From IMG/VR virus record IMGVR_UViG_3300046012_000441, positions 1-32,766 of that record: a DNA stretch of 32,766 bases; one strand, given 5' to 3'. Shown here in pieces: positions 1 to 32,766 of the stretch (the stretch's first letter is position 1; every line of letters begins with the position of its first letter). The DNA is from a virus. The notes under the pieces are model-generated. The model had not been told where the DNA came from. It saw only the letters and a program-made list of their open reading frames with translations, and made no database searches. The position numbers and the translations under genes are program-made.

Positions 1-181
1 AGTATATATATATATTTTATTCATATTCTACTTTAGAAGTAATAACTCCCAAATTTTCAAAACACACAATATACTGAACTAATAATAGCTCAGTATTTTG
101 GAACATTTCGAGAACACTTTTGTCCAATTAGTTATAACTCAAGATTAGAACTCTCGAATTGCACCAACTGGTATAAGCGGG
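1..181. other. AT-rich non-coding left edge
   Basis: No plausible gene lies here. The sequence is strikingly AT-rich compared with the rest of the window and starts with an alternating TA run. It contains an imperfect hairpin with arms 71-79 and 88-96 (one mismatch, 8-base loop) followed by four T on the + strand. It lies downstream of the leftward gene ending at 182, so it could hold that gene's terminator, an origin, or the edge of another element. The window boundary prevents a decision. Confidence 0.4.
71..99. terminator. Weak hairpin in AT-rich region
   Basis: Arms ATACTGAAC (71-79) and GCTCAGTAT (88-96) pair with one mismatch around an 8-base loop, and TTTT follows. The stem is AU-rich and weak. 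It may end transcripts from the leftward gene above it, or from a rightward gene outside the window, or be chance. Confidence 0.25.
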
Positions 182-622
182 CTAATATATGCCACTACCC
201 TTGATTGTAACACACGTTTGATCAGGGAAAACGCCGCGCGCGGATGTGATGCGGCCACACTGGTCAACATAAGTAGCTAAAAAGAGCACCTTATGCTGCT
301 GCTGGGCAATCTCCATCGCCAACCGGACAAATTCGAATTCGTCCACAATCCTCCCCCGCCGCCCGAGCACGCCCTGCAGCATTCGCACTAACTCAGCTTT
401 CACCCCAACGAACTCCGATTTCAACTGCGCCCGGCACGGAATTTTCCGCCGCTTGACATCGTCCAGCGCCAGCACCTTGCACGGATTGTCCGGCGCAGCT
501 CGGCGGTCACGCTCCACCAAAATCGCAATCCGGTTGTCCCACTGGACCTGTTGGGCATCGAGAATATGGTCCGGCCACGGGTAGGGTGCCTTGTTGCGTG
601 GGCGTGCGGACAGAGTGGGCAT
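182..622 (-). CDS. Hypothetical protein, 146 aa
   Basis: The product is not recognised. The ATG at 622 is preceded by a near-perfect ribosome binding site (AAGGAGG, 8 bases upstream), which strongly supports a real gene and this start. The protein has a basic, Pro-rich N-terminus, a charged central region (about residues 50-100) likely to be helical, and a C-terminal part ending in hydrophobic beta-like stretches (VLFLATYVDQCG). No signal peptide or membrane segment is evident. It sits alone between the AT-rich edge and a 23-bp inverted repeat (641-724) that contains a CTTAAT palindrome, so the leader may be regulated. It is probably an early or accessory phage gene. Confidence 0.7.
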   Translation of the reverse strand: MPTLSARPRNKAPYPWPDHILDAQQVQWDNRIAILVERDRRAAPDNPCKVLALDDVKRRKIPCRAQLKSEFVGVKAELVRMLQGVLGRRGRIVDEFEFVRLAMEIAQQQHKVLFLATYVDQCGRITSARGVFPDQTCVTIKGSGIY

Positions 623-640
623 TGGGTGGCCCTCCTTTAA

Positions 641-724
641 GCGCCATCTCCTGGCGAATTTTCCAGGGTCGCGCCTTAATTAGGATTAAGAACAGCGGCA
701 AGAAAATGCGCCAGGAGATGGCGC
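641..724. repeat. 23-bp inverted repeat with nested palindrome
   Basis: Arms 641-663 and 702-724 are reverse complements over 23 bases with a single mismatch. The outer 16 bases of each arm (641-656, 709-724) match perfectly. The 38-base spacer contains the palindrome CTTAATTAGGATTAAG at 675-690. The whole lies just upstream of the leftward gene starting at 622, so its transcript could fold into a long hairpin before the ribosome binding site. No target-site duplication is visible at the ends, which argues against a miniature transposon. Confidence 0.75.
675..690. promoter_or_regulatory. CTTAAT-N4-ATTAAG palindrome, copy 1
   Basis: The sequence CTTAATTAGGATTAAG is a perfect 6+6 inverted repeat. 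It lies 53 bases upstream of the leftward start at 622. Two close relatives occur at 1385-1400 and 1546-1562. Symmetry, recurrence and position upstream of genes suggest an operator for a dimeric regulator, but no such regulator can be assigned in the window. Confidence 0.5.
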
Positions 725-820
725 CCTATAGCAAACGCGGACGCGGAGACGCCCCGCCACCGGGAAGGATGGCAGGGATAGACGCTCCCGCCCCAGCACA
801 GCTGGGCAGGCTTTGGCAAT

Positions 821-845
821 AGGGCAGGGTGCGAGGCCCTGCCCT
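821..845 (-). terminator. Hairpin terminator after the 217-aa gene
   Basis: A perfect 9-bp stem (AGGGCAGGG 821-829 with CCCTGCCCT 837-845, 7-base loop) lies 15 bases beyond the stop codon of the leftward gene 860-1513. Only a short AT stretch follows in the leftward direction, so this is a weak intrinsic terminator or a 3' stabilising hairpin. A second small hairpin (792-797 with 801-806) follows. Confidence 0.5.
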
Positions 846-859
846 ATAACCAAGGCTGG

Positions 860-1513
860 TTAGGCCGCTTGCTGTTGCGGCACCTCCAACATAGCGATAC
901 GGGCCTTAATCGCGTCCTGCGTTGCATCCTGCAACAGCATCAGCATCTCGTCAGGGACAAGGAACTCGCCATTCTCGCCCACCGCGTTCAACCTTTGCAT
1001 GATATCATCGACGATATCAGCAAGTTCCGCCGGCCGTTCCGGCTGGGGTTCACCTTGGGGCGCTTCCTGCGGCCCCGTCGTACCCGTTTCCGGTTTCTTA
1101 TCGCGCGGCGCCGCTTTCGCGTCCGGACCCTTTGCTTTGATATTCGACACGGTGCCAAAGTAAGCGACGAAAGCAACCATGTTGGCGTCAAGCCATGCGT
1201 CAAGCTCCTGCGCTTGATCGATCGCGCCCCATTTCCAGTTCAGTTCATTCGCGGCGGCGAAGCAACGTGAGGCATAGTTCTTGGCCGTGGCAACGTGCCG
1301 ATCCAGAACCTTGTTTCCCGCTCCCGCAAGAGCCTGTCCGAAGCCGGTTTCGAGCAACCCGCGAACCGCTTTGCTTTCGTCCGGCTTAATCTGAATTAAG
1401 ACCGCGCCGGCCAGGATACCGCGCAAGCTGGACGTATTGCCCGAAGCAACAGCCATGGCAGCATGGGAAACCATGCTTGCGTCCGTCATTGTACCAATCG
1501 TTTTTGCAGTCAT
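860..1513 (-). CDS. Hypothetical protein, 217 aa, with proline-rich linker
   Basis: The family is not recognised. I chose ATG at 1513 over an in-frame TTG at 1528 because a GGAG ribosome binding site lies 9 bases before it. The protein begins MTAKTIGTM. It has a small-residue-rich N-terminal region (about 1-50), a Trp-containing middle (NWKWGAIDQ, about residues 95-105) and a hydrophobic stretch NMVAFVAYFG. A Pro/Glu/Lys-rich low-complexity linker covers about 130-165, and an acidic helical C-terminus ends in a glutamine run. A linker joining two folded parts suggests a scaffolding or binding protein. A copy of the CTTAAT palindrome lies inside the gene and another just upstream. Confidence 0.75.
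   Translation of the reverse strand: MTAKTIGTMTDASMVSHAAMAVASGNTSSLRGILAGAVLIQIKPDESKAVRGLLETGFGQALAGAGNKVLDRHVATAKNYASRCFAAANELNWKWGAIDQAQELDAWLDANMVAFVAYFGTVSNIKAKGPDAKAAPRDKKPETGTTGPQEAPQGEPQPERPAELADIVDDIMQRLNAVGENGEFLVPDEMLMLLQDATQDAIKARIAMLEVPQQQAA
1385..1400. promoter_or_regulatory. CTTAAT-N4-ATTAAG palindrome, copy 2 (intragenic)
   Basis: CTTAATCTGAATTAAG lies inside the 217-aa gene. Read on the minus strand it matches the upstream copy 3 nearly base for base, including the following CCGG, differing by one inserted A in the centre. An internal copy close to an upstream copy recalls auxiliary operators that allow looping. That role is inference. Confidence 0.45.
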
Positions 1514-1545
1514 GATCACATACTCCAAAAGGTTGAAAACTAAGC

Positions 1546-1562
1546 CTTAATTCAGAATTAAG
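1546..1562. promoter_or_regulatory. CTTAATTC-A-GAATTAAG palindrome, copy 3
   Basis: This is a perfect 17-base palindrome with a single central base, 33 bases upstream of the ATG at 1513 of the leftward 217-aa gene. It is the most symmetrical of the three copies. Its position fits an operator overlapping the promoter or leader of that gene, or a small RNA hairpin in the leader. Confidence 0.5.
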
Positions 1563-1715
1563 CCGGCGCTTTTCCTAAGACGCACCTATAGCGTGGTGCG
1601 CCTAGCGCGGGTGAATGAAGGCCGTAGTTCTCCTGTTGCGGGAACCGTCCCTGCCTGCGTCGAGTGCGTCATGCACCCGCACACACACACTACCCGTCCG
1701 GGTGGGGCAGTGAAG

Positions 1716-1721
1716 TATAAT
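1716..1721 (+). promoter_or_regulatory. Candidate -10 box TATAAT
   Basis: This is a perfect TATAAT in a divergent intergenic region. No clear TTGACA lies 17 bases upstream. Instead, the palindrome ACCCGTCCGGGT (1692-1703) covers the -35 position, as expected for an activator- or repressor-controlled promoter. It would drive the short ORF at 1740 and possibly the operon from 1970. Confidence 0.35.
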
Positions 1722-1739
1722 ATGATCAGGAAGGGTACC

Positions 1740-1856
1740 ATGTTTTTCAATGACTTAGCAGGTGTTTGGGACGTGAGGATCCCACATTTACTCCCAGGAA
1801 ATTTTTTGAATTTCAGAAGAATCATAATGATTCATAGTAACAGCCACTGCGGCTGA
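1740..1856 (+). CDS. Possible 38-aa small ORF
   Basis: An ATG lies 5 bases after an AGGAAGGG ribosome binding site and opens a 38-codon frame (MFFNDLAGVWDV...). The product has no recognisable motif. In favour are the good ribosome binding site and a TATAAT box just upstream; against are its length and odd composition. It may be a leader peptide or not expressed. Confidence 0.25.
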   Translation: MFFNDLAGVWDVRIPHLLPGNFLNFRRIIMIHSNSHCG

Positions 1857-1924
1857 AGTAATGCTTCGAGCGTGAGCCTCGGGATTACGTCACTGACAAA
1901 TCACACGACCCGAGGACAAAGAAA

Positions 1925-1948
1925 GGGCCGGTGTCACCACACCGGCCC
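1925..1948 (+). terminator. Strong GC hairpin before the lipoprotein operon
   Basis: A perfect 10-bp stem (GGGCCGGTGT with ACACCGGCCC) closes on a 4-base loop CACC. No T tract follows on + (CATCTAAC); on the minus strand it would be followed by TTTCTTTG. It could end leftward transcripts, attenuate rightward transcription into the gene at 1970, or shield the 5' end of that mRNA. Confidence 0.45.
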
Positions 1949-1969
1949 ATCTAACCCGAGGACAGTCCC

Positions 1970-2146
1970 ATGAAATATCTCCTGCCCGCCCTCATGCTCC
2001 TGGCCCTCGCCGCGTGTGGCAGCGACACCCATCCGGTCCAGCCGATTCTGAACAGCTATCAGGCCGACGACGGCAACGTCTATCCGTGTCCGAATCCTGC
2101 TGCGTGTCCTGACCCGGGCTCGCCGGCCCCGACCGATGGCCAGTAA
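1970..2146 (+). CDS. Small lipoprotein, 58 aa
   Basis: The protein starts MKYLLPALMLLALAACGSD. It has a short basic start, a hydrophobic core and the lipobox LAAC, so it should be cleaved before Cys16 and lipid-anchored. The mature part is only about 43 residues, Pro-rich, with two further Cys (CPNP...ACPDP) that could form a disulfide. The ribosome binding site GAGGA precedes the ATG. It overlaps the next gene by 11 bases, so the two are translationally coupled. Tiny phage lipoproteins include outer-membrane spanins and superinfection-exclusion proteins. No inner-membrane spanin partner is seen here, so the role is open. Confidence 0.75.
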   Translation: MKYLLPALMLLALAACGSDTHPVQPILNSYQADDGNVYPCPNPAACPDPGSPAPTDGQ

Positions 2147-2255
2147 GCCAGCCACCAAAGTCTTCGTGCGCCGGTCGCCCAAGCGGCGACCGGGCAGCAC
2201 GTCGAAGCCCCGGGGCATGAAGAGTTCAGCGTTCGGTGGGAAGCATCCAAGATGA
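2136..2255 (+). CDS. Basic 39-aa protein
   Basis: This short frame begins at an ATG inside the end of the lipoprotein gene and ends in the ATGA that starts the next gene. The product (MASKPATKVFVRRSPKRRP...) is rich in Arg, Lys, Ser and Pro and probably disordered. The overlaps on both sides are the main argument that it is real. A nucleic-acid-binding role is possible from its charge, but nothing specific can be claimed. Confidence 0.5.
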   Translation: MASKPATKVFVRRSPKRRPGSTSKPRGMKSSAFGGKHPR

Positions 2256-2518
2256 GCTACAGCATTGGGGCAACCCGCGCCACCAAAGCAGAAGTTGAAG
2301 TGGCTATCCGTGACGAGCTGGCGAAAGTGCCGACACAGCAACCGGTTCATGAAGCCGACATCGATCAAGCCTTCGATGCTACGAAGTCTCTGCTCGACCT
2401 GATGGACGATGATCCGGCTCGCGATATCTACTGCTCGGTATCCGGTTCCATCTGGAAGACGGAGACTGGCGTCGAGCAGCTCAGCCTAAACATCAGCATT
2501 CGCCGCGAGCGGCGATGA
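2252..2518 (+). CDS. Hypothetical protein, 88 aa
   Basis: The family is not recognised. The start overlaps the previous stop (ATGA), and its own stop overlaps the next start in the same way, so it sits in a translationally coupled operon. The protein has an N-terminal charged helix (about 12-25), an acidic middle (LLDLMDDDPARD, about 48-58) and a C-terminal part that looks beta-rich (ARDIYCSVSGSIWKTETGVEQLSLNISI), ending in a basic tail. No membrane segment or catalytic motif is evident. Confidence 0.7.
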   Translation: MSYSIGATRATKAEVEVAIRDELAKVPTQQPVHEADIDQAFDATKSLLDLMDDDPARDIYCSVSGSIWKTETGVEQLSLNISIRRERR

Positions 2519-2814
2519 AACTCAAGATCATCCGAGAGGGCAAAGTCCTCGCCTACTGGTGCCAGGGCTGCAACCACACCCACGCCATCCCAATCGACGG
2601 CTCACGCGGCTGGAGCTGGAACGCCGAGACGCAGACGTTGCTGCCGAGCGTAAAGACGTCCTGGCCGGCGACCGAGAAGCGGCCTGAGCGCACCATCTGC
2701 CACCACTGGCTGAAGAACGGCAAGCTCGAGTTCCTCAACGACAGTGGCGGACACGAGCTTCGGGGACTGCACGAGTTGCAGGACATCCCTGATGATTATG
2801 GTGGGCTGGACTAA
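2515..2814 (+). CDS. DUF6527-like protein, 99 aa
   Basis: The layout resembles the small phage proteins now placed in DUF6527 (often misnamed ammonia monooxygenase). It has WCQGCNHTHAIPI near residues 15-27, an RGWSWNAETQTLLPSV segment near 31-46 and CHHWLKNGKLEFLNDSGGHELRG near 62-84. The conserved Cys and His (CxxC, CHH, GHEL) suggest a small metal site, probably zinc. The family's function is unknown. It is the last gene of the coupled operon and faces the leftward primase gene; a 6-bp hairpin (2832-2846) lies in the gap between them. Confidence 0.75.
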   Translation: MKLKIIREGKVLAYWCQGCNHTHAIPIDGSRGWSWNAETQTLLPSVKTSWPATEKRPERTICHHWLKNGKLEFLNDSGGHELRGLHELQDIPDDYGGLD

Positions 2815-2831
2815 GACTTATCCATTAGCAT

Positions 2832-2846
2832 CCACTTATAAAGTGG
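2832..2846. terminator. Small hairpin between convergent genes
   Basis: CCACTT and AAGTGG pair perfectly around a 3-base loop in the 55-base gap between the stop at 2814 and the convergent stop at 2870. It could be a weak two-way terminator; there is no T tract. Confidence 0.3.
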
Positions 2847-2869
2847 TTGCCATTCATCCCACCAGAATT

Positions 2870-5386
2870 CTACCGACCCCTCGCGACCACAGCTATGACG
2901 TTCTCGTAAGCGGCTTCCTCCGCGCCGTTCCCGAGCGGCTTCATAACTTTCTTGAAGCCCTTCTCGGCGCCGAGTTCTCTCATTCTCGTTTGAAACGTCT
3001 TCAATATAACAGGCCTTGCACCCCCCTGACCGATGCAAAAACCTGAGTAGTGATCGTACAGTTGGGTTTCGGAGGTGTGGGAGCCATTCTTCGACCCAGC
3101 GGCCTTCGCCGCTTGACCAAAAGGGTCGATTGATATTCCCGCACTGCTCTCGATCCAGAACCGAACGCTGTCGTTCATCTGGGCCACATCCTTGATCCAT
3201 CGCTCATGACTGGGCGGCAAGGTGTAGTCGTTGTTCTTGAGCAGCCGTGTGATGCCTTCGACCGCCCACGCGACGATCTGTTCACGCTCCTCGGCGATAA
3301 GCTGGTTGGCGAGATCGGCAACTCGCTCCTCCTTCTTGACCGGGTGCTCGAAGCCGAGGATGAGCCAGCGGCGGTTGAAGCCAGCACTGGTGTCGTTCGA
3401 CTTCGGCAAGTGGTTCGAGGCGAACCAATGCATCGCGCTCGGCCGGAACTCGAACAGTGGCTTGCCCTTTTCCTGAGCCGTGATCACCGAGCCGTCGACA
3501 ATCTGCTTGAAGATGTCGCCGTCGATCTTGTTCTTCTCCGACAACTCGCCGGCGATGTTCAACAGTTTGCCGTCGAGCTGGGCCGGGGAGAAGGTCAAGG
3601 CCCAGGTCTCAGGCTTCAGAGCCGATCGCACACCGGAAGGCAGCAAGCCGTCGATGAGGTTCAGGATCTGGGTCTTGCCGGTTGCAGCGAGGCCGAACAG
3701 CAGCGCCACGCGGGCGTAGCGGGTTCCGACACCGAACAGCGTAGCGGCCATCAGCTCCTGCAACGCCATCTTCTTCTCGGCGATGTCCTCGTCGGGACCG
3801 GCATCGGTGCCGGTCCAACTGCGATCGAGGAAAGCCTGGAAGCGCTTCGCTTCGTTCGCCTTCCCGGGAATGTAGCGATATGGCATCGTGTAAGTGCAAC
3901 CGAAGGACGGGTCGTGTGGTAACAGTCGCAGGTCCTCGGTCAGATAGCCGTTGGCGAAGTTGATCCCAGGCCGGGAGTCGGTCTTGAGCGCTTGGCCACA
4001 CAGTGACTGCATGACTTTCAGGATGCCTGAGTGGTCCGAGCGCCGCTTGGCCGCTGGCATCGAGCCGAACTTCTCGGCGATGACGCGCAGCACCTCTTCT
4101 TCCTCGCGGCGCTCCCAGTTCGAGCCCGCCCACTGCCAGAGCTTCTGGTTGTGGAAGCGCACTTCACCGTAGGTGTTGATCTCACCGAGTACAGCCTGGG
4201 CGATCTCGGTGTGATCCATGCCCTTTATCTCACCCTGCGTCATCTCCTTGAGACGGTGGTTGAGAGCCCCGATCGTGATCTGTTTACCAGACGACTCCCA
4301 AATATATTTGAGCAGGGTGCCGATCTCGATGCCTCCGAGAGACGCGGAGCGTGCGATGCGTTCGAGGACGTAGTTCACGACCTCAATGAACTGCTGCGAG
4401 CCCCGGGTATGCTTCGGGAACTCGGCGGTCATGTAGTTCATGAGCTGCTGGAAGGACCACTCTTCGTGTTCCTCGGTGAAGTCAAGCCCATATTTCTTCT
4501 TGGTCTCGTCGTCGAGACCTTCGTCCCAATTCTTCGGCAGGACCTTGTTGCGCTCCAGCACGTCGCGGGTGAGGAAGCCAACAACACTGGATATGCCCTT
4601 GTTGATGTCGAGGTCATCGCTCGCAACTTTCTCGACACAGGTCTCGTGCCACACACCCATGCGCTGGATGGCTTCGAGCAACGTCAGCTCACCACGGCTC
4701 ACGCCGGCTGCATAGAAGCCAGCTACTCGGATCATCTGGTTATCGCGAGAGCCGAGCGAGACGAAGTCAGTAACCCGGGTCCAACCCGAATGGGACAGCT
4801 CGAGGCCGGAAGCGATCAGCGCTTGGCGCAGTAAGTTCTCAAGCTCACGCGGAACGTGGGGCAGATCGTCGAGGAGATCGAGCAGGTCGGCATTGGCGAC
4901 GTAGGGGCGCTTCGTCGTCGGGTGGATCGAGGGTGGCAGCACGACCTGGGTGCGCGTCGACAGCAACTCGACGATCGTCTGGGACTCGTCACCCTGCTTC
5001 TGGGCGTGCTTGATGCGGAAGGTCTTGATCGGCGTGCCGTCGAACGGCTGCTTGTAGGCGAGCACCATACCCTTGGCACCAACACGCTGCCACGGTGACA
5101 TGGTCGGTCGCAGGACATCGAGGATCGTCTTCTTGATCGTCTCATCGCTGGTGTCGATGTCGAGCATGCACAGGCCCGATTGTGGGCCGAGCACGAGACC
5201 GATGTTTGAATAGGGATAGGAGCGGAGCCACACATCCTGCTCAGCCGGTGTCGGCATGCGCTCGGCATAATATTGCCAACCATGCAGGTCACCGACTGGC
5301 ATCTTGTCGCCCTGCCGCAGCGGGATGGCAGGTAGACCCTTGGCCCAATAGGCGGGTGCGTGTTCAGAGAAGATCTTTTCAGCCAT
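2870..5386 (-). CDS. Primase-polymerase / SF3 helicase fusion, 838 aa
   Basis: This is the main replication protein. The N-terminal part matches the bifunctional DNA primase/polymerase fold of the archaeo-eukaryotic primase superfamily: LDID at residues 75-78 supplies the catalytic acids, and PPSIHP at 151-156 the following His motif. The C-terminal half is a superfamily 3 helicase of the P4/D5 type, with Walker A GLAATGKT (565-572), acidic IAGELSE (611-617), sensor ASNHLP (656-661) and a basic NRRW (671-674). ATG 5386 has AGGAG upstream and is preferred to an in-frame GTG at 5410. It overlaps the upstream leftward gene by 8 bases. It probably both primes and unwinds phage DNA. Confidence 0.92.
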   Translation of the reverse strand: MAEKIFSEHAPAYWAKGLPAIPLRQGDKMPVGDLHGWQYYAERMPTPAEQDVWLRSYPYSNIGLVLGPQSGLCMLDIDTSDETIKKTILDVLRPTMSPWQRVGAKGMVLAYKQPFDGTPIKTFRIKHAQKQGDESQTIVELLSTRTQVVLPPSIHPTTKRPYVANADLLDLLDDLPHVPRELENLLRQALIASGLELSHSGWTRVTDFVSLGSRDNQMIRVAGFYAAGVSRGELTLLEAIQRMGVWHETCVEKVASDDLDINKGISSVVGFLTRDVLERNKVLPKNWDEGLDDETKKKYGLDFTEEHEEWSFQQLMNYMTAEFPKHTRGSQQFIEVVNYVLERIARSASLGGIEIGTLLKYIWESSGKQITIGALNHRLKEMTQGEIKGMDHTEIAQAVLGEINTYGEVRFHNQKLWQWAGSNWERREEEEVLRVIAEKFGSMPAAKRRSDHSGILKVMQSLCGQALKTDSRPGINFANGYLTEDLRLLPHDPSFGCTYTMPYRYIPGKANEAKRFQAFLDRSWTGTDAGPDEDIAEKKMALQELMAATLFGVGTRYARVALLFGLAATGKTQILNLIDGLLPSGVRSALKPETWALTFSPAQLDGKLLNIAGELSEKNKIDGDIFKQIVDGSVITAQEKGKPLFEFRPSAMHWFASNHLPKSNDTSAGFNRRWLILGFEHPVKKEERVADLANQLIAEEREQIVAWAVEGITRLLKNNDYTLPPSHERWIKDVAQMNDSVRFWIESSAGISIDPFGQAAKAAGSKNGSHTSETQLYDHYSGFCIGQGGARPVILKTFQTRMRELGAEKGFKKVMKPLGNGAEEAAYENVIAVVARGR

Positions 5387-5873
5387 TCGGGGTCTCCTCG
5401 ACCGCTGCACGCAGTCGATCCATCACACGGGTACGAAGGTCGGGAGGCAGTTCGCTGTCGAAGATGTCGAGCACGAGCTGCTGGAACTCGTGAACACGCT
5501 TCAAACCCACCGCTCGCTCATTGATCAAGACGACTTTTTCGAGCAGAGCGGTCGTTGTCCGGAACCAGGACATGCGCTCAGCGACGTCTTCTTTACCGAT
5601 TAGATCGCCAAAACCCCGGATTTCTTCATACAATTTGGCCGCTGCGTTCTCCAAAAAGGCCCATTTGTCGGCATTTTCGCCGAAAAACGTGCTTTTTTCG
5701 CGGATTTCTGTGGTTTCTGGGCGGTTTTCACCGAAAATCCGCAGAAAACTACACAATTCAGGGGAATAGGGGCAATCGGGAGCGTCGAGGTAGGCAGGAT
5801 CGATGATTAGCTGGGCTTGGATGATCCGCAGGGGCGTCAAGGCCTTCGGATCAATCGCCGGGTACTCGGACAT
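5379..5873 (-). CDS. Hypothetical protein, 164 aa, in the replication operon
   Basis: The family is not confidently recognised. I chose ATG 5873 over TTG 5879; neither has a strong ribosome binding site. The protein is mostly helical, with a duplicated FGEN motif around residues 50 and 67 and a C-terminal helical half (WFRTTTALLEKVVLINERAV...). The gene ends inside the primase gene start, so it is co-transcribed with the primase/helicase. It also lies back-to-back with the large terminase gene, where a small terminase often sits, and its helical make-up would permit that role. A replication accessory role is the alternative. Both are inference. Confidence 0.7.
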   Translation of the reverse strand: MSEYPAIDPKALTPLRIIQAQLIIDPAYLDAPDCPYSPELCSFLRIFGENRPETTEIREKSTFFGENADKWAFLENAAAKLYEEIRGFGDLIGKEDVAERMSWFRTTTALLEKVVLINERAVGLKRVHEFQQLVLDIFDSELPPDLRTRVMDRLRAAVEETPNG

Positions 5874-6010
5874 GCTCAACCGGGGGAATTTGTTGCTGAT
5901 AATGAAGTCTTATCGGTGCTCTAGTCAGTTTACGAGGAGAATTTCATTCTAACGTAACTTAAAACTCAGCATTTTTTGCTTCGTAGGCAAGTAACGTGTA
6001 CTTGTTTTAC
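5874..6010. promoter_or_regulatory. Divergent intergenic region, early/late switch point
   Basis: This 137-base region separates the leftward replication operon from the rightward late genes and must hold promoters for one or both. It is AT-richer than its neighbours. It contains AGGAGAATTTC (5935-5945) followed by GTAACTT (5954-5960), a pair of words also found upstream of the tail-tube gene (20443-20461), and an imperfect inverted repeat (5952-5960 with 5989-5997, one mismatch). I cannot assign -35 and -10 boxes with confidence. Confidence 0.45.
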
Positions 6011-7750
6011 ATGGCAAACCCCTTCACCGCCGGCCTGCTCAGTCGTCTTGAGAATCGTTACTCGGTCGATCGTCTTGATATGACGACGTCGCAGTGGATC
6101 GAGACGAACACAAAGCTGCGTAAGAAGCCCTTCAGCTTTGCCGAGTACGCGTTCCAGCGTGCGATCGTCGACGATCTCCACGACAGACTGAGTGTCATCA
6201 AGGTTTCACAGGTCGGTCTGACTGAGGTGCAGATCCGGAAGATGCTCGCGATGCTCGTGCGCAACAACGGTACGAAGGGCATCTTCACGCTGCCAAACGA
6301 GAAGATGTTCAAGCGCATCTCGAAGTCGCGCATCCAACCAACATACGAGAGCAGTGAAGTTTTTAATCCGGAGGGCTCGAAGGATTGGACGCGGTCGATG
6401 GACCTGATCCAGTTCGATCAGTCGTTCCTCTATGTGACCGGTGCCACCGAAGGTGACGCCACGTCGATCGACGCTGACTTCCTCTTCAACGATGAGGTCG
6501 ATCTGACGAACAAGGACATGCTGGCCTTGTTCCTATCACGTATGCAGAACTCGAAGTGGCGCATCAATCAGCGCTTCAGCACTCCCACGCACGTCGGCTA
6601 CGGCATCGATCAGGACTACGGTGGCTCCGATCAGCACGAGTATCTGTGCCGCTGCCACAGCTGCCGCTACTGGGACAATATCCCCGACTTCACACTCGAC
6701 TATGTGACGATCCCGGGGCTCCCGGATCACGTCAGCGATCTCTCGGAGATCGACGTGAAGATGATCGGACAGCTGAATATCCGTGAGGCCTACATCAAAT
6801 GCACCCGTTGTGGTGCTCCGCTCGATCTTGACAGCGTCGACGACCGGCAATGGGTGCCGCGTTTTCCCGACCGGAGCGATGTGTCGCGAGGCTATTACGT
6901 TCGTCCATTCGTCACGACCCGTCTCGACGTTGCCTACATCGTCAAGCAGCTGCTGGAGTACAAGAAAAAAGACTTCATGCGCGGCTGGTACAACACCGTG
7001 CTGGGCAAGGCCTACACGGATGGCAATGCTCGACTGATGATCCCCGACATCGAGGCCAACTACCAGCAGCCAAGTCCGATCACAGTCCAATCTTTTGATC
7101 CGTGCTACATCGGTATCGACGTCGGCATCATCTGTCACGTCACCATCGCCAAAGAGATGGAGGACGGCCCCGTCGTTTGTCAGATGCTGACGGTGCCGGC
7201 GGATCAGATCGTCGAATGGATCAAAGAGTTTTGCTCGACGCACAACGTCGTCGCTGGTGCGATGGATCGTCATCCGTTCACACCGACAGCGAACGCGGTC
7301 TTTGCCGCCTCCGAAGGGAAGATCTTCCCGGTCGAATATCGGGGCTCCCGCGAAATCAACCCGGTCAAGAACGCTGTGGGGGAGACGACACACTTCCAAG
7401 CCAATCGAACGCTGCTGCTTGATGGTGTCGTGAAACTGGTCAGGGCTCATGCACTGCCGATGGCCGGCTACGGTGAATACAAGCACATCGTGACCGAGCA
7501 TCTACGCGACATGGTGCGTGATGAGCAACCCGAGAAGGAAGCGATCTGGGTCAAGCTCAATGGCAACGACCATTACTTCCATGCTCTCGGCTTCTTGATT
7601 TTCTCACGGAAGATTCCCGAGGTGCTCGAGTTCATCAGTGATGCAGAAACACGCGAAATGATGAGCATCATTGGTATTGACGTGAAGCAGCCTCAAGATG
7701 TTTTGTCTGGGACTAGTAAAAGAGCCCCCGGGTTTAGGAGATTTGCGTGA
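6011..7750 (+). CDS. terL: Terminase large subunit, GpA-like
   Basis: This is the packaging motor and nuclease that cuts phage DNA and drives it into the prohead. The 579-residue length and layout fit the GpA family: an N-terminal ATPase with an atypical Walker A (KVSQVGLTE, 64-72) and Walker B FLFNDEVD (157-164), a zinc-finger-like insert (CRCHSC about 213-218, CTRC 264-267), then the nuclease domain starting at YIGIDVG (366-372). The invariant Gly-Lys of classical Walker A is absent, as in lambda GpA. ATG 6011 is chosen, but GTG 5996 in the same frame is possible; neither has a clear ribosome binding site. It is the first late gene and is followed by portal. Confidence 0.92.
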   Translation: MANPFTAGLLSRLENRYSVDRLDMTTSQWIETNTKLRKKPFSFAEYAFQRAIVDDLHDRLSVIKVSQVGLTEVQIRKMLAMLVRNNGTKGIFTLPNEKMFKRISKSRIQPTYESSEVFNPEGSKDWTRSMDLIQFDQSFLYVTGATEGDATSIDADFLFNDEVDLTNKDMLALFLSRMQNSKWRINQRFSTPTHVGYGIDQDYGGSDQHEYLCRCHSCRYWDNIPDFTLDYVTIPGLPDHVSDLSEIDVKMIGQLNIREAYIKCTRCGAPLDLDSVDDRQWVPRFPDRSDVSRGYYVRPFVTTRLDVAYIVKQLLEYKKKDFMRGWYNTVLGKAYTDGNARLMIPDIEANYQQPSPITVQSFDPCYIGIDVGIICHVTIAKEMEDGPVVCQMLTVPADQIVEWIKEFCSTHNVVAGAMDRHPFTPTANAVFAASEGKIFPVEYRGSREINPVKNAVGETTHFQANRTLLLDGVVKLVRAHALPMAGYGEYKHIVTEHLRDMVRDEQPEKEAIWVKLNGNDHYFHALGFLIFSRKIPEVLEFISDAETREMMSIIGIDVKQPQDVLSGTSKRAPGFRRFA

Positions 7751-7772
7751 TGAAGCCCGTGGATGGTGACTA

Positions 7773-9278
7773 ATGGCTGGTAAAATCTCCGGTGCTCTGA
7801 ATAGCCTGCTGACTGTTGTCCTTGCTCGATCGCCGAAGAAGGGTGGACTTGCGCTCACCGGTACGTGGACGCCCTCCGCTGCGTCGGCCGTTCTTCCTGT
7901 CCCTCAGTTCCAGGACTTCCTACAGGACCTGTTCACTAGCCGGCAGGCGACCGATAGCCGGGCGCTGATCCAACTCCTGGCAAAGAACGATCCCGATGTG
8001 TCGGCGACGTTCAACGCATACATGACGACGGCAAACACCGACATGGTTGCGTTCGCCAAGCAGCTAGACGGCACGATCGATCCCGATGCAACCCAACAGC
8101 TCAACCAGATTATCCTGCTGTTGACGCGTCAGTGGGACTACACGCAGGGTTTTCAGCTTCGTCGGTCTATTGCCAGCATCTCGACCGAGATGCGGTACAT
8201 GGTCATGATGCGTGGGTGTATCGCGGCTGAGCTTGTCTTCGACAAGAACCTTGCGCCGTCCGACATCCGTCTTGCCGAACCGATGAACCTTTTTTGGTGG
8301 GAAAAAACACCGGGTGCCTATAAGCCCGAACTGCGTCAAGTCGGTTCGATCATCGAACTCGACATCCCGTCGTTCTTCGTTTCGTTTCACCATCGCGATC
8401 CGACCACGATCTACTCGGATTCCAGCTTTGTAGCCGCGATCAACACGATCGCGGCTCGCCAGGAAGTGGTGAACGACCTTTATAGAATCCTCCGCGTCAC
8501 TGGTTTCCCTCGACTTGATGTGAAGATCGTCGAAGAGATTCTACGCAAGAATGCTCCACCAAATATTCGGCAGAATGCCGAACAGATGAAGAGCTGGGTC
8601 ATTGCACGGATGGCTGAGATGGCTCAGTCAGTGTCGTCTCTTCGCCCTGATCAAGCATTCGTGCATCCGGACAGTGTCGAGATCAGCACGGTCAACGACA
8701 AGACGCCGGGTGCCTCGATCGATATTTCGCCAATGATCGACGTCTTAAACGGCCAAAATCAAGCGGCCTTGAAAATCATGGCGACGATCATCGGCCGTGG
8801 TGAGAGTGGAGTAAACACAGCGTCGGTCGAGAGCAGAATTTTCAGTATGAACGCCGACGAACTCAACAGACCTGTTGCTGAAGTCTGGTCAAACATCTTC
8901 ACGTTGGCACTTCGTATGCAAGGTTTCACTGGCTACGTCGAAGTGAGCTTCAAGCCGGCTGAGCTTCGTCCTGCAAGCGAGCTAGAACCTCATCTCTCGA
9001 TCCGCTCGGCACGTCTCAAGCAGGATCTTTCACTCGGCCTCATCAGCGACGAGGAATATCACCTGTGGCTTTACAACCGGCTTCCGCCGCCGGGCACACC
9101 ACAACTCTCTGGAACGCAATTCATGCAACCAGAGACAACATCAGGTGCCCCTGACGCCAATGCTGGGACAGCGCCAAGTGCAGGTGGTGACAGTCTCGCT
9201 CGTAGCGCAACGTCTCCTGGTGCGAAGCAAGCAACCTCCAAAGCGAACAAGACGGGTCCCAGTGCAGCTAAAAAGTAG
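7773..9278 (+). CDS. Portal protein
   Basis: The 501-residue product fits a phage portal by length, position directly after the large terminase, and composition. It has a largely helical and beta core with SRALIQLLAKNDPDVSATFNAYM near residues 60-85 (the region that in many portals reads like DP.v...l), a clip/stem-like middle, and a long helix around 270-300. The C-terminal 60 residues are low-complexity Ala/Ser/Pro/Lys, probably disordered and facing the head interior. Portal dodecamers form the DNA channel and the nucleation point for head assembly. I cannot place it in a named portal subfamily. Confidence 0.8.
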   Translation: MAGKISGALNSLLTVVLARSPKKGGLALTGTWTPSAASAVLPVPQFQDFLQDLFTSRQATDSRALIQLLAKNDPDVSATFNAYMTTANTDMVAFAKQLDGTIDPDATQQLNQIILLLTRQWDYTQGFQLRRSIASISTEMRYMVMMRGCIAAELVFDKNLAPSDIRLAEPMNLFWWEKTPGAYKPELRQVGSIIELDIPSFFVSFHHRDPTTIYSDSSFVAAINTIAARQEVVNDLYRILRVTGFPRLDVKIVEEILRKNAPPNIRQNAEQMKSWVIARMAEMAQSVSSLRPDQAFVHPDSVEISTVNDKTPGASIDISPMIDVLNGQNQAALKIMATIIGRGESGVNTASVESRIFSMNADELNRPVAEVWSNIFTLALRMQGFTGYVEVSFKPAELRPASELEPHLSIRSARLKQDLSLGLISDEEYHLWLYNRLPPPGTPQLSGTQFMQPETTSGAPDANAGTAPSAGGDSLARSATSPGAKQATSKANKTGPSAAKK

Positions 9279-9326
9279 AGTGGAAGCAAACGAAAATCGG
9301 CGTAAGTCAAACAAGTGGGTGGCCTG

Positions 9327-10472
9327 ATGGCTCAGAAGCGTGTAGTCCCAGCAGACACTGTGCCGATGTCGGAAGATCAGACAAAGATCACTGATCCGTT
9401 GTCTGCACCTGAATGTATTGCTGAGATCCGTCGTATTGCTGAGGCTTTCCCTGATAAAGCTTTAAGCAGAAACTTTTTCCGTGTTCATGCACGGATTGCT
9501 GAAAGTGTCTGGTCACGTCACTTCGGAACGTGGCAGGAAGCGAAGCGCCAAGCTGGTGTGTTGCTCACACGTCATCAACACCGCATGGAACTCGACGTTG
9601 CGAAGCATGCAAGTGTTGATAGCTTCCGTCAGATGAACATCGACAAGTCCGGTTGGGAGGATAAATACCTTCGTCCCAACAAAGCTCGCTTCCAGACGAT
9701 GCTTATTGGAAGCGACATCCACGATAAGGATTGTGACCTTCTATGGAGACGTACGTTTTTAGATACGGCAAAACGTGTGCAACCGGAGAAGATAATTCTC
9801 AACGGTGACGTGTATGACGCTCCTGAATTCGGCAAGTATCCAGTTGACCCCCGGGAATGGGACGTTGTTGGTCGGATAAAATGGGTTCACCAGTTTCTCG
9901 CCGACCTCCGCAAGGTTGCCCCTAACGCTGAGATTACATTGGTCGCTGGAAACCATGAGGACCGTCTGCTGCGACACCTCGCTGAGGCCTCGCCAGCTAT
10001 GCGTGCGGTTCTCTCTGACCTGCATGGCTTCACGGTTTCGAAACTCCTGGGCCTCGAGGCTTATGAGGTTAACTTTATCTCGAGAAACGATTTGGCGACA
10101 TTCACAGTTGCCGATGCGAAGAAAGAAGTCGCCAAAAACTACACGATTTCCTATGACGCTGTCCTCTGCCATCACTTCCCTTTTGGCCGTGACATGGGCT
10201 ATCCAGGCGGCAACGGTCATGATCACAAACATATCGTGTGGCCGGGGTACTCACCAGCGTTTGGGCCATTCGAATGGCATCAACTTGGTTGCGGCCACAA
10301 GCGGGCGGCGAGCTACACGGCTGGTGAGAAATGGGCTCTCGGCTTCATGTTGGCACACGTCGATCGCCTCAGTCGTCGCACACAGTTCGAATACATTGAT
10401 GTGCAGGATCACGTCGTCATCGGTGGTAAATGGTACGAACGCACTCAAGAAGAGTTCGTGCATCTTTCGTAA
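9327..10472 (+). CDS. Metallophosphoesterase with N-terminal HNH-associated repeat
   Basis: The C-terminal two thirds carry the calcineurin-like phosphoesterase signature in order: SDIH (129-132), GDVYD (160-164), GNHED (208-212), CHH (281-283) and GCGHKR (321-326). The last motif normally reads GHxH; here the final His is replaced. The N-terminal part (about 30-76, with SRNFFRVHARIAESVWSRHFGTWQEAKRQAG split over 47-77) resembles the homing-endonuclease-associated repeat, a small DNA-binding module. The fusion suggests a phosphoesterase or nuclease targeted to DNA. ATG 9327 follows GGTGG and is preferred to GTG 9315. Its place between portal and capsid genes is unusual. Confidence 0.88.
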   Translation: MAQKRVVPADTVPMSEDQTKITDPLSAPECIAEIRRIAEAFPDKALSRNFFRVHARIAESVWSRHFGTWQEAKRQAGVLLTRHQHRMELDVAKHASVDSFRQMNIDKSGWEDKYLRPNKARFQTMLIGSDIHDKDCDLLWRRTFLDTAKRVQPEKIILNGDVYDAPEFGKYPVDPREWDVVGRIKWVHQFLADLRKVAPNAEITLVAGNHEDRLLRHLAEASPAMRAVLSDLHGFTVSKLLGLEAYEVNFISRNDLATFTVADAKKEVAKNYTISYDAVLCHHFPFGRDMGYPGGNGHDHKHIVWPGYSPAFGPFEWHQLGCGHKRAASYTAGEKWALGFMLAHVDRLSRRTQFEYIDVQDHVVIGGKWYERTQEEFVHLS

Positions 10473-10490
10473 CCAATAAAACTCATAGCG

Positions 10491-10548
10491 AGACAACTAC
10501 CGTTAGAGGTTTCTTCGACAACGAGGAAGCCTCTGATAGGAGTTGTCT
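10491..10548 (+). promoter_or_regulatory. Two-tier hairpin enclosing the ribosome binding site
   Basis: An outer 8-bp stem (10491-10498 with 10541-10548) encloses an inner 13-bp stem with two G-U pairs (10505-10517 with 10522-10534, loop ACAA). The ribosome binding site TAGGAG (10537-10542) falls in the 3' strand at the junction, and the ATG at 10551 lies 2 bases beyond the outer stem. Folding would hide the start region of the first exported protein gene, which suggests translational control. Confidence 0.6.
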
Positions 10549-10550
10549 AA

Positions 10551-11147
10551 ATGCGTTTCGTCTTTGCCCTTATTGCAGCGTTGCTGGCATTCGCATCGAA
10601 CGCACAAGCTGATCACTTCTTGGGTGGCATAGTTGGTCTCGCGACTACGCCCGAGGCGACGTTCACGATGCCAACCACTGGCATTGCACATGCCACCGGC
10701 TCGATCCTCTGCCACGAGAGCACGGCACCCTGCAGCGACATTCAATGGCAGGTGTCCCCGGTCAGCAACGGTGTCTATCGCACCACCGCGATCGTTCTGA
10801 CGAAGAACAACACCACGACCACCAACGCAGCTTTCCGTCTGTGGTTCTACAACGCGGCGCTAACCTTGACTGGGATCAAGGACGGTGACGCCTATTCCCC
10901 CAAGCTTGCTGATCATGCGACGCGCAAGGGTTACGTCGACTGCAACCTCGCGATCCAAAACGTCGACAACGTCAGCTTCTACTGCACGCCCCCAAATGGC
11001 AGCTTCATCGACCTGCAGGCCGACACGACTGGCAAGGTGCACGGTTGGATGCAGAACAACTCTGGTGGATCCTACACCGCTGCAAACAGCGAGATTTGGT
11101 ACCTCGACCTGATTGGTCAACCTATGTCTGGCTCGGCGGTGCAGTAA
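10551..11147 (+). CDS. Exported protein, 198 aa, beta-rich
   Basis: A clear Sec signal peptide (MRFVFALIAALLAFASNAQA, cleavage predicted after NAQA at residue 20) is followed by a Thr/Asn-rich beta-type domain with four or five Cys. The segment NAAFRLWFYNAALTLTGIKD and GDAYSPKLAD (about 85-120) recall a family of small phage proteins whose core alternates a hydrophobic strand with a D-N/G-x-A-x-SP motif. That resemblance is from memory and moderate. It abuts the 847-aa gene exactly (TAA then ATG). Export is unexpected for a virion component built in the cytoplasm. A cell-surface or periplasmic role is an alternative. Confidence 0.75.
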   Translation: MRFVFALIAALLAFASNAQADHFLGGIVGLATTPEATFTMPTTGIAHATGSILCHESTAPCSDIQWQVSPVSNGVYRTTAIVLTKNNTTTTNAAFRLWFYNAALTLTGIKDGDAYSPKLADHATRKGYVDCNLAIQNVDNVSFYCTPPNGSFIDLQADTTGKVHGWMQNNSGGSYTAANSEIWYLDLIGQPMSGSAVQ

Positions 11148-13691
11148 ATGAAGCGTCTTCTAGCGCTCCTTTGGATTGCCGTTTGCTCGGTACTGCCAGC
11201 GTATGCTGATGACCTTCCGGTGCTCAGCCTTGCGCAACCGAAGCCCGCGATCTCTTGCCCGTTCTCTTCGTGGGACGCTACGCAGCCGTTCCCGACGGCG
11301 CTCTGCCCGTTCGGTGCGCCGGGTAGCGCCACATCCGTCAACACCTCGCCGTCGACCGAGTTCGACAAGTTCGGCAACCTCGTCTACGCGCCGAACAATC
11401 AGATCCGCAATTCGACGATGCAAGGGGCTAGTGCGGGCAACGCGCCGAGCCGATGGAATGGCTTTTCCACGGGCAACGGAATCACTGTCGCGGTGACCGG
11501 CACGGAAGTGATCAACGGCATCACTTATGTCGACGGTTCGATCACAGGTACTGCGACGGCGAGCGGCAACATCAGCGTTACCGCCGAGAACACGACATCG
11601 ATTCCGGCCGCCCCTGGCCAGACGTGGACAGAATCCGAGAGCGTCGCCGCGACCAATAACGGTGCCGCGACTTTTGGAACGATAGGCTTGCAGATCAACG
11701 AGGCAAATAGCAGCGGGACGTTTCTTCAGGCACATTTCAAGACGATCTCGCCGACGGCCACACCACAACCATTTTCTGGCAGCTTCGTGCTGGTTAATGC
11801 CTCGGTGGCGTTTGCGCAGCCGGTCGCTTTCGTCGCCAGCTACACGTCCGGCCAGACCTATAGCTATTCGTTCAAGCTTGGCGCCCCCCAACTCGAAATC
11901 CAAACCCCGGCTCAGAACGGCACGCCGTCACCATACTACGCGACGGGCGTCGCTCCCTATTTCGGCCCGCGCATCACCTTCGATCCGGCGACGCCGAACC
12001 TCGGCATCGCGCAGAATTATTTCCACAACAGCGCGATGGTCGGCGCGAGCGCGGGGACGCCTGGGATTTTTCCCACGACTTGGGGGTTTCAGGGCAGCAC
12101 GCCTGCGACGCTTAACTTAGCGAGCCAAGTCGTTGCGACCGGAATCGATGCAACGACCGGATACCACTACATAGACTATCGACTGTTCGGAACGCCGAAT
12201 TTGACCACCGGCGCCGGGTTGTACTTTGACTCAAACACCAGCATTAGCGCCGCGACCGGTCAAACGTGGTCCTCGACCGTATTTCTGTCTTTGGTCGGCG
12301 GCTCGCTAACAAACGTCGTTGCCGTGAATGGGAATGTTCATGGGCGAAATAGCGCAGGAGGAGGAGCGGAAAGCTCAAGCACGCCCATTGCTTTGACAAG
12401 CAAGCCAACACCGGTCACGGCGATAAGGACGATGAACAACAGCGCAACCGCTTTTGCCTCGGGCGGATTCGCAATCAATCTCACCAACGGTCAGCCGATC
12501 GACATCACAATTCGCATCGAGGCGCCTCAACTCTCGCTTGGCGGCGTCGCGCCCTATGTCGCGACCACCGGCACGGCCATCCCGGCGACGTTCACCGCGC
12601 TCGGGTATCTGCCGGAGCAGCCAGAAACCGAGGGAATCCGCAACAACACGATGCAAGGCGCCGTGGCGGAAACGCCCGGCACGAGCCCGACCGATTGGTC
12701 GGGTGCATGGACCTTGGCGACGGGTCTCTCGCAGACCGTCGTTGGGACGGGGACCGAGAACGGAATTCCTTACATCGACTTCCGAATTTTCGGGACAGCG
12801 ACGGCGACAACCCCAGGCCAAATCGGATTTGAGGGCACGCAAGTCATCGCTGCCGTTAACGGGCAGGTGTGGACGCAGGCGATTTATGCCCGTCTCATCG
12901 CGGGGAGTTTTGCAAATATCAGCGGTCTTCGCCTTGTCGTCTCGCAACGCGCAAGTGACGGAACTGTGCTGACGGAGTTGCAGGCGACAACTCTCTCGCC
13001 GACGGGCGCTCCTCTCAATACACAACGCAAGTCGGGCACGGTCACGTTGAACACCTCTCTGGTCGCATTTGTTGAGCCCAAGATGTTCTTCACGCAGGCT
13101 CTAGGAGCGGTCGACTTCACGCTGCGCATCGGCGAGCCGTCGCTCGCGCAGACTCCAACGCTGTTGTCGAACATCTTGACCTATGGCGCGACGACAACGC
13201 GCAACGCCGATTTGATGAGCATGGCCCTTCCGGCGTGTCTCAAAAATCCGGCTTACGCTGGCTTAGTGTTGAATGGTGCGACCGCATCTGGAATCGGCAC
13301 GGCGGTTAATCAGTGGGCGCTGATCCTGTCCGACGGCACAGTGAACAACCGGTTTGGGTTTTATCGTTCTGCCACCAGCGGCAATCTCAATGTGTTGGTG
13401 GAAAATGGCGGATCTGTGGTCGTTAATAACGTGCTTTATGCTGCTGCGCCAGCCAATACAAATTTCGCTGAGTTTCTATCGGCCCGCACGGGACGATTTT
13501 CTGCTCAGGCTATCGGCCATACAGCCTTCTTGCAGAATTCGGGAGCAACGCCGAATGGGCTGACGACACTAAACGTCGGCACCGATTTTGTTGGCGCGAC
13601 GCAATTCGATGGTACGATTGCTGGCTTCCGGATGTATTGCGCCCCGGCCGCGAACGACAACTTTCTGTTCCAGAAAGCGAGCGGCCAATGA
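11148..13691 (+). CDS. Exported three-repeat fibre-like protein, 847 aa
   Basis: A signal peptide (residues 1-20, ending PAYA) precedes three repeats of about 180-200 residues: about 85-270, 289-475 and 496-670. Each starts with a RN(S/N)TMQGA-like motif and closes with (A/E)PQLE or GEPSLA followed in two cases by a PY-ATG stretch. Such modules, ending in QLE...PYiPTTG-type sequences, are common in phage tail fibres and carbohydrate-binding jelly rolls. The C-terminus (680-840) looks like a LamG-type beta sandwich. It probably binds glycans or a surface. Its location in the head operon and the signal peptide are both odd for a fibre. Confidence 0.75.
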   Translation: MKRLLALLWIAVCSVLPAYADDLPVLSLAQPKPAISCPFSSWDATQPFPTALCPFGAPGSATSVNTSPSTEFDKFGNLVYAPNNQIRNSTMQGASAGNAPSRWNGFSTGNGITVAVTGTEVINGITYVDGSITGTATASGNISVTAENTTSIPAAPGQTWTESESVAATNNGAATFGTIGLQINEANSSGTFLQAHFKTISPTATPQPFSGSFVLVNASVAFAQPVAFVASYTSGQTYSYSFKLGAPQLEIQTPAQNGTPSPYYATGVAPYFGPRITFDPATPNLGIAQNYFHNSAMVGASAGTPGIFPTTWGFQGSTPATLNLASQVVATGIDATTGYHYIDYRLFGTPNLTTGAGLYFDSNTSISAATGQTWSSTVFLSLVGGSLTNVVAVNGNVHGRNSAGGGAESSSTPIALTSKPTPVTAIRTMNNSATAFASGGFAINLTNGQPIDITIRIEAPQLSLGGVAPYVATTGTAIPATFTALGYLPEQPETEGIRNNTMQGAVAETPGTSPTDWSGAWTLATGLSQTVVGTGTENGIPYIDFRIFGTATATTPGQIGFEGTQVIAAVNGQVWTQAIYARLIAGSFANISGLRLVVSQRASDGTVLTELQATTLSPTGAPLNTQRKSGTVTLNTSLVAFVEPKMFFTQALGAVDFTLRIGEPSLAQTPTLLSNILTYGATTTRNADLMSMALPACLKNPAYAGLVLNGATASGIGTAVNQWALILSDGTVNNRFGFYRSATSGNLNVLVENGGSVVVNNVLYAAAPANTNFAEFLSARTGRFSAQAIGHTAFLQNSGATPNGLTTLNVGTDFVGATQFDGTIAGFRMYCAPAANDNFLFQKASGQ

Positions 13692-14053
13692 GCGGTCGCG
13701 CCTGGATCAACGCGCTCGCGCTCTCGATCCCGCTCTGGGCGGCGATCATCTTCGCGCTCGCCGGCTGCGGCGATCGTGCGACCGACGCGCCGGCTTTGCC
13801 GGGCGTCGTCGACAATGTCCGCTTCACCACGCCGGACGAACAGCGCCAGCTTTGTCATCGCAACTCGCGGTGGTCGCAGGCCTGCATGCTCTCGGCCACG
13901 GGCCAGATCGTCATGCCGCTGCCGCAATACTTTCCGAACGAAGAATACGCGCGGCTGTGGCTGTGGGAGCTGGCCCATCGCCAGCAGCATTGGCCCGATC
14001 CGCCGGCGATCGCGGCACAGTTGCGCGCGGACGACGCGAAAGGGACGCCATGA
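13688..14053 (+). CDS. Lipoprotein or membrane-anchored protein, 121 aa
   Basis: The start overlaps the 847-aa gene stop (ATGA). The N-terminus is hydrophobic (ALALSIPLWAAIIFALAGC) and ends in the lipobox LAGC, so lipid anchoring at Cys23 is likely. The mature domain has two further Cys and a segment PNEEYARLWLWELAHRQQHW near 85-104. This segment looks like a degraded HExxH metal-binding motif (WELAH, first His lost); activity is therefore doubtful. The stop overlaps the next start (ATGA). It is part of the exported cassette and possibly keeps its partners at the membrane. Confidence 0.7.
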   Translation: MSGRAWINALALSIPLWAAIIFALAGCGDRATDAPALPGVVDNVRFTTPDEQRQLCHRNSRWSQACMLSATGQIVMPLPQYFPNEEYARLWLWELAHRQQHWPDPPAIAAQLRADDAKGTP

Positions 14054-14493
14054 CGATCAACCTCAGCTTCGTCCCGTTCCGCATCGATCCGGCCGCCGAT
14101 GAGGCTACGGCGGGTACCGCGTTCCTTACCGGCTTCAATGCGTTCCTCGCGGCGAACGGCTATCCGGTGCTTCCCGTCGTCGGTGATCCGATCATTCTCG
14201 ATGTCACGCGGATGGATTTCGACGGGCCGTTCCTACTGGCGAACGGTTTCTGGCACGTCAACGCTTCGGTGGCGACGCTCTCCAATGCCGACCCGACCAC
14301 CGCCTTCGCCATGCAGGCTGTGCTTGCCGCGCAGATTGATGCGTGGTTCGGTGCCGATCAAACCGAATACCCGGTCTGCCCCGATCTCGCCGCCTATACC
14401 AGCCCGCTCGATCCGCACCAGCAATGGCCGAGCGATCGGGTAAACGGCGTCGTGCTGCTCGATCCCCCGCCCGAGAGCCGCCAGCGGCGTTGA
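14050..14493 (+). CDS. Hypothetical protein, 147 aa
   Basis: The protein is not recognised. It starts in the ATGA overlap with the lipoprotein gene and is the last gene of the cassette. The sequence (MTINLSFVPFRIDPAADEATAG...) has no signal peptide, an Ala-rich helical middle (TTAFAMQAVLAAQIDAWF, about 92-109) and a Pro-rich, basic C-terminus. Unlike its neighbours it looks cytoplasmic. It may act as a chaperone or assembly factor for the exported proteins, which is inference from position only. Confidence 0.7.
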   Translation: MTINLSFVPFRIDPAADEATAGTAFLTGFNAFLAANGYPVLPVVGDPIILDVTRMDFDGPFLLANGFWHVNASVATLSNADPTTAFAMQAVLAAQIDAWFGADQTEYPVCPDLAAYTSPLDPHQQWPSDRVNGVVLLDPPPESRQRR

Positions 14494-14540
14494 TGCATCT
14501 ACAATCATAAAGCATCACTATTTCTTTTTGACCACAGACG

Positions 14541-14582
14541 ATTACTCAAGGTACTAGTTCATCACTGTAACCCTTGAGTAAT
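14541..14582. repeat. Inverted repeat ATTACTCAAGG / CCTTGAGTAAT
   Basis: Perfect 11-bp arms (14541-14551 and 14572-14582) surround a 20-base spacer, just upstream of the protease start. The core word TGAGTAAT also forms the stem of a hairpin before the HNH gene (21403-21431). It may be an operator with two half-sites, or an RNA hairpin in the protease leader. A TTG at 14574 lies inside the right arm. Confidence 0.55.
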
Positions 14583-14588
14583 TACCCC

Positions 14589-15767
14589 GTGGCAAAGCAG
14601 GTTCAAAAGGCACCCGATATCCTCGCGCAGATGACGAAAGTCCTCGGCGACGGTGTGGATGTTGCGAGCCTCCCAGTTTGGGAGGCTGTTGCCGCGAACA
14701 CTCTTCCGCTCCGCAAGCGCGGCTCGATCTACAACAAAGCGCAGATCCAGCAGTCATCCATGTCGGCGCTCGCCGATGCGATCAATGCGGGCGGTGCTCC
14801 ACTGCAGGTCATGCACGACGGCAGCACGCTGCCGATCGGTAAGGCGTTCATGGCACAGGTGGCGGGCTCTGAAGACATGCCCGAGCTTCGTGCACTGTTC
14901 TACGTCGACCCGACGAACGCGGCACATGTCAGCCAGCTCGACAATTCGACGATCGACGAAGTGAGCCTCGGCTTCCTCGCCGCGCACGCGCTCTGCAGCG
15001 AGTGTGGCTGGGACTATTTCGGTGACGATGCGACGATCATGAACTTCTTGGACCGCATGTGCGCCAATGAGCATGCGCTTGGCCAAGACGGTGTGCATCT
15101 GAACCTGTCTGGCCTCGATCGGCTCTACGAGCTGTCGCTCGTCAATACGGGTGCTGTCCAAAACGCCAAAATTCTATCCCGTAGCAAACAAGTGATGGGC
15201 GACGCCGGCACCGTCGGTCAGCGTCTTGCTGCTTCCGGCCTCGATCTCAACGTAGCGATCTGCTGCGCCTCAGCGAAGCTCACCAAAGAACCCGATCCCC
15301 GAGCCCTTGCGGCCAGTTCCCAGGAGAAATCGAATATGCCCGAAATCAACATCACCGAGCTGGTTACCAAGCTCGCGACCGCTGAGGCGGGCGTGCAGCT
15401 GAAGGACGCCAAGGTCACCGAGCTGACCGGTCAGGTGACCGCGCTCACGGCGCAGGTTGCCGAGCTGACCGCGAAGGTCGCGGCGCTCCCGAAGGATACC
15501 GCCGAGGTTCAGACGAAGCTCGATGCGGCGGTCAAGCAGAGCGACGTGGCTCTCGCGTTTCTGCGTGATCAGGCAACCAAGGCCGCGACTGCGGTTGGTG
15601 GTGATGTCTCGAAAATCGCCACGCTCTCGGTCGAGGATCTCAGCAAGATCATCACCGACGCACAGGCGAAGCTCTCCACCCTATTCCCGGCCGGCGGCAA
15701 GAGTGCTTCGGCTACACAGAACGATGCCGACGAGAAGCCTTCTCGTGCGGCCTTCAAGACCGCCTAA
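14589..15767 (+). CDS. Prohead protease with C-terminal scaffold domain, 392 aa
   Basis: The N-terminal part carries TIDEVSLGFLAAHA (about residue 125), resembling the conserved vSiGf segment around the catalytic Ser of S78-type prohead proteases. The C-terminal 140 residues are a Lys/Glu/Ala-rich coiled coil with heptads such as TELTGQVTALTAQVAELTAKVAAL, typical of a scaffold. An in-frame ATG at 15336 has its own ribosome binding site, so scaffold alone is probably made too. The start is uncertain: GTG 14589 is chosen, with TTG 14574 possible. Position before decoration and capsid genes fits the head-maturation role. Confidence 0.78.
   Translation: MAKQVQKAPDILAQMTKVLGDGVDVASLPVWEAVAANTLPLRKRGSIYNKAQIQQSSMSALADAINAGGAPLQVMHDGSTLPIGKAFMAQVAGSEDMPELRALFYVDPTNAAHVSQLDNSTIDEVSLGFLAAHALCSECGWDYFGDDATIMNFLDRMCANEHALGQDGVHLNLSGLDRLYELSLVNTGAVQNAKILSRSKQVMGDAGTVGQRLAASGLDLNVAICCASAKLTKEPDPRALAASSQEKSNMPEINITELVTKLATAEAGVQLKDAKVTELTGQVTALTAQVAELTAKVAALPKDTAEVQTKLDAAVKQSDVALAFLRDQATKAATAVGGDVSKIATLSVEDLSKIITDAQAKLSTLFPAGGKSASATQNDADEKPSRAAFKTA
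15322..15338 (+). promoter_or_regulatory. Internal ribosome binding site and start for scaffold
   Basis: AGGAG at 15322-15326 lies 9 bases before an in-frame ATG at 15336 inside the protease gene, exactly where the protease part ends and the coiled coil begins. Starting here gives a 143-residue protein (MPEINITELVTKLATAE...). Nested scaffold genes in head proteases (as lambda C/Nu3) are well known. Confidence 0.75.
15336..15767 (+). CDS. Nested scaffolding protein, 143 aa
   Basis: This is the in-frame C-terminal product expected from the internal start. It consists of a long heptad-repeat coiled coil (about residues 5-65), a helical middle (LDAAVKQSDVALAFLRDQATKAAT) and a short disordered acidic/basic tail. 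Scaffold proteins shape the prohead and are removed or cleaved during maturation by the protease encoded in the same frame. Separate expression is inferred from the ribosome binding site and from comparison with lambda-type phages, not shown. Confidence 0.65.
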   Translation: MPEINITELVTKLATAEAGVQLKDAKVTELTGQVTALTAQVAELTAKVAALPKDTAEVQTKLDAAVKQSDVALAFLRDQATKAATAVGGDVSKIATLSVEDLSKIITDAQAKLSTLFPAGGKSASATQNDADEKPSRAAFKTA

Positions 15768-15781
15768 AGGAGGACTAACAC

Positions 15782-16201
15782 ATGGCGATTGGCAAGGTTT
15801 CTCTCAACGGGATGGTGGATGAAGATTCCATCTTCACGTTCCTCTGCTCCAGCACGGTCGTAGCCGGTACGGACGAAGGCAAAGCGGTGTCGCAAGACAC
15901 GTCAGCGGCCAACACCGTCAAACTCGCGGCCGACGGTGATCGGATCATGGGCTACATCGATAACATCGAAGTCCGTTCGGTCGAGGGCGTCACGATTGTG
16001 GGCGTCGTAACCAAGTTCATTCGCCGGCTCCCCATGAAGGCGAACGAGACCTTCACGGTCGGTGATACGGCGGTTGGCGGCGGCAGTGGCACTGTGAAAG
16101 TGCTGAAGACCGGCTCACCGGCGGCGTCGGCTCCCGATGCAAATCAAAATCGTGTGCTCGAAGTTCTGACGAGCGGCGATCCTGTTGTCATGCTGCAGTA
16201 A
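15782..16201 (+). CDS. Head decoration protein, 139 aa
   Basis: A small beta-rich protein lies between the protease/scaffold and major capsid genes, the usual place for a decoration or capsid-stabilising protein (lambda D or DUF2190 type). The ribosome binding site AAAGGAGGA is excellent, which fits a product needed in hundreds of copies. The sequence alternates Val/Thr/Ile strands (VEGVTIVGVVTKFI) with Gly-rich turns (GGGSGTVKV). No catalytic motif is seen. The call rests on size, composition and context. Confidence 0.7.
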   Translation: MAIGKVSLNGMVDEDSIFTFLCSSTVVAGTDEGKAVSQDTSAANTVKLAADGDRIMGYIDNIEVRSVEGVTIVGVVTKFIRRLPMKANETFTVGDTAVGGGSGTVKVLKTGSPAASAPDANQNRVLEVLTSGDPVVMLQ

Positions 16202-16215
16202 TCGGAGTACCTGAA

Positions 16216-17376
16216 ATGCAACTCGCCTCTCTCACTGATATCAAGAAGCGGAGTGTCGGCGATGTCGTCGCAGGCCTCCGTAGCGACTCGCCGAACGACT
16301 CGATCAATGCGGGTCTGAAGCTCTGCAGCGACGCGGCCCGGTTTGGCCTCGGGCTGAAGGACTATCTGACCCTCTCGATTAAGAGCGAGGGCGATCTCAA
16401 TGGCTTCGAGCTTGCGCTTGCCGAGCTGCAGCTGCCGTTCCGCAGCGACTTCGCCAGCGGTGTGGTTCTCCAGGCAGCGTCCGAGACGTTCCAGACGTTC
16501 CCGGGCACGCGAGCGATTTTCCCGCCGGTGATCGATGAGATCCTCCGTTGGGCCAATCGTCAGGACCAGTTCGAGCGCATCGACACGATCGTCGGCAACA
16601 GCCGTCCGATGTCGGGCAACGAGCTGATCTCGACCGTCGTCAGCGACGACAGCGGTGAGCGCGACAGCTTCACTGTGGCGGAAGGTACGAACATTCCGGT
16701 GCAGTCGATCCGTGCGACGGAACAAGCTGTGAAGATGTTCAAGCATGGCTCCGCGATCCGCACTACCTACGAGTTCAGCCGTCGTGCATCGCTCGACATG
16801 CTGACCCCGTATGCCGCGCGTATCGCCCGCCAGCTCGAACTGTCGAAGGTTAGTCAGGCGACGAACCTGCTGGTGAACGGCGACGGCATCAACGCCGCCG
16901 CGCCGGTCGTGACCCAGACCAGCTTCAACGCTGCGACCGGTATCACGTCGACGGCGGGTGTGCTCGCTTGGCAGAACCTGCTCAACTGGCTCGTGTCGCG
17001 TGCGAAGATCGGCGTGCCGGTCGACACCGTGGTCGGTAATTGGGACGCGGCCTTCCAGTGGGGCATGCTGTTCTCGGTGAATACCACCAACGCGGCAGGT
17101 GTCACCCCGGCGGCGAACCTCCAGGCGGTCTCAAAAGAGATTGCCAATCTCCGCATCCCGTTCCCGCAGTTCGCGGTTGCGTCCGCGTCGCCGGCCAACA
17201 AACTGATTGGCCTCGTCAAAGGCGAGACGCTCGAAGAGCTGATCGAGAACGGCTCGCAGATCAGCGAGAACGAGCGGGCGATCCGCAACCAGACGATCGT
17301 CTACACGAAGACGGAGAACACCGGCTACCGCCTCGTCTACGGCGACACCCGGTCGATCTACAACTACGGCACCTAA
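16216..17376 (+). CDS. Major capsid protein
   Basis: The 386-residue product has the position, length and composition of an HK97-fold major capsid protein. A helical N-terminal region (about 1-100) is followed by an E-loop-like segment (SDDSGERDSFTVAEGTNIPVQSI, about 140-162), a long spine helix region (SRRASLDMLTPYAARIARQLELSKVSQAT, about 190-218) and a mixed alpha/beta core ending in YGDTRSIYNYGT. Cleavage by the upstream protease is possible but no site can be named. A GGAG ribosome binding site lies before the ATG. A strong terminator follows, so this gene is probably the most heavily transcribed of the head genes. Confidence 0.85.
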   Translation: MQLASLTDIKKRSVGDVVAGLRSDSPNDSINAGLKLCSDAARFGLGLKDYLTLSIKSEGDLNGFELALAELQLPFRSDFASGVVLQAASETFQTFPGTRAIFPPVIDEILRWANRQDQFERIDTIVGNSRPMSGNELISTVVSDDSGERDSFTVAEGTNIPVQSIRATEQAVKMFKHGSAIRTTYEFSRRASLDMLTPYAARIARQLELSKVSQATNLLVNGDGINAAAPVVTQTSFNAATGITSTAGVLAWQNLLNWLVSRAKIGVPVDTVVGNWDAAFQWGMLFSVNTTNAAGVTPAANLQAVSKEIANLRIPFPQFAVASASPANKLIGLVKGETLEELIENGSQISENERAIRNQTIVYTKTENTGYRLVYGDTRSIYNYGT

Positions 17377-17401
17377 CTCTAGGCGTTCGTCACATCGAAG
17401 G

Positions 17402-17437
17402 AAAACCCCGTTCGCTTTGCGGGCGGGGTTTTCTCTT
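17402..17437 (+). terminator. Intrinsic terminator after major capsid gene
   Basis: AAAACCCCG (17402-17410) pairs with CGGGGTTTT (17424-17432), with an extra CGC/GCG pairing inside the loop, then CTCTT. It lies 26 bases beyond the capsid stop codon. Downstream connector genes have no space for an obvious separate promoter, so partial read-through is probable. Confidence 0.85.
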
Positions 17438-17451
17438 AAGAGGAAGTAATC

Positions 17452-17751
17452 ATGGTTGAAAAAGTTCTTGTCGAAACCAAAGGCAACTTCATGCTGATGG
17501 ACGTCATCACGGGTGCTGAGATCGAAGCGCACCGACCTTGTGTGGTCGTACGATCCTCGTTTATCGCTGCACGGAGCGCTATTGGTCAGATCAAAGTGCT
17601 GGCTGAACTGAAGGTGGAAGCAACCGACGCCGAGTTGGTGAAGTACATCAACGAGTCGGAGGGTGACATGGAGCTGGCGATCGAGAGCTTCAAGTCACAG
17701 TTCGAGCTGGGTAATAAACTCACGAGCAAAAAATCCAAGCCTGTGGAGTAA
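17452..17751 (+). CDS. Small head-completion region protein, 99 aa
   Basis: The family is not recognised. The product has a beta-like N-terminal half (KVLVETKGNFMLMDVITGAEIEAHRPCVVVRSSF) and a C-terminal half rich in charged helices (ELVKYINESEGDMELAIESFKSQFE), ending in a Lys-rich tail. It sits first after the capsid terminator and ends 3 bases before the next gene. Position between capsid and connectors suggests a head-tail joining role. The ribosome binding site AAGAGGAAG precedes the ATG. Confidence 0.75.
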   Translation: MVEKVLVETKGNFMLMDVITGAEIEAHRPCVVVRSSFIAARSAIGQIKVLAELKVEATDAELVKYINESEGDMELAIESFKSQFELGNKLTSKKSKPVE

Positions 17752-17754
17752 TCC

Positions 17755-18456
17755 ATGGACGTTTATGCTGGTGAAGACGCATCCCTGATCTTTCAGTTCA
17801 ACGTCGACGACGAGCTGGTCACGCCGTCGACGGCGACCTATACCCTACGTGGTAATAGTGGGTCTGTGATTGCCGGGGATCAGAACATCGCGTCCTTGAG
17901 CACCCAAGCGGTGGTCGAAATCGCCGGCAGCAGCAACACAGCGGCTGATGGCTTGAGTTTCGAGAACCGGTTCGTAGACGTCAAGTTCGTTTACAATAAC
18001 AATACTTACCGAACGAGGCAGAGCTATAGGGTCGTACCGTTCGTCAACATGACGACGGTGCCGGCCGACGTCCGGTTGGCTCTCGGTGTCCTCGACCATG
18101 AACTAGCCGACAGTGACATCGACCTCTACGACGCCTATCTCCGTGTCAAGGACCGCGTCAGTGTGCTTACCACTGCCCTCGCAGCCGGTAATCTGACCAC
18201 CGTGAGTGCCAATAAGGCGATCGCCTACATGGCAGCGATGAACGTGCTGCCAGCGCTCATGCTACGTGTGGCCCAGTCGACTGGTGATGATACCCAGACC
18301 TTTGAGCGGCTGGCGAAGATTGACCTCCAGCAGCTCTCTCAAGACGTCACTGACGCCTATGAGGTCTACGTTTCTCAGATCGATCCAACTTTCGTAGGGG
18401 TCGATATCCCCATCATGACCGTCTCGACGCCGACTGACGCGATCACGGGGCAGTAA
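17755..18456 (+). CDS. Head-tail connector/adaptor, 233 aa
   Basis: Two parts can be seen. The N-terminal half (about 1-100) is beta-rich and Ig-like (AGEDASLIFQFNVDDELVTPSTATYTLRG). The C-terminal half (about 105-215) is helical (ADVRLALGVLDHELADSDIDLYDAYLRVKDRV, then MNVLPALMLRVAQSTGDD), like gp6/gpW-type adaptors that dock under the portal. A beta domain fused to a helical adaptor is a moderately unusual arrangement. Assignment rests on position and secondary-structure impression only. Confidence 0.6.
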   Translation: MDVYAGEDASLIFQFNVDDELVTPSTATYTLRGNSGSVIAGDQNIASLSTQAVVEIAGSSNTAADGLSFENRFVDVKFVYNNNTYRTRQSYRVVPFVNMTTVPADVRLALGVLDHELADSDIDLYDAYLRVKDRVSVLTTALAAGNLTTVSANKAIAYMAAMNVLPALMLRVAQSTGDDTQTFERLAKIDLQQLSQDVTDAYEVYVSQIDPTFVGVDIPIMTVSTPTDAITGQ

Positions 18457-18457
18457 C

Positions 18458-18994
18458 GTGAACCTCAACGACGTCGCCAAAAGTCACATGACCCGGTACC
18501 GGACGGACACGGGTCAGGCTTTCTTTGGTGAAATCACCAAGCTGACGCGCAGTCAGCCACCTGACAATTTTGATTCCCCCCGGCTCATTGTCCGTGTTGG
18601 CGTCAATTGTGCTGTCAATGCCGGGACGATCATGAAGACGATGCTCGGCCGCTACTATCTGCTCGGCCTAAACGACGATGAGGAAACCGGCCGACTGCAG
18701 ACGAAGAGCTTCCGGCTTTTCGAAGTCCCGAACACCCTGACCTGGAAACGCAAGAGCACGGTTGTCGATGCTGTAACCAATCTTGAGAAGGGGACGACGG
18801 ACCTCGATCTCGGCACGATCCGCTGTGCGCTCGAAAAGCCAACCACCATCCGTGAGGAGGGGATTGGCGTACGCGAAGAGACGTGGCGCCTGATCACTAA
18901 CCAGGATGTCCGGATCAATGACGTCATCGACGGCAACAAGCGTGTCCGCTCGGTCTTCCAGCAGCTCGGGGTGGCTTTCGCGGAGCTGGAGTGA
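18458..18994 (+). CDS. Head closure-like protein, 178 aa
   Basis: This gene starts at GTG 18458, one base after the previous stop, with GGGG upstream. It ends in a TGATG overlap with the next gene. The product is mainly beta (PRLIVRVGVNCAVNAGTIMKTMLGRYYLLGLNDDEETGR...LTWKRKSTVVDAV), with a small OB/barrel-like look common in stopper proteins such as HK97 gp7/SPP1 gp16. That likeness is structural guesswork. Gene order makes a head-closure or neck role the best guess. Confidence 0.6.
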   Translation: MNLNDVAKSHMTRYRTDTGQAFFGEITKLTRSQPPDNFDSPRLIVRVGVNCAVNAGTIMKTMLGRYYLLGLNDDEETGRLQTKSFRLFEVPNTLTWKRKSTVVDAVTNLEKGTTDLDLGTIRCALEKPTTIREEGIGVREETWRLITNQDVRINDVIDGNKRVRSVFQQLGVAFAELE

Positions 18995-19758
18995 TGAAAG
19001 TCACTTTTCGTAAGGTAGCAGTTCGCCACGCCCGACAAGCAGCACTGACCGCAGGCCTGTATCCTGATGTGAATTGGGAGCAGACGATCCTGTATGACGA
19101 GACCGGTTTGAAGATAGGCACGGTTGCCAATACGAGCCTCGAATTCGTACAACGCATCATAAGTCCGCAAGTAGACCAGATCATAGGAGATGTTCAGGTT
19201 GCAGCGGCGGGGATTGCGGATCAGCTGGTCGATAAATTCTTCAACATGATCGGCCACATGATGGGGGACGAAGGGACGCCACCTGAATTGTCCGAAATGG
19301 GGATTGCTTGGAAGGCACTCGATCCTCGTTACGCGGCGATGAAAAGGGGGACGGGATTCTTCGTGAACACAGGCAAGCTGCGTCGACAGTTCTATGCCCG
19401 CAGTGGCCTGAAGGTTTTTGGTAAGTCGGAGCTTCTGCCTATTGGCAAGTCGTCGCTAACACCAAATGGGTTGACAGTTGGTACCCGTGTGTATGGAGGT
19501 ATCAAAATGAACTCGTTCGGTCTGAGGGTAATGCCAATTCTTGGTGCATTACCCTCGGGATCCAATTTCGCTGCACGGGAATCTCTTGTCTACGCCCTTG
19601 GTCTCTCGGACGAGGAACGTCGAAAGCTACAGGGTCGGGTGAATTACTTCCGCCCCTTAATCGGACCAGCATTAGCCTATTTCTTTCGAAAGCTTCTCCC
19701 GACTGAGATCGCGAAGGGCTTGCGGAAGAAGGGTTTCACGATCAATTCGGTGAGTTAA
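18994..19758 (+). CDS. Neck/tail-completion protein, 254 aa
   Basis: No family is recognised with confidence. The ATG at 18994 overlaps the previous stop. The protein has an N-terminal basic region (MKVTFRKVAVRHARQAAL), a helical middle (QIIGDVQVAAAGIADQLVDKFFNMIGHMMGD), a central RRQFYARSGLKVFGKSELLPIG part and a basic C-terminus (FRKLLPTEIAKGLRKKGFTI). The place between closure-like and tail-terminator-like genes is where HK97 gp10-type proteins sit, but this one is longer than usual. Confidence 0.6.
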   Translation: MKVTFRKVAVRHARQAALTAGLYPDVNWEQTILYDETGLKIGTVANTSLEFVQRIISPQVDQIIGDVQVAAAGIADQLVDKFFNMIGHMMGDEGTPPELSEMGIAWKALDPRYAAMKRGTGFFVNTGKLRRQFYARSGLKVFGKSELLPIGKSSLTPNGLTVGTRVYGGIKMNSFGLRVMPILGALPSGSNFAARESLVYALGLSDEERRKLQGRVNYFRPLIGPALAYFFRKLLPTEIAKGLRKKGFTINSVS

Positions 19759-20202
19759 ATGAGCGCACATCTTCTCTTCAAGACGTCTATCATCAAAGCA
19801 TGTCAGAGTTGGATCAACGATCTGAAGACCGCTGGCACTATCAGCGATGCCAGCTATTTCAACTTCGACGCGCACTCACAGATCGACAAGCTGGCACAGA
19901 CCGATCTCGTCGGTCATGTCAATCTGCACCATGTTAATGACGGCAAATTCTACTCGGTGGGTGTGTCGATCGTTGTCTCGACTTGGGAAGATCCAAATCT
20001 CTTCCGACACGATGCCATCATTGATTATGTCGCCGATCGACTGAAACCGACGATGCAAATTCCACTCATCGACCCAACCACCGGTGAGGTTAGCGGCTGG
20101 CTGGTGGCTGAAGACGGGACGTCAGTGATGCCGCTCCTGAAGACCGACACGCGGAGCCTTGGTCCGATTATGGTCAGTTTCCAAACGTCGAAGACGGCGT
20201 AA
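19759..20202 (+). CDS. Tail terminator-like protein, 147 aa
   Basis: The gene abuts the previous stop exactly. The product has an N-terminal helix (FKTSIIKACQSWINDLKTAG), then alternating strands (HVNLHHVNDGKFYSVGVSIVVSTW), a second helix and a C-terminal strand pair. This alpha-beta pattern and size match gpU/HK97 gp10-12-class tail terminators, which cap the tube and join it to the head. It is directly before the tail-tube gene apart from the antisense repressor gene, whose end overlaps this gene by 29 bases. Confidence 0.6.
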   Translation: MSAHLLFKTSIIKACQSWINDLKTAGTISDASYFNFDAHSQIDKLAQTDLVGHVNLHHVNDGKFYSVGVSIVVSTWEDPNLFRHDAIIDYVADRLKPTMQIPLIDPTTGEVSGWLVAEDGTSVMPLLKTDTRSLGPIMVSFQTSKTA

Positions 20203-20380
20203 CAGCCCCCATAGTTTGAAGGAGCTTGAGGTCGCTCTCGACAGTCTTGTCGATGGCGTTCTCAAGCATGACCTCAACCTGTTTCGTGAAAGAACGACGG
20301 CTTACGCCGGCCAGCTGCTCGATCTGATCCGAAAGGTACTCGGGGATGCGGATCGTTTTAGCAATCATTTTGACGGGCAT
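20174..20380 (-). CDS. Arc-like ribbon-helix-helix DNA-binding protein, 68 aa
   Basis: The sequence IAKTIRIPEYLSDQIEQLA (residues 6-24) followed by SRRSFTKQVEVMLENAID (27-44) matches the ribbon-helix-helix pattern: a short beta strand for base contacts, helix A, turn, helix B. Such dimers repress by binding palindromes. ATG 20380 has CAGGA upstream. The gene is antisense to all of its neighbours and its 3' end overlaps the tail terminator gene. The palindrome ATTCAATGCTTGAAT (20420-20434) in its upstream region is a natural operator candidate. It may autoregulate or control the tail genes. Confidence 0.8.
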   Translation of the reverse strand: MPVKMIAKTIRIPEYLSDQIEQLAGVSRRSFTKQVEVMLENAIDKTVESDLKLLQTMGAVTPSSTFGN

Positions 20381-20419
20381 TACTGGTTCATCCTGAGTAA
20401 AAAAGACTCATAGCACAGT

Positions 20420-20434
20420 ATTCAATGCTTGAAT
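20420..20434. promoter_or_regulatory. Palindrome ATTCAA-TGC-TTGAAT, candidate operator
   Basis: This perfect 6+6 inverted repeat with a 3-base centre lies 40 bases upstream of the ribbon-helix-helix gene and 46 bases upstream of the tail-tube start, in a 99-base divergent gap. A dimeric repressor bound here could shut both directions. Confidence 0.5.
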
Positions 20435-20479
20435 TACATACAAGGAGAATTTCGGTAACTTCCGCCCAGGAGCGAATAC

Positions 20480-21286
20480 ATGGCCGGCGAAGCAAAAACT
20501 GCATCTTTTAACTTGTCGACGGCCACGGTCATGATCGGCCCGACCGATAAGCTTTGGGACCTTGATCCGAGCACGCACTCGATCGGTCTCGTCAAGAACT
20601 TCTCGGTCACTGCCGCGCCGACCTACACCGAGCTGAACCAGGGCGTGAAGAACGACCTCGTCTACTCGGTGCTGACCGACAATAAGGTCTCGGCCACCTG
20701 CGAGGTCTACGAATACACCTCGAAGAACCTCGCCTATGGCCTGGGCCTGGACGGCTCGACGCTCGACACGATCTCACTGAGCCACAACATCAGTGCCGAC
20801 GTCGTTGGCAACGGTACGATTGCAACGGCGACGATCAATAGTGTGACCGATATCCACACCGACTTCATCGTCGGTAAGTCGCTGATGATCCAGGACATCG
20901 ACAACAAGGATCAGGTCCACATCGCGAAGGTCGTTTCCTCGACCTATGCCACCACCGTTCTTACGGTTGTGTTCGACAAGCCGCTCCCGGACGGCGTCAC
21001 CTACCACAGTGGGTCGCTTATCTCGCCGATCAATTCGATCAACGTCGGTGACAAGAGCGACCAGCCGTTCTTCGCGGCCAAGGTCGTTGGCGTGCTGCCG
21101 CAAGACAGCGAGCCCTGTGTCCTACTCATTCCGAAACTAAGAATAACAAAAGGATTCACGCTCGCGTTCAATAGCTCGCAGTTCGGTAACCTACCTTTTG
21201 AGATGACTCCGTATACCCCGGTCTCAACCGACGATAACTACAGCGAGTTCAAGGGTATGATGGCGAAGATTTACGATCGCACGTAA
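20480..21286 (+). CDS. Major tail tube protein, 268 aa
   Basis: The product is beta-rich throughout, with Thr/Ser/Val alternation and few helices. Its position just upstream of the chaperone pair and tape measure, and the strong terminator directly after it, are typical of the highly expressed tail-tube gene. The middle (about 95-190, NISADVVGNGTIATATINSVTDIHTDFIVGKSL...) looks like an extra beta domain inserted into the tube fold. No sheath gene is adjacent, so the tail is non-contractile. The ribosome binding site CAGGAG precedes the ATG. Confidence 0.8.
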   Translation: MAGEAKTASFNLSTATVMIGPTDKLWDLDPSTHSIGLVKNFSVTAAPTYTELNQGVKNDLVYSVLTDNKVSATCEVYEYTSKNLAYGLGLDGSTLDTISLSHNISADVVGNGTIATATINSVTDIHTDFIVGKSLMIQDIDNKDQVHIAKVVSSTYATTVLTVVFDKPLPDGVTYHSGSLISPINSINVGDKSDQPFFAAKVVGVLPQDSEPCVLLIPKLRITKGFTLAFNSSQFGNLPFEMTPYTPVSTDDNYSEFKGMMAKIYDRT

Positions 21287-21347
21287 GTTGGTCGCGGCAG
21301 CTCTTCAACCGCGTGATTAGTGCCTGAGAGCGTAGCGCGACAACCAG

Positions 21348-21375
21348 CCCCGGAGCATTTTGGCTCCGGGGTTTT
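21348..21375 (+). terminator. Strong intrinsic terminator after tail tube gene
   Basis: CCCCGGAGC (21348-21356) pairs perfectly with GCTCCGGGG (21363-21371) around a 6-base loop and is followed by TTTTATT. This is a textbook rho-independent terminator that closes the tail-tube transcript. Confidence 0.92.
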
Positions 21376-21402
21376 ATTGTGTGTTAGAATTCAAAATATT
21401 GT

Positions 21403-21431
21403 TGAGTAATAGAAGCCTGATCTATTACTCA
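21403..21431 (+). repeat. Hairpin TGAGTAATAG / CTATTACTCA
   Basis: Perfect 10-bp arms (21403-21412, 21422-21431) flank a 9-base loop, immediately before the HNH ribosome binding site and ATG (21438). The word TGAGTAAT is shared with the inverted repeat at 14541-14582. It may limit translation of the endonuclease or be a protein-binding site. Confidence 0.55.
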
Positions 21432-21437
21432 TCAAGG

Positions 21438-22103
21438 ATGTATTCCGCACGAGCTGAAGCAAAGGGAGCGGGGGAGAAGCATTACTTCACTGGAAGGCGC
21501 TGCAAACACGGCCATATAGCAAAGCGGTTTGCCTCAACTGGACAATGCACGGCTTGTCTAGATGGTTACTGTGCCATGTATCGTCAGGACCATGTTGAAG
21601 TCCTTCGTGATAAATGTTCCCGCTGGCGAAAATCAAATCCTGAGAAAAGCCGTCGAAGTAATATCCAATGGAAAATAGAACATCGCGAACGAAGTCGTTC
21701 AACCTCCATGGCGTGGAAGAAAGCCAACCCTGGAAAAGTTGTTGCACAGATTGCCCTACGGAAAGCCCGAAAGATCCAGGCAACACCTTCTTGGGCCGAT
21801 TTGCAACTTATCTCGGACATTTACGATTTCGCAGCCTTTCGATCTCGTCGAGAGGGTATTAAATACCATGTTGATCATGTGCTACCACTAAAGGGCGAAA
21901 ACGTCTGTGGCCTTCACATCGAGAACAACCTTGTGATCTTACCGGCGACTGAAAATATTAGAAAAAGCAATGGCTTAGATCCAATCCTCTTGGTCCATTT
22001 GGAACACGAACAAACGGCCCGGGCTAATCTAGCTATTGAACTGGATCGTCGGACAGCATTAGATACTGGGAGCGAACTTTCAGAGGAACCTCAATGCGCA
22101 TAA
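21438..22103 (+). CDS. HNH homing endonuclease, 221 aa
   Basis: The N-terminus has a zinc-knuckle-like segment, CKHGH (22-26) and CTAC (37-40), as in many phage HNH proteins. The C-terminal part holds the HNH/beta-beta-alpha-metal nuclease: YHVDHVLPL (143-151), then IENNLVILPATENIRKSN (161-178), with Asp146-His147 and the Asn residues as expected catalytic or metal ligands. The middle is basic and helical, suited to DNA binding. It is probably a free-standing homing endonuclease inserted after the tail-tube terminator. It has lower GC than its neighbours. The ATG follows AAGG; the hairpin just before it may restrain expression. Confidence 0.85.
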   Translation: MYSARAEAKGAGEKHYFTGRRCKHGHIAKRFASTGQCTACLDGYCAMYRQDHVEVLRDKCSRWRKSNPEKSRRSNIQWKIEHRERSRSTSMAWKKANPGKVVAQIALRKARKIQATPSWADLQLISDIYDFAAFRSRREGIKYHVDHVLPLKGENVCGLHIENNLVILPATENIRKSNGLDPILLVHLEHEQTARANLAIELDRRTALDTGSELSEEPQCA

Positions 22104-22372
22104 GCATCCTCACCCTTTTCGGCTGTCTGGCGCTCGCGGCGCCGGCCGTTGCTGCCGAGCAGTGCGTTCTCCAGGCACCAACCAAAACCTGTGATAAGAG
22201 TTGCCAACGGCATGCATGGAATGATTGTCGGGATCGTGAGAGTGCCGAATTGCACGCTCAGTTGCAGGCTCAGATCCAGGCTTCCAACGACTTGATGGAG
22301 TCGATCGACAACGCCAACGCCCGACACGTCCAGCGCTGCTATCCAGACGGAGGGTGCTACCAAGTCCGCTAA
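22094..22372 (+). CDS. Secreted Cys-rich small protein, 92 aa
   Basis: An ATG inside the end of the HNH gene, preceded by AGAGGAA, opens a protein with a signal peptide (MRISILTLFGCLALAAPAVAA, cleavage near residue 21). The mature part has six Cys (EQC, KTC, KSC, NDC, RCYPDGGC) around a Gln/Ala-rich helix (SAELHAQLQAQIQASNDLMESI). Three disulfides in the periplasm are likely. A terminator follows at once. Secreted small proteins inserted between phage late genes often act as morons, for example in superinfection exclusion. No function can be proven here. Confidence 0.7.
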   Translation: MRISILTLFGCLALAAPAVAAEQCVLQAPTKTCDKSCQRHAWNDCRDRESAELHAQLQAQIQASNDLMESIDNANARHVQRCYPDGGCYQVR

Positions 22373-22398
22373 GTAAAACTCCTTGCGAATACTAGAAA

Positions 22399-22422
22399 CC
22401 CGACTGTAGAGTCGGGCTTCTT
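22399..22422 (+). terminator. Intrinsic terminator after secreted protein gene
   Basis: CCCGACT (22399-22405) and AGTCGGG (22410-22416) form a perfect 7-bp stem with a 4-base loop, followed by CTTCTTC. Together with the terminator at 21348 it brackets the HNH/secreted-protein insert. Confidence 0.85.
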
Positions 22423-22443
22423 CATTTTGGCTCGGAGTAATTC

Positions 22444-22839
22444 ATGTCGGAATCCCTTTCGGATCGGCTCACCGTCAAAGTTGGCGATGAAGATCGTCAA
22501 TTGTTTATGTCGTTTGGTATCTTGAATGCCATCGCTTCGGCGCTGGGAAACAACATCGAGAACGTCGGTATGATCTCGGTCAATCCCGATCTACGCAACG
22601 GCGTCCTTGGAGCGCTCCTCTCAAAGCGAGACGAGAAGGGTGTCATCACCGAGGAGTTCAACTCGTTCGTCACTGAACTCTCGACCGAGGATGGTGAGAA
22701 AATCCTGGAGTGGGCAGGAGACCATGTGCTCGGTTTTTTTATCCGAGCGATGGAGACGCAAGCCCGTCTGGTGGAGAAGAACAAGGAGCGGGTCGCCAAG
22801 TTCGCCTCGACTGCCTCAGCAGCTGGTTCAAAGGCCTAA
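22444..22839 (+). CDS. Tail assembly chaperone (gpG-like), 131 aa
   Basis: This small mostly helical protein directly precedes the tape measure, the place of the gpG-type chaperone. It begins with a beta-like start (DRLTVKVGDEDRQLFMSFGILNAIA) and ends in a Lys/Ala-rich tail. At 22734-22740 the gene contains T-TTT-TTT in the reading phase X-XXY-YYZ, a classical -1 slippery heptamer. A -1 shift gives the longer gpGT-like product ending at 23138. The ribosome binding site CGGAG precedes the ATG. The chaperone keeps the tape measure soluble and recruits tube subunits. Confidence 0.78.
   Translation: MSESLSDRLTVKVGDEDRQLFMSFGILNAIASALGNNIENVGMISVNPDLRNGVLGALLSKRDEKGVITEEFNSFVTELSTEDGEKILEWAGDHVLGFFIRAMETQARLVEKNKERVAKFASTASAAGSKA
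22734..22740 (+). promoter_or_regulatory. Slippery heptamer T-TTT-TTT for -1 frameshift
   Basis: Seven T run from 22734 to 22740. In the gpG frame the codons are GGT-TTT-TTT-ATC, so both tRNAs can move back one base and keep perfect pairing. The only long overlapping frame is the -1 frame, as needed. Confidence 0.65.
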
Positions 22840-23138
22840 GCTTCGAAGAAGCTGTCTGCTGGTCGTTCGACGTCGTACCGAGCGATCTCTGGGTGCTCTT
22901 CTTCACGAGGAGCTACCGAGACTTAAAAACCAAAATAAAACTTAGAATTAGTTTTGAGCAAGTGAAGGTTTCCGCATCATTTCAGGTGCTCGCAGAGATT
23001 TTGTCTTCAGCTTTTGGGGGAAGTGAGAGTAAAACAGAGGCTGGACCAAGTAAAACGACTGACAATCACACGGCCTTCTACCCGAAGAACCGGGCCGAGG
23101 CCCGTGCCATGTTGGGTAGGGTGCTAAATGGCCGGTGA
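22740..23138 (+). CDS. Frameshifted extension of the tail chaperone (gpGT-like)
   Basis: This second frame is -1 relative to the gpG-like gene and has no ribosome binding site or convincing start of its own. Slippage at 22734-22740 would join residues 1-99 of the first product to 132 residues read from the TAT at 22740, giving a 231-residue fusion. The part downstream of the first stop (GLSFEEAVCWSFDVVPSDLWVLFFTRSYRDL) looks protein-like and is the expected T domain. The part between the slip and the first stop looks less natural, so a later, less obvious slip point is possible. It overlaps the tape-measure start by 11 bases. Confidence 0.65.
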   Translation, partial: YPSDGDASPSGGEEQGAGRQVRLDCLSSWFKGLSFEEAVCWSFDVVPSDLWVLFFTRSYRDLKTKIKLRISFEQVKVSASFQVLAEILSSAFGGSESKTEAGPSKTTDNHTAFYPKNRAEARAMLGRVLNGR

Positions 23139-26100
23139 AAACGAGATCATCCTCAGTATTGAGGCACAGCAGGTAAACAGCACCACCTCCGGAATGACGA
23201 GGGGAATTGCTGACTTCGTCAAAGCCGGTAATACCGCTCAGCGAACGATCAATGACATCACCACCGCATATGATCGCCTTAATAAGGCCCTGGTAGCTCT
23301 TGGCGATGATAAGAACTCGAAGTTTATCAGCCAGATCAACCAAGCCCTGGCCGGTAACTTCAGCGAGGCCCAACTCAAACTAAGTGCCGTTAAAGGCCAG
23401 CTCAAGGAGCTGCAGACCCAAGCGTCTCAGGTGATCAGCTCGATCGCCAACGCGCAGAGCCGTGCCTATTCGAACATTGCTAAGGCGGTCCAGGAACAGC
23501 AAGTCCAGGCGTTCCAAAAGAACCAAAACTTTGCGTATGTCTTTGACCAAGACCCAAACAGTCTCAAGCTCCGCATCCAAGCTGAACAGCGTGCGATCAA
23601 CGAATCTGTGGTTCAGGGTGGCGCACCATCTGCTGATGCTGTTGCACGACTGAAACGGATTGAGGATCAACTCAAGAAGGTCACAGCCGCTCGAGAGATG
23701 GACTTAGCTGTCCAGGAGAAGGGCAACGCTGCTTATCGTCTCACCCCGACGGTTGTGGGACCTTCACAGTCTCTTAGTCAAAGTCCAGAAAACCAACAGG
23801 CCCGAGCACAGTCCGCGAACGCTAATACGCTCGCTCGGTTCAACCTAAATGGTGGTGCCGACTTCATCAAAGTGCAAGGCACCATCCTCGCGAACTATGC
23901 CTTGATGAATGCCGCGTTCTCGACGCTGCGCAATAGTTTTAATTTCGTCGTCGACTATCAGACCGCCCTGAAGCAGTTGCAGGCGATCGTCGGCGCCACC
24001 GATGAAGAGGTTGCTGGCCTCTCACAGCGTTTCGTCGAGGTATCGAACAATTCGAAGTTCTCAGCTTCTGAGATTGCCCAGGCCGCAACGGTCATGGGGC
24101 AGGCGGGTCTGTCCTCTGACCAAATCAAGGACACGATCGCCGACGTCATCAAGCTTGCCACCGCGACTGGAACCGACCTGAAGACTGCGGTGGATCTCGC
24201 AACGACGGCAATGAACGTCTTCAATGTTCGATCCCAAGAGATGGGCAACTTTTCCAACATCGTGTCCGCATCGTTGAACGAGAGCAAGCTCGACGCTGAG
24301 AAGCTGTCGACCGCACTCCAATATGTGGGTAACGTGGCCGCTGACTCGGGTGTGTCGTTCAGCGAAGTTGCAACCGGTCTTGCTGCGATGTCAAACGCTG
24401 GTATCAAGTCGGGTTCGACGTTAGGCACTGGTCTTCGTCAAATCATCGAAGCGATGGTCAATCCTTCGACGAAGTTCAAGGAGACATTGGCATCGCTTGG
24501 TCTTACGATGTCGGATGTCGATATTCAATCGGAAGGTTTGTTTGGTGCGTTGCGAAATCTGCGAGACGCGGGTTTCACGGCAGCTGACGGTCTTCGCGAT
24601 TTCGGCGTTCGCGGCGGCGGTGCAATCGCCTCTCTCATCAACGAGGCCGGTGATCTCACCACCTTGCAACACACGCTGGAAACGACCGGCGACGCGGCGA
24701 AGGCGAACGCCACGCAGATGGATACGGTTGAGGCTCAAGCAAAGCGGGTGGCGTCCGCTGCTGGTGCTCTGGCTGTGTCGGTTAGTGGTCCATTGCTCAC
24801 GGCCCTTAAGGATGCCTTGAATGTTTTCGCCGATTTGCTTGGTGATCTGCAAGGCTTCAACGGTGTCCTAGGGGTCGTTACGACGACGATCGCGGGAGTT
24901 GCGGCTGTGGCCGTTGCCAAGTGGGTGGCAGGGCTCGCAGCCGGGCTTCTCGGCATCAAGAGCTTTGGCGCTGGTCTGACGTCGCTGACCACGGCTTTCT
25001 CTGAGGCAACGACGGTCGGTGAAGGCTTCATGGCCGTTGTGGGCACGCTTGGTAAAGCAAACATCTTCATCGCATTGGCATCAGCGGTGCTCGTTGTCGC
25101 GCAGAATTTCAACCTGTTCCAGAGCAATGCCGCTGCTCTCCAGGAACAGATGGATAAGTTGCAGACATCGTTCAACGAGACGAAAGGTCGGGTCGACAAT
25201 TATCAGACGGCGATCACTGCGATTGGCGGCGAGATTGAGAACCTAACGAACCGTCATGATCGCCTTGCCAGTCACAGCGACGAGCTGGGCAACGTGATCG
25301 AGGACTTGAATAAGAAGTTTCGGGATCTTGGGTTCTACGTCGATGCGAGTAGCACAAGCGTCGACACCTTGATCTCGAAGATGGAGGGACTTCGTCAGGC
25401 CCAGCTCAACGAGATGGCGGTTGCAAACACGCAGCAACAGTCGTTGCTGAAGAGCCAGATCGATACTGCACAACAGCAGACGAACGGGCTTTTCGGCCCG
25501 AATGGAAACAACGCATTCCTAGGCCGAGCTGGTGTCTTCAAACAAGTAAACTATGCCCAGGTCAATGGGGTACCGGACGCCACCACGAACGCACTGCAAA
25601 GTGCTGCGGACCTCTTCAATGGACCGGCACCACAGACCGACCAGGAAATCAGCGCCTTCAACGCCAAACTGGCAGCGAAGACGAAAGAATTGACCGATCT
25701 CCAAGAGAAGCTTCGTGCCTCGTTGGGTGATGCTTCGACACAAGCCCGTAACGATATCACTGCCGTACTCACTGCGCTGAGTGACGCATCGAAGAAGATC
25801 AACGACAAGGTGGGGCTCGAAAGCAAATTGACGTCCATTGGTGGACAGGGCAATGCTATTACAGCTGCAACGTCACCTTTGGGTCAGGACCTACAGAAGC
25901 TCCGTGACAGTATCTCAACCCAACTCTCGGGTATTGAGGGCAAGTACAATGGCGCTGGTGGAAACGCTAATGAGCAAGCTCAGCGGCAGCATGCTGCCAA
26001 CCTCGCACAGCTCTATCAGGATGCGTCCAACCAATACGCAGCAGTACTATCGTTCGTCGACGGGAAGACGCTGAGTGATCTTAAGAATGCTGGAGTCACT

Positions 26101-27762
26101 GGTGATGTCGACAAGACCCTAGCCGATATCAAACAACGGGCGCAGTCGTCCGGTATCGACGTCAACAAGCTTGATGAGATCCAGCTCAATGCTCAGAAGA
26201 AGGCTGTTGAGGCGCGGATCGCGCAGCTGAATAGTCAGGTCAACAACAAGACTCCGATCGACACGATCGAGGCGATCCCCGATCAACTTGACACTGCATA
26301 CACCCAACTGGCGTTCATCCAGAAGCAGCTCAACGGTATCAAACAGAAGAACACTCCAGTCAATGGACCTAACGATTCGACCGTCCAAGCTGGTCTGGAT
26401 GAAGTCCAAGCGATCATGGACCGCAACAAGCAAGATACGGATAAGGTGCATTCGTATCTCGACGAAGCGAATAAAGCTGTAGCGGAAGTCGGCGATCGTG
26501 TCGGTAACGATATGACCCGTCAGTTGAAGCAATTCAGTGCGGGTATCAAAGCGATCAACGACAACTTTAAGAATGCAAACGATGCGATCAAACAACCGCT
26601 AAAGGATCAGCAGGCGCTTGTTGCTGGGATGAAGCTTCAGTTCAACGGTAACGCCAACAAGTACAGCGACGTCCAGGTAACGCAGGAGAAGAATAAGCAG
26701 GAGGCTCTCCAGGCTGAGCAGGACTACGCCCTTCGGGACGAGCTGAACAAACAAATTGCGTTGATCACTCAGCAACAAGCGGCCATTGCTGAGACCATTG
26801 CGAAGCTTGAGGTGAGCAAGGTTTCTGATCGTGCTGCAGCGCTGGATACGAATTCCACTCAGGATGACCGCACCAGAGCGGATGCTCGGTTCAAGAAAGA
26901 TCAAACGGATCAAACGAGTGCGCTCGGACAGCAGGCCACGCTACAGAAGCAACTCGCTGATCTTGATCAACAGCGTTCCGATCTCAATGAGAAGATCACC
27001 AATGAGTATGAGAGCCAGCTAGAGCCGCTGTCGATCAGCAAGGGCTTCATGGAGGCCTTGAACCAGTATGGTCAAGAAACCGGTAACCTGAAGACGCAGA
27101 ACGCTAAGCTCATCGACAGCTTCAAAGGCCTGTTCAGCTCTATCCAGAGCAGCATGTCCACCTTCGTTCAGGACATCACGAGTGGTAACAAGTCTGTAGG
27201 TCAGTCCTTCAAGGATCTTGCCACATCAATTCTTCAATCGATGGCGAAGCTCGCAGCTGATCAGTTCGCGAGCCAACTATTCAAGCTTGGTATGAGTGCG
27301 CTGCTGAGTTTAGGCACGAGTAGTGCGGGACCCACAGGAGCCAGCAACGACGCCGGTGTTGGTGACTTCAGCGGCGGCGGGGTACAGACCGCACGTATGG
27401 GTGGTCAGGTTCTTCGACGCGCTGGTGGTGGCGGTATCCCGACCCGGGATAGTGTCAACGTCCTCGCCATGCCCGGTGAATTCATGGTTCAAAAGAGTGC
27501 TGTTGACGCCGTGGGCACGGACTTCATGGATAAGCTCAATTCGATCTCGCATGGTGGCAAAGTTCCGACGCTATCGAACCCGATGATGGCTGCGAACCAG
27601 AACCAGACTAAAGGCGAGCCGACTGTCATCAACGTCTGGATGATCCCACAAACTCAGGTGCCCGTGCCCGGTCCCAAAGATATCGTGGCTCATGTTGCTG
27701 ATGACATGGCTAAGGGCGGTGTGACCAAGCGGCTCGTCAAGCAGATCGTGACAGGTGGCTAA
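23128..27762 (+). CDS. Tail tape measure protein, 1544 aa
   Basis: This is the longest gene of the window. The region about 270-540 (YQTALKQLQAIVGAT...NSKFSASEIAQAATVMGQAGLS...ATGLAAMSNAGIKSGSTLGTGLRQ) matches the conserved core of TP901-type tape measures. Hydrophobic segments follow at about 578-612 and 643-660. From about 680 to 1420 the protein is long coiled coil and helix rich in Gln, Asn and Asp. The C-terminus is Gly-rich (GGGVQTARMGGQVLRRAGGGG, split around residue 1420). Length scales with tail length; about 0.15 nm per residue would give a tail near 230 nm. It starts in an overlap with the chaperone extension. Confidence 0.92.
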   Translation: MAGENEIILSIEAQQVNSTTSGMTRGIADFVKAGNTAQRTINDITTAYDRLNKALVALGDDKNSKFISQINQALAGNFSEAQLKLSAVKGQLKELQTQASQVISSIANAQSRAYSNIAKAVQEQQVQAFQKNQNFAYVFDQDPNSLKLRIQAEQRAINESVVQGGAPSADAVARLKRIEDQLKKVTAAREMDLAVQEKGNAAYRLTPTVVGPSQSLSQSPENQQARAQSANANTLARFNLNGGADFIKVQGTILANYALMNAAFSTLRNSFNFVVDYQTALKQLQAIVGATDEEVAGLSQRFVEVSNNSKFSASEIAQAATVMGQAGLSSDQIKDTIADVIKLATATGTDLKTAVDLATTAMNVFNVRSQEMGNFSNIVSASLNESKLDAEKLSTALQYVGNVAADSGVSFSEVATGLAAMSNAGIKSGSTLGTGLRQIIEAMVNPSTKFKETLASLGLTMSDVDIQSEGLFGALRNLRDAGFTAADGLRDFGVRGGGAIASLINEAGDLTTLQHTLETTGDAAKANATQMDTVEAQAKRVASAAGALAVSVSGPLLTALKDALNVFADLLGDLQGFNGVLGVVTTTIAGVAAVAVAKWVAGLAAGLLGIKSFGAGLTSLTTAFSEATTVGEGFMAVVGTLGKANIFIALASAVLVVAQNFNLFQSNAAALQEQMDKLQTSFNETKGRVDNYQTAITAIGGEIENLTNRHDRLASHSDELGNVIEDLNKKFRDLGFYVDASSTSVDTLISKMEGLRQAQLNEMAVANTQQQSLLKSQIDTAQQQTNGLFGPNGNNAFLGRAGVFKQVNYAQVNGVPDATTNALQSAADLFNGPAPQTDQEISAFNAKLAAKTKELTDLQEKLRASLGDASTQARNDITAVLTALSDASKKINDKVGLESKLTSIGGQGNAITAATSPLGQDLQKLRDSISTQLSGIEGKYNGAGGNANEQAQRQHAANLAQLYQDASNQYAAVLSFVDGKTLSDLKNAGVTGDVDKTLADIKQRAQSSGIDVNKLDEIQLNAQKKAVEARIAQLNSQVNNKTPIDTIEAIPDQLDTAYTQLAFIQKQLNGIKQKNTPVNGPNDSTVQAGLDEVQAIMDRNKQDTDKVHSYLDEANKAVAEVGDRVGNDMTRQLKQFSAGIKAINDNFKNANDAIKQPLKDQQALVAGMKLQFNGNANKYSDVQVTQEKNKQEALQAEQDYALRDELNKQIALITQQQAAIAETIAKLEVSKVSDRAAALDTNSTQDDRTRADARFKKDQTDQTSALGQQATLQKQLADLDQQRSDLNEKITNEYESQLEPLSISKGFMEALNQYGQETGNLKTQNAKLIDSFKGLFSSIQSSMSTFVQDITSGNKSVGQSFKDLATSILQSMAKLAADQFASQLFKLGMSALLSLGTSSAGPTGASNDAGVGDFSGGGVQTARMGGQVLRRAGGGGIPTRDSVNVLAMPGEFMVQKSAVDAVGTDFMDKLNSISHGGKVPTLSNPMMAANQNQTKGEPTVINVWMIPQTQVPVPGPKDIVAHVADDMAKGGVTKRLVKQIVTGG

Positions 27763-28145
27763 TGGATACTTTCTCTTTTCCTTTTCATCGCGTCTCGCAC
27801 GAGTGGCCGCAGAACAGCACACAGGTCGCTTTCGGCGGTGGTTACCTTTGGGCGTCCGAACCGAACGCACCGGCGCAGCGCAAGTTCACTCTCAAGATGG
27901 GTGGCATGCAGTGGTTCGTTGATGATGAGGGGGCACCTGACAAAGATACAGCGCCGGATCGTAATCTTGGTTTGCTGGATGACTTCTATGCTGTGCATCA
28001 GTTGTGGCAGTCGTTCGTTTATCCACATCCGTACTATGGGAACATAACCGTCAAGTTCCAATCACCGTTGAAACTTCCCGACCCGATGGCAGGTGGTGGT
28101 GGTGTTGTCCCTGAATTCGATATCACGTTTATCGAGCAGCCATGA
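27762..28145 (+). CDS. Minor tail protein, gpM-like
   Basis: This 127-residue protein begins in a TAATG overlap with the tape measure. It fits the lambda gpM family: an N-terminal strand with FGGGY (24-28), a central acidic helix (DDFYAVHQLWQSFVYPHPYYGNITVKF) whose F-x-P-Y part binds the tail tip, and a C-terminal strand ending EFDITFIEQ as in gpM (EFSAEFEQV). Gene order (tape measure, M, L, K-type, I, J) supports it. gpM joins the tail tube to the tip complex. Its stop overlaps the L start (ATGA). Confidence 0.82.
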   Translation: MDTFSFPFHRVSHEWPQNSTQVAFGGGYLWASEPNAPAQRKFTLKMGGMQWFVDDEGAPDKDTAPDRNLGLLDDFYAVHQLWQSFVYPHPYYGNITVKFQSPLKLPDPMAGGGGVVPEFDITFIEQP

Positions 28146-28627
28146 GCGATCCGATTGAACAAATCAACGACGCCCATCAGCTCGAAGCAAAAGGCCTCGT
28201 CATCCTCTACGAGATCTGGCTTCGTTCGGGGGCGAAGCTCTATCTCAAGAACAGCAACAACGTCACTTGGCAAGGGAAAAATTACGAAGGTACTGCGATC
28301 AATATCAGTGGCATCACCCGCAACACGGATGGCAGCGCCTCCCGGCCGCAGCTCCAGGTCGTGAACCCTGCGGGTGTCTTCAACCCTCTCATCCGGGACG
28401 GCGAATTGAACCGTGCGCAGGTCTACATGATCCAGGTGCTGAAGCAGCACATCGAGGCCGACATGGCGATCTATCGCAGGTGGGTGTGGACCATCACACG
28501 AGTGATGAGTTTGATCGCCGATAAGGGCATCAACTTTGAGCTGCGCACGCTTACCGATGGGTCGAACTTCGTCGTGCCGGCGAGACAGTACATCCCCCCG
28601 AAGTTTCCATTCGTGAGCCTCCAATGA
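28142..28627 (+). CDS. Minor tail protein, gpL-like (short form)
   Basis: The segment RPQLQVVNPAGVFNPLIRDGELNRAQV (about 68-93) and the N-terminal ILYEIWLRSGAKLYL...WQGKNYEGTAI match the lambda gpL family. The protein has 161 residues, about 70 less than lambda gpL, and contains no Cys. The C-terminal iron-sulfur domain of lambda gpL is therefore missing; the end RQYIPPKFPFVSLQ stops where the Cys-bearing part would begin. It connects the tail tube and tip. Starts and stops overlap neighbours by ATGA. Confidence 0.82.
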   Translation: MSDPIEQINDAHQLEAKGLVILYEIWLRSGAKLYLKNSNNVTWQGKNYEGTAINISGITRNTDGSASRPQLQVVNPAGVFNPLIRDGELNRAQVYMIQVLKQHIEADMAIYRRWVWTITRVMSLIADKGINFELRTLTDGSNFVVPARQYIPPKFPFVSLQ

Positions 28628-29100
28628 AGTATCACCATCTTCTGGGTAAGCCGTTCCAGCACGGTGTCCAGGACTGCTTCACCCTGGTGCGGGATTTCTA
28701 CTTCGACAACTATGGGATCGAGCTGACCAACTACGCCCGCCCAGACAACTGGTGGCACCAGGGGCTGTCTCTGTACCGGGATGCCATCACTCCGGAGGGT
28801 TTCGAGGTCCTCCCGAAGAACGTAAGGCTGCTGCGCCCTGGTGACGGCATCCTAATGGCAATCTTAGCGACTGAGCCAAACCACGCTGCGATCTATATCG
28901 GCAACGGCAAGATGATCCATCACCCGTTTGGGAAGCTCTCGACGATCGACGGCTTGGATGTCAGGTGGCAGACCAGGGTCACCAACTACCTGCGTCACAC
29001 CAAGGTGCCACACGACCAGGGGGTCGAGAGATTTGACCTGCTCAACGACCCGCGCGTGAGAGGGGTGCTGAACTACCATGCAAGCCGCAAAGCTGGTTGA
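28624..29100 (+). CDS. NlpC/P60 cell-wall peptidase (tail tip)
   Basis: The sequence HGVQDCFTLVRDFY carries the catalytic Cys (C18) in the NlpC/P60 context, and NHAAIYIGNGKMIHH (86-100) carries the catalytic His (H87) and third polar site. It corresponds to the C-terminal peptidase domain of lambda gpK, made here as a separate 158-residue protein. It probably cuts peptidoglycan cross-links during DNA entry. Start overlaps L (ATGA), and the stop overlaps the next gene by 23 bases. Confidence 0.9.
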   Translation: MKYHHLLGKPFQHGVQDCFTLVRDFYFDNYGIELTNYARPDNWWHQGLSLYRDAITPEGFEVLPKNVRLLRPGDGILMAILATEPNHAAIYIGNGKMIHHPFGKLSTIDGLDVRWQTRVTNYLRHTKVPHDQGVERFDLLNDPRVRGVLNYHASRKAG

Positions 29101-29428
29101 TTACTACGCGAGTGAAGGTAAAGAGCGTGTTGGATTCATTATGACTGATGGGTCCATAATAGAGGTTGAGAATATCTCGCCTTCACCGTACGTTAGCGCC
29201 AGTGTTAATGAGGCCTTTTTAGTTGAGAACGAGGATCGATTACTAGCGTCGTGGCATACCCACCCGGGGGCTACCTCGCAGTTGTCGGCCGACGACTATC
29301 AAGCGTTCACAAACTGGCCGGATTTGAAGCACTACGTCGTTGGTAACGACGGTGTCTCGGAATATGTCGTTCGCGAAGGTCATGTCGTCTATGCGAATGA
29401 AGATCGTTCTTCACGGAGCCCTACGTAA
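29078..29428 (+). CDS. JAB/MPN metallopeptidase (gpK N-terminal equivalent)
   Basis: The JAMM zinc motif is visible: WHTHPGATSQLSADD gives His60, His62, Ser70 and Asp73, with an upstream Glu supplied from IIEVENI (about residues 27-33). It matches the N-terminal JAB domain of lambda gpK as a separate 116-residue protein. In lambda the JAB domain precedes NlpC/P60 in one chain; here the order of genes is reversed. It starts within the NlpC gene and is followed by the I-like gene, which overlaps its 3' end. Confidence 0.88.
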   Translation: MQAAKLVDYYASEGKERVGFIMTDGSIIEVENISPSPYVSASVNEAFLVENEDRLLASWHTHPGATSQLSADDYQAFTNWPDLKHYVVGNDGVSEYVVREGHVVYANEDRSSRSPT

Positions 29429-29969
29429 GCTCCAGGAACAACCGGTCGAAATAGAAGCAAAGACGCCCCTTGAGGCGCTAAAGATTTACTTCACACAGGC
29501 GAAGCAGTTCCGTCGCCCCCCAGGCCAACGCCCGTGGCGGGTGAAGGTCGTCGGTTACACTGACGCGGCACTGGATCTCCCGGTCAATGACAATGAGCTT
29601 CACGTCGTGCCCGACTTCAACGTCGGCAAAGACGCAATGGGTTTTATTGAAATTGTCGTTGGTGCTGTCATCATCGCAGCCGCCATCATCATCAGCGGTG
29701 GTACGCTAACACCGCTGGCCTACATGTTCATTGGTCTCGGTGCCAGCTTGGCCCTCGGTGGCTTGATGCAGCTCATCAGCCCCGCACCGACTGCCACCAA
29801 GATCGGAGTGGACTCGAATGCTACTGGTGACCCAGCGGCGTCCAAGTACCTAGGCTCGCCGAAGAACACCGTTGCGATCGGCACTCGCATCTCGATCCTT
29901 GTCGGCCGGTACAAGGGAGCAGGTCAATATCTCTCCTTCGACATCGAGGCCGTCGATGTCGCAACGTAA
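29391..29969 (+). CDS. Tail assembly protein, gpI-like
   Basis: An N-terminal ubiquitin-like part (MKIVLHGALRKLQEQPVEIEAKTPLEALKIYF) is followed by LHVVPDFNVGKDAMGFIEIVVGAVIIAAAIIISGGTL, which matches the lambda gpI pattern of HIVP then a small Gly/Ala-rich hydrophobic stretch that resembles a membrane segment. It helps assemble the tip with J and K and is usually absent from the finished virion. The start lies inside the end of the JAB gene; ATG 29391 is chosen, with 29397 and 29382 also possible. Confidence 0.82.
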   Translation: MRMKIVLHGALRKLQEQPVEIEAKTPLEALKIYFTQAKQFRRPPGQRPWRVKVVGYTDAALDLPVNDNELHVVPDFNVGKDAMGFIEIVVGAVIIAAAIIISGGTLTPLAYMFIGLGASLALGGLMQLISPAPTATKIGVDSNATGDPAASKYLGSPKNTVAIGTRISILVGRYKGAGQYLSFDIEAVDVAT

Positions 29970-32766
29970 CTTAAAATTTGCAAAGGGACCAAGTGCACCT
30001 GCACCGCCGCCCGCGCCGACGCGCACACCTGACAACCTCCGGTCGGCGGACACTATTGAGGTCGTCCTCGGCATCTCCGAGGGACCGATCAAAGGACTGG
30101 TCACCGATGGTGGTGTGTTGCCGGCCTTCAGTTTTAAGGTCGGTGATACTCGTCTTGCGAACTCTGATGGGACGTCGAACTTCCCAGGATTTAGTCTGCA
30201 GGAGTACAAAGCGCAGGGTACGACACCCGATGTCATCTCGTTGGTGTTTGGTGGCAGCTCCAGTTCTCATTCAGTAGGTGTGACGCTCTCGAGTGGTGAG
30301 CCAGTCACGCGTACCAGTGTTCAGCAAAATATCGATTACCTTGATCTCCGACTGGTCATCCAGCAGCTCTACCTTAGCAACGACAAAGGCATCTTCAACA
30401 ACACGATCGAATTCAAGGTCGAGTACAAGCCAACAAGTGCAGCTTCGTGGACGACGTTCCAAGCCCTCAATACTGTCACCACCACGATCCAACAACAGAA
30501 CCCGGGGGCCACAAAAGGTTCATTTTTCGGCCTCCCTTTGAGTGCTCTCACGCAGCAGTGGAATGATCAGGCGCCAACGATCACGAGCCAAGTGGCCAGT
30601 ACTTTTGTAATCAATGCCAAGACCACTTCACCCTACGTGAAGCAGCTTCGTGTTCCTGTCCCTCGTATTCCTGACACTTGGGATATCCGTGTCACAAAGC
30701 TCAGCCCGCAGAGTGATGGCGTCACGAACTTCTACGATATGAATTGGGAGAGCTTCCAGGAGATCGTTGCCCAAAATCTCCAGTTCGAAGACCTCGCGTG
30801 CGTCCGTCTTTATGGTCAGGCATCCGATCAGTTCAGTTCGCTGCCTGACTTCACTGGCATCTACGACGGCATCTACATGGACGTGCCGTCGAACTATGAC
30901 GCGGTCGCTCGCACCTACACTGGTGTCTGGGACGGCACCTGGAAGAAAGACTGGACGAATAACAACGCCCTCTTCCTGAACGAGTTCGTCAACAACGCAC
31001 GCTGGGGCTTGTCGTCAAACTTCCCAATCAGCATCGAGCCTGCTGACGTCTATGCTGCTGCACAGTGGTGTGATGTACAAGTTCCCGATGGTAAGGGTGG
31101 AACGCAGCCACGCTACACCTTCAATATGTTGATCACTGACCCACAGAGTGGTCAGGACTTCGCACGCTATATTGCCGGTACGTTCAATGGCTTCTTCTAC
31201 GATAACCTAGATGGCACTGCTCGCCTGATCGTCGATAAAGACGACCCAGCCGTCCATATGTTCACGCCCGAGAATACGCTCTCTGACTTCGGCTTTCAGT
31301 ATAGCTACACCGACACAACCACTCGCTATAACGATCTCTCGGTTGCGTTCTCAAACCCTGACCTCGATTACAACACTGACTATCGTCGGGTTTTCAATCA
31401 AGCTGACATCGATCTCAATGGTCGTATTCCACTGGACTTTGTAGCGGTCGGTTGCACCGATGCACATGAAGCAATTCGCCGTGCCCAATACAAATTGATC
31501 ACGAGCCTCACCGAGGGTGAGATGGTGACGATCCGTACCGCTCGTCTAGGTGCCTACGTTCGTGAATGGGATGTCGCTTTGATGTGTGACCCCACGATGG
31601 GTTACTCAATGACTGGGCGGCTCAAGAGTTTGGATGACACCCGAACTGTTGTTACGCTGCGTGATCCGATCTTTTTCGAGGCTGGTGTCACCTATCCGCT
31701 TCGTGTGTGGTCGCCGGGTGAAGGCATTGTCACGCGGACCATCACAGCCGAGCCTGGATCACAGTTGACTTTCAGTGTCGACGAAGCGCTGCCCGACGAC
31801 CTACCTCCCTTCGCCGAGTTCTCGATCGAACAGGACGGGGCAGGATTCGGTATCCCTAAGCCGTATCGAGTGCTGAGCGCCCAAGCTGTCGACAACACTC
31901 CCGACGTCTGGGAGATAAACTGCATCGAGATCAACCGCAATAAGTGGGATGATGCCGACAACGTCGAAGATCAAGGTGTCACTCAGTACTCGTTCGTCCC
32001 GAGCCCGCTGGTTATTCCAAGCCCTGATGATGTCCAGTTCTTCCCGAATTATGTGCGTGGAACGCAGGAGCTTCATCTCGATGTAAATACAACGCTCAAC
32101 AAGAATACCTATCGTTTCTACAACGGGGAGTTCGACGTTTACAGCCGGGTGGCGGGCACGACCGGATGGTTTAAGTGGCCGTTGTTGAACGGCAACGTCA
32201 TCGTCAATCATCCCGAGGGCAACTACGAGTTCATCGTCACACCTCACAATTATGTAGGTGGGGTGCAGGACGTCGACAAAGCGACGATCTGGCCATACAC
32301 GGTCGCGTACACGCTCAACCCGAATGCACAGGTGGCGAACTTCACGATCGCTACCAGCCCCTCTGGTCTCGAGTTCAATTGGAACCCGACGAACTCTCCT
32401 GACAATGCCGGCTATGAGATTCGTCGCGGCTCCAACTGGTCGAATGCTGAGATCATTGTCACCGATCTCCAGTCGACACACTTCGTCCAGGCTAAGACAC
32501 CGGCGGCGACCTACACATTCTTCATCGCAAATTTCTTCATCCTCGACGGCGTCAAATATTACTCAGTGCCAACATCGGCAACGATCACGCTGCCGTTCCC
32601 GTCGACGGTCAAAAACTTCATCGTCATCAGCAACAATAACCAGCTGGTGATGAACTGGGACCCAAACCCAGAAAACGACATTGACCATTATCAAATTCGT
32701 GAAGGCACGAATTGGGGTTCGGGTCGTACGGTTATCGATAATATCTACACGACACATGCCCAGACG
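29956..32766 (+). CDS. Central tail fibre protein, gpJ-like, 3' truncated by window
   Basis: The frame opens at ATG 29956 (GAGG six bases upstream), overlaps the I-like stop by 14 bases, and stays open for 937 codons to the window edge. The N-terminus (DTIEVVLGISEGPIKGL...) is a hallmark of the lambda J family, which begins with RSxxxVxVLDLISEGPIxGL-like sequences. The middle carries domains of the gp27/J type (WGLSSNFPISIEPADVYAAAQWCD). From about residue 690 it becomes tandem beta-sandwich modules (e.g. VKNFIVISNNNQLVMNWDPNP) that look like fibronectin type III. The receptor-binding C-terminus lies beyond the window. Confidence 0.9.
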   Translation, partial: MSQRNLKFAKGPSAPAPPPAPTRTPDNLRSADTIEVVLGISEGPIKGLVTDGGVLPAFSFKVGDTRLANSDGTSNFPGFSLQEYKAQGTTPDVISLVFGGSSSSHSVGVTLSSGEPVTRTSVQQNIDYLDLRLVIQQLYLSNDKGIFNNTIEFKVEYKPTSAASWTTFQALNTVTTTIQQQNPGATKGSFFGLPLSALTQQWNDQAPTITSQVASTFVINAKTTSPYVKQLRVPVPRIPDTWDIRVTKLSPQSDGVTNFYDMNWESFQEIVAQNLQFEDLACVRLYGQASDQFSSLPDFTGIYDGIYMDVPSNYDAVARTYTGVWDGTWKKDWTNNNALFLNEFVNNARWGLSSNFPISIEPADVYAAAQWCDVQVPDGKGGTQPRYTFNMLITDPQSGQDFARYIAGTFNGFFYDNLDGTARLIVDKDDPAVHMFTPENTLSDFGFQYSYTDTTTRYNDLSVAFSNPDLDYNTDYRRVFNQADIDLNGRIPLDFVAVGCTDAHEAIRRAQYKLITSLTEGEMVTIRTARLGAYVREWDVALMCDPTMGYSMTGRLKSLDDTRTVVTLRDPIFFEAGVTYPLRVWSPGEGIVTRTITAEPGSQLTFSVDEALPDDLPPFAEFSIEQDGAGFGIPKPYRVLSAQAVDNTPDVWEINCIEINRNKWDDADNVEDQGVTQYSFVPSPLVIPSPDDVQFFPNYVRGTQELHLDVNTTLNKNTYRFYNGEFDVYSRVAGTTGWFKWPLLNGNVIVNHPEGNYEFIVTPHNYVGGVQDVDKATIWPYTVAYTLNPNAQVANFTIATSPSGLEFNWNPTNSPDNAGYEIRRGSNWSNAEIIVTDLQSTHFVQAKTPAATYTFFIANFFILDGVKYYSVPTSATITLPFPSTVKNFIVISNNNQLVMNWDPNPENDIDHYQIREGTNWGSGRTVIDNIYTTHAQT

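Follow-up and report, generated by a model that had tools for sequence, protein, structure and literature searches.

Structural proteins of phages fold and assemble in the cytoplasm of the host. A lectin of fibre type that carries a Sec signal is therefore unexpected in a head operon. A gene predicted to encode such a protein lies with three close neighbours among the head genes of the virus record analysed here (an IMG/VR record of 32,766 bases, taken at its full length and referred to as the window). What are these four genes, named A to D below, doing at this position? A previous reading made from the DNA letters alone (the sequence-only reading) had singled them out as a cassette for exported proteins; here we examine the locus by comparison with related phages, signal prediction, structural modelling and searches for homologs.

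Results

An accessory insertion in the head operon

The window encodes terminase (phrog_675), portal (phrog_3753), major capsid (phrog_3922) and scaffold/protease-like (phrog_37797) proteins, and its primase, terminase, portal, scaffold/protease-like, major capsid and tape measure genes group it with five siphophages: Caulobacter phage Seuss, Achromobacter phage JWF, Xylophilus phage Lumi, Pseudoalteromonas phage KB12-38 and Acinetobacter phage EAb13. By these matches it is a Seuss/JWF-like siphophage. Genes A to D are read in one direction between a metallophosphoesterase (MPE) gene and the scaffold/protease-like gene (Table 1). All four open reading frames are present where the sequence-only reading had placed them, and the tight coupling that it described is real: the ATG of B directly follows the TAA stop codon of A, and the B/C and C/D overlaps both consist of ATGA. 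The downstream gene, which had been taken for a prohead protease, belongs to a family of unknown function, and its product displays a weak scaffold match in its C-terminal half. The TTG start listed for this gene is overlapped by hairpin 2, and its true start may be the GTG at 14589.

Table 1. Features of the MPE and A to D region of the window.
Feature	Positions	Strand	Description
Metallophosphoesterase (MPE)	9315..10472	+	phrog_20266; first gene of the insertion
Gene A	10551..11147	+	198 aa; predicted Sec signal peptide; ATG 10551
Gene B	11148..13691	+	847 aa; predicted Sec signal peptide; predicted CBM4-like and lectin domains; ATG 11148
Gene C	13688..14053	+	121 aa; predicted lipoprotein; ATG 13688
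Gene D	14050..14493	+	147 aa; without signal peptide; ATG 14050
Hairpin 1	10491..10548	+	assessed by fold energy, shuffles and inverted-repeat ranking
Hairpin 2	14540..14583	+	precedes the scaffold/protease-like gene

The portal gene leads directly to the scaffold/protease-like gene in all eight relatives with a readable junction. The two genes are 5295 nt apart in the window (portal stop 9278, scaffold start 14574), as against 11-638 nt in the relatives. The individual gaps measure 638, 52, 61, 79 and 11 nt for the isolates, and for three IMG/VR contigs (L003, L004, L005) 17, 64 and 67 nt; in Seuss the junction holds a single small gene on the opposite strand. The suggestion that the cassette is an accessory insertion was thus confirmed by presence and absence, the module being missing from these eight relatives. 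Since the MPE gene is also missing between portal and scaffold in the relatives, the insertion includes it and is larger than 10551-14493: the accessory insertion in the head operon spans 9315-14493. The G+C content differs between C (0.68), D (0.64) and the MPE gene (0.52), compared with 0.56 for the whole window, which indicates that the insertion is itself a mosaic. No direct repeats or mobile-element signature were found flanking it. A chimeric assembly was considered and is unlikely, because the portal and scaffold genes, on either flank, match the same phage group.

The MPE matches phrog_20266 over most of its length (E 5.7e-112, residues 14-378, PHROG profile), and its N-terminal region resembles a homing-endonuclease-associated repeat (PF18780, 24.4 bits, just below the cut-off). 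In two Stenotrophomonas phages (PQ434692, OR529408) the MPE-matching gene is in two pieces, and one of these records carries a LAGLIDADG homing endonuclease annotation at the split gene, suggesting an intein or intron.

Both hairpins noticed by the sequence-only reading are real; they are not, as it had supposed, the boundaries of the insertion, since hairpin 1 lies inside it and flanking direct repeats are lacking. Hairpin 1 is the best inverted repeat of the window (-37.1 kcal/mol, z -8.2, 0 of 200 shuffles) and hairpin 2 is weaker. The 3' arm of hairpin 1 contains the AGGAG Shine-Dalgarno sequence of gene A, and the structure is a possible translational switch or RNase III site. As B, C and D each abut or overlap the preceding gene, it could set the translation of the whole unit. 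Promoter and terminator scans gave nothing above shuffles, and Rfam gave no match.

Three other features of the window were observed. An Endonuclease VII-like gene (21360-22103), flanked by the gene at 20480 and that of the tape measure chaperone, combines the lowest G+C of the window (0.46) with its most atypical codon use and is probably another insertion. A strong inverted repeat (801-865, arms of about 30, -41 kcal/mol) is situated in the poorly annotated left end. A strong GC-rich hairpin ending T-rich (17400-17434) directly follows the major capsid gene on its 3' side and is likely a terminator; terminators are annotated at the matching place in Seuss and JWF.

Predicted export signals

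Signal peptides were scored by a rule-based method other than SignalP; the rule-based scores are a strong indication rather than a measurement. Gene A scores 43.5, with a predicted cleavage between MRFVFALIAALLAFASNAQA and DH (after AQA, residue 20), gene B scores 42.5, with a predicted cleavage between MKRLLALLWIAVCSVLPAYA and DD, and gene C scores 43.2 with a lipobox, LAGC; by the same rules D has no signal. Two Sec signal peptides and one likely lipoprotein, as first proposed, are thus recovered. Apart from the portal (24.1), no other gene of the window scores, and the 62 head and neck genes annotated in the five siphophages named above reach at most 22.3. The prediction that A, B and C leave the cytoplasm is well supported by these signals. 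Mature A and mature B have four cysteines each; such an even number is expected of disulphide-bonded exported proteins and counts for the export of both, but it is weak evidence, because even counts also occur in several unexported relatives of B.

Gene B, a predicted multivalent lectin

The fibre-type repeats ascribed to the large product are real, the internal repeats of B sharing about 30% identity. B itself is matched by neither PHROG nor Pfam profiles. Its relatives occur in 77 IMG/VR contigs and in Azospirillum phage Cd (gp49, 33.5% identity), and those of three contigs (L112, L114, L152) match phrog_5939, annotated as tail protein. One of them, in the tail region of a Noviherbaspirillum prophage (L114), is 35% identical over B residues 44-847 and has no signal peptide. 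An AlphaFold model of B made with 41 relatives has a mean pLDDT of 73.8. The structural matches of residues 82-252 in this model are to CBM4-2 modules (2y6j, with Z 14.6 and 2.5 A over 151 residues) and also to a domain of tailspike 4 of phage CBA120 (5w6h, Z 13.7). A strand near residue 35 joins the C-terminal domain, for which CBM40 lectins are matched (6er3, with Z 15.7 and 2.8 A over 159 residues). Repeats 2 and 3 are taken as CBM4-like on the basis of their homology to the first repeat and their predicted strand pattern. B is thus predicted to comprise three CBM4-like beta-sandwich domains and a C-terminal concanavalin-type lectin, and no enzyme or catalytic domain was detected in it. Adhesion or surface binding, as the sequence-only reading had suggested, fits these predicted folds, and by the same folds B may bind host glycans that serve as phage receptors; a fold shared with CBMs in a model, however, gives no sugar specificity.

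The appendage proteins of the phrog_5939 type and their kin, such as Cd gp49, RcapMu gp58 and Rhizobium phage P106B gp37, share homologous repeat domains with B and have CBM-like and lectin-like domains as B does, but these relatives have no signal peptide. Among 86 relatives of B, a signal peptide was found in only one (L112), on the only other contig with a homolog of gene C (69% identity). Some relatives follow tail genes (L105, L110, L058, L114). Others are located in head modules: after the major head protein (phrog_371) in L071 and L084, between terminase and portal in L152, and between portal (phrog_1216) and scaffold (phrog_3927) in L036, an unrelated phage. Position in a head operon is consequently not new for this family, whereas the signal peptide is. 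The remark that signal peptides are unexpected here therefore holds for the export signal, which is unusual, but not for the place, which signal-less relatives already occupy. B also lacks the usual N-terminal start of its family. By sequence, B is best described as an exported derivative of a phrog_5939-type appendage (tail) family.

Genes A, C and D

A pattern scan for the motif HExxHxNGWP retrieved small exported phage proteins from 75 IMG/VR contigs. The corresponding HExxHxNGWPxxH family (loci L122-L196) consists of proteins of roughly 100-120 aa and is widespread and little annotated. A signal peptide or lipobox is scored in 46 of the 75; the best that Pfam offers is a weak Zincin-like match, and the metallo-protease match in PHROGs is likewise weak. 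Against a profile of 19 members, gene C obtains 25.6 bits (E 2.3e-6 against 2002 sequences), while the best of 2000 shuffles obtains 8.1 bits. Like many of these proteins, which are near the phrog_87 metallo-protease, C has an export signal, but it differs from them at the putative active site: WELAH replaces HExxH, with W for the first histidine, and no histidine follows WP (WELAHRQQHWPDPP). C is thus a degenerate homolog of an exported HExxH metallopeptidase-like family, presumably inactive as a peptidase. A further candidate relative of C (L113) was dropped, since its match is limited to the signal/lipobox region.

In the terminase-portal interval of L152 (2963-4976), a small protein, the B relative and a full-motif HExxH protein are encoded in A-B-C order, the last directly after the B relative as in the window. 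The small protein (150 aa) has no detectable similarity to A. Scans of annotated phages, of 398 Pseudomonadota genomes and, by pattern, of IMG/VR, all of which reach close relatives only, returned no relative of A or of D. The AlphaFold model of A, made without relatives, is unusable (pLDDT 35.6).

Parallel MPE loci in other phages

The MPE family of the window was found at 23 IMG/VR loci. A signal-peptide gene is located between the MPE and terminase genes in L008, L009, L025, L021 and L024. No such gene is present at this place in L010, L013, L016, L020, L023 and L027, among others, and L014 has a signal-peptide gene of that kind elsewhere. In the two proteins tested (L008, L021) the C-terminal half is matched by phrog_32740, annotated as tail fiber protein (E 1e-15 and 1e-13). 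Among these parallel proteins the signal sequence varies at 4 to 9 of its 18 residues, yet each one has an early basic residue, a hydrophobic core and an AxA motif. By comparison, BcepF1 gp12, which is related to the middle part of the phrog_32740-type fibre-like proteins, has no signal peptide.

The Burkholderia-type phages (L008, L021, L024) offer a parallel to the window: their MPE is 62-64% identical to that of the window and is followed by a signal-peptide fibre-like gene beside packaging or head genes. The fibre-like protein itself (238-245 aa, phrog_32740) has no similarity to A or B, and its gene precedes the terminase genes, whereas the genes of the window stand between portal and scaffold. 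Nothing like the hairpin before gene A was found when hairpins were sought at the start codons of the Burkholderia-type signal-peptide genes, and this structure is thus not a common feature. Further signal-peptide proteins that look fibre-like by eye occur in L112, L148, L150, L165 and L179; among those tested, only the one in L179 has a tail fiber match. The window thus belongs, with these and the parallel MPE loci, to a wider pattern. In L026, the region from the MPE gene to the terminase small subunit gene (11174-12798) contains a collagen-like gene of tail-fibre type and two more small genes without signal peptides; this is another variant at the variable MPE-terminase junction.

Discussion

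We tentatively favor, at somewhat less than an even chance, a scheme in which A to D constitute a late-expressed export module, whose lectin, B, attaches to host glycans, either at the envelope or once the cell has lysed, and thereby probably masks receptors. Late expression is deduced from the position in the head operon, and the role of B outside the cytoplasm from its lectin folds and its origin in appendage proteins. In this scheme, A and B would pass through Sec to the periplasm, C would be anchored as a lipoprotein and D would stay in the cytoplasm. B, a multivalent lectin derived from a phage appendage protein that acquired a signal peptide, would bind glycans of the host surface, either working outward from the periplasm or once lysis has released it; Sec export by itself places B in the periplasm and not on the outer surface. 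Receptors would then be covered on the infected cell as well as on debris and neighboring cells, which would reduce superinfection and the wasteful adsorption of progeny. C, having presumably lost a peptidase-type active site, may be a membrane-anchored partner of B. The hairpin over the ribosome-binding site of A could hold the translation of A to D low until transcripts are processed, or are started inside the hairpin.

Exported phage proteins acting at the host envelope are known: Llp of T5, Cor of phi80 and HK phages, and Lom and Bor of lambda are superinfection-exclusion lipoproteins or surface morons. Set beside these by description, the A to D module is likewise proposed to supply exported proteins that act at the envelope, but the known proteins are small, and the large multi-lectin and separate lipoprotein of the window are not typical of them.

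Two other uses of an exported B have to be weighed. B, and perhaps A, may be virion appendages that are exported first and attached to heads or tails after holin action or lysis, the signal peptide allowing disulphides to form ahead of assembly. The relatives of B without signals, annotated as tail or appendage proteins (including the phrog_5939 matches) and able to sit in head modules, once between portal and scaffold, favor a virion role, and the even cysteine counts agree with it. However, B lacks the usual N-terminal start of its family, and a search of the literature for signal peptides on structural or fibre proteins of phages, in which subscription journals were thinly covered, returned no precedent on point; we consider such assembly outside the cell unlikely. 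The module might instead act on the host envelope in another way, as a lysis aid, in cell aggregation, in biofilm attachment or in lysogenic conversion. Here the membership of C in an exported peptidase-like family and the location of the L112 signal-peptide proteins near endolysin and nuclease genes are suggestive, but the zinc ligands are missing from C, no catalytic domain was detected in B and, as far as we can judge, nothing in the window points to lysogeny, so that this explanation also has little likelihood in our view. Least likely, and quite improbable, is that B is an ordinary head fibre assembled in the cytoplasm, as its unexported relatives in head modules of unrelated phages (L036, L152) might suggest, the hydrophobic N-termini of A and B being unused for export or serving only as anchors: canonical export signals, lipobox included, occur in three of the four adjacent genes, none comparable is seen in the 62 head and neck genes of relatives, and the parallel cases have retained their signal features despite sequence divergence.

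Returning to the receptor-masking export module, a broader scheme can be envisaged, although we hold it to be doubtful. In it, phages would on many occasions have made free lectins, exported by Sec, out of the domains of appendages (fibres). These lectins would be encoded by exchangeable genes beside the packaging and head genes, often next to an MPE gene of the family seen here, and would cover receptors on host cells and debris and so steer the adsorption of progeny. If this is true, the window would be the most elaborate example of such a free fibre found here, having both a lipoprotein of its own as partner and a ribosome-binding site covered by a hairpin. The Burkholderia-type phages provide pairs with and without the gene that are directly comparable. 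If these proteins are indeed secreted, phages would deploy their receptor-binding domains in soluble form against the surface of the host, and would thus possess an added route to superinfection exclusion or to the control of progeny adsorption.
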